From NCBI GenBank assembly GCA_024281055.1, contig JAMXLF010000045.1, positions 1 through 64,000 on the forward strand: a DNA stretch of 64,000 nt, written 5' to 3'. How positions within the stretch are numbered: position 1 is the stretch's first letter; each line of letters starts with the position of its first letter. Positions 1 to 64,000 of the stretch are shown here, piece after piece. This DNA comes from Geobacteraceae bacterium. Lineage in GTDB: Bacteria; Desulfobacterota; Desulfuromonadia; Geobacterales; Geobacteraceae. A program made the position numbers and the translations under genes. Under the pieces are notes generated by a model, which had not been told where the DNA came from, made no database searches, and worked only from the letters and a program-made list of their open reading frames with translations.

Positions 1-441
1 ATGGAAATCAATAGCTTAAAGCCAGCAATAGGCTCGACAAAAAACAGGAAGCGTATCGGCAGGGGGCACGGCTCTGGTCATGGAAAAACTGCGACCAAGG
101 GACACAAAGGGCAGAAGGCCAGAAGCGGTGGCAGCATTAAGCCTGGTTTTGAAGGTGGCCAGATGCCAATGCAACGCAGACTGCCGAAACGAGGATTCAA
201 CCCTTTGACCCGCAAGCTCTATGCTCTCGTCAATCTTGGCCAACTCGATATTTTTGAGGCTGGAAGCAGTGTTGACATCGAAGCTTTGCTGAAAAGCGGA
301 CTTATCAGCAGGGTTCAAGACGGGGTGAAGGTCTTGGCCACCGGTGAACTGACCAAGGCCCTCACGGTTAAGGCACACAAGTTCAGTGCCTCTGCCAAGG
401 AAAAGATTGTCGCTGCTGGCGGCACAGTCGAGGAGATATAG
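1..441 (+). CDS. rplO: 50S ribosomal protein L15
   Basis: Large-subunit ribosomal protein, 146 aa, the usual length. The N-terminal half is the expected Gly/Lys/Arg-rich rRNA-binding tail ([11 protein letters not shown], then GFEGGQMP) and the C-terminal half is the globular domain. The ATG is the first base of the window, so the gene is complete but its ribosome binding site lies outside. It ends two bases before the secY start, the standard rplO-secY arrangement of the spc operon, so it is probably co-transcribed and translationally coupled with secY. Confidence 0.97.
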
Positions 442-443
442 TC

Positions 444-1751
444 TTGTTCGAGGCACTCCAGAATATATTCAAGATACCGGAGCTGAAAAAACGGGTCTTA
501 TTTTCCCTCGGGATGCTGGCTGTATATCGGGTTGGCTGCCACATACCTACTCCGGGAATTGATAGCCAAGCACTTGCTCATTTTTTTAAACAGGCGCAGG
601 GAACACTCCTTGGCCTGTTTGACATGTTTTCCGGTGGCGCACTGGAGAAGTTGACGGTTTTCGCCCTCGGCATAATGCCATACATCTCTTCATCCATTAT
701 TTTTCAGCTGCTTACGGTTGTTGTGCCGGCAATCGAGAAGCTCTCCAAAGAAGGAGAGAGCGGCCGGAAGAAAATTATTCAGTATACCCGATATGGGACT
801 ATTGTACTGAGCGTGGTCCAGGCGCTCGGGATCAGCATCGGTCTTGAAAGCATGCGAGGGCCGGCTGGTGAATTGGTCGTTCCCAATCCAGGTTGGGGAT
901 TCCGTCTTATGACGGTCCTGACTCTTACAGCAGGCACTGCATTTATCATGTGGCTCGGCGAGCAGATGTCGGAAAAAGGGATCGGCAACGGTATTTCCCT
1001 TATCATTTTTGCGGGAATTGTAGCCCGGATACCTACCGCTATCATTAACAGCTTTCGGTTGCTGCAGTCCAATCAGCTTTCACTTTTTGTGCTCTTATTT
1101 GTCATCGCTATCATGTTTCTTGTGATTGCGGGGGTTGTCTTCGTCGAGCGAGGCCAGCGCAGAGTCCCCATCCACTATGCTAAACGGGTAGTTGGCCTCA
1201 AGACTTTCGGGGGGCAGACTTCGCATCTTCCGCTCAAGGTCAATATGGCCGGGGTCATTCCGCCGATTTTTGCTTCATCAATCATTATGTTTCCGGCAAC
1301 TGTCGGTAACTTCATCAATATCCCCTGGGTGCAGAAAGCAGCGAAGAGTCTGACTCCGGGAAACTGGGCCTATAACCTTTTTTATGTTGCGTTCATTGTC
1401 TTTTTCTGCTATTTCTATACGGCTGTGACTTTTAACCCGACCGATGTGGCAGAAAATGTTAAGAAGCACGGTGGATATATACCCGGTATCCGTCCTGGTA
1501 AGGAGACATCGGAGTTTCTCGACAAGGTACTGACAAAGCTGACCTTCGCCGGCGCCATTTATATTTCGGTTGTCTGCGTGCTTCCGTCTATTCTTATTGG
1601 GAAATTCAACCTCCCGTTTTACTTTGGCGGCACAGCGCTCCTTATTGCAGTGGGTGTTGGCATGGATACAGTGGCTCAGATTGAATCACACCTCATTACC
1701 CGCAGTTATGAGGGGTTTATGAAGGGTGTTAGAATTAAAGGCAGGAAATAG
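444..1751 (+). CDS. secY: Protein translocase subunit SecY
   Basis: Core channel subunit of the SecYEG translocon in the inner membrane, 435 aa, the normal length, with about ten hydrophobic segments. Family landmarks are visible: the N-terminal [10 protein letters not shown] plug region, [30 protein letters not shown], the cytoplasmic loop with [15 protein letters not shown], and the C-terminal GVGMDT. The start is TTG at 444, two bases after the rplO stop and preceded by GAGGAGA inside rplO. The stop overlaps the extended adk frame. SecA, its motor, is encoded at 21.3 kb in this window. Confidence 0.97.
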
Positions 1752-1768
1752 TGGTAAAGGGAGCACTG

Positions 1769-2422
1769 ATGAACCTTATACTTCTCGGACCTCCTGGTGC
1801 AGGAAAAGGGACGCAGGCAAAGATACTTACTAAAAAGTTTGCGATACCACAGATTTCCACCGGTGATATACTGAGAAGTGCAGTAAAAGAGCAGACAGCC
1901 ATGGGGCTCAAGGCTAAAAGCTACATGGATAGTGGCGCGCTTGTTCCTGATGATGTAGTGGTGGGGATCGTAAAAGATCGGCTAGCTCAGCCAGATTGTG
2001 CCAATGGCTTCGTGTTGGATGGATTTCCCCGGACGGTTGCCCAAGCGGATGCTCTGAAGCAGATGTTGGCTGGACTTGGCAAACTTATTGAGCATGTGCT
2101 TTCCATTGAGGTTGATAAAGAGGATCTTCTAGGCAGGATCACGGGCCGCCGGACCTGTCGCTCATGCGGCAGGGGGTATCATGTGGCCTTTGATCCGCCG
2201 AATGTAGCAGGCAAATGCGACGAGTGCGGCGGTGAACTTTATCAGCGTGATGATGATCGAGAAGATACAATGCGAAACCGGCTCGCCGTGTATGAAGAGC
2301 AGACAGCTCCGCTCATCGCTTACTATAAGCAAGAGTCACTGCTTAGATCCATCAAAGGTGTCGGCTCCATAGAGGAAATACAACGCTCGATCCTGAATAT
2401 CATTGAGGGCTGTTCGGTGTGA
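1769..2422 (+). CDS. adk: Adenylate kinase
   Basis: Cytosolic enzyme interconverting ATP + AMP and 2 ADP; 217 aa from the chosen start. The P-loop GPPGAGKGT begins near residue 7, and the LID domain carries four cysteines (CRSC and CDEC, about residues 128-150), the zinc-stabilised long form. An upstream in-frame GTG at 1751 exists, but ATG at 1769 follows GGGAGC and gives the canonical MNLILLGPPG start. It sits between secY and map as in most spc operons; its stop overlaps the map start by three bases. Confidence 0.96.
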   Translation: MNLILLGPPGAGKGTQAKILTKKFAIPQISTGDILRSAVKEQTAMGLKAKSYMDSGALVPDDVVVGIVKDRLAQPDCANGFVLDGFPRTVAQADALKQMLAGLGKLIEHVLSIEVDKEDLLGRITGRRTCRSCGRGYHVAFDPPNVAGKCDECGGELYQRDDDREDTMRNRLAVYEEQTAPLIAYYKQESLLRSIKGVGSIEEIQRSILNIIEGCSV

Positions 2423-3165
2423 TTGTCCTGAAATCTCCTGAGGAGATTGCAAGGATGAAGACGCCGTGTTTGATCGTTGCTGAGATTCTTGAATTACTCA
2501 AGGACAAAGTCAGGCCAGGGGTAACGACGCTTTCCCTTAATGACTTCGCCGAATCCGAGGCAAGAAAACGCGGTGCCGTTCCTGCATTCAAGGGTTACAG
2601 TGGTTATCCATATGCACTTTGCTGTTCCGTTAACGAACAGGTGGTGCATGGCATGCCCGGCAAGCAAGCGCTGAACGACGGCGATATCGTAAGCCTTGAT
2701 TTTGGTGTTGTTCGAGATGGGTTTTATGGGGATGCTGCTGTTACTCTCTCTGTTGGGGAGATATCATCCACTGCAAAGCGCTTAATCAGAGTTACAGAAG
2801 AGTCTCTGTATCGCGCTATCGAGGCAGCACAGCCGAACGGTAGACTTTCAGACATATCATTTGCTGTCCAGAGGCAAGTAGAGGCCAACGGTTTCTCTGT
2901 TGTTCGTGATTTTGTCGGTCATGGCATTGGTAGGCGTCTTCACGAAAGTCCGCAGATTCCGAATTATGGACCGCCAGGGCGGGGGGTCAGGTTAAAGCCT
3001 GGAATGGTCTTCGCGATTGAACCGATGATCAATGAAAAGGGCCATGAAGTAAAAATCCTGCCCGACGGTTGGACGGCAGTAACCTGTGACGGCGGAATGT
3101 CGGCACATTTTGAGCATACAGTGGCGATAACTGCGCAGGGTCCGGAAATTCTGACTAAGATATAG
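2419..3165 (+). CDS. map: Methionine aminopeptidase, type I
   Basis: Removes the initiator methionine from nascent proteins; 248 aa, typical for the single-domain type I enzyme. Metal ligands are recognisable: the two Asp in LDFGVVRDGFYGDA, the His in GHGIGR, the Glu in FAIEPM and the Glu in HFEHTV. The start is GTG at 2419 overlapping the adk stop (GTGA), implying translational coupling. In many bacteria infA follows map; here rpmJ follows directly, so infA must lie elsewhere. A second pita-bread-fold peptidase gene occurs at 58.1 kb but belongs to the Xaa-Pro group. Confidence 0.96.
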   Translation: MIVLKSPEEIARMKTPCLIVAEILELLKDKVRPGVTTLSLNDFAESEARKRGAVPAFKGYSGYPYALCCSVNEQVVHGMPGKQALNDGDIVSLDFGVVRDGFYGDAAVTLSVGEISSTAKRLIRVTEESLYRAIEAAQPNGRLSDISFAVQRQVEANGFSVVRDFVGHGIGRRLHESPQIPNYGPPGRGVRLKPGMVFAIEPMINEKGHEVKILPDGWTAVTCDGGMSAHFEHTVAITAQGPEILTKI

Positions 3166-3202
3166 CATCAATTATTGTTTGATTTACTGAAAGGGTGACG
3201 TC

Positions 3203-3316
3203 ATGAAGGTAAGGGCTTCGGTCAAAAAAATCTGTGACAAATGCAAAATTGTCAGACGTAAAGGTATTGTACGGGTCATCTGCGATATACCTAAACATTC
3301 CCAGCGGCAGGGATAG
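3203..3316 (+). CDS. rpmJ: 50S ribosomal protein L36
   Basis: A 37-residue ribosomal protein reading [14 protein letters not shown] at its N terminus. It is the zinc-binding (C+) form: CDKC near residues 11-14, then Cys near 27 and His near 32. ATG at 3203 is preceded by GAAAGGGTGA. It lies between map and rpsM, its conserved place. The short length makes it easy to miss in automated open-reading-frame scans. Confidence 0.95.
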
Positions 3317-3340
3317 AGCTCTCATTGAGGAGGAACGGCA

Positions 3341-3709
3341 TTGGCACGCATTGCGGGTGTGGATTTACCAAAAAACAAGCGGATCGAGATCGCATTAACC
3401 TACATCTACGGTATCGGGAGAAGTTCCGCGCAGAAGATTCTTGACGAATCCGGTGTGAGCTACGATACGAGGACTGATAACCTCACCGAAGCGGAAGTTG
3501 CTAAAATCAGGGCAACTATTGACAAGAGCTACAAGGTCGAGGGTGATCTCAGACGCGATGTTTCTATGAGCATTAAGCGGTTGATGGATCTTGGTTGCTA
3601 TCGGGGACTACGGCACAGGAAAGGCCTGCCGGTACGTGGTCAGCGCACCAAGACCAATGCTCGTACGAGAAAAGGACCTGCCCGCACTGTAGCAGGCAAG
3701 AAGAAATAA
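3341..3709 (+). CDS. rpsM: 30S ribosomal protein S13
   Basis: Small-subunit head protein contacting the P-site tRNA and L5; 122 aa, normal length. It opens with ARIAGVDLP and ends with the basic tail [23 protein letters not shown]-like segment (about residues 100-122) that reaches the decoding region. The start is TTG at 3341, with GAGGAGG just upstream. It heads the classical alpha-operon order rpsM-rpsK-rpsD-rpoA-rplQ. Confidence 0.97.
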
Positions 3710-3737
3710 GTTGGTACTATAGGGACCTGGAGGAATA

Positions 3738-4133
3738 ATGGCTAGTCCGGCAAAGAAGGTTGTCAAGAAAAAGAGGGAGCGCAAAAATATTCCCAATGGT
3801 GTGGCGCATATACAAGCCACTTTTAACAATACCATGATTACCATCACCGACCCTGTCGGTAATGTGATCGCTTGGACGACAGCCGGCTGCAAGGGTTTTA
3901 AGGGATCCAGAAAAAGCACTCCCTTTGCAGCCCAGATTGCTGCTGAGGATTGTGCTAAAAAGGCTCAGGAGCACGGAATGCGCACGGTTGAGGTGTATGT
4001 AAAAGGACCGGGCTCTGGCCGAGAATCAGCATTACGCGCTTTGCAGGCTGCTGGCTTCAACATTAGCTTTATCAGGGATGTTACCCCGATTCCTCACAAC
4101 GGCTGCCGTCCTCCGAAAAGAAGAAGAGTCTAA
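3738..4133 (+). CDS. rpsK: 30S ribosomal protein S11
   Basis: Small-subunit platform protein, 131 aa. The characteristic core is present ([33 protein letters not shown]), as is the C-terminal [20 protein letters not shown] at 3738 is preceded by CTGGAGG. Located 28 bases after rpsM and 32 bases before rpsD in the alpha operon. Confidence 0.97.
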
Positions 4134-4165
4134 CTCATTGACAAATATAGGTAAGGAGGTCTTCA

Positions 4166-4792
4166 TTGGCTAGATATACGGGACCCTCCTGCAGGCTTTG
4201 CAGAAGGGAAAACATGGAGCTGTTCCTCAAAGGTGAGCGCTGCTTTACTGATAAGTGCGCTATAAAGCGAAGAAACTATCCACCGGGACAGCATGGCCAA
4301 TCCAGAGCCAAGGTGTCCGATTATGGCGTTCAACTTCGTGAAAAGCAGAAGGTTCGTCGTATCTATGGTCTTCTTGAAAAACAGTTCCGGTCTTACTTTG
4401 ACAAGGCTGACCGTATGAAAGGGGTCACAGGTGAGAATCTACTTTCCCTTCTCGAAAGACGCCTGGACAGCGTAGTATACCGGACTGGTTTTGCTTCATC
4501 GAGGACTGAGGCCAGGCAGTTGATTCGGCATGGACATTTTACCCTTAATGGAAGGAAGGCAAACATTCCGTCCATCTTGGTAAGGGTTGGTGACGTTGTC
4601 GAACTTCGTGAAAAGAGCCGCAAGATTACATCCATTTTAGAATCCCTGGAAGGGGTCGTACGGCGGGGGCTCCCGCAATGGCTGGAACTGGAAAAAGATG
4701 CTTATCGCTGCGTGGTGAAATCCCTCCCGGTACGGGAAGACATCACCATGCCGATCCAGGAGCAATTGATCGTTGAGCTCTACTCCAAGTAA
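4166..4792 (+). CDS. rpsD: 30S ribosomal protein S4
   Basis: Primary 16S rRNA-binding assembly protein of 208 aa, in many bacteria also the translational repressor of the alpha operon. The N-terminal zinc knuckle is present (CRLC near residues 9-12, then C and C near 26-31), so this is the C+ form. The S4 RNA-binding domain follows ([27 protein letters not shown], about residues 90-120). It starts with TTG at 4166 behind a strong TAAGGAGGT. Confidence 0.97.
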
Positions 4793-4824
4793 AAGCTGAC
4801 CACACCCGTACAGGGAGGAAATAC

Positions 4825-5847
4825 ATGTATAAAAATTGGCGCGATCTGATCAAACCGAAAAAACTTCAGGTTGAGGCAGAATCGCTTACAAATACGTTTG
4901 GGAAGTTTTATGCTGAGCCATTTGAACGCGGGTTTGGTACTACATTAGGTAATGCTCTGCGCAGGGTACTTCTATCGTCACTGCAAGGAGCCGCGGTCAC
5001 TTCAGTTCGCATAAAGGGTGTTCTCCACGAATTTTCGGCCGTACCAGGGGTTGCGGAGGATGTAACTGATATCATTCTCAACCTTAAGGGTGTCCGGTTC
5101 AAGATGCATGGCTACGAACCTCGGACAATCAGGATTATTCAGAAGGGGGACGGTGCAGTAAAAGCTGGCGACATTATCACCGATCCGAACGTTGAGGTGC
5201 TCAATCCCGACCATCATATAGCCACTTGTTCCAAGGACGCCAACCTGGAGATGGAAATGGTCGTTAAAATGGGGAAAGGCTATGTGCCGGCAGATCGCAA
5301 CCGTGACGAAAAGGCGCCTGTAGGGACTATTCCCATTGATTCCATTTTTACCCCCATCTCAAAGGTGAACTTTACTGTTACCAATGCAAGGGTGGGACAA
5401 ATTACAGATTACGACAAGCTGACTTTGGATGTGTGGACCGATGGCAGCGTCAAACCTGACGATGCAGTGGCCTTTGCTGCGAAGATCCTTAAGGAGCAGC
5501 TTTCCATATTTATTAATTTCGATGAAGAGGTTGAGCCGGTCGAGGAGGGCGAGCCCCATGAAGAGCGTGAGAAGCTCAATGAGAACCTGTATAGATCTGT
5601 AGAGGAACTGGAATTGTCGGTACGTTCCGCGAATTGCTTGAAGAACGCAGGCATAAAACTCATTGGTGAGTTGGTCTCCCGAAGTGAAGCCGAAATGCTC
5701 AAGACTCAAAACTTTGGTCGGAAATCCCTCAATGAAATTAAGGATATTCTTGCGGAAATGGGACTAACCTTGGGCATGAAACTCGAGAACTTTCCCGATC
5801 CCGAGATCATGCGCAGACTTCGCGGTGAGCGTAAGGAAGAAGAATAG
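4825..5847 (+). CDS. rpoA: DNA-directed RNA polymerase subunit alpha
   Basis: Alpha subunit, 340 aa. The N-terminal domain (about 1-230) carries the dimerisation and beta/beta-prime contact signature [22 protein letters not shown]. An acidic linker ([14 protein letters not shown], about 235-250) leads to the C-terminal domain (about 255-325: [22 protein letters not shown]) that contacts UP elements and activators. ATG at 4825 follows AGGGAGGA. It sits between rpsD and rplQ as expected. Confidence 0.97.
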
Positions 5848-5883
5848 TTCCGTAAGGATCAATAGAGAAAGGAATCCGTAGTT

Positions 5884-6471
5884 ATGCGTCACAATAAAGC
5901 CGGTAGAAGGTTGGGAAGGACTACCAGTCACAGGACTGCAATGTTCAGAAACATGGTAACTTCTTTTCTCAGTCACGAGAGAATAACTACCACTGATGCC
6001 AAGGCCAAGGAGCTTCGCTCTCTCGCCGAGAAGATGATCACACTTGGCAAGCGCGGCGATCTTCATGCCATGCGCCAGGCTGCATCGGTGATCCGCGACA
6101 AGAAGGTTGTGACCAAACTCTTTACAACCATCGCCCCGCGTTACAAGGAACGTCCCGGTGGCTATACCCGCATCGTAAAACTCGGGATTCGTCCCGGTGA
6201 CAACGCCCCTGTATCCATCCTAGAGTTGGTTGAAGAGCAGGTAGAAAAGAAGCCTGCAAAGTCTGCGAAAAAGCCGGCTCTCAAGAAAGTTGCTCAAAAA
6301 ACCGCGGTACCGGCGAAGGCAACCGCACCAGCTGCAGAGGAGTCACGGGGTGATGCCGCCGAATCGGTTCAGGAAGTGAAGTCTGAAGCAACTTCCGTAG
6401 AGGAAGGTACAGAGGCGCCGAAATCAGCGGTCAAGGAAGGCGATGAGGTGTGCGAAGCTAAAGCTGATTAG
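5884..6471 (+). CDS. rplQ: 50S ribosomal protein L17 with long Lys/Ala/Glu tail
   Basis: The first 120 or so residues are a normal L17 ([17 protein letters not shown], then [12 protein letters not shown]). A further 75 or so residues of low complexity follow: first Lys/Ala/Pro-rich ([15 protein letters not shown]), then acidic. Standard bacterial L17 is about 120-130 aa, so the tail is an accessory extension, probably disordered. It contains no stop or compositional break suggesting a frameshift. Last gene of the alpha operon, directly followed by a strong terminator. Confidence 0.95.
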
Positions 6472-6497
6472 TCTGAGCGCTATACACTATACATTAT

Positions 6498-6529
6498 AAA
6501 GAAAGGCAAGGGAAACCTTGCCTTTCTTT
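6498..6529 (+). terminator. Rho-independent terminator of the ribosomal operon
   Basis: Perfect 14-bp inverted repeat (6498-6511 and 6516-6529) around a GAAA tetraloop, with a short T-rich tail. It lies 26 bases after rplQ and between convergent rplQ and sfsA, so it may work in both directions. Confidence 0.9.
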
Positions 6530-6548
6530 ATTTCCGAATTTGAACACT

Positions 6549-7247
6549 TCAGAGTACGACCGGAAGCCTGCAGTTAAGGCGGATCTCATCAGGTGTTACA
6601 AGAGTATGGTAAGCCATGGCTTCGACGCCGTTCGCAACTGCAAGGCGGAGCAACCGTCCGTACTCTGGATCGATGCTGTCTGCAGCACTTACTGATTCTC
6701 CGTCGTGCCGCTGAACCACATAAAAGATAACGGCCCGGTGTCGTTGGCGTACCATCGCCATCAGTTCCCGCAGATGCTTCTGTCCTCTGGCCGTAACGGC
6801 ATCGGGGAAAAGGGCACGCGTTCCCTCGACGAGCGTCACGTTCTTAACCTCGACGTAACAGAGTCCTGACGATCCTTCCAGCAGCAGGTCGATACGGCTG
6901 TTTTCTTCTCCATAGCGCACTTCCTGCCGGAGTGAGTCGTACCCCTGCAGCTCCCTGATAATACCCCGTTCAATTCCTTCCCTGACGAGATGGTTGGGAT
7001 AACCAGTGTTGATCCCGACCCATCCGCCATCAACCTCGACCAATTCCCACGTGTACCGTAGTTTTCGCTGTGGTTTGTCGTTCATCGAGAGAAGCACCCG
7101 GCTTCCGGGTGATGCACATCCTTTCATGCTGCCGGAATTTGGGCAATGGGCTGTGACGATTGTACCGTCAGCCAGTTCAACATCTGCGAGAAATCGTTGG
7201 TAGCGATTGATAAGCTGGCCTGGGTAAAGATTTGGTGGGAGACGCAT
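6549..7247 (-). CDS. sfsA: SfsA family nuclease / sugar fermentation stimulation protein
   Basis: 232 aa, matching SfsA throughout: RYQRFLADVELADG, then AHCPNSGSMKGC, then RIDLLLEG followed by CYVEVKNVTLV, which is the conserved acidic/EVK catalytic-like region of a restriction-endonuclease fold. The E. coli family member was named for maltose-gene effects and is now usually described as a DNA/RNA nuclease. Convergent with rplQ. Upstream of it on the minus strand lies the decayed hydrogenase operon, so it may depend on its own promoter; none was evident by eye. Confidence 0.9.
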   Translation of the reverse strand: MRLPPNLYPGQLINRYQRFLADVELADGTIVTAHCPNSGSMKGCASPGSRVLLSMNDKPQRKLRYTWELVEVDGGWVGINTGYPNHLVREGIERGIIRELQGYDSLRQEVRYGEENSRIDLLLEGSSGLCYVEVKNVTLVEGTRALFPDAVTARGQKHLRELMAMVRQRHRAVIFYVVQRHDGESVSAADSIDPEYGRLLRLAVANGVEAMAYHTLVTPDEIRLNCRLPVVL

Positions 7248-7320
7248 GGGACATCTTTAGCACGACGATACGGACAAGGCAATGAAAAGCTTTCCACCAT
7301 AAACATTCCTGCTGGTTTTA

Positions 7321-8643
7321 CTATTTCCTCACTACATGCACTGCGCAGGAGATGCACGGATCGTAGGCGCGTACGAGGCGTTCGAGGTTTGCTGTCATTG
7401 CCTCCTCGTCAGTATCTTCCAGTTGCTTTGCTGCCAGGAAGAGATCCCGCTCCATGGACGCCTGGTTGATGGCTGTCGGAGTTATTATGTCGGCTTCGGT
7501 GCAAAACCCACGACTATCGAAGGCATAACTGTGGATGAGGGTGCCACGCGGCGCCTCGACAAGCCCCGTGCCGTGTCCTTTGTGCGGAGCGATGACGACC
7601 GGTGCTTCCCGGGTAAAACCGGCCTTGAGGATGATGTCGATAATCTCCTAGGAGCGCTCCAAGGTATGAATGAGTTCTGCTGTCTGGGCTAGGTTGTTGG
7701 CTCGTATATCTTTGCCCAATAGAAGTGGCCTGGATTCCCGGAACGCCTGTGCAGCCTTTGGGCTGAGGGCCATGCCAAGATTTAGGCGAGCCAGGGAGCC
7801 GACTGTTCCCGGTTCGCCATTGACCAAGCTCCGTTTAGCATTGGAATGGGCGATGACTCTTTCCCCGAATATCTCCCGGTAGACCTCGACCGGAAATGTG
7901 TCATTAGTAGTCATGAGCCTGTCTCCGAAAAATGTTGCCTTTTTTGTGCTGACAGCCATGTTACCGCGGCAACGGGAGATCTCCCGCGGGGAGAGGAAAT
8001 GAACGGAACTGCTCGTAGGCCAGCCGTGCATCTGGCAGGGCCAATTCAATGGTATCTTTGAGTTTTAGTAGTCTTTCTCTACACAATGGCTTGCCCATAC
8101 CGCCGGGATGAGAGTGACCGGATGAATGAGACGTCCCCCAACCGTCTCCTGAATAAGGTTGCCTACTGCCTTGATCCGGAGCCTACGCCGGAATTCTTCG
8201 GGAGCACGCACTGCGAGACCGGCAAATCCTGCAGTTTTATAGTGATCGGGGAGAACAAGGCAGAAGAGGTGGAGGGCATGGCTTTCAATGTGACCGCCAT
8301 TGACGATCCGCTCCCGGTAGAGCCTCGTCTGCTCCGAAACCTCGATGTCGAGGGCTTTTTCAACGGCCAGGAGAGCACAGATGCGATGAATGGTGGAGCA
8401 AAGGGAGCAGATGCGACAGATTATCTCTGGCAACTCGTCATAGCGCTTGCCGACGAGAAGGGCCTCGAAAAGGCGGGGCAAGTCGTAGAGGGAAAGTGTG
8501 ACGTTCTCGACCCTGCCACCTTCCAATTCGACAGTGATACGCCCGTGCCCTTCGACGCGGCTCAAAGGGGATATTTCAACGGTTTCTTTCATAGCTAGCA
8601 CTTTAATGGGCGGTTGCTGTTCCTTTTTTGCATGCCCTTTCAC
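7321..8643 (-). pseudogene. hydA: NiFe hydrogenase large subunit (sulfhydrogenase alpha, group 3b type), degenerate
   Basis: Reading the minus strand, the N terminus is intact (SPLSRVEGHGRI; nickel-binding L1 motif RICSLCSTIHR, the Ser-containing form typical of group 3b HydA) as is the C terminus (AYDPCISCAVHVV, the L2 DPCxxC motif). In between, the original frame is lost near 8095-8105 after HPVTLIP, continues one frame over (GGMGKPLCRERLLKLKDTIE), then returns near 7965-7975 before FPVEVYREIFGERV. An in-frame TAG at 7648-7650 interrupts the restored frame. With at least two frameshifts and a nonsense codon it cannot make the full protein. The possible GTG start at 8643 overlaps the small-subunit stop; ATG at 8592 is another choice. 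Confidence 0.88.
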
Positions 8644-9387
8644 TGTCGCTGGTCATAGTCCCACTCCGGACAGAATCGTTGCATCCGGCCGATTATCTCC
8701 TCCCGGGTAAAGCCCTTGTTCAACAAGAGATCCATCTCCGCTGCGACATTCGCTTCGGTCACGGGACCGCGGCATCCTTCGCACTTGATGTTTACCGTTG
8801 GACAGCGTGCGTTGCACCCGGCCCGAATAAGTGGTCCGAGACATATCTCGTTGTCTTAGATAAGAAGACAGCGGTTTTCCCTGTTTCGGCAAACAGGGTA
8901 GTCGGGGAGGACCGGAAAGGTCCCCGCAAGGAGCGCGGAAAGGGTGGTCAGAAGCTCGTCTTTTTCCGGCGGGCAGCCGGCAATGGCGAAATCGACTTTG
9001 ATAAAGCAATGAAAGGGGGCGGGGTTAAAAACCTTCATTTCGCCGGCAAGCGAGCCGTAGACCTTCTCTGCCAGCTCCTTGCGGGATTCGTGGTTTTTCA
9101 TGGCTGCTACCCCCCCCCCAGAGGGCACAGGTGCCGAAAGCGACGAGAAGGCGGCTGCGGCTACGGAGTTTGATGAGGACGTCCAAATCCTCCGGCGTGG
9201 AGATAGCGCCTTCGGCGAAAGCGACATCGATGGGGCTAGTGATGTCGCGTTCGGTAATTCCCATGGGGAAGTAGTCGAATGAGAAACGCTCCGCCAGCAG
9301 GGGGAGTTCTGCTTCGCAATTGAGGAGGGTGAGTTGGCAGCCGGAGCAAGCTGTAAGCCCGGCTATGGCGATGACCGGCCGCTTCAT
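8640..9387 (-). pseudogene. hydD: NiFe hydrogenase small subunit (sulfhydrogenase delta), degenerate
   Basis: Begins at ATG 9387 with the proximal-cluster motif TACSGCQLTLL and reads well to GTCALWGG. There a run of ten G (plus-strand C, 9110-9119) puts the gene out of frame; nine G would restore VAAMKNHESRKELAEK and the rest. Further on an in-frame TAA at 8856-8858 interrupts before CLGPLIRAGC, CPTVNIKCEGCRGPV, the distal iron-sulfur cluster ligands. The reading ends at 8640, overlapping the large-subunit start. It overlaps the gamma-subunit remnant by an ATGA. Family and order (G-D-A) fit the sulfhydrogenase operon of the HydBGDA type. Confidence 0.88.
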
Positions 9388-9684
9388 AGGGCACCTTCTA
9401 TGTCGCAATAGCGGAAAACCGGTTCGTCAGTGCAGCAGAAGAGCTCCCCAATGGCGCAGTGACAACAGAGGCCCATGCCGCACTTCATGCGTCTTTCCAG
9501 GGACAGGTAAATGGCCTCGGAAGGGAAGCCGAAATGGTCCAGTTCTGCGATGATGCAGCGGTAGGTCAGGACCGTGCAGTTCGCCGAAAGCGGAGATTGC
9601 TTCCAAAAACAGGGAAAGGGCATTCTTGTTGAGGAAATTCTTAGCCATATGAGCTAATTGTAGCTCGCAGTTATCGGAAGGCAA
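9384..9684 (-). pseudogene. hydG: Remnant of sulfhydrogenase gamma (FAD/NAD-binding) subunit C terminus
   Basis: Only the last 60 or so residues are recognisable: IAELDHFGFPSEAIYLSLER followed by the cysteine cluster MKCGMGLCCHC and CCTDEPVFRY, which is the [2Fe-2S] tail of HydG/PyrK/DHOD-electron-transfer-like flavoproteins. Upstream the similarity fades across a frame change near 9560-9600, and no FAD or NAD domain and no HydB gene remain before the tRNA. The stop overlaps the small-subunit start, as in intact operons. Boundaries on the upstream side are uncertain. Confidence 0.7.
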
Positions 9685-9766
9685 GGTAGTAAGGGAAACG
9701 TGGTTTGATGTGACAGGATGAAGCCAGTTTGCGGGAAAACTGTGAGAAAATTAAATAAAAAATAAA

Positions 9767-9793
9767 AAGGTTTAAGCTTGACGCTTAAACCTT
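9767..9793 (-). terminator. Terminator of tRNA-Arg
   Basis: Perfect 11-bp stem (9767-9777 with 9783-9793) and 5-base loop, followed on the minus strand by a long T-rich run (complement of 9750-9766). Placed 13 bases downstream of the tRNA 3' end. Confidence 0.88.
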
Positions 9794-9805
9794 GTATTTT
9801 CATTT

Positions 9806-9882
9806 TGGCGGGCGGCAGGGGATTCGAACCCCCGACCCCAGGCTTCGGAGGCCTGTACTCTATCCATCTGAGCTAACCGCCC
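9806..9882 (-). tRNA. tRNA-Arg (anticodon CCG)
   Basis: Folds by eye as a complete 77-nt cloverleaf with encoded CCA: acceptor GGGCGGT pairs with GCCGCCC, the D arm is GCTC/GAGT, the anticodon stem CAGGC/GCCTG closes the loop CTCCGAA (anticodon CCG), and the T arm GGGGG TTCGAAT CCCCT is canonical with one G-T-type closing pair. Discriminator base is G. It reads CGG arginine codons. The decayed hydrogenase operon starts just downstream, a common place for gene gain and loss. Confidence 0.96.
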
Positions 9883-9892
9883 GCGATAGTTA

Positions 9893-9921
9893 TTACTACA
9901 CTATTTTAGCAATTAACTCAA
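9893..9921 (-). promoter_or_regulatory. Putative sigma-70 promoter of tRNA-Arg
   Basis: On the minus strand TTGAGT (9916-9921) and TAGTAA (9893-9898) are 17 bases apart, placing a start site about 4 bases before the tRNA. Confidence 0.5.
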
Positions 9922-10061
9922 GGTTTAATATTCGTTGCAATGTCTGTATGCGGCTCTATTATCGGTTACTCATTATCGTCCGGGTATTTTTGACTATTCC
10001 AAAACTCTCTGCTTGTGAAGCGAATGGTGCTCCATACCCAGCAATGGAGGTTTCTGCCCCG

Positions 10062-10748
10062 TCATTTCACAACTGATCCAAAAACTGGGAGAGTAATTAC
10101 GGGTTTGGACGAGCTGTTGGTCTTAATGGTAAGATAACCGCTTAGCATACGATCCTCGTTGCGAGCGGTGGCTGTGACAAGGATTGTGCCGGTGTTGCCG
10201 GGATTAATGAGGCTTCTGGCTATCCTGACTGCGACCTGGGGGAGTGAGGATTTGACATCGATAAGCTTGAGCTGTTTGCTCCCTTTGTTTTCGACGGTGA
10301 TCGTTACCTCTTTGCCCGTTCCGGTCTTGAGAGTTCCCAAGTTCACTTGACGCGGGGCGACAACGATCTCTTCCACGACGGTGCCCTTTAGAGTGAGGAT
10401 GAACACGGGAGTTTTGGGGTCGTTTGTTTCTACAGATATTGTTTTGGTAACGTTGCCGAAAAAATTGCTGGAGTCGAAGGAAGCTTTTATTGTCGTGCTT
10501 TTCCCCTGTTGAATGACAGAAGAGGATGCATTCGCCACCGTGCAACCGCAGGAGGTTCGGGTATTTTTAATCGTAAGTGGTGCACTTCCCCTGTTTTTGA
10601 GAACAAATGTGTGCTCCACCTTTTCTCCCTGGGCAATGGTGCCAAATTCGAAAACCGGCTTTTCGACCGCAATTTCCGGGACTGTCGCAGCCATGGCGGC
10701 CATACTCAATGTGAGGATGAGATTAGTAAGTAACAGAATTCGTCCCAT
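10062..10748 (-). CDS. Exported DUF1573 (HYDIN/ASH-like) protein
   Basis: 228 aa from ATG 10748, chosen because GGAG lies seven bases upstream; an ATG nine codons earlier also exists. It has a signal peptide (MGRILLLTNLILTLSMAAMA) then two repeated beta-sandwich modules: FEFGTIAQGEKVEHTFVLKNRGSAPL followed by TSCGCT, and VNLGTLKTGTGKEVTITVENKG. The paired cysteines in SCGC are typical of DUF1573 proteins. Likely periplasmic or surface-associated; molecular role unknown. Monocistronic, divergent from hpt. Confidence 0.8.
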   Translation of the reverse strand: MGRILLLTNLILTLSMAAMAATVPEIAVEKPVFEFGTIAQGEKVEHTFVLKNRGSAPLTIKNTRTSCGCTVANASSSVIQQGKSTTIKASFDSSNFFGNVTKTISVETNDPKTPVFILTLKGTVVEEIVVAPRQVNLGTLKTGTGKEVTITVENKGSKQLKLIDVKSSLPQVAVRIARSLINPGNTGTILVTATARNEDRMLSGYLTIKTNSSSKPVITLPVFGSVVK

Positions 10749-10827
10749 ATGTTCGCTCCGCGAGGTTGATTTCATCTGAATTGTACCACATGATATACCA
10801 TAATGATGTTCGCCAGGCTATAAAGAT

Positions 10828-10856
10828 TTGACACAGTTTTCCCTTTCTGCTATAGA
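10828..10856 (+). promoter_or_regulatory. Sigma-70 promoter for hpt
   Basis: TTGACA (10828-10833), 17-base spacer, TATAGA (10851-10856): close to consensus. The predicted start site near 10863 leaves a 5' leader of only about 14 bases if TTG 10877 is the hpt start. Confidence 0.65.
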
Positions 10857-10876
10857 AAAATTGGGGGTTTACAGGG

Positions 10877-11416
10877 TTGGAGCGGTTTTGCGAGAAACAA
10901 CGGGGCTACACATTGTGCCTTTCATATTCTGCGGAGCGGATCTCCTCTGAAGTTGAGAGACTGGCGTCGGCAATATCCACTGACTATGAGGGGAAGGCGC
11001 TCCTTTTGATTGTAGTGCTCAAGGGAGCCATTTTCTTTGCTGCCGATCTCGCTAGGCTGATCAGGTGTCCAATTGTGATGGATTTTGTCAAGATTTCCAG
11101 TTACGAAGGAACGAAAAGCACAGGCACGATTACTATTACCAAGGATTGTGAAATAGCGGTAGCGGGAAGGCATGTCTTGGTGGTAGAAGATATTGTTGAT
11201 ACCGGCCTGACTCTGAGCTTCTTGTTGGCTCGGTTGCATGCGGAGGGCCCTCTAAGCCTCAAGGTATGCACGCTCATTGATAAGAAAGGGCACCGGAAAG
11301 TGGATGTGATTCCTGATTATGCAGGAATTGTCTGCGAAGACGGCTTTCTCGTTGGCTACGGTCTCGACCTTGATGAACAGTACCGGCAGTTGCCGGCGAT
11401 CTACGAGGTCCAATAA
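10877..11416 (+). CDS. hpt: Hypoxanthine phosphoribosyltransferase
   Basis: Purine salvage enzyme forming IMP/GMP from hypoxanthine/guanine and PRPP. The PRPP-binding signature VLVVEDIVDTGLTLS is near residues 98-112, and the flexible-loop motif SSYEGTKS and C-terminal DEQYRQLPAIYEV fit bacterial Hpt. The 179-aa length assumes TTG at 10877; TTG at 10913 would give 167 aa and align better with short homologues and with the promoter position. Monocistronic as far as seen. Confidence 0.88.
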   Translation: MERFCEKQRGYTLCLSYSAERISSEVERLASAISTDYEGKALLLIVVLKGAIFFAADLARLIRCPIVMDFVKISSYEGTKSTGTITITKDCEIAVAGRHVLVVEDIVDTGLTLSFLLARLHAEGPLSLKVCTLIDKKGHRKVDVIPDYAGIVCEDGFLVGYGLDLDEQYRQLPAIYEVQ

Positions 11417-11511
11417 TGGCCCCATTTTTTGGATGAGGAGTCCATCGCCTTCTGTGAGAATGGCGGTGTTTTTGAAGTTTAACGTTAACAGTCCCTTGTG
11501 GGGAGGAAACG

Positions 11512-13050
11512 ATGATTGTCCAGTGTGATCAGTGCAACACCCGATTTAAACTCGATGATGCAAAAGTTAGGGAGGAGGGGGTCAAAGTCCGCTGCTCCAA
11601 ATGTAAGAATATTTTTGTGGTCAAGAAAGTAACTCCCCAAGAAGAGAACGAATTCGAGTCTATTCTCGGGCAACTTGGTTCCGATACGTCTGAAAAAAAC
11701 GAGATGGGGGAGATGGAGACCCCTTACCAAACCTTCGGAAACCATACTGCTCCGTTAACTGATGGGTCAGATGCTACACTGGAAGAGGAGCAAACAGCTG
11801 CCGAATCGTCCGCTACGGAAAGTACGGAGTCATGGCCGGAGGAAAATTTCAACACGTTTCCTGCTGTTGACTCAGAATCTGCGATTTCAAGCGAACAGGG
11901 GTTTGATTTCGAGCGGTTCAACTTTGAAGATGAGCCATCGTCCGTGCCGCAGACTTCACCTTCTGAAGGCGTGGCAGAAGGGAAAGACGACGACGTGTTT
12001 ACTTTCGGGAATGCATCATCTGTAGGGGGGGAGGAATTTGATATACGTGTCGAGGGGGGTGAGAAAGCCAGCCCGTCGTTTGCTTTTGATCCCCTTGCTG
12101 TCACAGAAGAGAACCTTTCGGAGGGGAACAAACCCGAAGAGGATATTTCTTTCACCTTCGAGAAAGAGCTGCAGGAAAGAGTTTCGCCGGAATCAGAGGA
12201 AGAGCCGGCCCTTTCCTGGCATGATGACGACTCCCTACCCGTCGAAAGGGCGGTAGTTCCGGATAAAGAGTCAGGGGGAGGAAGCGATGATACCTTCAAT
12301 TTCAGTTCAATAGATTTTGGGACTGTACCTCCTGACGAAAAAGGCCCAACAATTCTTAAGCAGGAGAAGGAGAGCTCTGCTGATGGAGATTCGGAACATG
12401 ATTCCCGGAATACAGATGAATTCTTTGCCTTCTCGCCTTCAGCTGATGAGTCGGCCCGAGAAGATGAACTGCCACCACTTTCCATTGCATCGCGTCGCAA
12501 GGGATTGACATCTGCACCGATCATAGTCATCGTTATCGCCGTCGTTATTGTTCTGGCACTTGCTGCCGCTGGCCTATATTTATTTGCGGAGGGTCCGGCA
12601 GGTTTCGAGAAAGCCGGCCTGGGGTTTGTGGTGAACTGGCTGGGAATTGAAACAAAGGAGGATGGAGGGATTTTCGTCCACAATACGACAGGGAGTTTTG
12701 TCGTGAATAAGGAGTCGAGAGAGCTCTTTGTCATTCGTGGCGAGGCTGTTAACAACTTTCGGAAACCGCGGGCCTCCATTCAGGTCAAGGTTGTGTTGTA
12801 CGGTCCGAAAGGGCAGGTAACCGCGCAGAAGAGTGCGTACTGTGGCAATATGCTTTCCAATGAGCAAGTTGTCACATTGCCAATGGAGAAGATCGAGGAA
12901 TCAATGAACAACCAGTTTGGCGACTCCCTTTCCAACCTTGGAGTCCAACCGGGGAAGGGGATTCCGTTTGTTGTCGTATTGAGCTCAGTCCCGAAAGATG
13001 TCACGGAATTCGGTGTTGAAGTAATCGGCTCAACTGTTGCCAGCCGTTGA
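11512..13050 (+). CDS. MJ0042-type zinc-ribbon, DUF3426-like membrane protein
   Basis: 512 aa. The N terminus is a zinc ribbon with C5, C8, C28 and C31 (CDQC ... CSKC) of the kind found in MJ0042/AgmX-type proteins. Residues about 45-325 are acidic, Ser/Glu/Phe-rich and probably disordered. A single transmembrane segment lies at about 333-358 (PIIVIVIAVVIVLALAAAGL). The C-terminal 150 residues (FVVNKESRELFVIRGEAVNNFRK, with YCGNMLSNEQV) resemble DUF3426. Likely topology: cytoplasmic ribbon and tail, outer C-terminal domain. ATG at 11512 follows GGGGAGGA. Function not known. Confidence 0.75.
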   Translation: MIVQCDQCNTRFKLDDAKVREEGVKVRCSKCKNIFVVKKVTPQEENEFESILGQLGSDTSEKNEMGEMETPYQTFGNHTAPLTDGSDATLEEEQTAAESSATESTESWPEENFNTFPAVDSESAISSEQGFDFERFNFEDEPSSVPQTSPSEGVAEGKDDDVFTFGNASSVGGEEFDIRVEGGEKASPSFAFDPLAVTEENLSEGNKPEEDISFTFEKELQERVSPESEEEPALSWHDDDSLPVERAVVPDKESGGGSDDTFNFSSIDFGTVPPDEKGPTILKQEKESSADGDSEHDSRNTDEFFAFSPSADESAREDELPPLSIASRRKGLTSAPIIVIVIAVVIVLALAAAGLYLFAEGPAGFEKAGLGFVVNWLGIETKEDGGIFVHNTTGSFVVNKESRELFVIRGEAVNNFRKPRASIQVKVVLYGPKGQVTAQKSAYCGNMLSNEQVVTLPMEKIEESMNNQFGDSLSNLGVQPGKGIPFVVVLSSVPKDVTEFGVEVIGSTVASR

Positions 13051-13095
13051 TTGCTAGTAAGACAATAAAATGACTCCGGAAAAACGTGTCCGATA

Positions 13096-13127
13096 AAAAC
13101 GAGCCCGGTATTGCCGGGCTCGTTTTT
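13096..13127 (+). terminator. Rho-independent terminator after the zinc-ribbon gene
   Basis: G+C-rich stem of about 10 bp flanked by A5 and T5 runs, so it could act in both directions. Confidence 0.9.
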
Positions 13128-13211
13128 ATCGTGCCGGCGAAAACTAGCAAGTCGAAAATAGTGTTGATCAAATTTGTAGAACTTAGGGAATGAGTCCGGG
13201 AGGAAAGAAAT

Positions 13212-13251
13212 AGACGCCGGCGCCGGAGTTGTGCTCCGTGCGCCGGCGTCT
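13212..13251 (-). terminator. Terminator of the ferredoxin gene
   Basis: Long, very G+C-rich inverted repeat (13212-13228 with 13234-13251, one bulge) 20 bases downstream of the ferredoxin stop on the minus strand. The T-tract is weak (TTTCTTTC). Confidence 0.7.
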
Positions 13252-13271
13252 TTAGGGGAATACGAAGAAAC

Positions 13272-13439
13272 CTAGGCGTGGATGGCGTTTACCGGGCAGG
13301 TATCCACACAAGCGCCACAGTCGATGCAGGTGTCCGGGTCGATTTTGCGTTTGTCTCCCACTTCGCTGATGGCATTCACCGGGCAGGATTCTTCACAAGC
13401 TGCGCAATTGATGCATTCGTCGGTGATGGTATGAGCCAA
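13272..13439 (-). CDS. 2[4Fe-4S] ferredoxin
   Basis: 55 aa clostridial-type ferredoxin. Two CxxCxxCxxxCP clusters are read on the minus strand: CINCAACEESCPVNAI and CIDCGACVDTCPVNAI, related by internal duplication. The start is TTG (13439-13437) with a strong GGAGGTG seven bases upstream. It is a low-potential electron carrier of the anaerobic cytosol. Monocistronic between its own promoter and terminator and divergent from ackA; acetate metabolism through pyruvate:ferredoxin oxidoreductase would be a natural but unproven link. Confidence 0.93.
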   Translation of the reverse strand: MAHTITDECINCAACEESCPVNAISEVGDKRKIDPDTCIDCGACVDTCPVNAIHA

Positions 13440-13495
13440 GGTATTCACCTCCTTTTTTTTGAATTAATAATTAGTTGTTTGATTTTTCGTAGCCT

Positions 13496-13523
13496 ATCAT
13501 ACGCGGTAACAAATGTCCAGCAA
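13496..13523 (-). promoter_or_regulatory. Putative sigma-70 promoter for ferredoxin
   Basis: Minus strand TTGCTG (13518-13523), 16-base spacer, TATGAT (13496-13501), about 55 bases before the TTG start. Confidence 0.5.
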
Positions 13524-13700
13524 AAGGTTTCTTGTTCGGTTTGTAGCTAATTCACAAAAAATCTTGAATTGAGCGCGACTCTGCGGTATTATAAAAAATA
13601 GTTTTATTTTTGGTAAATTTCGTTCCAGGTTTTTTATTTTGAGGAAAATTTCTACATATATGTTAATTAATTTAAGAGCTTACCAGTCAGGAGGAGATGT

Positions 13701-14966
13701 ATGGATATATTAGCACTTAACTGCGGAAGTTCATCAGTGAAATACCAGTTGTTCGACTGGGACAGAAAGGAGATCGTTGCCAAAGGGATGGTGGAGCGTG
13801 TGATTATTGGTGACTCCTTCATCATTCATGAAGTGCCGGGCAGGGAAACATACCGGGAGGAATCGGAATGCCCGGACCACCAGGTGGCTATTGATCTCAT
13901 CATTCGGACACTGACCGACCCGGTGCATGGGGTGCTCAAGAATATAAACCAGATTTCAGCGGTCGGGCACCGCGTTGTTCATGGGGGTGAGAAGTTTATC
14001 TGTTCGGTGATGATCGATGAACAGGTGCTCAATGCTGTCAAGGAAGTCCAGCATCTGGCACCGCTTCACAATCCTCCCAATATAGCAGGTATCGAGGCGG
14101 CTCAGGCCCTGCTTCCCACTGTTCCTCATGTGGCCATCTTCGATACCGCTTTTCATCAAACAATGCCGGAGCACGCCTATCTTTACCCGGTTCCTTACGA
14201 ATGGTATGAAAAGCACGGGGTTCGCCGCTATGGTTTTCATGGTACCTCACACCTGTACGTCTCGAAGCGGGCTGCTGTCCTTCTCGGCAAGCCTCCCCGG
14301 GACTGCAACATCATTACCATGCACATCGGTAATGGTGTCTCCCACTGCGCCATCAAGAACGGCGTGTCGGTTGATACGAGCATGGGGCTGACTCCCCTTG
14401 AAGGGGCGGTGATGGGGACCCGCTGTGGAGATATCGACCCAGCCATTCCGGCATTCATGATGCAGAAAGAGAACCTCTCTGCCAAGGAAATTGACAGCAT
14501 CCTCAACAAGAAGAGCGGCGTGTTGGGTATTACCGGTCGCTTTACCGATCGGCGGGACGTGATCGAAAACGCTGCCAACGGTGACCGGCTCTGCAGGCTG
14601 GCCCTTGAAATCGAGGCGTATCGTTTGCGCAAATACATCGGTTCGTACATGGCGGCAATAGGCCGTCTCGATGCGGTGGTATTTACAGCCGGTGTCGGTG
14701 AAATGGGATGGCCCATCCGGGAGAAGACGATTGAAGGGCTGGAGCACCTCGGGGTTCATCTCGACAAGGAACGAAACAGGTCTGCCATGACCAGAAAACG
14801 CGAGACCCTCATCACAACTGATGACTCGCCAATCAAGGTCTTTGTTATCCCCACCGACGAAGAGCTCGTCTTTACCGAAGATGTGGCGGCCATCCTGGCT
14901 GGAACCTACACCGATCATATGAATTTTGAATATTCCTTCGCGAAAGCTGATTTCGTCAGAAAGTAG
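13701..14966 (+). CDS. ackA: Acetate kinase
   Basis: 421 aa, slightly longer than the usual 400. It catalyses acetate + ATP to acetyl phosphate + ADP. Family signatures are clear: LALNCGSSSVKYQLF at the N terminus, VGHRVVHGGEKF, FDTAFHQTMPE, YGFHGTSH, MHIGNGVS, DTSMGLTPLEG, and VFTAGVGEMG. ATG 13701 is preceded by AGGAGGAGAT. It converges with pta, and the two share a bidirectional terminator; together they activate acetate to acetyl-CoA or run the reverse. Confidence 0.97.
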   Translation: MDILALNCGSSSVKYQLFDWDRKEIVAKGMVERVIIGDSFIIHEVPGRETYREESECPDHQVAIDLIIRTLTDPVHGVLKNINQISAVGHRVVHGGEKFICSVMIDEQVLNAVKEVQHLAPLHNPPNIAGIEAAQALLPTVPHVAIFDTAFHQTMPEHAYLYPVPYEWYEKHGVRRYGFHGTSHLYVSKRAAVLLGKPPRDCNIITMHIGNGVSHCAIKNGVSVDTSMGLTPLEGAVMGTRCGDIDPAIPAFMMQKENLSAKEIDSILNKKSGVLGITGRFTDRRDVIENAANGDRLCRLALEIEAYRLRKYIGSYMAAIGRLDAVVFTAGVGEMGWPIREKTIEGLEHLGVHLDKERNRSAMTRKRETLITTDDSPIKVFVIPTDEELVFTEDVAAILAGTYTDHMNFEYSFAKADFVRK

Positions 14967-15004
14967 CAAGGAACGGCCGAAGAGCTGAATTGCGGAAGTA
15001 TAAT

Positions 15005-15039
15005 AGAAAGGCCGCCGGGTATCTCCCGGCGGCCTTTCT
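15005..15039. terminator. Bidirectional terminator between ackA and pta
   Basis: Perfect 15-bp stem (15005-15019 with 15025-15039) with a five-base loop between the convergent genes; runs of A and T at the stem base serve both strands. Confidence 0.88.
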
Positions 15040-15109
15040 GCTTGTCATGCCAACGATGTCAGCGTCAGCTTCCTGTCTATAGAGTTTACCGAGCTTTTTT
15101 GTTTTTAGG

Positions 15110-16111
15110 CTATCCTTGTGCCTGAACGGCGGTTATGGCAACGACGTTCACGATGTCATCAACCGAACAGCCGCGGGAAAGATCATTTACCGGTTTTGCA
15201 AGACCTTGAATGATCGGACCTACAGCCTCGGCACCGGCTACCCTTTCCACCAGTTTATAGGCGATATTGCCGGCATCAAGGTCGGGGAAAATGAGAACAT
15301 TCGCCTTGCCAGCCACCGGGCTTCCCGGTGCCTTTTTCTCTCCCACCTTCGGGAGGAGCGCTGCATCAGCCTGAAGTTCGCCGTCAATTTGCATGTGGGG
15401 ATCTATTCTCTTGGCAATCTCGAGGGCTTTGAGCACCTTGTCCACATCATCATGGGCCGCGCTTCCCTTGGTGGAGAAGGAGAGCATGGCAACCCGTGCG
15501 GGGACGTCGAGAAACGCTTTGCAGTTGCGTGCTGTAGCCACTGCGATCTCGGCCAGGGCCTGGGTGTCGGGATTAGGGTTCACGGCACAGTCGGCAAAGA
15601 GGATGATGCCGTTTTCACCGAAGCTCGGGGTTTTGGTGATCATCAGGAAAAACGAGGAAACCGTCTTGATGCCAGGGGCGGTGCCGACCGTCTGGAAGGC
15701 AGCTTTGAGCACGTTGCCGGTAGTGCTCGTCGCGCCGGCAACTTCTCCGCCGGCATCCCCCATGCGGACCATCATTCCCGAATAGTAGAGGTTGTCCTTG
15801 GAGATCAGGATCTTGCGTGCCTCCTCAGGGGTCATCCCCTTACTCTTTCGTAGCTCTACGAAAGCATCGACGTAGGCTTCAAGTTTGGGGGAAGAGATTG
15901 GATCAAGAATCTCCACTCCGGCCAGATTTACCCCCTTGGCTGCAGCCGCAGCTTGCACTTCGCCAACGTTGCCGAGAATGACGACTTTGGCCAAACTCTG
16001 TTCCACAACTTTCTGAGCGGCGAACAGCATTCGCTCGTCATAGCTTTCAGGCAGAACCACGGTCTGCAAATTCTTTTTTGCTTTTTCCTTGATTGAGTCA
16101 ACCAAGTGCAT
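15110..16111 (-). CDS. pta: Phosphate acetyltransferase
   Basis: 333 aa, the short single-domain Pta. It exchanges acetyl phosphate and acetyl-CoA. Recognisable segments: VVLPESYDERML at the N terminus, YYSGMMVRMGDAGGEVAGA, FADCAVNPNP, MLSFSTKGSA, and GKANVLIFPDLDAGNIAYK near the C terminus. The start is ATG at 16111 with AAGGAGGAA upstream; the open frame extends far upstream but without family similarity. A promoter fits 43 bases upstream. Confidence 0.96.
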   Translation of the reverse strand: MHLVDSIKEKAKKNLQTVVLPESYDERMLFAAQKVVEQSLAKVVILGNVGEVQAAAAAKGVNLAGVEILDPISSPKLEAYVDAFVELRKSKGMTPEEARKILISKDNLYYSGMMVRMGDAGGEVAGATSTTGNVLKAAFQTVGTAPGIKTVSSFFLMITKTPSFGENGIILFADCAVNPNPDTQALAEIAVATARNCKAFLDVPARVAMLSFSTKGSAAHDDVDKVLKALEIAKRIDPHMQIDGELQADAALLPKVGEKKAPGSPVAGKANVLIFPDLDAGNIAYKLVERVAGAEAVGPIIQGLAKPVNDLSRGCSVDDIVNVVAITAVQAQG

Positions 16112-16153
16112 ATACCTTCCTCCTTTGAGATAATTTAAAACAAAATTATATTT

Positions 16154-16182
16154 CATATAACGCAACAAGCAAGTCCGGTCAA
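16154..16182 (-). promoter_or_regulatory. Putative sigma-70 promoter for pta
   Basis: Minus strand TTGACC (16177-16182), 17-base spacer, TATATG (16154-16159). Confidence 0.5.
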
Positions 16183-16310
16183 TAAAAAAGTCTGATTGTA
16201 GATGGAGAGTGTGCGGGAATTTATTCGTGGTATAAGCTGTCTGTTTTCGTTCTGGGAACCTGGTCGTAGGAGTGGCACTTCCGGCAAGAGTGCATGTGAA
16301 AAAAGATACT

Positions 16311-16339
16311 TGGAAGAATCCCGATTCTCTGTTATGGTT
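16311..16339 (+). promoter_or_regulatory. Putative sigma-70 promoter for the GspE-N/GAF gene
   Basis: TTGGAA (16311-16316), 17-base spacer, TATGGT (16334-16339), 63 bases before the ATG at 16403. Confidence 0.4.
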
Positions 16340-16402
16340 GGCTGCGCCTCTGTTTTCGTAAGTGCAAGGCAGGCAGATCAACGTCAAACGTCGGGTGAAA
16401 CA

Positions 16403-17620
16403 ATGAACATAAACATAAATCTTGGCGAAATGCTCATCGAAGCGGGGAAAATAACTGCCGGCCAACTCGACGAAGCCCTCAAATGCCAAGTCATTTTCGG
16501 GGGGCGGCTCGGCACAAACCTGATCGAACTGGGGTATCTTGACGAGGATGATCTCGCCGAGTTCTTGAGCAAAAAGACGCGGGTTCCTGCTGCCGATCCC
16601 GATAAACTCATGAATATCCCCCCTGACCTGATCAGCGTGATTCCGCGGGACATTGCCGAAAAGTTCAAGGTCATTCCCTATTCCATTGACAAGAAGCGAC
16701 TTAACCTCGTTATGGCTGATCCGCTGAATCTGGCGGTCCTCGACGAGATTTCTTTCCGCACCGGCTTCATTGTTATCCCGATGGTTGCTCCGGAAGTGAG
16801 AATCTTTCTCGCCCTTGAAAAATATTATGAGATCAGGCGGGAAATGCGGTATATCCGGGTATCGAAGGAGGTCACCCAGTGGCGCCAGACGGATAAGAGA
16901 GAGACGGAGGTGGTGCAAACCGCGCCGGCAAGGGAAACAGCTGTCGGCAAGCGGACGGTTACTGAGAAAACTGCTGCTCCCCAGCCACCGTCTTCACTTG
17001 AGGTTGAACTCCTTGAGTTGGCTGAGGAATTCGAAGGGTTCCATACGCTACCGGAGGAATCGGCGGTCGAGCCTTCCACGGCGGTATCTTCGGTAATTGC
17101 CCCACCGAAGGCACCCGCGCCCAAGGGGGATGAACCTTATACCATGGAGGCCCTCGCCATGGACCTGGCAGAATCCAGGGACCGTGAGGGGATAGCCGAT
17201 GTGCTCGTAAAGTATCTCGGCCAGGATTTCACCCGGTGTGCTCTCTTTATCGTCAAGGGGAATAATGCCACTGGCTGGCGGGCGATGGTGAAAAGGCGGC
17301 CGATCGACGATTTCGATGCCCTTCAGATCAAATTCGACGAGCCTTCGACGCTCAAGCTCGTGGCCGAAGGTAAGAGCTTTTACCTAGGCCCCGTTCCGGA
17401 AACGGTCAACAACCGGTTGATGCTTGCCGCCATGGGAAGCGGCACCCTTCCTTCGGCCCTACTCGTTCCCCTCCTCATGTCGGGACGGGTCGTAGCGGTT
17501 CTCTATGTGGACGGGGAACAGGCCACCCTCGGCGAGAGGCTTCCCGAGCTGCAGAAGATCATCGCCAAGGCTTCCCTGGCATTCGAGATACTCATCCTGC
17601 GGACCAAGATACTGGCTTGA
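16403..17620 (+). CDS. GspE/MshE N-terminal domain protein with C-terminal GAF-like domain
   Basis: 405 aa from ATG 16403, where similarity begins. Residues 1-155 match the N-terminal domain of type II secretion/type IV pilus assembly ATPases (LGEMLIEAGKITAGQLDEAL, then LGYLDEDDLAEFLS, then IPRDIAEKFKVIPYSIDKKRLNLVMADP), a fold that in MshE binds c-di-GMP. There is no ATPase domain. A Pro/Glu-rich linker (about 160-245) leads to a C-terminal GAF-like region (CALFIVKGNNATGWRAM ... LLVPLLMSGRVVAVLYVDGE). Probably a cytosolic regulatory or scaffolding protein; substrate unknown. Confidence 0.75.
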   Translation: MNININLGEMLIEAGKITAGQLDEALKCQVIFGGRLGTNLIELGYLDEDDLAEFLSKKTRVPAADPDKLMNIPPDLISVIPRDIAEKFKVIPYSIDKKRLNLVMADPLNLAVLDEISFRTGFIVIPMVAPEVRIFLALEKYYEIRREMRYIRVSKEVTQWRQTDKRETEVVQTAPARETAVGKRTVTEKTAAPQPPSSLEVELLELAEEFEGFHTLPEESAVEPSTAVSSVIAPPKAPAPKGDEPYTMEALAMDLAESRDREGIADVLVKYLGQDFTRCALFIVKGNNATGWRAMVKRRPIDDFDALQIKFDEPSTLKLVAEGKSFYLGPVPETVNNRLMLAAMGSGTLPSALLVPLLMSGRVVAVLYVDGEQATLGERLPELQKIIAKASLAFEILILRTKILA

Positions 17621-17663
17621 CGCGCGGAGCTTTGTCGGTCGGGCTGAGGATGAAGTGGAGTAA

Positions 17664-18476
17664 ATGGCAAAGGTTGTGAAGAAACAGGAACTGAAGATCC
17701 TGCGCTACGAAGATGGGCAACTGTTACCTGTCGAGCATCGGCCGGTGCAGGAGTTTCCCGTCAAACTCGTGGTGAACGGCCGGGAACTGGCGACCCTGAT
17801 CGGTTCCCCCCATGAGCTCCGTTTTCTCGTTGCAGGGTTTCTGCGGCTTCAGGGGTTCGTGAAAAGCCTCGACGACTTCCTGGCCCTTTCCATCTGCGAG
17901 GATGTGGGGGTGGCGAGCGTCCAGCTCCGGGGTGAGGTGCCGGAGACGCTCCGGCCGGTTCTTACCACCGGCTGTGGCAGCGGCATCACCTTTGCCCTTC
18001 CGGTGCCGCCGGCCGAGCCGAGCGGCGGGGAAGGGCAGAGGTTCATCCCGGCTGCAGTCTTTGCTCTGATGGACGAACTGGCCCGACGGGCGGGGCGTTA
18101 CCGTAGCCATGGCGGCATTCATTCGGCCGCCGTTGGTGACGGTGTTTCCCTGATCTTGTATGCTGAGGACCTCGGTCGGCACAACACCCTTGACCGGATC
18201 GCCGGCGAGGCCCTCCTGCGTGGGATCGACCTGGCAGGGAAGCTGCTCGTCACCTCGGGCAGGGTCTCATCAGAGATGGCCGCCAAGGCGGCATCCCTCG
18301 GCATTTCCCTCATAGCAAGCAGGACCTCCCCGACTGACGTGGCGGCGCGGCTTTGCGAGGCTGCTGGGATCACCCTTCTGGGGTATGTCCGCGGTGGACG
18401 GTTCAATGTTTACGTCCATCCCGACCGGCTTGATCTTACTTCCGTCCGCGCCAGCGCTGAGTGCCGAGTTCCCTGA
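17664..18476 (+). CDS. fdhD: FdhD family sulfurtransferase for formate dehydrogenase
   Basis: 270 aa. FdhD carries sulfur to the molybdenum/tungsten cofactor of formate dehydrogenases. Conserved segments seen: GSPHELRFLVAGFL, TTGCGSG, GGIHSAAV, AEDLGRHNTLDRIAGEALL, and LVTSGRVSSEMAAKAA. ATG 17664 follows GTGGAGT. No formate dehydrogenase gene lies in the window. Ends 10 bases from a broken DUF169 gene on the other strand. Confidence 0.93.
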   Translation: MAKVVKKQELKILRYEDGQLLPVEHRPVQEFPVKLVVNGRELATLIGSPHELRFLVAGFLRLQGFVKSLDDFLALSICEDVGVASVQLRGEVPETLRPVLTTGCGSGITFALPVPPAEPSGGEGQRFIPAAVFALMDELARRAGRYRSHGGIHSAAVGDGVSLILYAEDLGRHNTLDRIAGEALLRGIDLAGKLLVTSGRVSSEMAAKAASLGISLIASRTSPTDVAARLCEAAGITLLGYVRGGRFNVYVHPDRLDLTSVRASAECRVP

Positions 18477-18486
18477 CGCAGCCGGT

Positions 18487-18736
18487 TCACTCTCCGCTTT
18501 CCGCCAACTCCCGCCAGACCTCCCCTTCGAGAAAACTTCCCGCCACATTTGCTTCCATCTCCCTGCACCAGGCGAAGGAGACCGAGAAGGTCAGCTTGTC
18601 GCTCCCCACCTGGTTCCGGATGAATCCCCAACGCCCCTTTTCGAGCTGCACGGCCCCTTCAGGTTTCTCGTTGCTCACAGAGGATGGCTACCGGATGATG
18701 GGCGAGCTTCAAGGACTGGGCAATCTGCGATTCCAT
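18487..18736 (-). pseudogene. DUF169-like gene remnant, internally deleted and frameshifted
   Basis: Minus strand from ATG 18736 reads MESQIAQSLKLAHHPVAIL, the N terminus of DUF169 proteins. One frame over it continues SNEKPEGAVQLEKGRWGFI and then jumps to a segment like the family C terminus (LTFSVSFAWCREMEANVAGSFLEGE), ending at 18487. The frame change is near 18676-18682. Normal DUF169 proteins are roughly 200-260 aa, so a central part including the usual cysteine-containing core is missing. Judged a dead gene; gives no clear function. Confidence 0.65.
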
Positions 18737-18786
18737 ACATTTCTCCCATCGACTGCGGGATGTCGAGAGTTCATTTTAGCGGATTG

Positions 18787-18954
18787 CTAGTGCCGGTGAC
18801 GGGCAGAGACGAAGAAGTAGTAAACAAGCAGGAGTGGGAAGGTTGCCATGCTCGCCGCGAAATTGCCCATGAAGAGTTGCCAGGTGCCATAGCCAACGAT
18901 AAGCAGGACGATGAGCACCTGCACGGTAACCGCGATCTTTCCCAGTACCCCCAT
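18787..18954 (-). CDS. Small two-helix membrane protein
   Basis: 55 aa from ATG 18954 (67 aa if the ATG at 18990, inside the upstream regulator gene, is used). Two hydrophobic stretches are visible: VTVQVLIVLLIVGYGTWQLF and ATFPLLLVYYFFV. Follows the REC-PilZ gene closely, so probably co-transcribed. No family recognised. Confidence 0.55.
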   Translation of the reverse strand: MGVLGKIAVTVQVLIVLLIVGYGTWQLFMGNFAASMATFPLLLVYYFFVSARHRH

Positions 18955-18976
18955 CGTACCCCCGGTTTCTGGACCG

Positions 18977-19702
18977 TCAACGTACCGCATGCTGGGCTCC
19001 GATGAAGCTTTTCAGCTCTTCGGCGCGCAGCATTGCAAGCCCTTCGCCCGTTATCTCGATGAATTCCACGCCGATTCCCGCCGGTAAGGTCGGCTTGCTC
19101 TTCTGTCGTGCGCTGTTGACCCAGGCGACTTTCCCCGTTGCCTCGATCCGGGTGGCACTCCCTGTCGGGAGCAGGAATGACAGGATTACCTCGGCTCCGG
19201 GCGCGAACTCCTCGTCGGTCGCCACGAAAATCCCCCCGTTGCTGATATCCGCGCTTACTGCTGCAATAGCCCGAACTCCGGCAGTGATGGTCACCGGGAT
19301 CCGGCAGGGAATCCGCGGCTCCCGACGTTCGACCAGGGGGAGGAAGCGGCGCGCCTTGTCCAAGAAGAGTTTGGCGTCGACCGGCTTGGGGAGGTAATCG
19401 TCACATCCGGCCCTTCGGCACGCGTCGACGTCGGCCGGCCGGCTGGCATTGGTGACCATGATAATCGGTGTCGCGCTCAGCTCCGGGTCGCGCTTGATGG
19501 CTGCGCAGCAGGCTGCTCCATCCATGCGCGGCATGTTGAGATCCATGACTACGAGCGCCGGACGCTCGCTTCGCACCAACCGCAGGGCTTCTTCTCCATC
19601 TCTGGCGGTGAGGATCTGCACAGGCGACAGGCCGAGAATACTCTTTTCCATTTCCAGGAAGAGAGAGACATCGTCTACCAGGAGAACCTTTGCCGTCGTC
19701 AT
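18977..19702 (-). CDS. Response regulator with REC and PilZ domains
   Basis: 241 aa from ATG 19702 (GAGGAAGGAAA upstream). The N-terminal receiver domain (about 1-120) has VLLVDDVSLF, the phospho-acceptor Asp in LVVMDLNMPRMDG, Thr in IIMVTNA and Lys in YLPKPVD. The C-terminal half is a PilZ-type domain: RREPRIPCRIPV (RxxxR-like c-di-GMP motif) and ADISNGGIFV (D/NxSxxG motif). It probably joins a phosphorelay to c-di-GMP sensing. The kinase partner is not nearby. Confidence 0.88.
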   Translation of the reverse strand: MTTAKVLLVDDVSLFLEMEKSILGLSPVQILTARDGEEALRLVRSERPALVVMDLNMPRMDGAACCAAIKRDPELSATPIIMVTNASRPADVDACRRAGCDDYLPKPVDAKLFLDKARRFLPLVERREPRIPCRIPVTITAGVRAIAAVSADISNGGIFVATDEEFAPGAEVILSFLLPTGSATRIEATGKVAWVNSARQKSKPTLPAGIGVEFIEITGEGLAMLRAEELKSFIGAQHAVR

Positions 19703-19837
19703 GGACGTTTCCTTCCTCTCGAGTAATGTGGCACATGGTACCACGGTTTCGGCACAGGGGCAAGGAGAAGGCTTTTCGTCCAACGCTGGCCGCAATTACT
19801 GTCGATATGCCAATCAAGGAGTCGTAATCAGCGTAAA

Positions 19838-20608
19838 TCAGGAACTATTGTGCCACGAAGCCGGGTCTTGCCGGTAGTACCGGCCGAGCTCTTCGTAAAG
19901 CTTTGGATGGCGTTCCCTGAGAGGGCGGGGTTTCTCAAAAAAACATTCGGTGGCGACGGCAAAGAACTCCGCGGGGCTTTCGGCTCCGTAAGGGTCGAGT
20001 ACTGTTGTCCGGACGTGGGCCATGTCGTGCTGAAGCCTCAGGTATTCCTGTTCGAGGGTTTGCGCCCATCCCGGCCGCTCGTGCCCCGGTGCGTGAGGGA
20101 TGACCGAGGTGATACGGTCTTCGGTGTCGAGCTGGTGGGCGAACTCGTGGAGTACCACGTTATAACCGGCATGTACGTCGAGCTCCCCCGCTGTTACGTC
20201 CTCCCAGGAGAGGACAAGGGTTCCTTCCCACCACGACTCGCCACTACGCCGGTCGATCCCCTCGGTTACCACACCGCTCTCGTCAACCTCCCTGAACGGG
20301 GCGAGAAACTCCTCCGGGTAGACGATGATGGAGGATAGCCCCGGGTAGTAGTCGGTTTGCCGGTGGAGAAGAAGGATGCAAGCCTGGGCTGCAATGGTAA
20401 CCCTGACCTCGTCGGTTATCGAAAATCCATCTCCTCCCTCAAAATTCTTCTCGGCGACAAAGACCCGGATGTGCCCCTGCAACTCCACCTGGTCGGCTGG
20501 GGGGAGACGGCGGTACAATGGGATTTCCTCTTCCAGTATTGCCAGCCAATCCGGGGGGAATGGCCGGCTCTTCAGTCGTTTTCTGCGCATTTCGGTGAAA
20601 AGGCGCAT
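19838..20608 (-). CDS. mtfA: MtfA-family zinc-dependent peptidase
   Basis: 256 aa, with the zinc metallopeptidase motif HEFAHQLD near residue 150 and a downstream Glu in SPAEFFAVATECFFE as likely third ligand. In E. coli, MtfA is a peptidase that titrates the Mlc repressor; here only the peptidase fold is inferred. The start is ATG 20608, though the ATG six codons later is as plausible; neither has a strong ribosome binding site. Confidence 0.85.
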   Translation of the reverse strand: MRLFTEMRRKRLKSRPFPPDWLAILEEEIPLYRRLPPADQVELQGHIRVFVAEKNFEGGDGFSITDEVRVTIAAQACILLLHRQTDYYPGLSSIIVYPEEFLAPFREVDESGVVTEGIDRRSGESWWEGTLVLSWEDVTAGELDVHAGYNVVLHEFAHQLDTEDRITSVIPHAPGHERPGWAQTLEQEYLRLQHDMAHVRTTVLDPYGAESPAEFFAVATECFFEKPRPLRERHPKLYEELGRYYRQDPASWHNSS

Positions 20609-20723
20609 GGGGTTTCCAGGGAAAGTGGATGGGCTGTGATAATGAGGGTGTGCCGGGATTATAACGGAATCCGCCGGTAATGCAACAGGAGCCGTGGCGG
20701 GAAGGGAATAAATACCAGTGGGT

Positions 20724-20751
20724 TTGCATATTGTTGTTAACGAATTATAAT
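20724..20751 (+). promoter_or_regulatory. Putative sigma-70 promoter for the small membrane protein
   Basis: TTGCAT (20724-20729), 16-base spacer, TATAAT (20746-20751), about 48 bases before the ATG at 20799. Confidence 0.5.
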
Positions 20752-20798
20752 GTCATCATACTCCAACGGGGTGTTGGGGTCTCTTCTGGAGGTGCATC

Positions 20799-21011
20799 AT
20801 GAAAAGAGAAATTTCCCTTGCAGTCATACTGCTAGCCGGGGTGATGGTCGCTACTGAGGCTCTGGCGGGTGCGGCGGGGTTCAATGGATTCCGGGGAGCC
20901 TTTCTGAGGGTCTTCCTTGGATATGCCGCACTTATCGCTCTTGCACACTTCATCTACCTCTTCCTGCCGAAATTCGGCATCGGCGACGACCCCCGCAAAG
21001 AAGGGGAGTGA
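20799..21011 (+). CDS. Small hydrophobic protein, one or two membrane segments
   Basis: 70 aa behind a strong GGAGGTG. The N terminus (ISLAVILLAGVMVATEALAG) may be a signal peptide or a first helix, followed by VFLGYAALIALAHFIYLFL and a charged tail (GDDPRKEGE). No family recognised. Its promoter and ribosome binding site support it as a true gene. Confidence 0.6.
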   Translation: MKREISLAVILLAGVMVATEALAGAAGFNGFRGAFLRVFLGYAALIALAHFIYLFLPKFGIGDDPRKEGE

Positions 21012-21343
21012 AATCAGAAGTTGCTACGCTACGAATATGAAAATGCATTCCCTTGGTGCCTTCTCCCGGATGTAGCCGGTCTTATTTTCAGGAGAGACTG
21101 CGGCCAGGGAGAGGGGAGGGCGCTCTTTCCCTGGCTCTGTGTTGTTGAAAATCTAGCCCCCTTATGGTTATCCATCCATGTTCCCGGGGAGCAGGCCGGG
21201 TTCCCGTCCGAATCCGCTGGCACTCACCGTTGCGCATCTCGATAGTTCCACGCCGTATTCCCTTTTCGGTTGAGCAATTCTCGCCGTTGTGATAAATTAA
21301 CCAGTTGATTGTCGAATTACGCAGGAAAAACGGGAGACCCCTG
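21012..21343 (+). other. Intergenic stretch upstream of secA
   Basis: No convincing gene on either strand in these 332 bases. The only support is for a promoter close to secA. The remainder shows no clear hairpin or repeat; regulation of secA by a SecM-like upstream gene is not evident. Confidence 0.5.
21270..21298 (+). promoter_or_regulatory. Putative sigma-70 promoter for secA
   Basis: TTGAGC (21270-21275), 17-base spacer, TAAATT (21293-21298), 45 bases before the secA ATG. Confidence 0.45.
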
Positions 21344-24028
21344 ATGTTAGGTACCATTATCAAGAAGATCGTCGGGAGCAAGAACGAGCGGGAGCTGAAA
21401 AGGCTCTGGCCGGTGGTCGAGCGGATCAACGCCATGGAGCCGGAGGTGGCGAAGCTCTCCGATGATCAGTTGCGCAATAAAACGCTCGAGTTCAAGGAGC
21501 GCTTGGGGCGCGGGGAGTCTCTCGACGCCATCCTCCCCGAAGCCTTTGCCGTCTGCCGCGAGGCGGGGAAGCGGGTGCACAACATGCGCCACTTTGACGT
21601 GCAGCTGATAGGCGGCATGGTGCTCCACCAGGGAAAGATCGCCGAGATGAAGACCGGCGAAGGTAAAACGCTGGTCGCGACACTGCCGGCCTATCTCAAC
21701 GCCCTGACCGGCCGCGGGGTCCACGTGGTGACGGTCAACGATTATCTGGCGCGGCGCGACTCTGAGTGGATGGGACGAATCTACAATTTCCTCGGCCTTA
21801 GCGTCGGGGTGATCGTCCACGGCCTCGATGACGACGAGCGCCGTGAGGCCTATAATGCCGATATCACTTACGGCACCAACAACGAGTTCGGGTTCGATTA
21901 CCTGCGCGACAACATGAAGTTTGCCCTCGAGGATTATGTGCAGCGCGATTTCCATTTCGCCATCGTCGACGAGGTGGACTCCATTCTCATCGACGAGGCG
22001 CGGACCCCGCTCATCATCTCCGGCCCAACCGAAGACTCGACCGATAAGTACTACATCATCGACCGGATCATCCCCCTCCTCAAGAAGGGCGAAGTGAAGG
22101 AGGTGGAAGCGAACACCCTCTCCGGCAAACGCAAGGCGTACACCGGCGATTTCACCATCGACGAGAAGGCCAAATCCGCCACCCTGACCGAGGAAGGGGT
22201 CCTCAAGGTAGAGAAGCTCCTCAAGGTGGACAACCTCTACGACCCGCGCAATATGGAAGTCCTCCATCACGTGAACCAGGCGCTGCGCGCCCATGCTCTT
22301 TTCAAGCGGGACGTTGACTACGTGGTTAAGGAAGGGGAGGTGCTCATCGTCGATGAGTTCACCGGCCGCCTCATGCCCGGACGGCGCTGGTCGGACGGTC
22401 TCCACCAGGCGATCGAGGCGAAGGAGGGGGTGGAGATCGAGAACGAGAATCAGACCCTCGCCACCATCACCTTCCAGAATTACTTCCGGATGTATGAGAA
22501 GCTCTCCGGCATGACCGGTACCGCGGATACCGAGGCGGAGGAGTTCCACAAGATATACAAGCTCGACGTCATGGTGATCCCCACCAACCGGCCGCTCTTG
22601 CGCCCCGATTTTCCCGACGTCATCTACAAGACCGAGCGGGAGAAGTTCAACGCGGTCATCGAGGAGATCAAAGAACTCCATGTCAAGGGGCAGCCGGTGC
22701 TGGTCGGCACCATCTCCATCGAGAAGTCGGAGGTCCTTTCGGAGCTCCTCAAGCGGCAGGGAATCCCCCACAACGTCCTCAATGCCAAGCAGCACGAGCG
22801 GGAGGCGGAAATCGTCGCCCAGGCGGGTCGCAAGGGGATGGTGACCATCGCCACCAACATGGCCGGCCGCGGCACCGACATCCTCCTCGGCGGCAATGCG
22901 GAGGGACTGGCGCGGCAGTGGCAGAAGGCCGATCCGGAGGCGTCCGAGGAGGAATACGCCCAGGTCCTGGAAAAATTCAAGTCCCAGTGCGCCACCGAGC
23001 ACGACGAGGTGGTGAAGCTCGGCGGCCTCCACATCCTCGGCACCGAGCGCCACGAGTCGCGGCGTATCGACAACCAGTTGCGCGGCCGTTCCGGCCGGCA
23101 GGGGGACCCGGGGTCATCACGCTTCTACCTCTCACTCCAGGACGACCTTCTGCGTATCTTCGGTTCCGAGCGGGTGGCGAAGATCATGGACATGCTGAAG
23201 ATTGAGGAGGGGGAGGCGATCACCCATACCCTGATCACCAAGTCGATCGAGAATGCCCAGAAGAAGGTGGAGGCCCACAACTTCGACATCAGAAAGCACC
23301 TCATCGAGTATGACGACGTCATGAATAAGCAGCGCGAGGTGATTTACACCCAGCGCCGCGAAATTCTCGCCGGTGAAAACATCAGGGAGAGTTTCCTCGA
23401 TATGGTGGACGAGACAGTCGAAGATCTGACAACGGCTTACGCCATCGACAAGGTTCCTTCTCGTGAATGGGACTGGGAGGCGATCGGCGAAGGAGTCTAC
23501 AAGACCTTCGGCTTCCAGCTCGACATTCCCCCGGAAACCATGGAGCGGCTCAACCCTGCCAACTTCGGGGACCTGCTCAAGGAAAAGGTCCGGGAAATAT
23601 TCAGCGTCAAGGCCGAAGAGTTCGGGGACGAGATGATGGACCACCTGATCAAGGTCCTTATGCTCCAGGCTATCGACACTCAGTGGAAGGACCACCTCCT
23701 CTCCATCGACCATCTCAAGGAGGGGATCGGGCTGCGCGGTTACGGTCAGAAGGACCCCAAGCAGGAATACAAGAAGGAGGCCTTCGAGCTGTTCATGGCG
23801 ATGATCGGCCGAATCCGCGCCGATGTCGTGGAGAAGATCTTCTGGGTGCAGCTTGCCCGCGAGGATGAGGTGGAGCGGATCGGGCAACAACAGAAGAAAC
23901 AACGGCTTGTCTTCAACCTCGGCGAGGGCGAAGGCCCGAAACAGCCGGCCAAGAGCAATAAGGTGGGCCGCAACGAGCCGTGTCCGTGCGGGAGTGGGAA
24001 GAAATACAAGCAGTGCTGCGGGAAGTAG
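21344..24028 (+). CDS. secA: Preprotein translocase ATPase SecA
   Basis: 894 aa from ATG 21344. Motor that drives secretory proteins through SecYEG. Walker [12 protein letters not shown] (about residue 103), DEAD-type [13 protein letters not shown], motif [12 protein letters not shown], helicase motifs MAGRGTDI and [17 protein letters not shown] are all present, and the C terminus carries the zinc-binding SEC-C tail [17 protein letters not shown] that contacts SecB or ribosomes. The gene has G+C near 68% in sampled rows, well above the ribosomal cluster. Confidence 0.97.
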
Positions 24029-24249
24029 ACGAGCGCCTATAATTCGAAGAATTATCGATGACTGTGTCACTAAATAAATGCCAATCTGCGGCGTTGACTT
24101 CGTCGCCCGCTTCCTCGACGTAGCGCCGCCACGCCTGCGGAGCGGACTCCTCGTCGCCTTGCAGCTGGACATTTCTCAACGCTCGCGGTATCTGGTTCTC
24201 GGTTATTTATGAGCGCGAGCAGTTTTTGCAGTGATTTTCTGAGGAAGCA
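24029..24249. repeat. Possible dispersed non-coding repeat element
   Basis: The 220 bases between secA and argJ contain no gene, but from about 24090 to 24190 hold an unusual G+C-rich stretch with several short inverted arms that does not look like ordinary spacer. It resembles a class of dispersed intergenic repeats that I associate with Geobacter-type genomes; no second copy was seen in this window, so this is only a suggestion. Confidence 0.25.
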
Positions 24250-25431
24250 ATGGAAATAAAGGGATTCAAGTTTGCCGCGGTCGAGGCGGCTATCAAGAAG
24301 CCGGGACGGCTTGACCTGGGGCTGATCTTTTCCGAGCGGCCTGCGGCAGTGGCGGCGGTTTTCACCACCAACAAGGTGAAGGCGGCGCCGGTCCTCCTCG
24401 ACATGGAGCGGCTCAAGAGCGGCTTCTGCCAGGCGGTGGTGGTGAACAGCGGCAATGCCAACGCCTGCACCGGGGTGCAGGGGATGGACGACGCCCGGGA
24501 GACAGCGCGACTGGTAGCCGAGGGGCTCGGCATTCCCGATGAGGCGACGCTGGTCGCTTCAACCGGCGTCATTGGCGTCCCCCTTCCCATGGCGCGGGTT
24601 CGGCAGGGGATCGCGCCGCTCGTCGAGGGACTGGAGAGCGGTACGCTGGCGGCAGTGGCGGCGGCAATCATGACCACCGACACCTTTTCCAAGCTGGAAG
24701 TTCGCAGCGGCGATGCAGGCGGCGCGCCGTACATGATAACCGGCATCGCCAAGGGGGCCGGGATGATCATGCCGAACATGGCTACCATGCTCGCCTTCCT
24801 TGTCACCGACGCAGCAGTGGATCCCGTCTGGCTCCGGAAGATCTTCCGCGAGGCGAATGACGCCTCGTTCAACATGATCTCTGTGGATGGCGACACCTCC
24901 ACGAACGACACATCCCTCATCATGGCCAACGGGATGGCGGGCAATGCACCGCTTGCGGCAGACAGTCCCGACGCGGTCCAGTTTACGGAGTTGGTGCAGG
25001 AAGTGCTCCTGGCTCTGGCCAAGCAGATCGTCAAGGATGGCGAGGGCGCGACCAAGTTCGTCACCATTACCGTCAAGGGCGCCCAGTCCAACGCCGAGGC
25101 GAAGCAGGCGGCCATGGCCATCGCCAATTCCTCCCTGGTTAAGACCGCCTTCTTTGGGCAGGACGCCAACTGGGGGCGGATCCTGGCCGCTGTCGGCTAT
25201 TCCGGGGTCCAGGTCGATGCGGACCTGGTCGATCTTTATTTCGATGATGTCCTCATGGCCAGAAACGGCCTTTTTGCCGGAGGGGATGCCGAGACCCGCG
25301 GGTCCGAAGTCCTCAAGGGCAATGAATTCTCCGTTACGGTGGATCTGAAGCTGGGCAAGGGGTTGGCGACGGTTTACACTTCTGACCTGTCGTACGACTA
25401 TGTGAAGATCAACGCCGATTACCGGACCTGA
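24250..25431 (+). CDS. argJ: Bifunctional ornithine acetyltransferase / N-acetylglutamate synthase
   Basis: 393 aa. Transfers acetyl from N-acetylornithine to glutamate, recycling the acetyl group in arginine synthesis. Family hallmarks: FTTNKVKAAPV, VVVNSGNANACTG, the self-cleavage region MIMPNMATMLAF with the nucleophilic Thr of ATML near residue 182, and GQDANWGRILAAVGYSG. Whether it also has the synthase activity cannot be told from sequence. ATG 24250 follows GAGGAAGC. Confidence 0.95.
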   Translation: MEIKGFKFAAVEAAIKKPGRLDLGLIFSERPAAVAAVFTTNKVKAAPVLLDMERLKSGFCQAVVVNSGNANACTGVQGMDDARETARLVAEGLGIPDEATLVASTGVIGVPLPMARVRQGIAPLVEGLESGTLAAVAAAIMTTDTFSKLEVRSGDAGGAPYMITGIAKGAGMIMPNMATMLAFLVTDAAVDPVWLRKIFREANDASFNMISVDGDTSTNDTSLIMANGMAGNAPLAADSPDAVQFTELVQEVLLALAKQIVKDGEGATKFVTITVKGAQSNAEAKQAAMAIANSSLVKTAFFGQDANWGRILAAVGYSGVQVDADLVDLYFDDVLMARNGLFAGGDAETRGSEVLKGNEFSVTVDLKLGKGLATVYTSDLSYDYVKINADYRT

Positions 25432-25469
25432 TCCGTTTATTCCTTCAGCAGCAAACGACTGGGGGTGTT

Positions 25470-25889
25470 ATGCGACTTTGTTCTTTGATCTCACGGGCGG
25501 TGCCCGTCGTACTTTTGCTCATGGCTTTCTGTATCTTCTGCAGTCCGGCAACAGCCGGAGAGGGGCTGAAAGTCACCGAAATGGCGGTTACTACCAAGAT
25601 AGTGCGGGGCAACCCGATCGATGCGGTGCGGCGAATCTCGTCCACATCGGTTAAGGTTCTTTATTGCTTCACGCGTACCGTGAACAGTTCCGACGAAGAG
25701 ACCACGATCAAGCATGTCTGGTATCACAATGGCCAGCAGGTGAAGGAATCGGAACTTCCGGTCAAGGGGAAGAAATGGCGGACATACAGCAGGCGGGATA
25801 TCGACAAGGGATCGGTCGGTAACTGGCGGGTCGATGCGCTCGACAGCGAAGGCAATCTCCTGAAGTCGGTGGAATTCAGGATCAATTGA
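25470..25889 (+). CDS. Exported DUF2914 protein
   Basis: 139 aa. Signal peptide VPVVLLLMAFCIFCSPATAG, then a single beta-rich domain typical of DUF2914: VKVLYCFTRTVNSSDEETTIKHVWYHNGQ ... WRTYSRRDID ... GNWRVDALDSEG (shown in parts). Found in deltaproteobacteria as a periplasmic protein or as the tail of membrane proteins; function unknown. A terminator overlaps the start of the next frame, so it is likely the last gene of the argJ transcript. Confidence 0.78.
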   Translation: MRLCSLISRAVPVVLLLMAFCIFCSPATAGEGLKVTEMAVTTKIVRGNPIDAVRRISSTSVKVLYCFTRTVNSSDEETTIKHVWYHNGQQVKESELPVKGKKWRTYSRRDIDKGSVGNWRVDALDSEGNLLKSVEFRIN

Positions 25890-25893
25890 GCAC

Positions 25894-25918
25894 AGAGGGC
25901 ATTGCCCTCTTTTTTTTT
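25894..25918 (+). terminator. Terminator after the DUF2914 gene
   Basis: 7-bp stem AGAGGGC/GCCCTCT with a three-base loop and nine T. It lies within the upstream part of the next open frame, which argues that the downstream protein starts after it. Confidence 0.8.
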
Positions 25919-25936
25919 ACAGGAAGGGCAAAGGCG

Positions 25937-27112
25937 TTGGTAACGAAGATTGTGGTAATCATGATGGCTCTGTTTCTTCTTGCCACGACGGTTGGTGCCG
26001 CAATGTCGACAACTGAGGCGGAGCAGGCGGGCAGAATCGACCGGTTGATGGACAGCGCCATCTCGCGGGGATTGATCGCGGGAGGGGTCGTTCTCGTCGG
26101 CAATCGCCAGGAGGTCCTCTTTGAGCGAGCCTATGGTCGGGCTTCCGGGGAACCGGATGCACGGCCCATGTCCCTGGACACGATCTTCGACCTCGCCTCC
26201 CTCACCAAGGTGGTGGCTACAGCGCCGGCGGTCCTGAAACTGGCGGAAGAGGGACGTCTCAGTCTGGTCGATCCGGTACGGAAATGGCTTCCCGAATTCG
26301 TTGGCAAGGGAAAGGATGACCTCCTCATCATGCACCTTCTCACCCACACCTCGGGACTCGACGATTTCTCTCTGGCAGCGGCCCACCCGTTGCAGAGCGC
26401 CGTGGAGGGTGCCGCAACGGAGAAGATCAGGGGGGAGATCGGGAGCCGTTTCAGATATGCCGACATCAACTTCATCCTTCTTGGCGAGATCGTCCGGAGA
26501 GTCACGGGGAGCGGCCTTGACCAGTTTGCCCAAGCTTCTTTTTTTACGCCGCTTGGGATGAGCGACACTGAGTTTAACCCGGACCGGGAGCGCGCGGCCC
26601 GCTGCTCGCCCACCGTGGAGGAACATGTTCTCCATGTGGGGCAGGTTCAGGATTCCCAGGCTCGTCAGATGGGAGGGGTGGCGGGACATGCGGGGGTTTT
26701 CAGCACGGCACGTGACCTGGCGCGGTTCTGCCGGATGATGCTCAACGAAGGAGAACTGGAAGGTAAGCGTATTCTCTCGCAGCGGGCTGTCCGCCAGATG
26801 ACGGTTCCTTACTTTTCCCGTGGCGGTGCCGTGGTGCGCGGCCTCGGATGGGACATGGCGTCGCCCTTCTCTTCCCCCCGCGGCAACGGCTTTTCCGAGT
26901 TTTCCTTTGGCCATACCGGTTATTCCGGGGCTTCACTCTGGCTTGACCCAGCAGAAGACACCTTCGTGGTTTTTCTTACCGCCCGGCTTGAATACAGAAG
27001 AACCAAGGAGTTCAGCCAATTGCGCAGTGAACTGTCAACCTTGGCAGCAGAACTTTTTGCCTCACCCAGGATGTCGGTTGATGTCGCCGGCGCCCGCCCG
27101 GCTCCTGAATGA
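25937..27112 (+). CDS. Exported serine beta-lactamase-family hydrolase
   Basis: 391 aa from TTG 25937, chosen because AGGAAGG precedes it and the preceding in-frame TTG (25886) is interrupted by the terminator hairpin. Signal peptide KIVVIMMALFLLATTVGA. The catalytic SxxK is SLTK in DLASLTKVV (about residue 80), the Tyr motif is RYADIN, and the KTG-equivalent is HTG in FGHTGYSG, as in class C-like esterases and D-Ala-D-Ala carboxypeptidases (EstB/AmpH group). Substrate unknown; not evidence for antibiotic resistance. Confidence 0.85.
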   Translation: MVTKIVVIMMALFLLATTVGAAMSTTEAEQAGRIDRLMDSAISRGLIAGGVVLVGNRQEVLFERAYGRASGEPDARPMSLDTIFDLASLTKVVATAPAVLKLAEEGRLSLVDPVRKWLPEFVGKGKDDLLIMHLLTHTSGLDDFSLAAAHPLQSAVEGAATEKIRGEIGSRFRYADINFILLGEIVRRVTGSGLDQFAQASFFTPLGMSDTEFNPDRERAARCSPTVEEHVLHVGQVQDSQARQMGGVAGHAGVFSTARDLARFCRMMLNEGELEGKRILSQRAVRQMTVPYFSRGGAVVRGLGWDMASPFSSPRGNGFSEFSFGHTGYSGASLWLDPAEDTFVVFLTARLEYRRTKEFSQLRSELSTLAAELFASPRMSVDVAGARPAPE

Positions 27113-27136
27113 CAAACCGCAAAACCGGTAAAAAAC

Positions 27137-27166
27137 TTGACACTCCCGGGAGGTTTGTGCTAGTTT
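27137..27166 (+). promoter_or_regulatory. Putative sigma-70 promoter
   Basis: TTGACA (27137-27142), 18-base spacer containing a CCCGGG palindrome, TAGTTT (27161-27166), about 80 bases before the response regulator ATG. Confidence 0.5.
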
Positions 27167-27244
27167 TTGCGCACCATTGCGCGGTTTGTCCGCCTTCGGG
27201 GCGTTGTAGTCATTCGTTGAACATTCCCGCCACAGGAGGGATCG

Positions 27245-28681
27245 ATGGGTAACAAGCTGCTCCTTGCCGATGACAGCATTACCATTCAAAAAGTTGTCGG
27301 GATCATATTCGCCAACGAGGATTACGACCTCACCGTGGTCGACAACGGCACTGCTGCCCTGGATAAGGCCAGAGGACTTGTTCCCGATATCATTCTCATC
27401 GATGCCCTGATGCCCGGCAAGAACGGGTACGAGGTCTGCGAGGAAGTGAGGCGGGATCCCGTCCTGAGTCATATTCCTCTTCTTTTACTGACCGGCGCCT
27501 TTGAGCCGTTCGATGAGGAACGTGCCCGGCAGTGCGGCGCGGATGATTTTATCTCAAAGCCGTTTGAGTCGCAGCACCTGATCGACAAGGTCAGGGCGCT
27601 TATCGCGCTGGGAAAGGAACGGGCGAAGGCGCAGCCGGAGCCAGCACCGATAGCACCCGTGCCTGGAGCGGGAGTTGCCGGTGGTGCACCCCCGGAGGTT
27701 TCCTCTGCTGTCCATGGGGCAGTGCCTAGTAGCGAAGCAGTCGGAAAAGCCGAAGACTTCTTCGTTTTGGAAGAAGTGGGGGGAGACGATCTCTTTGCCA
27801 CCGACCTTGTTGCTGCGGAGGAAGTGGTCGAGGTCTCTTCCGAGGAGGATCTCTGGGGCGCATTCGATGTTGAAGAGGTTCATGAGAATGAGGCTTTTGC
27901 CTTCGAGGAGACTGCGGAAACGTCCGTTCCGACTGCCGCAGGTCTGACCACGGAGGAAGAGTTTTTCTTCGCTGAAGAGGAGCCCGGTCCGGCAGAGGCC
28001 GGGGCAGGACAGTTTGCCGCGCCGCAGGAATTTATCCCGCCGGAAGAGCCGGCCGCAGAGGATATTTTCAGTTTCGTGGAAGAGCCCGTTCCCCTCGCAA
28101 GCGGGATGGATGCTGCACTTCAGGAAGAAACTGCAGAAGAGAGCGTTTTCTCCTTTGCGGAGGAAGTGTCCGGGCTAGCAGAGGCAGGAGCGGAGCCGTT
28201 TGCCATGCCACAGGAATTCATCCCTCCCGAGCAACCGGCTGCGGAGGATTTTTTCAGTTTTGCGGAAGAGACGACGATAGCAGAATCAGGCTCAGTTTCC
28301 GGAACGGACGTTTTCGGGGTCGAGTCGGTCGATCTGGTGCCTGGACTCGAAACGACGGAGGAGTTCCTTGCGGCAGCTGTGTCGCAATCTGCCGAGGAAC
28401 ACGAAGAGGCCCTGGGTCAGGCTGTTGCGGTCTCTCCCGAGGCTGAATCTCAGCTTACTCCCGAAGAGGAGCATGTGCCGGCGCTCGATGCTTCCCCTGC
28501 TGCTGTTGCAGCGGTCCCGTCTCCCGCGGCCGGCGAAGTTACCCTGAGCGACGCACAGTTGACGGCTCTCGTTTCCCGCATTTCCCGCGACATCCTTGAA
28601 AAAATCGCTTGGGAGGTGGTTCCCGACCTGGCCGAGACGATCATCCGGGAAGAAATCCGCAAAATCAAGGGAAGTCAGTAA
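27245..28681 (+). CDS. Response regulator with long acidic repeat tail (FrzS-like layout)
   Basis: 478 aa. Receiver domain at 1-120: LLADDSITIQK, phospho-acceptor Asp in IILIDALMPG, Thr in LLLLTGA, Lys in FISKPFES. Residues about 130-425 are rich in Glu, Ala, Pro and Phe, with a near-repeat (PQEFIPPEEPAAEDIFSF and PQEFIPPEQPAAEDFFSF about 62 residues apart). The last 50 residues, DILEKIAWEVVPDLAETIIREEI, form a conserved helical tail known from deltaproteobacterial regulators. The layout suggests a localisation or motility-type adaptor rather than a transcription factor; role inferred only. Confidence 0.8.
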   Translation: MGNKLLLADDSITIQKVVGIIFANEDYDLTVVDNGTAALDKARGLVPDIILIDALMPGKNGYEVCEEVRRDPVLSHIPLLLLTGAFEPFDEERARQCGADDFISKPFESQHLIDKVRALIALGKERAKAQPEPAPIAPVPGAGVAGGAPPEVSSAVHGAVPSSEAVGKAEDFFVLEEVGGDDLFATDLVAAEEVVEVSSEEDLWGAFDVEEVHENEAFAFEETAETSVPTAAGLTTEEEFFFAEEEPGPAEAGAGQFAAPQEFIPPEEPAAEDIFSFVEEPVPLASGMDAALQEETAEESVFSFAEEVSGLAEAGAEPFAMPQEFIPPEQPAAEDFFSFAEETTIAESGSVSGTDVFGVESVDLVPGLETTEEFLAAAVSQSAEEHEEALGQAVAVSPEAESQLTPEEEHVPALDASPAAVAAVPSPAAGEVTLSDAQLTALVSRISRDILEKIAWEVVPDLAETIIREEIRKIKGSQ

Positions 28682-28728
28682 CCGCGGGCCAGCCATGTTT
28701 CCGGAGCACGGAACAGCACGTTAATACC

Positions 28729-28757
28729 AAATGGGGATGTTGCATCCCCATTTTTTT
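28729..28757 (+). terminator. Terminator upstream of valS
   Basis: 11-bp stem (28729-28739 with 28743-28753), three-base loop and T7, 31 bases before the valS ATG. It ends the response-regulator transcript unless valS is read through; no T-box-like leader is evident. Confidence 0.82.
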
Positions 28758-28787
28758 ATCAGTTTACCGGTGAGAGAGGTTTGCAGC

Positions 28788-31454
<2,667 letters not shown>

Positions 31455-31493
31455 AGTCCGTTCAATGTTCAAGGTTCAACGTTAAAATCTCAA

Positions 31494-31531
31494 ACCTTGA
31501 ACCTTGAACCTTGAACCTTGAACCTTGAACC
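31494..31531 (+). repeat. Heptanucleotide tandem repeat before pilD
   Basis: Five exact copies of ACCTTGA (31494-31528) plus a partial sixth, ending five bases before the pilD ATG. A copy of the complementary sequence CAAGGTTCAA lies upstream at 31470-31479 and can pair with any repeat junction. No usual ribosome binding site is present. Confidence 0.9.
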
Positions 31532-31535
31532 GATT

Positions 31536-32348
31536 ATGGGTCCAATAACAGTCTTCAACATATTCGCCTTTGTCTTCGGCGCGGTAGTCGGTTCGTTCCT
31601 CAACGTCTGCATCTGCCGCCTGCCGCAGCATGAGTCGGTGGTTTTCCCCCCGTCCCGCTGCCCCAAGTGCGGCTACCGGATCCCTTTCTACGACAATATC
31701 CCCATCGTCAGCTACCTGCTCCTCGGTGGAAAGTGCCGCTCGTGCCGGGCGCGCATTTCCGCGCAGTACCCCCTCGTGGAGTTGGCCAACGGCGTTCTCA
31801 CCCTCTTCCTCTTCCAGAAGTTCGGCATCAGCTTTACTTTCCTCGGTATGTTCGTCCTTTCCTCGGCGCTTGTGGCGATAACCGTGATCGACCTCCATCA
31901 CCAGATCATCCCCGACGTGATCAGCCTGCCCGGCATCCCTCTCGGTTTTCTCGCCTCTTTTTTTATCGGCGATCTCTACCATGTCGGTGATCTCCTCGGC
32001 TGGAAGAATTCCCTCATCGGCATCGTTGCCGGCGGGGGAAGTCTCTTCCTCGTAGCGACGGGGTACGAACTGCTTACCAAGAAAGAGGGGATGGGGGGGG
32101 GCGACATAAAACTTCTGGCCATGCTGGGGGCTTTTCTCGGCTGGCGAGCCGTGCCATTCATCATTTTTGCCGGATCTCTGCTCGGATCGATCATCGGCAT
32201 CAGCGTGATGCTCGCCCAGAAAAAAGATTCCAAGCTGGCCATTCCGTTCGGGCCGTTTCTTGCTTTCGGGGCCATCCTGTACATCTTTTTCGGCAGGCAG
32301 ATTATCCATTGGTATTTCAGCCTGGGGAGGGGGGGGATCGGCGGATGA
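31536..32348 (+). CDS. pilD: Type IV prepilin peptidase / N-methyltransferase PilD
   Basis: 270 aa from ATG 31536. Inner-membrane aspartic protease that cleaves prepilin leaders and methylates the new N terminus. It has the N-terminal GSFLNVCICRLP, the zinc-type cysteines CPKC and CRSC of the bifunctional enzyme, the first catalytic Asp in VIDLHHQIIPD and the second in GGGDIKLLA. TTG codons within the tandem repeat (for example 31518) are in frame and could serve as alternative starts. Substrates encoded nearby are FimU, PilV, PilW and PilX. Confidence 0.95.
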   Translation: MGPITVFNIFAFVFGAVVGSFLNVCICRLPQHESVVFPPSRCPKCGYRIPFYDNIPIVSYLLLGGKCRSCRARISAQYPLVELANGVLTLFLFQKFGISFTFLGMFVLSSALVAITVIDLHHQIIPDVISLPGIPLGFLASFFIGDLYHVGDLLGWKNSLIGIVAGGGSLFLVATGYELLTKKEGMGGGDIKLLAMLGAFLGWRAVPFIIFAGSLLGSIIGISVMLAQKKDSKLAIPFGPFLAFGAILYIFFGRQIIHWYFSLGRGGIGG

Positions 32349-32401
32349 GCGCGGAGTCGCCCGCCATGCTGCCGCTTTCAGCGTGCCGTTGAGGGATGCC
32401 G

Positions 32402-33988
32402 ATGAAACCCTTCCGCTTCAGCCTGACCGCTGCCATCCTCTCTTCCCTCGCCTGCCTTCTTGGCCTTACCTGGATTCTTCTCAGCCTCATTTCGTTCAAG
32501 ACCGCCGAACAGGACCTTCTCGCTCAGAAAAACGACGAAGGACGCATACTCCTCGCCTCGTTTGTCAGCGTCTTGCCCACACCGCCTGCCAATTTCGACG
32601 GGTTGCCAACGGTGGAGAGGTTTGCCGCCACTCTTGCACGACAGCAGGACTTCGCCGGTCTCCTCGTGGTGGATTCCCGCGGGAGATCCGTCTATAACCT
32701 CGCGGACGCGCGGGAAGCCGATCCTCATCTGCTGGCGACCCTGCGCAAGGGGGGGGAATCATACGTCTTTTCCCCTGACAGGCGGTTTGTTTTCCGTTAT
32801 GCGCCGCTTCGGGACGAAGCGGGTATTGCGGGAGCGGTACGCCTTTCGCTTTCTCTGGCCGGAGAGCATGACCGGCTCAATAAATCCCGGCACCTGTTCC
32901 TTGCTTATTTCACCCTCGATTTTCTCCTTCTCCTGGGATTCGGGTCGTATCTCCTGTCACGAATTGTTGTGGTTCCCGTCAAGAAGCTCCTGGCAGCCAC
33001 CGAGCGGATCGCAGCCGGTGATTACAGCCAGACGGTGCACGTGCCGGGGAGCGCCGAGATCGCCAATCTTGCTGAATCCTTCAACATGATGCTCAAGGCC
33101 CTGCGTGACAAACGCGACGAGGTGGATGCCCACGTGCAATCCCTGGAACAGGCAAACCGCGAACTCCAGACAGCCCGGGCTGAAACCATCAGGTCGGAAA
33201 AAATGGCCTCGGTGGGCCTCCTGGCTGCCGGCATGGCCCATGAGATCGGTACGCCGCTCTCGGCCATCATCGGATATGCGGGCATTCTCCGCGATGAACT
33301 CGCCACTGATCTCGCAAAGGCCGATTACCTCCGGCGGATCGAGGCCGATGCGGGAAGAATCGATCGCATCGTCCGCGATCTTCTCAATTACGCCCGGCCG
33401 GCGCCGGTGCATCACGAGGAAATCAAGGTGACAGCGTTGCTGGTCGAGACCGTCGATATGCTGAAAAACCAGGGGGTGTTCAAGCTGGTCGAGCCGATTC
33501 TCGCGATCCCCGAGGGGCTTCCACCCCTGTTTGCGGACCGCCATCAGCTGCAGCAAGTCATGACCAACCTGCTCATCAATGCCCGGGATGCGATGCCCGG
33601 GGGCGGGACCCTCCAGATTACGGCAGCAGCCGGCCAGTTCCAGCCCGATGGGGGGAAAGGGACGCAATTGTCGCATGCTCCTTCCCAGGGGCGGCGCCGG
33701 GACGATTTCAAGGGGGTGTTCCACACCCCGTTTCCGTCCGGTGGCGGGGCACAGCCTTGTGTCACCATCGAGGTCCGGGACACGGGCGAAGGGATTGTCG
33801 AGGAGAACCTGGGGCGCATCTTCGATCCCTTTTTCACCACCAAGGAACCGGGTAAGGGAACCGGGCTCGGTCTCGCCATCTCCGCTCGGATCGTCGATTC
33901 CATGGGAGGGAGGATCACCGTGGTCAGCGCCAGGGGGGAAGGAACGAGCTTTACCGTCTGGCTGCCGGTAACGGGCGCTGCAAGGTGA
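32402..33988 (+). CDS. Membrane sensor histidine kinase
   Basis: 528 aa from ATG 32402 (GAGGG upstream; an ATG two codons earlier also exists). Two transmembrane helices (about 8-30 and 163-185) bracket a periplasmic sensor of roughly 130 residues; HAMP follows (VVPVKKLLAATERIAAGDYSQ), then HisKA with H280 in MAHEIGTPLSAI, and the ATPase domain (NLLINARDAM, DTGEGI, GKGTGLGLAI). About 40 low-complexity residues are inserted between the N box and the G1 box. Overlaps the response regulator gene, so they form one two-component system. Confidence 0.93.
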   Translation: MKPFRFSLTAAILSSLACLLGLTWILLSLISFKTAEQDLLAQKNDEGRILLASFVSVLPTPPANFDGLPTVERFAATLARQQDFAGLLVVDSRGRSVYNLADAREADPHLLATLRKGGESYVFSPDRRFVFRYAPLRDEAGIAGAVRLSLSLAGEHDRLNKSRHLFLAYFTLDFLLLLGFGSYLLSRIVVVPVKKLLAATERIAAGDYSQTVHVPGSAEIANLAESFNMMLKALRDKRDEVDAHVQSLEQANRELQTARAETIRSEKMASVGLLAAGMAHEIGTPLSAIIGYAGILRDELATDLAKADYLRRIEADAGRIDRIVRDLLNYARPAPVHHEEIKVTALLVETVDMLKNQGVFKLVEPILAIPEGLPPLFADRHQLQQVMTNLLINARDAMPGGGTLQITAAAGQFQPDGGKGTQLSHAPSQGRRRDDFKGVFHTPFPSGGGAQPCVTIEVRDTGEGIVEENLGRIFDPFFTTKEPGKGTGLGLAISARIVDSMGGRITVVSARGEGTSFTVWLPVTGAAR

Positions 33989-33993
33989 CAGTG

Positions 33994-35373
33994 ATGGTGA
34001 AAGACGGAGAACATAAGCGGATTCTGGTGGTGGATGACGAGGAAAACCTCCGCCACATGCTGATGGTGCTCCTCGGAAAAGAGGGGTACCAGGTCGAGCA
34101 GGCGGCCGAGGGGGCCGAAGCGTTGGCCGCAGCATCCCGGGAGCACTTCGACTTCATGCTCTGCGACATCAGGATGCCGGTCCTCGACGGCCCCGGTTTC
34201 CTGCGCCAGGCGACGGCAGCCGGCGTGACCGGCACCGTGATCATGATGTCGGCTTACGGTACCATCGACACCGCCATCGAGTGCATGAAGCTCGGGGCTT
34301 ACGATTACATCTCCAAGCCGTTCAAGAACGACGAGATCCTTCTGGTCCTCAGGAAGGCGGAGGAGCGCGAGCGGCTGAAGAGCGAGAACCGTCGGCTCCG
34401 TGAGGAGATGCGCAGGGAGTACTCCTTTGCCGGCATCGTCGGCAAGAATCCACGCATGCTGGAGGTATTCTCCCTTGTCAGAAAGGTCTGCGACTACAAG
34501 ACGACCGTCCTTGTCCTCGGTGAATCCGGGACCGGCAAGGAGCTGGTCGCCAGGGCTGTGCATTACAACAGCAGTCGCGGCAAAGCCCCGTTTGTTGCAG
34601 TGAACTGCGGGGCCATCCCGGAAACCCTGCTGGAGAGCGAGCTGTTCGGCCATGTACGGGGCGCCTTCACCGACGCCTCCGCGGATAAGGCAGGACTGTT
34701 CGAGCAGGCCGACGGCGGCACCTTGTTTCTCGACGAGATCGGCGAGATGCCGGTTCCCCTCCAGGTCAAACTCCTGCGCGTCCTGCAGGACGAGGAAATC
34801 AGGAGGGTCGGCGGGAGTGCGCCGAAAAAGGTCGATGTGCGGGTAATCTCCGCCACCGCCAAGGACTTGGCGCAGGAAGTCGCTGGGGGGCGTTTTCGCG
34901 AGGACCTCTATTTCCGGCTTAATGTCTTCACCCTGGTACTGCCGCCGCTTCGCGAGCGGACCGAGGACATTCCGCTCCTGGTTGCCCATTTTCTGGAAAA
35001 ACACCTGGCACGGATGGGGAAAGCGGGGGTCGTCTGCGCTCCCGGAGCGCTGAAGGCCTTCATGGCTTACGACTGGCCCGGCAACGTCAGGGAGCTGGAA
35101 AACTGCATCGAACGCGGGCTCATACTCTGCGAGGGGAACATACTGGATGCGGAGTGCCTGCCCGAGCACCTGGGAGGGAAGGGCGCCGGCGGCCCGACCG
35201 TCGCCCTTCCCGGGGATACACTCTCCATCAAACGGGCCGAGGAACTCCTGGAGCGGGATTTCATTCGTCGCGCCCTGGAGCAGACCGGCGGCAACCGGAC
35301 CCATGCGGCGCGACTCCTTGAGATAAGCCACCGGGCGCTTCTCTACAAGCTGAAGGAATACGGGATGGAATGA
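33994..35373 (+). CDS. Sigma-54-dependent NtrC-family response regulator
   Basis: 459 aa from ATG 33994 (AAGGTGAC upstream). Receiver domain with D58 in MLCDIRMP; AAA+ domain with Walker A GESGTGKE, GAFTDA (residues 223-228; the sigma-54 contact motif GAFTGA with Gly replaced by Asp), Walker B GGTLFLDEIGEM; C-terminal Fis-type HTH (TGGNRTHAARLLEISHRALLYKL). It is coupled to the kinase upstream and sits between pilD and pilY1, so pilus gene control is plausible, analogous to PilS/PilR but not proven. Confidence 0.93.
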   Translation: MVKDGEHKRILVVDDEENLRHMLMVLLGKEGYQVEQAAEGAEALAAASREHFDFMLCDIRMPVLDGPGFLRQATAAGVTGTVIMMSAYGTIDTAIECMKLGAYDYISKPFKNDEILLVLRKAEERERLKSENRRLREEMRREYSFAGIVGKNPRMLEVFSLVRKVCDYKTTVLVLGESGTGKELVARAVHYNSSRGKAPFVAVNCGAIPETLLESELFGHVRGAFTDASADKAGLFEQADGGTLFLDEIGEMPVPLQVKLLRVLQDEEIRRVGGSAPKKVDVRVISATAKDLAQEVAGGRFREDLYFRLNVFTLVLPPLRERTEDIPLLVAHFLEKHLARMGKAGVVCAPGALKAFMAYDWPGNVRELENCIERGLILCEGNILDAECLPEHLGGKGAGGPTVALPGDTLSIKRAEELLERDFIRRALEQTGGNRTHAARLLEISHRALLYKLKEYGME

Positions 35374-35580
35374 TCCGTGTGTCGCCCCGTTGTTTGGACG
35401 GTTTGCGGCCGCGTTGCTATGAAAAATTTGCAGACCAGCAGCAGGTCGCGAGTTGTTAGTCTGTAAATAAACCAATAAAATCAGTGTGTTTCAGCGTGGA
35501 TCGGAGGGAGTGGCCCGTTGGCATGGCGATTGCTGCGATCTGCGCTGGGCGTGACGAATGTGGTGGGCAGGAGAGATTTG

Positions 35581-36357
35581 ATGACACGTTGTACCGTTAC
35601 CGTGATGCTGGCGTTTTCCCTCATGAACTCCCCGGCCTTTGCCATGGGATGCGGTGGCGAGTGTGCTTCGTGTCACAGCCTGACCCAACAGGAAGCGGCC
35701 AAATTGCTGAAGGATGTCGGCACGGTGAAGTCGGTAACAATGGCGCCGGTCCGCGGCCTCTACGAATTGACGCTGGAGAGGGACGGCAGGCAGGGAGTCG
35801 CCTACCTCGACTATGGGAAAAAGCACCTCATGCCGGGCCCCATCTTCAACCTCGAACCGGCCGCGGTTCCCGCTTCGACCCCGCACAAAGAAACCAAGGT
35901 GGAACCGGAGAACATCCCCCGCGACGATTCGCTCGTCATGGGAAACCCGAAGGGGACGAAACGGCTTTTCGTATTCACCGACCCGGAGTGCCCCTTCTGC
36001 GCCAGGCTCCACGAGGAGCTGAAGAAGCTCGTGGCCATTGAACCCGACCTTGCCGTCTACATCAAGCTGTTCCCCCTGAAGATGCATCCCCACTCCTACG
36101 ACAAGGCCCGGGTCATCCTCGGCGCCCGTTCCCTGGAACTGCTCGACAAGGCCTTTGCCGGCGGGACGCTACCGCAGCCGGAAGCGCAGAACAGTGCCGA
36201 TCCCGTGGACGCAACGATCAAGGTTGCCGGTTCACTGGGTATCGACGCGACCCCCACCCTGATCCTCCCCGACGGGCGGATCGTTGCCGGGTTCAGGAAA
36301 GCGGAAGAAATCAGGGACCTGGTCTCAAACGTCAGCAATAAAGGTAAACAGCCATGA
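35581..36357 (+). CDS. DsbC/thioredoxin-fold protein with N-terminal CxxCH motif
   Basis: 258 aa from ATG 35581, chosen for AGGAGAG upstream and the signal peptide it creates (cleaved after PAFA). Mature N terminus has C28-A-S-C31-H32, a c-type heme attachment motif. A DsbC-like dimerisation region follows (SVTMAPVRGLYELTL), then a thioredoxin fold with active site C137-P-F-C140 (DPECPFCARLHEEL) and the cis-Pro loop TPT (DATPTLILPDG). Likely a periplasmic disulfide isomerase or reductase. It ends overlapping the pilY1 start, which suggests it serves that Cys-rich protein. Confidence 0.85.
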   Translation: MTRCTVTVMLAFSLMNSPAFAMGCGGECASCHSLTQQEAAKLLKDVGTVKSVTMAPVRGLYELTLERDGRQGVAYLDYGKKHLMPGPIFNLEPAAVPASTPHKETKVEPENIPRDDSLVMGNPKGTKRLFVFTDPECPFCARLHEELKKLVAIEPDLAVYIKLFPLKMHPHSYDKARVILGARSLELLDKAFAGGTLPQPEAQNSADPVDATIKVAGSLGIDATPTLILPDGRIVAGFRKAEEIRDLVSNVSNKGKQP

Positions 36358-39300
36358 TGAAACCAACCGCGAGGTGCACAATGAAGGTCGTCGGTACGTT
36401 CACGAGAAATCTCCCGAGCGTGGCCCTGCTCATCTCTGTCCTCCTTCCGGCGGCGGCCCTGGCCGATCCCGGCAACAACTACTGCATCACCCCCCCCTTC
36501 ATCACGGCCGGCGTGAAGCCGAACCTGCTCCTGATGATCGACAACTCGGCCAGTATGTACGACCTCGTCTACCAGGACACTGCGCACTCCTATTGCGGCA
36601 ACGCCCCCACAACGGCGTGCACGGCCGGCACGACCTGCTCGGGTGCGGCTACCTGCATGTCGAGCGGCACGACGAGCACGACGACGACCTACTCGGCAAA
36701 AGCATGCACTGATAACAGCCAATGTCCGCATTCATCCGCCGTGACTGTAGCTAAGCCATGTGCTGTTAACACCGACTGCCCCACCTACAACAGCACACAT
36801 AGTAATTCAGATGCCTGTGGTAATAATGGCACATGCAAGAGTGATAATATCAGCACACCGGCATGCAACGCCGGATATTGTAACAATTGCACCTCTGCTA
36901 ATGCTTGTACCACTTGCACCGCGAGTAATTACTCCAGTCATGATTGTACATCATCGTCCACCTCAACGTTCACGCCGACATCGTGTACCGCCGATACGGA
37001 CTGTGGGACCAGCGACACCTGCAACAACAAGTGCAACGTAGCCCGTCAGTGTTACGACACGACCTACAGCACGACAACGACCTATAGCGGCTATTTCGTC
37101 TCGACCGCCACCTACAACTACGATTTTACGAACAAAAAATTCGTGAGCGGCGCCACCATGCCCACGACGTGCACATACGCAAATACCGGGTCGAACGCGG
37201 CCTCCACGTCGTCCACCTATTTCTGCGTGAACACCACGGGCAGCGGCACTGCGGAAACCGTGGTGACCGACGCAACGGGATTCGTCGCCAGCGGCAATTT
37301 CCTCAACTGGCTCACGGCATCGAAATTCGACATCGAAAAACAGATCCTGACCGGCGGGAAGTACGACACCGTTAACCAGGTATTGAGCGCCGAATCCCGT
37401 GGCTGCGCGGGCCGAAAATTCATCAAGGCGGTGCCGGGCGTGAACCTGAGCTTCGGCATCAGGGGGGGGACGCCGGGGGGGATAAGCTCGACCCAGAGTC
37501 AGGCTGCCGAGTACGGCCAGACGTTCATCGATATCTTGACGGGCACCTATAACGCCACCGATTGCCTCAATGCCATGAATGACTGGATGAACGTCACCAG
37601 CTCGAATCCGCCACAGCTCGGCGGGTTTCAGAACGACACCAAGGGGTGCGTGGGGACCTCCACGACGTATGGTGGAAATGTGACCGCCAACTCTATCTGG
37701 AACCATATTCTTCACGACTGTTACCAGGGGATGACGGGCGGGGCACAGGGATACGACACCAACCTGAACTCCCTGGAAGGGGAGTGCCAGTCCATTTACG
37801 CCAGCGGCATCACCCCGTCCGCCATAACCGACCCGAATGCCGGTTACGCAGTCTGCTCGAGCGTGCTGACTTACGATAACCCCGCCGGAACCAGCTGGAC
37901 CGGTTACCTGGGGGCCTGCTGGAACGGTACGAATTTTTCCACTCTCTGCACACAGGCGCAGCAGGATCAGCGGATGGCAAACTACTGCATCGTGAACGTC
38001 AATACCAATCCGGTGGCTGATCCTTCGTCGACGGCTCTCTCCACGAGCGGTGGGAGCGCCCCCGGTTTCATCCTGGAGCAGGGACTGCTGAACATGCAGC
38101 CCGTGGGGTCATTCCAGGTGAAGGTAGCCCTGGCGACTACGCCCACGGGACTGATCGACAGGTATAGCGACCGTATCCGCTTCGGCGCCATGACATTCCT
38201 GAACAACGGCTCGGGCAGCGAATGCGGCTCCAGTTCGATCCCGTGCTCTAAGGTCTGCAGCACGACCACGACCAGGATCTGCTATGTCAGCTCGGACTGT
38301 CCGACGGGAGAGACATGCGGCCCCCTCGCCAAGACGGACGGCGGCCAGATCATCTCCTACGTCGGGGCGGGCAATTGCTCGGTCACGACAGCTACTTCCT
38401 GCAACGTCGATTCGGATTGCGCCAGTCTTACTCCCAGCGGCCAATACTGCGTGCCTTCGACCGGGAGCCACGCCTCCGGCCTTGTTAACAGCATTGACGC
38501 CATACCGGCCACATCATGGACCCCCTTTGCCGAGGCTTTCTACAACGCCATGGGGTACTTCGCGCGCACGAACGATTATACGGCTTCGCCACCGACGAGC
38601 AGAAGCGACGCCAATTTCAACGCGCTCCCTGCACCGAACACGGCGACGAGCTATAACAGCAACAGGAACCCGTCCCAGTACCGGTGCCAGTCGAATAACC
38701 TCCTGCTCATTACCGACGGTATGTCAACGACAGACCAGAATGCCACTTCTGAGGCCCTGGCATTGATGTACGCCCCCCAGGTCCCCAATACCGTCAGCGG
38801 GACAACGTCCTACGGCGTTAGCGGATACGACTCGACGCACAGTTGTCCGGCCTATTCCGGAAGCAGGAGCATCAGCGATCTCGCCTGGGTCGCGAAAAAC
38901 CGGAGCATCAAGACCTTGGTCACATCCGGTACGGCGAGCACGACCACCCCCCAGTCGGCGAGCGAGTCCATCACGACCTACGTTGTCTACTCGGGACCCC
39001 AGACGAGCAGCCAGCCCGGACTGTGCGATCCGAAAACCCTCATGACGAATACCGCAACAAACGGCGGCACCACGCTTTATTCGGCGAGCGATCCCGCAAG
39101 CCTCTACACTCAGCTCGATGCGGCGTTATCGAGCGTCGCCGCCAAGGCGGCTTCGGGTACGGCCGCCTCCATTCTCAGCAACAGCGAGGGGAGCGGCGCC
39201 AACATTCTCCAGGCGGTTTTCTATCCGAAGAAGATTTTCGACAGCGCCACCACGGCCAGCTGGATCGGCGAGATGCAGAATCTCTGGTACTACGTCGATC

Positions 39301-41642
39301 CCTACATCCAGAACAGCACCATCAGGGAGAACACGGACGGTGACCTGACGCTCAACCTGATCAACGACTATGTCGTCCGGTTCACCTTCGACAACAGCTC
39401 GGACAAGACCATGGTGCAGCGCTACTTCGATTCCAACGGTGACTCGGTCGTTACCGACAGCGACAAAGTGGGCGGTCTCATCGACCCGGACTATGTCAAG
39501 AGCATCTGGCGGGCCGGCGCGAAGCTGTGGGCGCGCAGCGACGCCAGCAGTCCGAGAACCATCTATACCGGGTACAACTCGACCGCAGGCAATACCCCGC
39601 AGGTGTTCGCCAATGACGGGACCTTCAACGCGACGTCGGGGGTATGGGATGCCCTTCAGATCCCGGCTGGTACCAATGACCAGCGTCAAGCGCTGGCCTC
39701 GAAGTTGATCAACTATATCCGCGGGACGGACCAGTCCAATGACGACCCCTCCGTCTCGCCTTTTGCGCCGTGCCTCAACGGAGACTGCGTGTATCGTGGC
39801 CGCTCGGTGACCATGGGGGTCTGCAACAACAACGCCCTGAGCAGGTGTACGGTTGCCACACAGTCAACGGACTGCCCCGGCGGAACCTGTACGGTTGCCA
39901 CTCACGAATGGAAACTGGGCGATATCATCTCCTCCACGCCGCGGATTGAGTCGACGGTCCGTCTCAACACCTACAATCTCCCTTCCCCCGGCGGGTACAG
40001 CGATCAGAGCTATGCCCAATTCATCAACTCGAATGAATACAATAGCCGCGGCATGGTCTACGTTGGGGCCAACGACGGCATGCTCCATGCTTTCAACCTC
40101 GGGACTCTGTCGGTAACGGCCAGCGGTTTCCAGAAGGCCAGCCTCTCCGGGACGAACCTCGGGGCGGAGCAGTGGGCCTTCATACCGCAGAATTCTCTCC
40201 CCTATCTGAAATACTCCTCCGATACGGGCTACAGCCACCTTTACTACATCGACGGCAGGACGGTCATTCTCGATGCCAGTATCGGTGACACCAATACGGG
40301 GACCTGCATAACATCGACCTATGACCAGTGCTCCAAGCCGACAAGTGGCTCCCCCCCGATTGTAAGCGCCAGCAATGGTCTCAATTCGTCCAATACCTGG
40401 CGGACGGTCCTCATCACGGGCATGGGGCTGGGTGGGGCCTCCCGCAATGACGCAACTGGTGTCCAGATCCCCACCAGCACCTTGGGTTATTCTTCCTACG
40501 TTGCCCTCGATGTGACTGACCCGGTCAACCCCAAGTTCCTCTGGGAGTTCAACAACAATCTTCTGGGGTACGCCACGTCCGCGCCGGCCATCGTTCGGAT
40601 AGGCGACAGGGACAAGAACGGTCGCTGGTTTGCCGTATTCGGCAATGGTCCCTTTGGCCCGATCGATACCGGTACCCACCAGTTCAAGGCCCAATCGACG
40701 TATCCCCTCACTTTTTTCGTGGTGGACCTGCGGACCGGCACCCTCGCGGCAACACTCACTACAAGCATAAACAACGCCTTTGCCGGAACCATGCTCGGTG
40801 GAGCAATCGATGCGGACCGGCGGAATCCGACAACAGCCGGGTACTACCAGGATGACGCCGTCTACGCCGGGTATGTGAAGCCGGGGAGCGACGGCATGTG
40901 GACGGACGGCGGTGTGGTCAGGATCATGACCAAGGAGGATCCGAATCCGACACACTGGGTGGTCAGTAAGGTCATTGACGGCATCGGCCCCGTGACAACT
41001 GCCATTGCCCGGGCGCAGGACACCAAGAATCTGAACCTCTGGCTCTATTTCGGCACCGGCCGCTACTTCTACCGCGACAGCGTGACCCTTGACGACAACA
41101 ACAACCGAAGAGCCCTGTTCGGGATAAAGGAGCCCTGCTACAACAGGACAGCCAAGCCGGGCAACGCCCTGGACGGTACCTGTACCGATCCAGCGACGGG
41201 CACAATACAAAACCAGACCACGACTATCAACTCCATTGCTCCCAGCGACTCGGGGTGGCGCATCGATCTGGACGAGGCGACCTCGACGGATGGTGCCGAG
41301 CGGGTAGTGACCGATACGGTCGCGCTCACCAACGGTTCCGTGTTCTTCACGTCATTCAAGCCGAACATGGATGTCTGCGGGTACGGCGGGAACTCCTACC
41401 TCTGGGGGGTCAAGTACGACACCGGTGATGCGGCCCCTGCGAGCTCTTTGCTGGGTAAGGCGCTCATCCAGCTCTCCACCGGTGAGTTCAAGGAGGTTGA
41501 TCTCTCCACGGCCTTCACCGACAAGGGCAACCGGCGAATGATATCGCCGATGACCGGCAAACCTCCCTCAGATGCCCCGCCGATCATCAGCAACAGCCAG
41601 AACAAACCGGTGAAGAAGATTCTTCACATTCAGGAACACTGA
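36354..41642 (+). CDS. pilY1: PilY1-like pilus tip/adhesin protein, very large and Cys-rich
   Basis: 1762 aa. Signal peptide ends near residue 37 (LLPAAALA). A von Willebrand A-like domain begins with MIDAS motif D63-N-S-A-S67. It is split by a Cys-rich insert (about residues 80-245) with repeats such as CTADTDCGTSDTC; related short CxxxxDC repeats recur near 640-700 and 1145-1180. The C-terminal third is the PilY1 beta-propeller (GMVYVGANDGMLHAFN near 1233; calcium-type loop DRDKNGRW near 1417). Known PilY1 proteins prime pilus assembly and mediate adhesion. Overlaps the DsbC-like gene by four bases and leads into the minor pilins by a 1-base gap. Confidence 0.92.
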   Translation: MMKPTARCTMKVVGTFTRNLPSVALLISVLLPAAALADPGNNYCITPPFITAGVKPNLLLMIDNSASMYDLVYQDTAHSYCGNAPTTACTAGTTCSGAATCMSSGTTSTTTTYSAKACTDNSQCPHSSAVTVAKPCAVNTDCPTYNSTHSNSDACGNNGTCKSDNISTPACNAGYCNNCTSANACTTCTASNYSSHDCTSSSTSTFTPTSCTADTDCGTSDTCNNKCNVARQCYDTTYSTTTTYSGYFVSTATYNYDFTNKKFVSGATMPTTCTYANTGSNAASTSSTYFCVNTTGSGTAETVVTDATGFVASGNFLNWLTASKFDIEKQILTGGKYDTVNQVLSAESRGCAGRKFIKAVPGVNLSFGIRGGTPGGISSTQSQAAEYGQTFIDILTGTYNATDCLNAMNDWMNVTSSNPPQLGGFQNDTKGCVGTSTTYGGNVTANSIWNHILHDCYQGMTGGAQGYDTNLNSLEGECQSIYASGITPSAITDPNAGYAVCSSVLTYDNPAGTSWTGYLGACWNGTNFSTLCTQAQQDQRMANYCIVNVNTNPVADPSSTALSTSGGSAPGFILEQGLLNMQPVGSFQVKVALATTPTGLIDRYSDRIRFGAMTFLNNGSGSECGSSSIPCSKVCSTTTTRICYVSSDCPTGETCGPLAKTDGGQIISYVGAGNCSVTTATSCNVDSDCASLTPSGQYCVPSTGSHASGLVNSIDAIPATSWTPFAEAFYNAMGYFARTNDYTASPPTSRSDANFNALPAPNTATSYNSNRNPSQYRCQSNNLLLITDGMSTTDQNATSEALALMYAPQVPNTVSGTTSYGVSGYDSTHSCPAYSGSRSISDLAWVAKNRSIKTLVTSGTASTTTPQSASESITTYVVYSGPQTSSQPGLCDPKTLMTNTATNGGTTLYSASDPASLYTQLDAALSSVAAKAASGTAASILSNSEGSGANILQAVFYPKKIFDSATTASWIGEMQNLWYYVDPYIQNSTIRENTDGDLTLNLINDYVVRFTFDNSSDKTMVQRYFDSNGDSVVTDSDKVGGLIDPDYVKSIWRAGAKLWARSDASSPRTIYTGYNSTAGNTPQVFANDGTFNATSGVWDALQIPAGTNDQRQALASKLINYIRGTDQSNDDPSVSPFAPCLNGDCVYRGRSVTMGVCNNNALSRCTVATQSTDCPGGTCTVATHEWKLGDIISSTPRIESTVRLNTYNLPSPGGYSDQSYAQFINSNEYNSRGMVYVGANDGMLHAFNLGTLSVTASGFQKASLSGTNLGAEQWAFIPQNSLPYLKYSSDTGYSHLYYIDGRTVILDASIGDTNTGTCITSTYDQCSKPTSGSPPIVSASNGLNSSNTWRTVLITGMGLGGASRNDATGVQIPTSTLGYSSYVALDVTDPVNPKFLWEFNNNLLGYATSAPAIVRIGDRDKNGRWFAVFGNGPFGPIDTGTHQFKAQSTYPLTFFVVDLRTGTLAATLTTSINNAFAGTMLGGAIDADRRNPTTAGYYQDDAVYAGYVKPGSDGMWTDGGVVRIMTKEDPNPTHWVVSKVIDGIGPVTTAIARAQDTKNLNLWLYFGTGRYFYRDSVTLDDNNNRRALFGIKEPCYNRTAKPGNALDGTCTDPATGTIQNQTTTINSIAPSDSGWRIDLDEATSTDGAERVVTDTVALTNGSVFFTSFKPNMDVCGYGGNSYLWGVKYDTGDAAPASSLLGKALIQLSTGEFKEVDLSTAFTDKGNRRMISPMTGKPPSDAPPIISNSQNKPVKKILHIQEH

Positions 41643-41643
41643 C

Positions 41644-42120
41644 ATGAATGCCCGGGCTTTCACTCTCGTTGAGCTGATAATAGTCATATCGATCATGAGC
41701 ATACTGACCACAATTGCCGTCTTTAACTGGAACAGGATGACCACCAAAGGCAACATCGAGGGGCAGATAAAAACCGCTTACTCCGATTTGATGACTGTTC
41801 GCTCGGAGGCCCTCTACTGCAAGAGAAATCGGAGCGTCGTCATCAGCGGAAATCAGTTCATGGTCTATTCGTCGAATTTCATAACGAGCACTCCCATATC
41901 AACAAAGAGCTTTAAGTTCAACTTTGTCGGCGCTACCACCATTACCTTCGATAACAGCGGGATGACGAACGGAGTCGTTGCGATCTGTGTCGATCCGTCC
42001 AATACCAATAACATGACTCTGGCAAATGATGCTGCCGTAGACAGTCTGGTCGTGTCACAGGCAATGATTTGGCTGGGAAAGAGGGGAACTAACTGTGATT
42101 CGACCATTACGCAGAAATAA
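41644..42120 (+). CDS. fimU: Minor pseudopilin FimU/GspH-like
   Basis: 158 aa prepilin. Class III leader is very short (MNARA) and cleavage would fall before FTLVELIIVISIM with Glu at +5; the -1 residue is Ala, not the usual Gly. The hydrophobic helix to about residue 30 is followed by a GspH-like globular domain with a likely disulfide (Cys near 58, 117 and 154). Starts directly after pilY1. Minor pilins of this set form the priming complex at the pilus tip. Confidence 0.88.
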   Translation: MNARAFTLVELIIVISIMSILTTIAVFNWNRMTTKGNIEGQIKTAYSDLMTVRSEALYCKRNRSVVISGNQFMVYSSNFITSTPISTKSFKFNFVGATTITFDNSGMTNGVVAICVDPSNTNNMTLANDAAVDSLVVSQAMIWLGKRGTNCDSTITQK

Positions 42121-42532
42121 CGGGTTCACCCTGATCGAGGTGATGGTGGCAATCCTGATCCTGATGGTCGGGATGCTCGGCCTTCTTCAGGCTATCAATC
42201 TGTCGATGGACGTGAATCTGCGTAACCAGGTCCGTGAAGAAGCCGTAAACGTGGGGGAGGGGGCGATGAACGAGTTGCGCAACAAGGGGTTTGACAACAT
42301 CTCTGTGGCTACTCCTGCCACACAGGCATACAACTACGCACCGTACTTGGTGCAAAGCAAGATACGGGGAACTTCCCGATCATACACCGTGAGCAGGAGC
42401 TCCACGGTTATTTCCCCCGCGAGTGGGGTGGGACAACCGGTGACCAAGCAGTTGGGGGTGGTGGTGCAATGGACTTACAAAGGCACCACGTACGAGAACA
42501 GGGTGAACGCCCCGATCTCCACCTTGCGCTGA
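42095..42532 (+). CDS. pilV: Minor pilin PilV
   Basis: 145 aa. Leader MIRPLRRNNG then FTLIEVMVAILILMVGMLGLLQAI, with Glu at +5 and the ILMVGMLGL pattern typical of PilV. Start GTG at 42095 overlaps the end of fimU by 26 bases. Short globular domain (EGAMNELRNKGFDNI). Confidence 0.9.
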   Translation: MIRPLRRNNGFTLIEVMVAILILMVGMLGLLQAINLSMDVNLRNQVREEAVNVGEGAMNELRNKGFDNISVATPATQAYNYAPYLVQSKIRGTSRSYTVSRSSTVISPASGVGQPVTKQLGVVVQWTYKGTTYENRVNAPISTLR

Positions 42533-42591
42533 CCAGCCCGATTTTCATGCAGAGTTATCAAGATGATATCTCCAGTCACTGGAGTACCAAT

Positions 42592-43803
42592 ATGTCTAAA
42601 CGCAATACCAGGAGCAGGACCATGTTTGTAAAAGATGAACAGGGCTTTACCCTGACGGAGCTGATCGTGGTCATGGCGATCTTTCTCACGATCATGCTGA
42701 TAACGGCAAACTCTTTCAAGACCATCGTCAATCAATCGTCTCAGCAATCGAAGTCCGCTGAAACCCAGATCCAGGGAATTGTCGGTCTGGAAGTGCTGAG
42801 GGCAGACCTGGAGCAGGCGGGTTTCGGGCTGCCGTGGAGTTTTCAGAATACGCCTAATTATCAGGAGACCACTCTCGGTTCGAGTATGCCAGTCTCGACC
42901 ATTCCTGCCACGGGATACTGGTCCGGGCAGTCGCCGAGCAGCTTCAATGATGCACCTCCTGCAGCCCCCCGCGCGGTGCAGAGCGCTAACACAAACTTCA
43001 ACAGCTCTGGCGGTGTCGGCGCGCAGTATCTGGTCATCAAGTCCACCGTAGCAGGTTCCAATGCCGTGGCAAAAAGATGGACCAACGTCTCTTTTGCAAA
43101 CGGCACGAAGACGCCCCCCACGGTGTGGGGGGATCCCGTCCGCGACTTCGCTGCGAGCGACCGGGTGGTCGTTATCAAGAACAACCTTGTCACTACGCCG
43201 CCAACGCGGCAGCTCATGGTCAATGCCAGTACCGGTAATTTTTCTGCGACGTTCGATCACTATTCAACGCTGACACTGCCGCATCTTGATGGCGATACTT
43301 TTCAGGTGTACGGCATCGGGACTACCACTGTCGGGATTCCGTTCAACAGAGCAGACTACTACGTCGCGAGGCCCCCGAACATCTCGGCGAGCTGTGCGTC
43401 CGGTACCGGGGTCCTCTACAAATCGAACATTTCTCCTGCGGATGGCTCATATAATCCGGTGATACCGCTTCTGGACTGTGTTGCCGACATGCAGGTGGTC
43501 TATGGGCTTGATACTAACAATCTCGGATTGGTGAATTATCATACGACCACGGCTCCCGCGACTGCAGATGCCCAGCGGGCGCAGATTCGCGAGATCAGGG
43601 TCTACATTCTGGCCCAAGATGGGAAGAAGGACATAAACTATACCTATCCATCATCGACGATCGACGTTGGCGAGTACTTCGGGGGTGTGCTTGCTGGCCG
43701 CACTTTCAATTTTTCGAATGTGATGGGAACGGGGTCGGGGTGGGAAAATTATCGATGGAAAGTGTATACGATCGTAGCCCGTCCGAAAAATCTGATTCAA
43801 TGA
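42592..43803 (+). CDS. pilW: Minor pilin PilW
   Basis: 403 aa from ATG 42592, chosen for GGAG seven bases upstream. Leader ends in EQG then FTLTELIVVMAIFLTIML; Glu at +5. The following LEVLRADLEQAGFG is typical of PilW. The long C-terminal domain contains Cys residues near LLDCVADMQVVYGLD, a common PilW signature. Part of the pilY1-fimU-pilV-pilW-pilX run. Confidence 0.9.
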   Translation: MSKRNTRSRTMFVKDEQGFTLTELIVVMAIFLTIMLITANSFKTIVNQSSQQSKSAETQIQGIVGLEVLRADLEQAGFGLPWSFQNTPNYQETTLGSSMPVSTIPATGYWSGQSPSSFNDAPPAAPRAVQSANTNFNSSGGVGAQYLVIKSTVAGSNAVAKRWTNVSFANGTKTPPTVWGDPVRDFAASDRVVVIKNNLVTTPPTRQLMVNASTGNFSATFDHYSTLTLPHLDGDTFQVYGIGTTTVGIPFNRADYYVARPPNISASCASGTGVLYKSNISPADGSYNPVIPLLDCVADMQVVYGLDTNNLGLVNYHTTTAPATADAQRAQIREIRVYILAQDGKKDINYTYPSSTIDVGEYFGGVLAGRTFNFSNVMGTGSGWENYRWKVYTIVARPKNLIQ

Positions 43804-43819
43804 ACACCGGCGGTGACTT

Positions 43820-44440
43820 ATGAAATGTATTCGTAATGAAAAAGGTATTGCGCTCGTAACAGCCCTCATGTTCACCCTTGTCTGTCTGGCAATCATCATG
43901 ACTCTCATGTACTACGTATTGACGAGCACGAAGATGTCGGCTGCCCAGAAGCGATACCGAAATTCCCTCGAAGCGTCCTACGGGGGAACGGAGTTGGTAA
44001 CCAAGACAATCATTCCCGCACTTTTCAGCAATTATTCGGGTGGCAAGGTGTCTTTGCTGGCTGATTTCGGCAATCCGAGTCAACTCGGGCTGTATTTGGG
44101 GCCGGACCTCAAGACGAAATTGAACAATCCGACAGCGAACTGGGGAAGCGCCAGCAAGACAGTCAATCCCAAAGATTCTCCCGATATTACCTTTTCCCTC
44201 AGGGGACAAACCACGAGCAGCCACTTCAAGGTTTACAGCAAGATTGTCGACACGGTCCCCGGCGTAGGGCTCGTCGACGCCAGTGGCATAGACTATCTGG
44301 ACCCCGGCATGGGGACGGCCGGAACCAGCAACAGCACGCAGTCTCCACGGACACCGAATGTCTATTCGATCGAGGTCCAAGGGGAGGCGGAGGTTAATCC
44401 CAAGGAGAAAGCTGCCCTTTCCGTGCTGTACGCCTATTAG
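43820..44440 (+). CDS. pilX: Minor pilin PilX
   Basis: 206 aa. Leader MKCIRNEKG then IALVTALMFTLVCLAIIMTLMYYVL; the +5 Glu is absent (Thr), normal for PilX, which begins with GxALV. The rest matches PilX-type N termini only (KRYRNSLEASYGGTE); the C-terminal part is unrelated to anything I can name. Last gene of the minor pilin run; followed by a long non-coding leader region. Confidence 0.85.
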   Translation: MKCIRNEKGIALVTALMFTLVCLAIIMTLMYYVLTSTKMSAAQKRYRNSLEASYGGTELVTKTIIPALFSNYSGGKVSLLADFGNPSQLGLYLGPDLKTKLNNPTANWGSASKTVNPKDSPDITFSLRGQTTSSHFKVYSKIVDTVPGVGLVDASGIDYLDPGMGTAGTSNSTQSPRTPNVYSIEVQGEAEVNPKEKAALSVLYAY

Positions 44441-44529
44441 GAAACTTGTCGGAAGAGACGTTTTTGGTCAGTTTTGACCTGTGAAATAACGTAATATTTT
44501 TATTTCTACTTTGGTGCGCCAGCGGAACC

Positions 44530-44559
44530 TTGTGGTGAGTTAACCTGTTTTGCTATAAT
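44530..44559 (+). promoter_or_regulatory. Putative promoter for the riboswitch transcript
   Basis: Extended -10 TGCTATAAT (-10 box at 44554-44559) with TTGTGG (44530-44535) 18 bases upstream; transcription would begin about 100 bases before the riboswitch aptamer. Confidence 0.45.
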
Positions 44560-44664
44560 ATTCAATAAATTATGTAACATTTTATTTATGTTAAACAAAA
44601 TGGTATTTGATTTGCACTTTTTAAATGCAGTGATTTCACCGACAACTGAATAACTACTTGCGAT

Positions 44665-44738
44665 AACGACAATACTAAACCACCCGCGAGGGTGGGGCGG
44701 AAAGCCCACAGGGTCTCATGCAGACAGCCGGGATGCCG
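44665..44738 (+). ncRNA. GEMM-I riboswitch, probable cGAMP-responsive subtype (GEMM-Ib)
   Basis: The conserved GEMM core is readable: AATACTAAACC, a hairpin CACCC-GCGA-GGGTG with GNRA tetraloop, GGGCGGAAAGCCC, the second hairpin GGGTCTCATGCAGACAGCC with tetraloop-receptor-like features, and GCCGGGATGCC. Aligned with the Vibrio Vc2 aptamer, the base matching G20 falls at 44674 and is A, the change reported to favour 3',3'-cGAMP in Geobacter riboswitches. The 3' strand of the aptamer is also the 5' arm of a terminator. It precedes the xre-pilMNOPQ genes. P1 pairing is weak by eye. Confidence 0.85.
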
Positions 44739-44773
44739 AAATATCATTTTCATTTTGGCATCCCGGTTTTTTT
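44728..44773 (+). terminator. Riboswitch-controlled terminator
   Basis: 10-bp G+C-rich stem (44728-44737 with 44757-44766), 19-base A/T-rich loop and seven T. The 5' arm overlaps the last conserved bases of the GEMM aptamer, so ligand binding would block the hairpin and allow read-through (an ON switch by this layout). Confidence 0.85.
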
Positions 44774-44842
44774 ATATTCGTCTCACAATTGTCTTTAATT
44801 TGTTATATGAAAGTATCATTTAATATAATTAACAAAAATTTC

Positions 44843-44870
44843 TTGACATTTGATTTAATTATAGTAAATT
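44843..44870 (+). promoter_or_regulatory. Putative sigma-70 promoter after the riboswitch
   Basis: TTGACA (44843-44848), 16-base spacer, TAAATT (44865-44870) in an A/T-rich tract, 33 bases before the xre ATG. If active it would bypass the riboswitch. Confidence 0.5.
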
Positions 44871-44903
44871 TGCCCAAAAATAATCTATTTACCACGGGAT
44901 ACT

Positions 44904-45107
44904 ATGATGAAGCATCCAAATCATGTCAAGAAATTGAGAGAACAAAAGTTGATGAGTAAGGCGGAACTTGCCAGGTTGGCAGGTGTTTCTGCGGTTACGA
45001 TCGATCGTATTGAAAATGGCGAAACATGCCGCATGGAGACCAAGAGAAAAATTATTCTGGCACTCGGGTTTTCTCTTGTCGACAAAGACAAGGTATTTCA
45101 GGATTAA
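44904..45107 (+). CDS. Small XRE-family DNA-binding protein
   Basis: 67 aa, essentially one Cro/C1-type helix-turn-helix: HVKKLREQKLMSKAELARLAGVS followed by TIDRIENGETCRMETKRKIILALG. Tandem ATG codons at 44904; the weak GGGA upstream is the only ribosome binding signal. Placed 20 bases before pilM, in the same direction, so probably co-transcribed; a role in controlling the pilM operon is an inference from position. Confidence 0.85.
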   Translation: MMKHPNHVKKLREQKLMSKAELARLAGVSAVTIDRIENGETCRMETKRKIILALGFSLVDKDKVFQD

Positions 45108-45127
45108 CATCCGGATAGGACGAAATC

Positions 45128-46180
45128 ATGTTTTTCTCCAAGAATAAGGAAATAGTAGGCATCGATATCGGATCGAGTTCTGTGAAACTGGTGCAATTGA
45201 AGGGCCATAAGGAAGGATATCTCGTGGAAAATATCGGGATGGCGCCCCTTCCGCCTGAAGCCATTGTCGATAATACCCTGATGGACAGTTCGTCGGTAGT
45301 GGAAGTGATCAGGAATCTTCTGAAGGGCCTCAATATCATGGCAAAAGAGGCTGCATGCTCCGTATCGGGTAATGCCGTGATCATCAGAAAGATATCCATG
45401 CCCACGATGCCGCAGGATGAGCTTGAGGACCAGATTCAGTGGGAGGCGGAGCAGTACATACCCTTCGATATTAATGACGTCAATATCGACTTCCAGATTC
45501 TCGCATCGGATGATTATGATGCTGCGAAGATGAACGTTCTTCTTGTTGCCAGTAAAAAAGACATAATCAATGATTACCTTGCAGTATTTAACGAAGCCGG
45601 GCTCAAGCTCGTTGTTGTGGATGTTGATGCGTTTGCCGTGCAGAATGTCTTCGAGCTCAATTACGAGCCTGCGCCCGATGAAGTCTCTGCACTCATCAAT
45701 ATCGGCGCGAGCATAATGAACCTGAACATCGTCAAAGACGGGGTATCGCTTTTTACCCGCGATGTTCAGATGGGAGGCAATCTCTATACCGAAGAATTGC
45801 AGAAGCAGTTCGGAGTAAGTACCGACGAAGCAGAGCAGCTTAAAATTACCGGGGATGCACCCGATCAGGAGCGGTTGCGGGAGACTGTTGCCCGGGTTAA
45901 CGAAACACTTGCCTTGGAGATGCGCCGGTCGCTTGATTTTTATAATTCCACCGCCGGCGACGAGAAAATCGTCAAGGTATACATGAGCGGTGGTGGGGCA
46001 AAAATAGCAATGCTTGTGGATGTCGTAAGTCAAAGGCTCGGCCTTCCCGTCGAGATACTGGACCCGTTTCGGAAAATCAAATTCAACGAGAAAGAATTTG
46101 ACCCTGAATATCTTCAGGAAATCGGGCCTCTCGTGACTGTTGCTATGGGGCTGGCGACAAGGAGGCTTGGCGATAAATGA
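45128..46180 (+). CDS. pilM: Type IV pilus inner-membrane platform protein PilM
   Basis: 350 aa, FtsA/actin-like cytoplasmic ATP-binding protein: EIVGIDIGSSSVKLVQLKG at the N terminus, DQIQWEAEQYIPFDI, LINIGASIMNLNIV, GGGAKIAMLVDVV, and VAMGLATRRLGDK at the C terminus. It binds the N-terminal tail of PilN. The stop overlaps the pilN start by four bases. Confidence 0.95.
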   Translation: MFFSKNKEIVGIDIGSSSVKLVQLKGHKEGYLVENIGMAPLPPEAIVDNTLMDSSSVVEVIRNLLKGLNIMAKEAACSVSGNAVIIRKISMPTMPQDELEDQIQWEAEQYIPFDINDVNIDFQILASDDYDAAKMNVLLVASKKDIINDYLAVFNEAGLKLVVVDVDAFAVQNVFELNYEPAPDEVSALINIGASIMNLNIVKDGVSLFTRDVQMGGNLYTEELQKQFGVSTDEAEQLKITGDAPDQERLRETVARVNETLALEMRRSLDFYNSTAGDEKIVKVYMSGGGAKIAMLVDVVSQRLGLPVEILDPFRKIKFNEKEFDPEYLQEIGPLVTVAMGLATRRLGDK

Positions 46181-46746
46181 TAAGGATAAACTTACTACCC
46201 GTCAGAGCCATCAAGAAAAAGGAAACGGCGAAGCAGCAGGTCGTTATACTGGTCTTTTCTGTGTGTGCCCTGCTGGCAATTGGAATTGCAGTGTTTACCG
46301 TTTTGCAGACCAAGATTGTCATGGCGAAAAACGAGATTGCAAACTCGGAAAAAGAATTGCAGCAATTGAAGGCCAAGATTGGAGAAATCGAAAACATCAA
46401 AAAACTTCAGGACGAAGTAAAAAAGAAACTTGATGTTCTCAACCAACTCAGAAAAGACAAGGCCGGTCCAGCCAACCGGCTGGCCAAGCTCAGTGAGGCG
46501 TTGCCCGACAAAGTCTGGCTGACCAGGTACAACGAAAACGGAAGTAACGTTTCTCTTGCCGGGATTGCTTACACTGAAGACCTCATAGCCGAATTCATGC
46601 GCAATTTGCAAGCTACGGAATATTTTGCCAATGTCGAATTGCTGGTCTCCCAGCAGACCGAGATCAACGGCGTGAAAGCTAAGCAATTCGAGCTTTCCTG
46701 TTTGATCAAGAGCGGTCCGCAACCGCAACCACAACCGCAGAAGTAA
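46177..46746 (+). CDS. pilN: Type IV pilus alignment protein PilN
   Basis: 189 aa. Begins with the PilM-binding motif INLLPVR, then one transmembrane helix (VVILVFSVCALLAIGIAVFTVL, about 20-41), a periplasmic coiled coil (NEIANSEKELQQLKAKIGEIENIKKLQ, in parts), and a ferredoxin-like domain (SLAGIAYTEDLIAEFMRNLQ). Ends in a Pro/Gln repeat. Partner of PilO. Confidence 0.94.
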   Translation: MIRINLLPVRAIKKKETAKQQVVILVFSVCALLAIGIAVFTVLQTKIVMAKNEIANSEKELQQLKAKIGEIENIKKLQDEVKKKLDVLNQLRKDKAGPANRLAKLSEALPDKVWLTRYNENGSNVSLAGIAYTEDLIAEFMRNLQATEYFANVELLVSQQTEINGVKAKQFELSCLIKSGPQPQPQPQK

Positions 46747-46799
46747 ATAAACGACAGAGTATTCCCGGGCAACAAATGTAAGAAACCGTCGAGGATTAC

Positions 46800-47399
46800 A
46801 TGGACCCTAGACTGCAAAAAATTTTGAAGCTCCCGAACAAGCAGAAAGCCGCCCTTCTTGCGCTCATTTTGCTGGCAGAGGGCGCCGGCTTGTTCTTTGG
46901 GCTGCACCAGCCGCGTCTGAACGAGCTCAAGGCGCTGCGGGGTAAACTGGATGGCCTGCGAGCCCAGGTCGCGGACACGAAAAAGATCGCTGACAATTTG
47001 CCCCGGTACAAAAGCGAGTTTGCCCAGCTTCAGAAAGAACTGGAAAATGCCCTGACCGAATTGCCGAACCAGAAGGAAATACCCTCACTCTTGACAACAA
47101 TTACCGCAGCCGGCAAAGGTGCCGGACTTGATTTTCTGATATTCAGGCCCAAGGCGGAAGAACCGAAAGACTTTTATGCGGCGGTGCCGGTTGACATAAC
47201 CGTTTCCGGTTCGTATTACAGTGTGGCCAATTTCTTCGTAGCAGTTGCCAAGCTTCCGCGGATTGTGAATATTACGAATGTTACTTTCCCCGAGATAAAA
47301 AGCTCTGGTGGTCGAACCTTGGTCAGAGTTTCGTGTCTGGCGACAACGTTCCGTTTCCTTGACAAGAAAGAGATTAAGAATGACAAAAAAGGAAAATAA
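46800..47399 (+). CDS. pilO: Type IV pilus alignment protein PilO
   Basis: 199 aa. One transmembrane helix (AALLALILLAEGAGLFFG, about 15-32), a coiled coil (ELKALRGKLDGLRAQVADTKKIADNLP, in parts), then the PilO domain (LPNQKEIPSLLTTITAAGKGAGL, VPVDITVSGSYYSVANFFVAVAKLPRIVN, in parts). Forms heterodimers with PilN in the periplasm. Its end overlaps pilP by 20 bases. Confidence 0.94.
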   Translation: MDPRLQKILKLPNKQKAALLALILLAEGAGLFFGLHQPRLNELKALRGKLDGLRAQVADTKKIADNLPRYKSEFAQLQKELENALTELPNQKEIPSLLTTITAAGKGAGLDFLIFRPKAEEPKDFYAAVPVDITVSGSYYSVANFFVAVAKLPRIVNITNVTFPEIKSSGGRTLVRVSCLATTFRFLDKKEIKNDKKGK

Positions 47400-47931
47400 T
47401 CAATTTCTGGTCGTACTGCTTCTTGGGCTGGCGTTATCTTTGCCGGGATGCACAAAGAAAGAGCCGCCTCCGCCGCCCCAGACACCACAACCTAAGCCGG
47501 CCGCCAAGCCGTCTCCTCCGCCAGTTTCGGTGCAGCAGCAGGCTTCATCGGCGAAAGCTGCCCAGTCACAATTTGACTTTAGCTCCAAGAAAGATCCGTT
47601 TAAGCCTTATGTCGCCGAGGTTGCTCAGGGAAAGCCAGCTGTCGGGCCGGGCAAGGGTGGAAAAACTGAGGAAGTCCTTCCTATCCAAAGCTACGATGTA
47701 ACCAAATTCAAGGTTGCCGGTATCATTGTCGGCATGAAAGAAAATTCAGCGCTGATAATCGATCCAAAGGGCAAAGGTTACGTGGTGAAGCAAGGTATGC
47801 TGATCGGTAACAACGATGGCCGGATAACCCGGATAGCCTCGACTTACATAGAGGTAACGGAACTCTACCGAGAAGAGAATGGCCGTACCAGGAAGCAAAC
47901 AACCAGGCTTGTACTGTCCCAGAAAAAGTAA
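47380..47931 (+). CDS. pilP: Type IV pilus lipoprotein PilP
   Basis: 183 aa from ATG 47380, inside the end of pilO, with lipobox LPGC (Cys near residue 23). A Pro-rich linker (EPPPPPQTPQPKP) leads to the PilP beta domain: FKVAGIIVGMKENSALIIDPKGKGYVVKQG. Inner-membrane-anchored link from PilNO to the PilQ secretin. Earlier in-frame starts give extra residues without the lipobox at the right place. Confidence 0.93.
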   Translation: MTKKENNQFLVVLLLGLALSLPGCTKKEPPPPPQTPQPKPAAKPSPPPVSVQQQASSAKAAQSQFDFSSKKDPFKPYVAEVAQGKPAVGPGKGGKTEEVLPIQSYDVTKFKVAGIIVGMKENSALIIDPKGKGYVVKQGMLIGNNDGRITRIASTYIEVTELYREENGRTRKQTTRLVLSQKK

Positions 47932-47943
47932 GGAGACTTCCAG

Positions 47944-50739
47944 ATGAGCATGCGCACAGACAGAATGATTTTCAAGGCTATCACCCTGCTGTTTCTTCTG
48001 GTAGTTTCAGCCGGATGCGCAGAGACAAATATCGGTGTCAAGGATGCTTCTCAGCCCGCCATGAGCGACACGTCTGTCATCCAGGCCGTCAAAGTCTCCA
48101 GTGATGCTTCTCAAGTGGAGATTTCCGCTGACAAACGCCTTACCTTTACATTCTATAAGTCTACCGAACCTCCTATGGCGGTTATTGACCTGGCACAGAC
48201 CGAACCGGGAGCTGTAACAAGACAAATCGCTGTGAATTCCGGAATTATTAGGGATATCCACATTAGCAGCCATAGTGTGGGTGGTGGTGTGTTGAGCCGC
48301 ATCGAAATTGCCTTGACGAAAGATGCGGAGTTCACGGTAACGCCTGACCCTGTGGATAAAGCCAAGCTTTTGGTTACATTTCCAAAGACTCAGGCAGCTG
48401 CGGCTGCCACAGTAAATGCGGAAGGGAAAGCGGAAGTAAAAGAAACAGCTCAACCGGAAGCTGTAAAATCTGCTCCACCGGCAGCTGCGGCAGAACTGCG
48501 AATAAAGCCCGAGGATGGCGGGGCAAAGCCAGAGGCCGCTATCAAGGAAAAGGGGATAACCGCGTCCGAAATCAAGGAAAGCGATGCCTCCCCTATGGCA
48601 AGTTCAACCAATCCGGCCCCGGCGCCTGCTGTGACAACGAAAAGAGAGGAAATTGCGGCAGGGGTCGAAGCCAAAGATGCTATCAAGCCAGGACAGAGAG
48701 TCTTGACGGCCATTAACGTTGTCAAGGACGGGGTGGAACTGGAAGTAAATGGTGGAGTGGAGAGTTTTAATGCATTTAAGCTTACGAAACCGACGCGACT
48801 GGTTGTTGATATTATAGGAGCAAAAAGTGGCATCGCTGCGAAAGTTATTCCCGTGAATAGCTTCGGCATCGCAAAGGCACGTTTGGGGACGACCGCGGAT
48901 AAGGTTCGGATCGTTTTCGATTCGTCTAAAGAGGCCCTTCCTGCTTACAAGGTAACTAAGTATGACAAGGGAGTTAAGGTCGATTTTGCTGGCGTGCCCA
49001 TCACTTCATCCGCAAAAGCGGCGCCGACCACCAAAGGTAGCTCGCAGGCTTTGCCGGCGCCTGAGTCAAGAAGTGCTGGAAAGGGCAGAACCGGAATCGT
49101 AGAAGCTTTAGACTTCAAGTTGGTGGATGGGTATTCGAGGATTGCCATCAAGGTGTCCGGTGATTGCATTGTGGGCAAGCCGGTAAAGACCGCTGAAGGT
49201 CTTGCACTTACGATAAAAAAATGCCAGATACCGGCGAACCTGCAACGCATGCTTGATACAAGGGCCTTTGCAAGTGTCGTCACGGCCGTTACCCCCTATC
49301 AGATCAGGATGAAAAAAGGGTATGATTCAAGATTTCTCGTGAGATTGCGCGCAGATGCACCCTATAAGATAAATCAGGAAGGAGATACCATCTTTTGGGA
49401 TATAAAGAACCCCGAAGGAATGGAAACACCGTCTCTGATGTCCGAGGTTGCCAAGCCGCCTGTGCCTCGTCCCGTGGCGGTTAAGCCGGGAAAGACGGAA
49501 ATGATCGATACTGCAGCGTCCAAGGCCGCACAGAAAAAGACCTATACAGGAAGAAGGGTTTCCCTCGAATTTTCCGATGCTGATATCCGAAAGATATTTC
49601 AACTGATTGCCGAGGTCAGCAATCTCAATTTTCTTATTGCCGATGATGTCAGCGGTACTATCAGTCTCAAGCTTATAAATGTTCCTTGGGATCAGGCTCT
49701 CGATGTCATTCTGGAGAGCAAGAACCTTGAGAAAAAGCAAGAAGGAAATATCATGTATATCCGGCCGAAGGGGAGGTTCAAAACCCAGGAGCAGGAAGAT
49801 GCGGAGGCACAGAAGCTTCGCGAAAGAACAATGCCGCTCAAAACTCAGGTGTTCGATGTGAATTTCGCGGCGATTGGTGATGTAGCTGGTCAGTTTAATA
49901 CGCTTGCAAGCGAGCGGGGAAAGATTATCCAGGATGCGCGTACCAATAAAGTTATCGTGACAGATATTGAGCCAAAACTTCAGGCGATGAAGGATCTGCT
50001 GAAAATACTCGACGTGCCCGAGAAGCAGGTCATGATCGAGGCACGGATTGTTGAGGCAACCTCGACCTTTGTTCGCGATCTTGGGGTACAATGGGGGATT
50101 CATTACAACGATGGTTCCGCGTCGATTCTCGGAATCAACAAGCTTGATACAGGTTTCGGCGGTGTCGTGAGTGCACCGCCAGCGTCCGGATTACCGACTG
50201 TTGACAGCTCGGGCGGTGCATTGGGACTATCGTTCGGGACTCTCACGAGCAACGTCCAGGTTGACCTGAGATTGTCCGCGGCGGCCACAGCAGGGTTAAT
50301 CAAAATTGTCTCTACCCCCAAGGTGGTCACACTCAACAATAAGGCAGCAAAGATCACGCAAGGGCAGTCGATTCCCTATCAGACGACGTCTGCGGAGGGG
50401 ACCAAGACGGAATTCGTCCAGGCGGCGCTCACGCTCGAAGTTACTCCGCATATTACCGCTGATGGTAACATTGGCATGAAGGTTCATGCTTCCAACAACT
50501 CAGCTGGGACGGGGAACCCTCCACCGATCAACACAAAGGAAGCAACCACCGAACTACAGGTCAGAAACGGCGAAACCACCGTCATTGGCGGCATTTACGT
50601 TGACAGTGATACGGAGAGTGACCAGGGGGTTCCTTTCTTGATGAACATCCCCTTATTGGGCTGGTTGTTTAAGTCAAATACAGTCAACAAGACGAAAACT
50701 GAGCTGTTGATCTTTATAACGCCGAAAATCGTTTCTTGA
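47944..50739 (+). CDS. pilQ: Type IV pilus secretin PilQ
   Basis: 931 aa outer-membrane secretin. Lipobox VSAGC (C25) suggests a lipoprotein. Two or three AMIN-type peptidoglycan-binding repeats occupy roughly 35-135, 250-350 and 370-490, separated by Ala/Pro/Lys-rich linkers. Then come the STN-like domain (VSLEFSDADIRKIFQLIAEVSNLNF, in parts), an N1 domain (FDVNFAAIGDVA) and the secretin core, including VPFLMNIPLLGWLFKSN and LLIFITPKIV at the C terminus. Longer than many PilQ because of the linkers. Confidence 0.95.
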   Translation: MSMRTDRMIFKAITLLFLLVVSAGCAETNIGVKDASQPAMSDTSVIQAVKVSSDASQVEISADKRLTFTFYKSTEPPMAVIDLAQTEPGAVTRQIAVNSGIIRDIHISSHSVGGGVLSRIEIALTKDAEFTVTPDPVDKAKLLVTFPKTQAAAAATVNAEGKAEVKETAQPEAVKSAPPAAAAELRIKPEDGGAKPEAAIKEKGITASEIKESDASPMASSTNPAPAPAVTTKREEIAAGVEAKDAIKPGQRVLTAINVVKDGVELEVNGGVESFNAFKLTKPTRLVVDIIGAKSGIAAKVIPVNSFGIAKARLGTTADKVRIVFDSSKEALPAYKVTKYDKGVKVDFAGVPITSSAKAAPTTKGSSQALPAPESRSAGKGRTGIVEALDFKLVDGYSRIAIKVSGDCIVGKPVKTAEGLALTIKKCQIPANLQRMLDTRAFASVVTAVTPYQIRMKKGYDSRFLVRLRADAPYKINQEGDTIFWDIKNPEGMETPSLMSEVAKPPVPRPVAVKPGKTEMIDTAASKAAQKKTYTGRRVSLEFSDADIRKIFQLIAEVSNLNFLIADDVSGTISLKLINVPWDQALDVILESKNLEKKQEGNIMYIRPKGRFKTQEQEDAEAQKLRERTMPLKTQVFDVNFAAIGDVAGQFNTLASERGKIIQDARTNKVIVTDIEPKLQAMKDLLKILDVPEKQVMIEARIVEATSTFVRDLGVQWGIHYNDGSASILGINKLDTGFGGVVSAPPASGLPTVDSSGGALGLSFGTLTSNVQVDLRLSAAATAGLIKIVSTPKVVTLNNKAAKITQGQSIPYQTTSAEGTKTEFVQAALTLEVTPHITADGNIGMKVHASNNSAGTGNPPPINTKEATTELQVRNGETTVIGGIYVDSDTESDQGVPFLMNIPLLGWLFKSNTVNKTKTELLIFITPKIVS

Positions 50740-50776
50740 GCCTTTGTTGCTTTTACTAACTAGAAGGGAGTAGAAC

Positions 50777-51535
50777 ATGAAATTAAGTTATTGTTATGTA
50801 GTTCTTTTCTCACTGATTACCATGGTGTTTGCTGGTTGCGGAGGGAGTGGCGGTGGCGCCGGCGGTGGTCAAGGTTTGAACGGAAGTATAACGGTTATTG
50901 CCACGCCAACTGGGTCCGTAGTTAATGCAACGGCAACCTACAGCAATCCAACAGCAACAAACCTGATTGGAGTCCCTATTACGTTTAGCGCCCATATAGG
51001 CTCTCAAACTTTCCCTCTGGGAACTTTTAATACAAATAATTCAGGAGCTGTTAACGTATCGTTCTCACCGGCCGCCTTCAATGGAACGCAAACAATTACT
51101 ATCGTTGCCAGTACAGGCAACCTTTCCAACTTTGCTTCGATTGTCATGAGCGGAAGAACGTTGACTGTTACGCCGCCGGCAAATCTAACTCTTACGACGA
51201 CACAGGCGGTGGGGACTGCTATTCCATTCACCATTCCGCCGGCTCAAGGCTTTGTCACGATCACGGACCCTTTTACCAATGTCTTGGATAGTCATTCGAT
51301 AACGATTGCCGGATTGCCTGTTTCAAGCAATCCGTCCGATACCTTGACGCTGGTTTCGTCAACGACAACGACCAATTCGGGGGGAACCGCTGTCTTTCCC
51401 GGAGCGAACGGCACGCTTATTGTGCCCGCTATCGGAGCCGTCGAGACGATGACCATTACCTGGACGGTTACGGATACGGTAACTGGTCTGATCGGGACTG
51501 GCGTAACGACGGTTACTCTGACGAAAACATCGTGA
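50777..51535 (+). CDS. Lipoprotein with Ig-like beta-sandwich repeats
   Basis: 252 aa. Lipobox VFAGC (C21), a Gly-rich spacer, then Ser/Thr/Val-rich sequence typical of bacterial Ig-like domains (ATYSNPTATNLIGVPITFSA, GAVNVSFSPAAFNGTQTITIVAST). RBS GAAGGGAG upstream. It follows pilQ by 37 bases and precedes a second Ig-like lipoprotein, suggesting surface-exposed partners of the pilus; no precise family recognised. Confidence 0.75.
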   Translation: MKLSYCYVVLFSLITMVFAGCGGSGGGAGGGQGLNGSITVIATPTGSVVNATATYSNPTATNLIGVPITFSAHIGSQTFPLGTFNTNNSGAVNVSFSPAAFNGTQTITIVASTGNLSNFASIVMSGRTLTVTPPANLTLTTTQAVGTAIPFTIPPAQGFVTITDPFTNVLDSHSITIAGLPVSSNPSDTLTLVSSTTTTNSGGTAVFPGANGTLIVPAIGAVETMTITWTVTDTVTGLIGTGVTTVTLTKTS

Positions 51536-51590
51536 TCTCTTCACGTTAAATGCAGTCAAAGGTATCTTCAATGCTATCCAGGGGGCTTTC

Positions 51591-53591
51591 ATGAAGCGGG
51601 CGAGACAATTTAGTTTTATACTTTCTTCATTGGTAATGTGCGGCCTTGCACTTCTTGCAGGCTGTGGGGGGGGAGCCAGCGGGAGCAATTCAGTCATAAG
51701 CCTGAATCAGGCGTCAACGGCAACGGCAACGCTCCAGATGAGCAACAGCAACCTGCAGGTAAGCGGGACCGCAACGGTGACGGCAAATTTTGTCAATCAA
51801 GGTCAGCCGGTTTCCGGCGCTCAGGTTACTTTCACGTCAACTTTGGGCACATTCAACCCCGCGGTGGCCGTCTTGACCGATGCAACAGGTACGGCCACGA
51901 CGCAACTATTGGCTGGGAACACACCCGGAGCGGGAATAATCACTGCCACGGCAACCATAAACGGTGCCAAAGTCACAAAGTCGATTACCTTTTCCGTGGC
52001 AATGCCGCAGATCGTCATTTCAACGCCCGTTTTAGGGCCGAATACTCCTCTCGCGCCGGCAGGATCGACCAGCGTTACCGTTTCCTTGACCGATTCAAAT
52101 GGCAATCCCTTTACAACGCCGGTTGATGTTACTTTTACATCCAACTTTGTATCCGCAGGAAAGGCGACTTTGCTTTCGCCGGTTCGTTCGAATAACGGCG
52201 TAGCTTCTTCGACCTATACAGCAGCGGGAGGGGCGGGCACGGATACTATTACGGTCTCCGTGGGTGGAGCCAGTGTGACGACTACCATTGTCGTGAACGG
52301 TGCTGCTGCGAACTCCATTTCCTATGTTTCCGCTACGCCAACGAGCATCGCTTTGAAAGGAACGGGCGGGTTCGGCAGGTCTGAGTCATCTTTGGTGGTT
52401 TTCAAGGTGCTGGACACGAACGGGCAGCCAAAAGCCGGTCAAGCTGTTGATTTTTCACTCAATACTACGGTCGGGGGATTGTCACTCACCTCTTCATCTG
52501 CCAGTAGCGTGGCAGATGGCACGGTTTCGACTTACGTTCTTTCTGGCATCGTTTCCACACCGGTGCGTGTGACTGCAACCATACATGGCTCTTCGCCGCC
52601 AATTTCCACCATGTCGGACCAGCTGGTGGTTTCAACGGGCATTCCCACCCAGGACGGCTTTTCGTTGGCTGTCGCGACCTTGAATCCAGGTGGTGGTGAC
52701 TTCGACGGCATCACCGATGTCTTTACTGCACGGCTCGCCGATCATTTTGGTAACCCCGTTCCGGATGGCACGACGGTATATTTTACAGCCCAGAGCGGCT
52801 CGATAGATCCTACCTGTACAACGGCAAACGGTGTCTGTTCTGTGACCTGGCGAAGCCAGGGGCTGCGTCCGCCTGACGGGATGGCGGCGATCCTCGCCTA
52901 CGCAATCGGCGAGGAAAGTTTTACCGATGTTAATGGCAATGGTGTCGCCGACGGCCCGAGTGTCGCCGCCTGTCTTAGCGCCGGAAGCTTGCAGAGATCG
53001 GTTATGTGTGGCGAATTCACCGACACGACCCAGGCGTTCCGCGACGATGGCCATACGGGGCACTACGATCCTCCGGGCACTATTCTAGCGACGTTCCCCA
53101 ATTTCCCCGGTGACATGTTCATCGATTTCAACGGTTCAGGAAAAGTCGACCGAGATGGCATCTTTAACGGCATTTTAAGGCCCAGCACAGTCCCAGGCCC
53201 GGCAACAAAGCATGTGTTTGCAAATGCGCTCATCGTCATGTCCACATCAACTGGAATAGTAACAATGACATCGCCAAGTAACAAGGTTATTAGAGCGGCA
53301 AGCGGAACCCCTCTCGTTGCAGCCTCCACAGCTTTGACATTCTCGGTTCAAGATCTTAATACGCTACGGAACAACCCCATGGCTGCAGGAACTACCTTCA
53401 CAGTAACAAGTGGAAGTCCGGATTGCCTGACGGTTAACCCTGCCCTCAGCACGTTCGTCGTGCTCAATACATTAGATGGTCCGTCCGTCTTCACAACATC
53501 TGTGTCCAATAAATGTGCGGCTGGCGGTTCGGGATTTGTCACGATTTCGGGAGGCGGTTCTGGTGGTCTTGTATTCCCCCTTACCTGGTAA
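51591..53591 (+). CDS. Large lipoprotein with Big_1-type Ig-like repeats
   Basis: 666 aa. Lipobox LLAGC (C25), Gly-rich spacer, then at least three Ig-like repeats of the invasin/intimin Big_1 kind: QGQPVSGAQVTFTSTLGTFNP with DATGTATTQLLAG, DSNGNPFTTPVDVTFTS with NGVASSTYTA, and DTNGQPKAGQAVDFSLN (shown in parts). A further domain near 380-560 has DFDGITDVF and DVNGNGVADG, dockerin/calcium-like Asp loops. Likely a cell-surface adhesin. Last gene before the terminator preceding aroC. Confidence 0.82.
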   Translation: MKRARQFSFILSSLVMCGLALLAGCGGGASGSNSVISLNQASTATATLQMSNSNLQVSGTATVTANFVNQGQPVSGAQVTFTSTLGTFNPAVAVLTDATGTATTQLLAGNTPGAGIITATATINGAKVTKSITFSVAMPQIVISTPVLGPNTPLAPAGSTSVTVSLTDSNGNPFTTPVDVTFTSNFVSAGKATLLSPVRSNNGVASSTYTAAGGAGTDTITVSVGGASVTTTIVVNGAAANSISYVSATPTSIALKGTGGFGRSESSLVVFKVLDTNGQPKAGQAVDFSLNTTVGGLSLTSSSASSVADGTVSTYVLSGIVSTPVRVTATIHGSSPPISTMSDQLVVSTGIPTQDGFSLAVATLNPGGGDFDGITDVFTARLADHFGNPVPDGTTVYFTAQSGSIDPTCTTANGVCSVTWRSQGLRPPDGMAAILAYAIGEESFTDVNGNGVADGPSVAACLSAGSLQRSVMCGEFTDTTQAFRDDGHTGHYDPPGTILATFPNFPGDMFIDFNGSGKVDRDGIFNGILRPSTVPGPATKHVFANALIVMSTSTGIVTMTSPSNKVIRAASGTPLVAASTALTFSVQDLNTLRNNPMAAGTTFTVTSGSPDCLTVNPALSTFVVLNTLDGPSVFTTSVSNKCAAGGSGFVTISGGGSGGLVFPLTW

Positions 53592-53653
53592 TGTGGATTT
53601 GATTCGCTGCTGAAATCAAAATAACGCTTCTTTTTTCATCCGGATACAATTAG

Positions 53654-53680
53654 AATGCCAGGGGAAACCCTGGCATTTGT
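53654..53680 (+). terminator. Terminator after the Ig-like lipoprotein
   Basis: Perfect 10-bp stem (53654-53663 with 53668-53677) and GAAA loop, with a short T-rich tail, 22 bases before the aroC ATG. Confidence 0.8.
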
Positions 53681-53698
53681 TTAAAAAATGGAGTAATT

Positions 53699-54880
53699 AT
53701 GATTCGTTACCTTACCGCCGGCGAATCCCACGGTCCGCAACTGACCGCCATCGTTGAAGGGGTGCCGGCAGGCCTCAAGCTTTCCGAAGAGACGATCAAC
53801 CGGGATCTTGCCCGTCGCCAGTGCGGCTACGGTCGCGGCGGACGGATGAAGATCGAGAGGGACACGGTGGAAATTCTCTCCGGGGTCCGTTGGGGGGAGA
53901 CAATCGGTTCGCCGATTACCCTCGGCGTCAAAAACCGGGACTGGCCGAACTGGCAGGAGAAGATGTCGCCCGAGGAACGGTATCGGGACGATGAGATCGC
54001 AGTGACCCGCGCCCGGCCGGGGCATGCGGACCTGGCCGGGGCCATCAAATATGACCACCGCGATGTGCGGAACATCCTCGAGCGTTCCAGTGCACGCGAG
54101 ACGGCGGTCAGGGTGGCGGTCGGTGCACTGGCCAAGGCACTGCTCACCAATTTCGGCATCACCGTTCACGGTTTCGTTGTCGAACTTGGAGACATTCGCG
54201 CCGAGCGTCCCGACCTCCCCGTTGAGGAACTAAGGGAACTTGCCGATAAATCAGAGCTCTTCACCTACGACAAAGCCGCTGAACCAAAGATGAAGGAGCT
54301 GATCGACCGGATGAAAGACGCCGGGGACACTGTGGGGGGCGTTGTCGAGATAATTGTGACGGGCGTTCCGGTCGGTCTTGGCAGTCATGTCCAGTGGGAC
54401 CGAAAGCTCGACGCCCGCCTTTCCATGGCCGTCATGAGCATCCAGGCGATCAAGGGAGTGGAGATCGGCCTCGGTTTTGAGGCTGCCCGCAGTCCCGGCT
54501 CGAAAGTTCATGACGAGATATTCTTCGATGCCGGTCGCCTCATGGAAGGCAAATTGACCGGTTTCTACCGGGAAACCAACAACGCCGGCGGCATCGAGGG
54601 CGGAATCAGCAACGGTGAACATCTTGTTATCCGGGCAGCCATGAAACCGATCCCGACTCTTTATCGCCCCCTCAGGTCAGTGGATATTGTCTCCAAGGAA
54701 CCTTTCGAAGCAACGGTCGAGCGTTCCGACGTGTGTGCCGTGCCGGCTGCCGCTGTAGTTGCCGAGGCCGTGGTAGCTGTCGAGGTTGCAAACGCGTTCT
54801 TGGAGAAGTTCGGGGGAGATTCTCTCACGGAAATCGAGCGTAACTTCCAAGGCTACCTGGCATACCTGAGAGCGTTCTAG
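53699..54880 (+). CDS. aroC: Chorismate synthase
   Basis: 393 aa. Converts EPSP to chorismate using reduced FMN. Signatures: [19 protein letters not shown] at the N terminus, [43 protein letters not shown], and [23 protein letters not shown] 53699 follows AATGGAGTAA. First of three shikimate genes here (aroC, aroB, aroQ), feeding chorismate to aromatic amino acids and to MqnA. Confidence 0.96.
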
Positions 54881-55014
54881 TTTGCAAGGCGCCATCATGG
54901 CCAGCCTTGCAGTGATCTGTATTGACACTGCCTATAAATGATAGAAGATGATGTGCTAAATTTTATTATGACTAAAAATTGCATAACGCCGGGAAAGGGC
55001 AGAAGAGGTTAACC

Positions 55015-56097
55015 TTGAAATCCATCACCGTTGGACTGGGAGAACGGAGCTATCCCATTTATTTCGGCACCGGAATTCTTGCCGAGATAGGAAACCTATG
55101 CCGTAGTCAGGGACTGGGGACTACTGCAGCAGTCGTCACCAATCCGACTGTCGGTGCTCTCTATCTGGCACGGGTAACCCAGGCACTGGCCGGGGCGGGT
55201 TTCTCGGTAGTTACGGTCGAAATCCCGGACGGGGAAGAATTCAAGAATATCGAGACCCTTAAAGGAATCTATGACCGGCTGATCGATTCAGGTCTCGACA
55301 GGGGTTCCTTTATTGTCGCGCTCGGTGGTGGTGTGGTCGGCGATATCGCCGGTTACGCCGCTGCGTCATACCTGCGCGGCATACCTTTCGTGCAGGTGCC
55401 GACCACGCTTTTGGCCCAGGTTGATAGCAGTGTCGGCGGAAAGACCGGTATAAACCATGAAAAAGGAAAAAACCTCATCGGCGCCTTCTATCAACCCCGC
55501 CTGGTGCTTGTTGACGTCGCGACCCTCGACACCCTTCAGGAGCGTGAGTATATAAGCGGCTTGGCCGAAGTCGCAAAGTATGGTATTGTCCTGAGCAAGG
55601 AGCTGTTTCAGTTCCTTGTCGACCATGCGCAGAGGCTGCTTGCAAGGGACAAGGATTGTCTCATCGAGATTATCGAGCGGTCCTGTGCGATTAAGGCCTC
55701 GATCGTGGAAAAGGACGAGCGCGAAGCCGGATTGCGTGCGGTCCTCAATTATGGGCACACTATAGGCCACGCAGTGGAAACCCTAACCGGTTATACGCAA
55801 TTCAAGCATGGTGAAGCGGTAGCCATCGGCATGGTCCTCGCTGCGAAGTGTTCCCAATATATGGCCTACGCTGACGGGGATGATACAGAGAAAATCACGG
55901 GGCTTCTCAGGAGCCTGAGGTTGCCGGTAGAACCCCCGCGCTTTAGCGCTGCGGCGTACCGTGAGGCACTGCTGCGGGATAAAAAAGTCAGGGACAGCGG
56001 AATAAATTTTGTGTTCAACAGGGGTATTGGCGGGTATCAGATTGCCCGGGTGGAAGATATTCCGCTTCTGTTGAAAATCTGTGGGATTGGAGATTGA
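55015..56097 (+). CDS. aroB: 3-Dehydroquinate synthase
   Basis: 360 aa from TTG 55015 (GAAGAGGT upstream), where similarity starts (MKSITVGLGERSYPIY). Converts DAHP to 3-dehydroquinate with NAD and a divalent metal. GGGVVGDIAGYAAASYLRGI is the NAD-binding region; metal ligands include the Glu in GLAEVAKYGIV and His in NYGHTIGHAVE and FKHGEAVAIGM. A 134-base gap separates it from aroC, with an imperfect hairpin at 54884-54910 that lacks a T-tract. Confidence 0.95.
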   Translation: MKSITVGLGERSYPIYFGTGILAEIGNLCRSQGLGTTAAVVTNPTVGALYLARVTQALAGAGFSVVTVEIPDGEEFKNIETLKGIYDRLIDSGLDRGSFIVALGGGVVGDIAGYAAASYLRGIPFVQVPTTLLAQVDSSVGGKTGINHEKGKNLIGAFYQPRLVLVDVATLDTLQEREYISGLAEVAKYGIVLSKELFQFLVDHAQRLLARDKDCLIEIIERSCAIKASIVEKDEREAGLRAVLNYGHTIGHAVETLTGYTQFKHGEAVAIGMVLAAKCSQYMAYADGDDTEKITGLLRSLRLPVEPPRFSAAAYREALLRDKKVRDSGINFVFNRGIGGYQIARVEDIPLLLKICGIGD

Positions 56098-56100
56098 CTT

Positions 56101-57204
56101 ATGGAACCGGAATCCAGCTCCTTCTGGTCGGACATCAAGAAACACGAGGAAACCCTTGCCAAGGATCCCCAATCTTACTGTTTTGCCCCGCTTTCTGAGC
56201 TGTACCGGAAAGTAGGACTGTTGGACGACGCCATGAATGTGGCCAAAATGGGGTGCGAGATCCATCCCAATTACGTCGGGGGCTTCATGGCGCTCGGCAG
56301 AGCATATTATGAAAAAGGGATGAAGGCGGAAAGCAGGGCTGCCCTTGAGAGCGTCGTCCGAAGCACCCCGGACAATCTCCTGGCCCAGAAGATTCTCAGC
56401 CAGCTCTATATTGAGGCAGGCGAGCCCGTTGCGGCTGAAACCGCTTTGCGAATGATTATTTCCCTTAACCCGGGAGACCTGGAGAGCCAGGTGCTCCTCG
56501 AATCCCTTAAAAGGGGCTCCAATTCCCAAGGCATGCTTTCTGAGCGAAAATCCGACGAGGAAGAGTTTCTTCTCGAGGAACTGGAAGTAGTCGATGACTT
56601 AGCTTTTGATGCAGAGGCGGATGAAGCGTCCTTGTCCGTAGATATCACGTCTTTGCCCGACCGAAGTGTTGAGGTGCCCGCCGCGGAAGAGTTTGAGGAT
56701 TTTCTGGTTTTTGAAGATGCGGAACCTGTGACAAAGACGGATATGTTGCAAGCTGCCGGAGTCGGGACTGACGGGAAAGGTTCACTTCCCGCTGCGGAAG
56801 AGGCTTGGCAGTTTGACGAGGAAACGGCTGCACGGGAAACGGCTGAACCGGAGGGGAAGGACCCCTTGACGACAGTAACCCTGGCCGAACTGTATGTTTC
56901 CCAGGGGTTTTTAAAACGCGCGTTGACCATTTATCGGGAGTTGTTGACAGCCGATCCCGACAACGAGGATTTACGGAAACGGCTGCTGGATTTGAAGCTC
57001 ACCATTGACAAGGACGAGTCTAGTGCCCGGGATCACGCTCTGGAAGATGGGGGAACTGTTCCCGACTCATCGGCCCAGGCAGAACGCATCTCCCTTGAAG
57101 ATGACGATGAAGACATGGTTGGCCCTGACAGCGTTGCAGCGGGCGATGCAGTCCTTATGACTCTGCAATCGTGGTTGGACAATATCTCAAGGAGGCGACA
57201 ATGA
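56101..57204 (+). CDS. Tetratricopeptide repeat protein with acidic middle region
   Basis: 367 aa. TPR motifs occupy about 20-135 (PLSELYRKVGLLDDAMNVAKMG, GFMALGRAYYEKGMKAESRAALE, AQKILSQLYIEAGEPVAAETALR, in parts), then an acidic stretch (about 140-255) and one more TPR (TLAELYVSQGFLKRALTIYRELL). No signal peptide, so cytosolic. It is three bases after aroB and overlaps the Roadblock gene by four bases; the pair likely works together, perhaps as scaffold and GTPase regulator. Confidence 0.78.
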   Translation: MEPESSSFWSDIKKHEETLAKDPQSYCFAPLSELYRKVGLLDDAMNVAKMGCEIHPNYVGGFMALGRAYYEKGMKAESRAALESVVRSTPDNLLAQKILSQLYIEAGEPVAAETALRMIISLNPGDLESQVLLESLKRGSNSQGMLSERKSDEEEFLLEELEVVDDLAFDAEADEASLSVDITSLPDRSVEVPAAEEFEDFLVFEDAEPVTKTDMLQAAGVGTDGKGSLPAAEEAWQFDEETAARETAEPEGKDPLTTVTLAELYVSQGFLKRALTIYRELLTADPDNEDLRKRLLDLKLTIDKDESSARDHALEDGGTVPDSSAQAERISLEDDDEDMVGPDSVAAGDAVLMTLQSWLDNISRRRQ

Positions 57205-57563
57205 CATTCAGGGAGACGCTCCGTGATATCGTCGGAAATGTTGAAGGTGGGATTGGCGCCGTCATTATGGGATATGACGGGATACCAATCGACGAGTTCA
57301 TCCGTGATGATGCCCCCTTTGACATGCAGTTACTGGCGGTTGAGTATGCGACCGTTCTGAAGGAAGTCAAGAGAACCATCGAGGTCCTGAAGACTGGGGA
57401 CATGGAAGAGATGTCCATCACTACCGAGCGCACCAGGGTTCTTGTTCGCTCGCTGAGCGACGACTTTTTCGTGTTTCTCCTGCTTGATCGACAGGGGAAC
57501 TACGGCAAAGGGCGCTATCTCTTGAAGCGCGAAGCTCCTGGAATGCATGCTGAACTGCAATAG
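57201..57563 (+). CDS. Roadblock/LC7 (MglB-like) domain protein
   Basis: 120 aa from ATG 57201, with GGAGG seven bases upstream and the start overlapping the TPR gene stop. Single Roadblock/LC7 domain: FRETLRDIVGNVEGGIGAVIMGYDGIPI, then DDFFVFLLLDRQGNYGKGRYLL (in parts). Such proteins are often GTPase-activating partners of MglA-like small GTPases; no mglA is in this window. Confidence 0.85.
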   Translation: MTFRETLRDIVGNVEGGIGAVIMGYDGIPIDEFIRDDAPFDMQLLAVEYATVLKEVKRTIEVLKTGDMEEMSITTERTRVLVRSLSDDFFVFLLLDRQGNYGKGRYLLKREAPGMHAELQ

Positions 57564-57634
57564 CTGACGAACGTGACAAGGAAATTCTCGATCTTGCCCC
57601 GATCAGCTTATGAAGTTCTTATACGGGTGGTCCT

Positions 57635-58075
57635 ATGAAAATACTGGTACTGCATGGTCCCAATCTGAATCTGCTGGGGAGCCGTGAACCCGAGGTCTAC
57701 GGTGCCCTTACCCTCGGTGAGATAAACTCTGCCATCTCTACTCTGGCCCATGAGCTGGGGGTCGAAGTGATGACCTTTCAGTCCAACTCGGAAGGTGAGC
57801 TCATCGACAGGATTCATTCCGCGGCCGTCACATGTGACGGTATACTCATAAATCCCGCCGCGTACACCCATACCAGCGTCGCCATTCGCGACGCTCTTGC
57901 CGCAGTCGCCCTGCCGACGGTCGAAGTTCACCTCTCGAACATTCACCGCCGCGAAGAATTCCGTACCCGGAGTTTTGTCGCTCCCGTTGCCATCGGCCAG
58001 ATTTCCGGATTCGGCCTCGATAGCTATCTTCTGGGTCTTCGGGCGATTTTTAATCATATTAAAAAAGGATTGTAA
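57635..58075 (+). CDS. aroQ: 3-Dehydroquinate dehydratase, type II
   Basis: 146 aa, the type II dodecameric enzyme of the shikimate pathway. Key motifs: [17 protein letters not shown] with the catalytic Tyr near 24, [16 protein letters not shown], and [17 protein letters not shown] with the catalytic His. ATG 57635 is preceded by GGGTGGT. Followed 13 bases later by the peptidase gene. Confidence 0.96.
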
Positions 58076-58088
58076 TCAGGGTTTGATT

Positions 58089-59156
58089 ATGCTACATAAC
58101 AGAATCTCGTCGGCCCAGGGGTTTCTGGAGAGGCACGGCGTTGATGCCATCGTTTTCTTTAACCTCAGCAATATCAGATACCTGGCTGGCTTTACCGGGA
58201 GCGATGGGGCTCTGGTGCTGGGCAAAGATACGGGGCGTTTCCTGACCGATTCCCGCTACGTTACGCAGGCTGCCAACGAAGTAACGGCATTTGAGACAAC
58301 GCAGTATCGCGTCAAGCTGGAGGGTGTCAACTCGGAATTGAAGCGCATGGGTGCCGGGAAGATTGGTTTCGAGGCTGAACATACCAGCGTCGCCCAATTG
58401 AACGCCCTTGCCGATGGGCTTCCCGGTGTGGAATTTAAACCCATCGGTGCCGAACTTGACGACATTCGTATCGTCAAGGATGACGAGGAAGTTGGACTCC
58501 TTGCCCGTTGTGCCGAAATTGCCTCCCGCGCGCTCCTTGACATTCTCGACAAGCTCCGGCCCGGTGCGGTGGAGCGGAATGTGGCTATTGCCCTTGAGTT
58601 CGCCATGAGGGAAGCGGGCGCCGATGACAAGTCCTTTGACTTCATCGTTGCTTCCGGAGCTCGGGGAGCTCTTCCCCATGGAAAGGCGAGCAGCAAGGAA
58701 ATAGGTGCGAATGAACTTGTGACTCTGGATTTCGGCGCCATATACCAGGGATATCACTCCGACGAGACTGTAACTGTTGCCGTGGGCACGCCCGATGAGC
58801 GTCAGCGTGAAATCTATTCCATCGTTAAGGATGCCCACGATCTGGCGTTGGAAGCGGTCCGGCCCGGTATGACTTTTCGGGAACTGGACGGAATGGCTCG
58901 GAATCATATCGACAGTAAGGGCTATGGCAGCTATTTTGGCCATGGTCTCGGCCATGGTGTCGGCCTCGACGTGCACGAAAGGCCAGTGGTTTCTCCCCGG
59001 AGCGACGGGGTAGTCGAAGAAGGCATGGTCTTTACCATCGAGCCCGGTATCTACATACCCGGCTGGGGAGGCGTCAGGATCGAGGATACCGTCCTGGCAA
59101 CTGCCGATGGGTGCAGGATATTGACCCAAATTCCCAAGGAACTGATGATCCTTTAA
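58089..59156 (+). CDS. Xaa-Pro-type aminopeptidase (M24 family)
   Basis: 355 aa from ATG 58089. N-terminal creatinase-like domain (GVDAIVFFNLSNIRYLAGFTGSDG) and C-terminal pita-bread metallopeptidase with ligands Asp and Asp in LDFGAIYQGYHSDET, His in GHGLGHGVG, Glu in FTIEPGIY and Glu in RIEDTVL. Cleaves N-terminal residues preceding proline. The aroQ-pepP-accB-accC order is common in many bacteria. Confidence 0.93.
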   Translation: MLHNRISSAQGFLERHGVDAIVFFNLSNIRYLAGFTGSDGALVLGKDTGRFLTDSRYVTQAANEVTAFETTQYRVKLEGVNSELKRMGAGKIGFEAEHTSVAQLNALADGLPGVEFKPIGAELDDIRIVKDDEEVGLLARCAEIASRALLDILDKLRPGAVERNVAIALEFAMREAGADDKSFDFIVASGARGALPHGKASSKEIGANELVTLDFGAIYQGYHSDETVTVAVGTPDERQREIYSIVKDAHDLALEAVRPGMTFRELDGMARNHIDSKGYGSYFGHGLGHGVGLDVHERPVVSPRSDGVVEEGMVFTIEPGIYIPGWGGVRIEDTVLATADGCRILTQIPKELMIL

Positions 59157-59225
59157 GAGACTTGAAATAGCTCAAGGCGGAGCAATGCGTTCTGGCCGAG
59201 GGCAAATTGCAAAGGAGAGGGAAAG

Positions 59226-59699
59226 ATGGATATCAAAGATATCAAGTCACTGATAAAGATGGTTACCGAAACAGATATTACCGAATTCGAACTGGAGAGC
59301 GCTGAAGAGAAGATCAGGATCAAGCGCGGCATCGTGCCGGAGATCGTCCACTACCAGGCTCCGCAGTCGGTCATGGCTGTGCCCCAGGCGGTACCCCAGA
59401 TGGCACCTGTTGCTGCCGCTGCTCCGGTGTCCGCCAGTGCCGCTCCGGCTGCGGAGAAGGGTGAGCCCATCACCTCCCCCATTGTCGGGACTTTCTACCG
59501 GGCTCCAGCTCCGGATGCTCCGCCCTATGTCGAAGTGGGGCAGGTTGTGGAAAAGGGACAGGTATTGTGCATCGTCGAGGCCATGAAGCTGATGAACGAG
59601 ATCGAGGCGGAATACAGGTGCAAGATCCTCAAGATCTGCAAGGAAAACGCCCAGCCGGTCGAATTCGGTGACACGCTTTTCCTTGTGGAGCGCTTATAG
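59226..59699 (+). CDS. accB: Biotin carboxyl carrier protein of acetyl-CoA carboxylase
   Basis: 157 aa. N-terminal [19 protein letters not shown], a Pro/Ala/Val-rich hinge (about 50-80), and the biotinyl domain with [10 protein letters not shown]; Lys in AMKLM is biotinylated. ATG 59226 follows GGAGAGG. It is the carrier for AccC, encoded just downstream, in the first step of fatty acid synthesis. Confidence 0.96.
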
Positions 59700-59777
59700 C
59701 CGGGATGCTGATCTTGCAGCGTCATTCCGGATATGTAAGTTCGTGCTTACCACCAGTCTGAATCGGAGAACCATTCG

Positions 59778-61118
59778 ATGTTTCATAAAGTACTTATCGC
59801 AAACCGCGGAGAAATTGCCCTGCGGATTATTCGTGCCTGCAAGGAACTGGGCATCAAGACTGTCGCGGTCTATTCCACTGCAGACAGCGAATCCCTGCAC
59901 GTAAAGCTGGCCGACGAGAGTGTCTGCATCGGCCCGCCGCCGAGTCTCCAGAGCTACCTCAACATCAATGCCATCATCAGTGCCGCCGAACTGACCGATG
60001 CGGAAGCCATCCATCCCGGTTACGGCTTTCTTTCTGAGAATGCAGCGTTCGCCGAAATCTGCGAGAACTGTGGCATTACCTTTATTGGTCCCACGTCGGA
60101 GAGCATGCGGCTCATGGGGGACAAGATCAGCGCCCGTCAGGCCGTGATCAAGGAAGGAGTGCCGATACTTCCCGGCACCAAAGAGGGGGTTCAGGACGTT
60201 AACGAGGCGATCAAAATCGCCAAAAAAATCGGCTTCCCGGTGATTATCAAGGCCACCGCCGGTGGCGGCGGCAGAGGGATGAAGATTGTCCACTCCCCGG
60301 CAGCCCTCCCGAATGCCTTTGCTACGGCCAGGGCTGAGGCTCAGGCTGGTTTCGGCAATCCCGAGGTCTACATCGAGAAGTACTGCGAACAGCCGCGCCA
60401 CGTGGAGATCCAGATCCTTGCCGACAAGCATGGCAATGTTATCCATCTCGGGGAACGGGACTGCTCGATCCAGCGCCGGCACCAGAAGATCATCGAAGAA
60501 GCTCCGTCAACGGTCAGCACCTCGGAATTGCGCAAAGCCATGGGCGACGCCGCAGTCCGGGCGGCGAAGGCGGTCGGTTACAGCAGTGTTGGAACCATGG
60601 AATTCCTCGTGGACAAGGAAAATAATTTTTATTTCATGGAGATGAACACCCGCGTTCAGGTTGAGCATCCGGTGACGGAAATGGTGACCGGTGTGGATAT
60701 CGTCCGGGAGCAGATCCGTTCTGCAGCTGGATTGAAACTTCGCTACAAGCAGAGTGACATCAAGATCAACGGGCATGCCATCGAATGCCGTATAAATGCC
60801 GAAGACCCGGCCAAATTCACCCCCTGCCCCGGCAAGATCACCGGCTATCATACGCCTGGCGGCCTGGGGGTACGGGTCGACTCCTTCGTCTATGACCAGT
60901 ACACGGTGCTTCCCCATTACGATTCGCTTATCGCCAAGCTGATCGTCCACGCCGAAACGCGGGAAGACGCCATCAAGAGGATGGCCAGGGCCCTTGACGA
61001 ATATATCATAGAGGGGATCAAGACGACCATCCCGTTCCATAAGAGGATCATGGCCAACAAAGACTTTATTCAGGGAAACATCGATACCAGTTTCCTGGAA
61101 AAGGTGGTGCTGGAGTAG
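59778..61118 (+). CDS. accC: Acetyl-CoA carboxylase biotin carboxylase subunit
   Basis: 446 aa ATP-grasp enzyme that carboxylates biotin on Acc[22 protein letters not shown] at the N terminus, [14 protein letters not shown]-binding Gly-rich loop [26 protein letters not shown], and the catalytic [18 protein letters not shown] 59778; 78 bases after accB. Two bases before the GcvH-like gene, with which it is likely co-transcribed. Confidence 0.96.
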
Positions 61119-61120
61119 CC

Positions 61121-61507
61121 ATGGATTTTCCGGAGGAGTTGAGGTACAGTAAGGAGCATATCTGGGTCAGGGTCGAGGGAGGCAGGGCGGTCCTCGGGAT
61201 AACCGATTACGCCCAGCAGGAGCTTGGACCGGTTACGGCGGTCGAGCTCCCGGACGTGGGTGATGAGTTGGAGCAGGACGACTCGTTCGGTTCCGTGGAA
61301 GCGCGAAAAACCGTGGCGGAGCTCTACGCACCGTTGAGCGGTCCGGTGGCAGAGATCAATGAAGAGCTCGATGAGACCCCCGAACTGATCAACGATGATC
61401 CGTACGACAGTGGCTGGCTGGTAGTTGTGACGGTTGTCGACTCGGAAGAGCTCAATCTGTTGATGACAGCTGAAGATTACGCGGAGTACGTTGCGGAAAA
61501 CGAGTAA
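61121..61507 (+). CDS. gcvH: Glycine cleavage system H-like lipoyl protein
   Basis: 128 aa. LRYSKEHIWVRVEGGRAVLGITDYAQQELG is typical of H protein, and the lipoyl-lysine site aligns at Lys in VEARKTVAELYAP. C-terminal DPYDSGWLVVV. No gcvT or gcvP nearby; instead it is the third gene of accB-accC. It may be a moonlighting or alternate lipoyl carrier, as known for GcvH-like proteins, or a stray H protein. Ends in a terminator. Confidence 0.88.
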   Translation: MDFPEELRYSKEHIWVRVEGGRAVLGITDYAQQELGPVTAVELPDVGDELEQDDSFGSVEARKTVAELYAPLSGPVAEINEELDETPELINDDPYDSGWLVVVTVVDSEELNLLMTAEDYAEYVAENE

Positions 61508-61533
61508 AAAGAAACCGCTGTCCGGTTGTGAAA

Positions 61534-61562
61534 AAAGGCGAGCTTCGATGCTCGCCTTTATT
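61534..61562 (+). terminator. Terminator of the accB-accC-gcvH operon
   Basis: 10-bp stem AAAGGCGAGC/GCTCGCCTTT with a six-base loop and T-rich tail, just before mqnA. Confidence 0.85.
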
Positions 61563-61576
61563 TATGGGAGAAACAC

Positions 61577-62404
61577 GTGACGCTCAGAATAGGCCAAATT
61601 GACTACGCGAACTGTACACCCATCTTCACGACGCTCCAGAGGTATTTCGACTGTTCCCACTACCACTTTGTCCGGGGTGTCCCGGCAGTGCTCAACGAGA
61701 TGCTCGCCCGGGGAGAAATCGATGTCTGCCCGTCTTCTTCCATCGCCTATGGTTTCGCTCCCGAGAACTATTGCCTTCTTCCCGAACTTTCCATAAGCTC
61801 GATAGGACCGGTCAAGAGCGTCCTCCTTTTTTCCAGGCTTCCTTTAACCGCTTTGAATGAGCAGACCATCGGGCTGACGGCAGAATCGGCCACCTCGGTC
61901 AACCTCCTGAGGATCATTCTGGCAAAGCAGTACGGCTTTGTGAACGATTTCCAGAAGTTCGACCTCCCCCTTGACAGGGCGATCGAGTCATTCACGGCGC
62001 TTCTGCTTATCGGCGACGGTGCCCTCAAGGGGGCAGCTGCCAGCAACGGCCTCCACGTGTATGACCTGGGCGAGCTCTGGTATTCGTTCACCGGTCGCCC
62101 GTTCGTCTTCGCCCTCTGGATGGTGACGCGGCAGGCCGCGGAGCAGAAGCGTTCCGCGGTCAGTGCCCTCTCCAGGGACCTCCTCGCGGCAAAACGCCGT
62201 GCCTACGATTCCTACGAGGAGATTGCTGCCGGTTGCCGGGAACTGGCGTGGATGTCCGGTCCCGCGCTGGTCGATTACTGGCGAACTATTTCCTACGACC
62301 TGACTTCGGACCATCTCGAAGGGGTCCGGGTCTTTTACCGCTATGCGGCTGAGTTGGGGATACTGGCCCGGGAACCGGAAATACGGATTTTTGAGAATAA
62401 TTAA
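61577..62404 (+). CDS. mqnA: Chorismate dehydratase MqnA (futalosine menaquinone pathway)
   Basis: 275 aa periplasmic-binding-like fold: LRIGQIDYANCTPI, ARGEIDVCPSSSIAYG, LTAESATSVNLLRIIL, YDLGELWYSFTGRPFVFALWM. The enzyme forms 3-[(1-carboxyvinyl)oxy]benzoate from chorismate, the first step of the alternative menaquinone route. GTG start at 61577 with GGGAGAA upstream; the accB operon terminator lies immediately before, so a promoter may overlap it. Confidence 0.92.
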   Translation: MTLRIGQIDYANCTPIFTTLQRYFDCSHYHFVRGVPAVLNEMLARGEIDVCPSSSIAYGFAPENYCLLPELSISSIGPVKSVLLFSRLPLTALNEQTIGLTAESATSVNLLRIILAKQYGFVNDFQKFDLPLDRAIESFTALLLIGDGALKGAAASNGLHVYDLGELWYSFTGRPFVFALWMVTRQAAEQKRSAVSALSRDLLAAKRRAYDSYEEIAAGCRELAWMSGPALVDYWRTISYDLTSDHLEGVRVFYRYAAELGILAREPEIRIFENN

Positions 62405-62426
62405 GGGAGTGATGACGCAGCTTGCG

Positions 62427-62879
62427 TCAGATGAAGCCGTTCGCCTTCCTATCGGCGTAGTCGGCAAGTATTTTCCCATGGTCGAAACAGAGGGGTGAGG
62501 GGAGGGCGGTTAACGGGAATATCTCCAGGTGAGCGGCGTCGTCGCCGGCACGGGGAGTACCGTTGGCTTCCGCTACATAAACCGTGGAAATGTTGTGCTG
62601 TCGGGGGTCTCGCGCCGGGTCCGAATAACAGCCGAGAAGGCGCAGGTTGGAGATGTCGAGGGAGGTCTCTTCCCGTGCTTCCCTGATGGCGGCATCCTCG
62701 AGCGTTTCACCGTAATCCACGAAACCACCCGGCAGTGCCCACCCGAACGGCTCATTCTTTCGCTCGACGAGGACAATCCCGTGGGCGAGTTCAATGATGA
62801 TATCGACGGTAGGAAACGGATTCCGGTAAGCCTTAATTTTCTCCCCACAGCGGGGACAGGCGAGAAAGTCGTAGGGCAA
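62427..62879 (-). CDS. Nudix hydrolase
   Basis: 150 aa starting at TTG 62879. N-terminal half zinc ribbon (FLACPRCGEKIKAYRNP), then the Nudix box GGFVDYGETLEDAAIREAREETSLDI with all key Glu/Arg residues (GX5EX7REUXEE). The layout resembles ADP-ribose/NADH pyrophosphatase-like Nudix proteins. Convergent with mqnA with a 22-base gap. Substrate cannot be assigned. Confidence 0.9.
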   Translation of the reverse strand: MPYDFLACPRCGEKIKAYRNPFPTVDIIIELAHGIVLVERKNEPFGWALPGGFVDYGETLEDAAIREAREETSLDISNLRLLGCYSDPARDPRQHNISTVYVAEANGTPRAGDDAAHLEIFPLTALPSPLCFDHGKILADYADRKANGFI

Positions 62880-62911
62880 CGTTTTCTCCTCCGGAAGCAG
62901 GGTGGCACAAT

Positions 62912-62937
62912 AAAAAAGGGAGGATTTCTCCTCCCTT
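62912..62937 (-). terminator. Terminator of the PxxKW gene
   Basis: 9-bp stem (62916-62924 with 62929-62937) and, on the minus strand, a T6 run; it lies between the PxxKW gene and the Nudix gene. Confidence 0.8.
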
Positions 62938-62957
62938 CGAAATAATGCGGCTGGGCC

Positions 62958-63254
62958 TTATTTCTTCTTGCCGCCACCACCGGATGCTTTTTTGGAAGCC
63001 TTAAGGGGATTGACCTTGGTATCTTCGGTCTTTATCTCAACCTTTACATGGGTGGCGAAGTTGCAGATCCCTCCGACCCATTTCTTTCCCGGTGCGGGAT
63101 AGGCGCTGCAGACCCTGCCGATAGATCCCTCAACGACTCTTTCGCATCCTTCGCAATCATCCACGATGGCCTGGCAGGACCCCTCGGTAAAATTGCACCC
63201 GTTTTTCCCCCAGAAGGTACACTCGGTACCGGGAAGTACCGTTTGACACTGCAT
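62958..63254 (-). CDS. PxxKW family cysteine-rich protein
   Basis: 98 aa. Nine cysteines (CQTVLPGTEC, GCNFTEGSC, DDCEGC, RVCSAYP, GICNF) and the signature PAPGKKW. ATG at 63254 with GAGGAGG upstream. The C terminus ends in a Lys/Ala/Gly-rich tail. Family is confined to deltaproteobacteria as far as I know; probably a metal- or Fe-S-binding protein, function unknown. Confidence 0.85.
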   Translation of the reverse strand: MQCQTVLPGTECTFWGKNGCNFTEGSCQAIVDDCEGCERVVEGSIGRVCSAYPAPGKKWVGGICNFATHVKVEIKTEDTKVNPLKASKKASGGGGKKK

Positions 63255-63299
63255 GGTTAATCCTCCTCTGTTGTTTCTTCGTAAACGTTCGATAAATTC

Positions 63300-63329
63300 A
63301 CTCTACCAATTCTAAAAGAAAAATGTCAA
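63300..63329 (-). promoter_or_regulatory. Putative sigma-70 promoter for the PxxKW gene
   Basis: Minus strand TTGACA (63324-63329), 18-base spacer, TAGAGT (63300-63305), about 46 bases before the ATG. Confidence 0.5.
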
Positions 63330-63529
63330 CAGGAAAAATCCCGTGTACAAGGCCCTTTTTCTTGACTCGCCAAGGCCTATGGATTAACCTTAAACCGGTT
63401 TTTCCGGAAGTCAACCCGCAACTGTATGGTGATTGGCAGTTTTACGGCTGACAAAGGGTTCTTTTTAGTCTGTCTGTGGTTGGTCCGGTAGAAAATTCTG
63501 TGATTCTGGATGACAAAGGAGGGAGTTCC

Positions 63530-64000
63530 ATGGGGCGCATAACCTTCGGGACGTCCGGTTGGCGTGGGATACTGTGCGAGGACTTCATCTTCGAGAACGT
63601 AAAAGTCGTCACCCAGGCCATAGCCGACCACATAATCGCGCGAGGTGATCGGGAGAAGGGGATTATCGTCGGCTACGATTCCCGGTTCATGGGAGAGCGC
63701 TTCGCCAGGGAAGCTGCGCGGGTCCTGACGGGAGCCGGCATCAAGACTTATCTTTGCCGGCGGGATACGCCGACACCGGTGATCGCTTTCGAGATCCTTC
63801 GCCGCAAAACCGCCGGGGCCATCAACTTCACCGCGAGCCACAACCCTCCCGAATACAACGGCATCAAGTTCTCTCCTGCCTGGGGTGGGCCGGCCCTTCC
63901 GGAAACGACCCGCGACATCGAAGTACGTGCCAATGCCATGCTCGGGGAGGTCTGTTACCAGGAGCGACCCCTGGACGAGGCAGTGCGTACCGGTCTACTC
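63530..64000 (+). CDS. Phosphoglucomutase/phosphomannomutase family protein (N-terminal part)
   Basis: First 157 codons of a gene that runs off the window. ATG 63530 follows AAGGAGGGAG. It reads FGTSGWRGILCEDF, then IIVGYDSRFMGERFA, DTPTPVIAF, and the catalytic phosphoserine loop FTASHNPPEYNGIKF, typical of alpha-D-phosphohexomutases. Sugar specificity cannot be decided from this part. Confidence 0.92.
   Translation, partial: MGRITFGTSGWRGILCEDFIFENVKVVTQAIADHIIARGDREKGIIVGYDSRFMGERFAREAARVLTGAGIKTYLCRRDTPTPVIAFEILRRKTAGAINFTASHNPPEYNGIKFSPAWGGPALPETTRDIEVRANAMLGEVCYQERPLDEAVRTGLL

Follow-up and report, generated by a model that had tools for sequence, protein, structure and literature searches.

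In the window, by which we mean the whole 64,000-nucleotide stretch of DNA analysed, the forward strand carries an xre-like gene for a helix-turn-helix regulator (44904-45107; Pfam HTH_3, E 5e-10), followed by pilM (45128-46180; PilM_2, E 5.9e-86), pilN (46177-46746; PilN, E 9.2e-22), pilO (46800-47399; PilO, E 1.9e-46), pilP (ORF 47308-47931, the true start probably lying within it near 47383; PilP, E 4.9e-15) and pilQ, encoding a secretin with AMIN domains (47944-50739; Secretin, E 1.8e-48). These are the six genes which the initial annotation had proposed as target of a riboswitch, and the proposal is supported by Pfam matches for all of them and by the adjacency of xre and pilM in 30 of the 30 homologous loci compared. 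Co-oriented genes lie upstream, ending at 44440; they feature N-methylation motifs of pilins, together with a PilX match which is weak and falls short of the family cut-off, and a long ORF among them may be read, from its sequence only, as pilY1-like. All features described below lie on the same, forward strand.

A conserved GEMM-I aptamer in the xre leader

A cmscan search of the whole window against Rfam identified a single riboswitch in the 64 kb, a match to RF01051 (GEMM-I, or c-di-GMP-I) at 44664-44740, which spans the full model, positions 1-87, and with 43.1 bits (E 4.2e-5) exceeds the gathering score of 35; the remaining Rfam match is a tRNA. The leader folds with an energy far lower than that of shuffled sequences (z -5.3, 0 of 200 shuffles). 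The 5' strand of P1, GAUA (44662-44665), pairs with UAUC at 44742-44745 in the folds of transcripts ending at 44746-44755. P2 is a stem-loop, CCACCC-GCGA-GGGUGG (44680-44695), and P3 extends from 44703 to 44734, its 3' strand being 44723-44734. The GEMM core had been recognized by reading the sequence, and the covariance match, together with the pairing kept in 19 relatives, substantiates it; location and description were right, but P1 starts three bases ahead of the start originally given.

A homolog of xre was found in 51 of the 58 genomes searched, the window's own genome included, and the aptamer lies beside 21 xre copies in 20 genomes, belonging to three families of the order. In 19 of these 21, 98.4% of the aptamer cells pair, a share which falls to 35-52% once the partners are displaced by 1 to 3 columns. 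Most variation resides in P2, which is 100% paired and contains two pairs changed on both sides; P3, with 97% of its cells paired, and P1b are nearly invariant, and thus little informative. The idea of a chance resemblance, or of a decayed aptamer copy, might appeal to a score falling in the lower half of the genome's 41 GEMM-I copies, but is refuted in practice by a score above the gathering threshold, an intact core and terminator, and the occurrence of the aptamer before xre homologs of 19 further genomes.

Predicted ligand preference and switching

In the cmscan alignment, the base determining ligand selectivity, number 20 in Vc2 numbering, is A44674. This had been read correctly at the outset; an A is found here in all 21 xre-linked aptamers, and A20 is the distinctive base of the GEMM-Ib, or cGAMP, subclass. 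The two neighbouring pairs are flipped: C44675-G44700 (C21-G46) and U44676-G44699 (U22-G45) replace the G-C and C-G of the canonical family, so that base pairing persists despite the altered letters, and the same arrangement recurs in 21 of 21 xre-linked aptamers. The cmscan alignment places the equivalent of A47, the base which stacks between the ligand bases in Vc2, at 44701, 27 bases past A20 as in Vc2. The equivalent of C92, the expected Watson-Crick partner of a ligand guanine, would be at about 44736; C44736 pairs with G44758 in the predicted terminator fold, and would thereby be buried.

The genome contains 26 GGDEF matches, two of which (L112 and L118) read GHLVGS, with a serine replacing the aspartate of GHxxGD, the position of the Hypr serine. 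An active-site serine is the mark of Hypr enzymes, the makers of cGAMP (PMC8835794), and L112 and L118 are predicted to be cGAMP synthases of this type.

From A20 and the published relatives, we infer that the ligand would be 3',3'-cGAMP. A20 alone confers preference, not exclusivity, for this dinucleotide. A ligand other than cGAMP within the cell, namely c-di-GMP, or the use of both dinucleotides, is suggested by the Rfam name of GEMM-I, a family which as a whole senses c-di-GMP, by the published binding of c-di-GMP to cGAMP riboswitches (PMC9262584), and by the ordinary aspartate of most GGDEF matches in the genome. It is nevertheless very unlikely, given the invariance of A20 among the 21 orthologous aptamers, the presence of the two Hypr-type proteins, and the behaviour of Gmet_0970, where an A20G change turns selectivity to c-di-GMP (PMC6456294).

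Most of the 41 GEMM-I matches in this 4.4 Mb genome are of the A20 type, and a few deserve mention on their own. Three aptamers are arranged in tandem before one long ORF (C26:76341, 76587 and 76820; L011, L020 and L001), the first two, each having A20 (cGAMP type) and a terminator, being followed by one of c-di-GMP type (G20); such an array might possibly act as a two-signal gate. Another (L026, C24:25710-25786) has a cGAMP-type scaffold and an overlapping terminator, yet a G at position 20; it mirrors in nature the A20G substitution which, when engineered, switches selectivity to c-di-GMP. A third aptamer type (L004, L006, L008, L009 and L017) combines A20 with the canonical G21-C46 and C22-G45 pairs and a CGCAGA core; by eye, no terminator overlaps the aptamer in these five.

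The aptamer of the xre leader is overlapped by a strong predicted intrinsic terminator (44727-44773; -26.8 kcal/mol), composed of a stem, 44727-44742 paired with 44752-44767, and a U-tract at 44767-44773. It was examined by folding, since its 9-base loop, beyond the limit of 8 used by the terminator scan, had caused that scan to overlook it. The aptamer, complete with P1, is the predicted fold for transcripts ending at 44746-44755, and the terminator hairpin that for transcripts reaching 44760 and beyond. In the prediction, the hairpin takes up the 3' strand of P3, C44736 and the 3' strand of P1; the two folds are therefore mutually exclusive, and the terminator is incompatible with a ligand-bound aptamer, as expected of a transcriptional ON switch. 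Both the strong terminator sharing the 3' arm of the aptamer and the ON logic had been part of the initial annotation: the former coincides with the computed overlap, and the latter agrees with the exclusive folds and with published close relatives. A comparable hairpin followed by a T-tract was detected by script in 20 of 21 relatives; in the last one it is visible by eye, the script having halted at an earlier T-rich stretch.

Putative promoters on either side of the switch

Between terminator and xre lies a conserved sigma-70-like promoter sequence, TTGACA-N16-TAAATT (44843-44870). Promoter calls of this kind are consensus matches in AT-rich DNA and, when the leader of the window alone was searched, sigma-70 matches were near the shuffle mean, and this one is not unusual; the argument for a promoter was therefore based on conservation. 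Among loci with the riboswitch, 23 of 24 have TTGAC[AT] 45 to 85 bases ahead of xre (0.57 on average in shuffles, at most 4), and so do 68 of 84 of those lacking it (2.0 on average in shuffles, at most 7), as against 14 of 387 and 23 of 1397 in control windows farther upstream. These loci are related, rather than independent events, and the shuffles leave kinship uncorrected, a point to which the absence of comparable conservation in the control windows is relevant. Several distant loci feature a full TTGACA-N16-TATAAT, and many of the loci devoid of the riboswitch a near-perfect one. Most likely, the sigma-70-like promoter predates the riboswitch and does not depend on it.

Because of this conserved element, the riboswitch probably gates only a part of xre-pilM transcription, and shares control of the operon. 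Were it the only gate, all xre-pilM transcription would have to begin ahead of the aptamer, with no promoter activity from the TTGACA element. A sigma-54-like element is indeed present upstream, and published work on pilM takes the riboswitch as the control point (PMC9262584); this explanation is however unlikely, in view of the constant distance of TTGAC[AT] from xre in both groups of loci and of the near-perfect promoter sequences in many loci with no riboswitch.

By eye, an AT-rich element like ATAATTATNTATAATT can be seen just upstream of the xre -35 box, in the window (44780-44842) as well as in the relatives L036, L051 and L060. It may serve as an UP element or, alternatively, as an operator bound by Xre.

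The predicted sigma-54-like promoter ahead of the aptamer, TGGTAT-N5-TTGC (44601-44615), has its GG at 44602-44603 and its GC at 44614-44615, with the correct 12-base spacing and a predicted start at about 44627; it scores 9 out of 10 (p ~0.003 versus shuffles). Across the family, 10 of the 14 loci with the riboswitch have a site scoring at least 8 (1.2 expected from shuffles), as against 4 of the 27 without it (2.6 expected), figures to be taken as exploratory, the pattern having been spotted by eye in the same loci before scoring. Among 30 other aptamers of the genome, just one lies within 130 bases of such a site, and many show, by eye, sigma-70-like boxes instead. The genome encodes rpoN. 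In G. sulfurreducens, an RpoN promoter was already known for pilA (PMC2725144); the main text of the RpoN regulon paper names neither pilM nor GSU2033.

A further alternative is that the aptamer acts on read-through out of the minor pilin and pilY1-like operon upstream, rather than on transcripts from a promoter of its own. The genes are co-oriented, and the terminator scan detected no terminator between the end of that operon and the aptamer. We regard this as doubtful, since the sigma-54-like element lies in between and is linked to the riboswitch across loci; own-promoter transcripts and operon read-through can, moreover, coexist as sources.

A proposed cGAMP-responsive boost to pilus assembly genes

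Taken together, the data point to a transcriptional ON riboswitch of GEMM-Ib type, responding to 3',3'-cGAMP, in the xre-pilMNOPQ leader of a Geobacter relative, a reading to which we assign a probability of roughly 0.85. A transcript would start at the upstream, probably sigma-54 dependent promoter, and the aptamer would be made first. Binding of cGAMP, its adenine read by A44674 and its guanine by a C at about 44736, would keep both P1 and the 3' half of P3 occupied, and RNA polymerase would read through. With no ligand, the same strand would build the terminator, and the transcript would end near 44773. The sigma-70-like promoter past the terminator would in turn produce a basal transcript independent of the riboswitch and, owing to this supply, cGAMP would raise pilus assembly rather than switch it on and off.

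The two-promoter architecture as a whole has, in our estimate, an even chance of being correct. Equally balanced is the evolutionary scenario by which the cGAMP riboswitch arrived as a module, equipped with its own sigma-54 promoter, upstream of an older xre-pilM sigma-70 promoter, adding to a constant basal supply a boost which would require both a sigma-54 activator and cGAMP.

The closest known counterpart is the pilM riboswitch of G. metallireducens, described by Landgraf et al. as a cGAMP ON switch with an affinity of ~0.25 uM, in which binding is lost once the terminator captures C75, through competition at C75/G102 (PMC9262584). Class, gene, ON logic and a terminator seizing the 3' strand of P3 and the ligand-pairing C are shared, whereas species and sequence differ; the likeness is drawn from the published description. 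The GEMM-Ib riboswitches of G. sulfurreducens (pgcA, omcAHG and pilMNOP) are likewise cGAMP ON switches located before pilus or cytochrome genes, in a species with GacA-type synthases, but its genome contains 17 GEMM-I copies, versus 41 here (PMC6456294). Vc2 of Vibrio cholerae, a c-di-GMP-I aptamer, has the same three-helix fold; it differs by G20, by its ligand, c-di-GMP, and by being a translational OFF switch, as described in PMC9262584.

The link between pili and cGAMP, put forward in the initial annotation, is thus supported as an interpretation but is not new, having been published for both Geobacter species (PMC6456294, PMC9262584); with the central idea established in sister species, the riboswitch described here adds one member. 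In G. sulfurreducens, pilMNOP and a transcriptional regulator fall 2-3 fold in the absence of GacA, the cGAMP synthase of this species, while some other targets are 10-16 fold lower upon gacA deletion (Hallberg et al., PMC6456294). This modest effect is no proof of a bypass promoter, since OmcST shows an equal drop of 2-3 fold (PMC6456294).

What is new is the prediction of two promoters, a sigma-70-like one past the switch and a sigma-54-like one ahead of it. Control of pilus assembly by cGAMP would reach beyond the two model Geobacter species, to several families of the order, and a conserved bypass promoter offers a concrete reason why loss of cGAMP may cut pil expression just 2-3 fold. If true, it would change the physiological reading of the well-studied pilM riboswitch.
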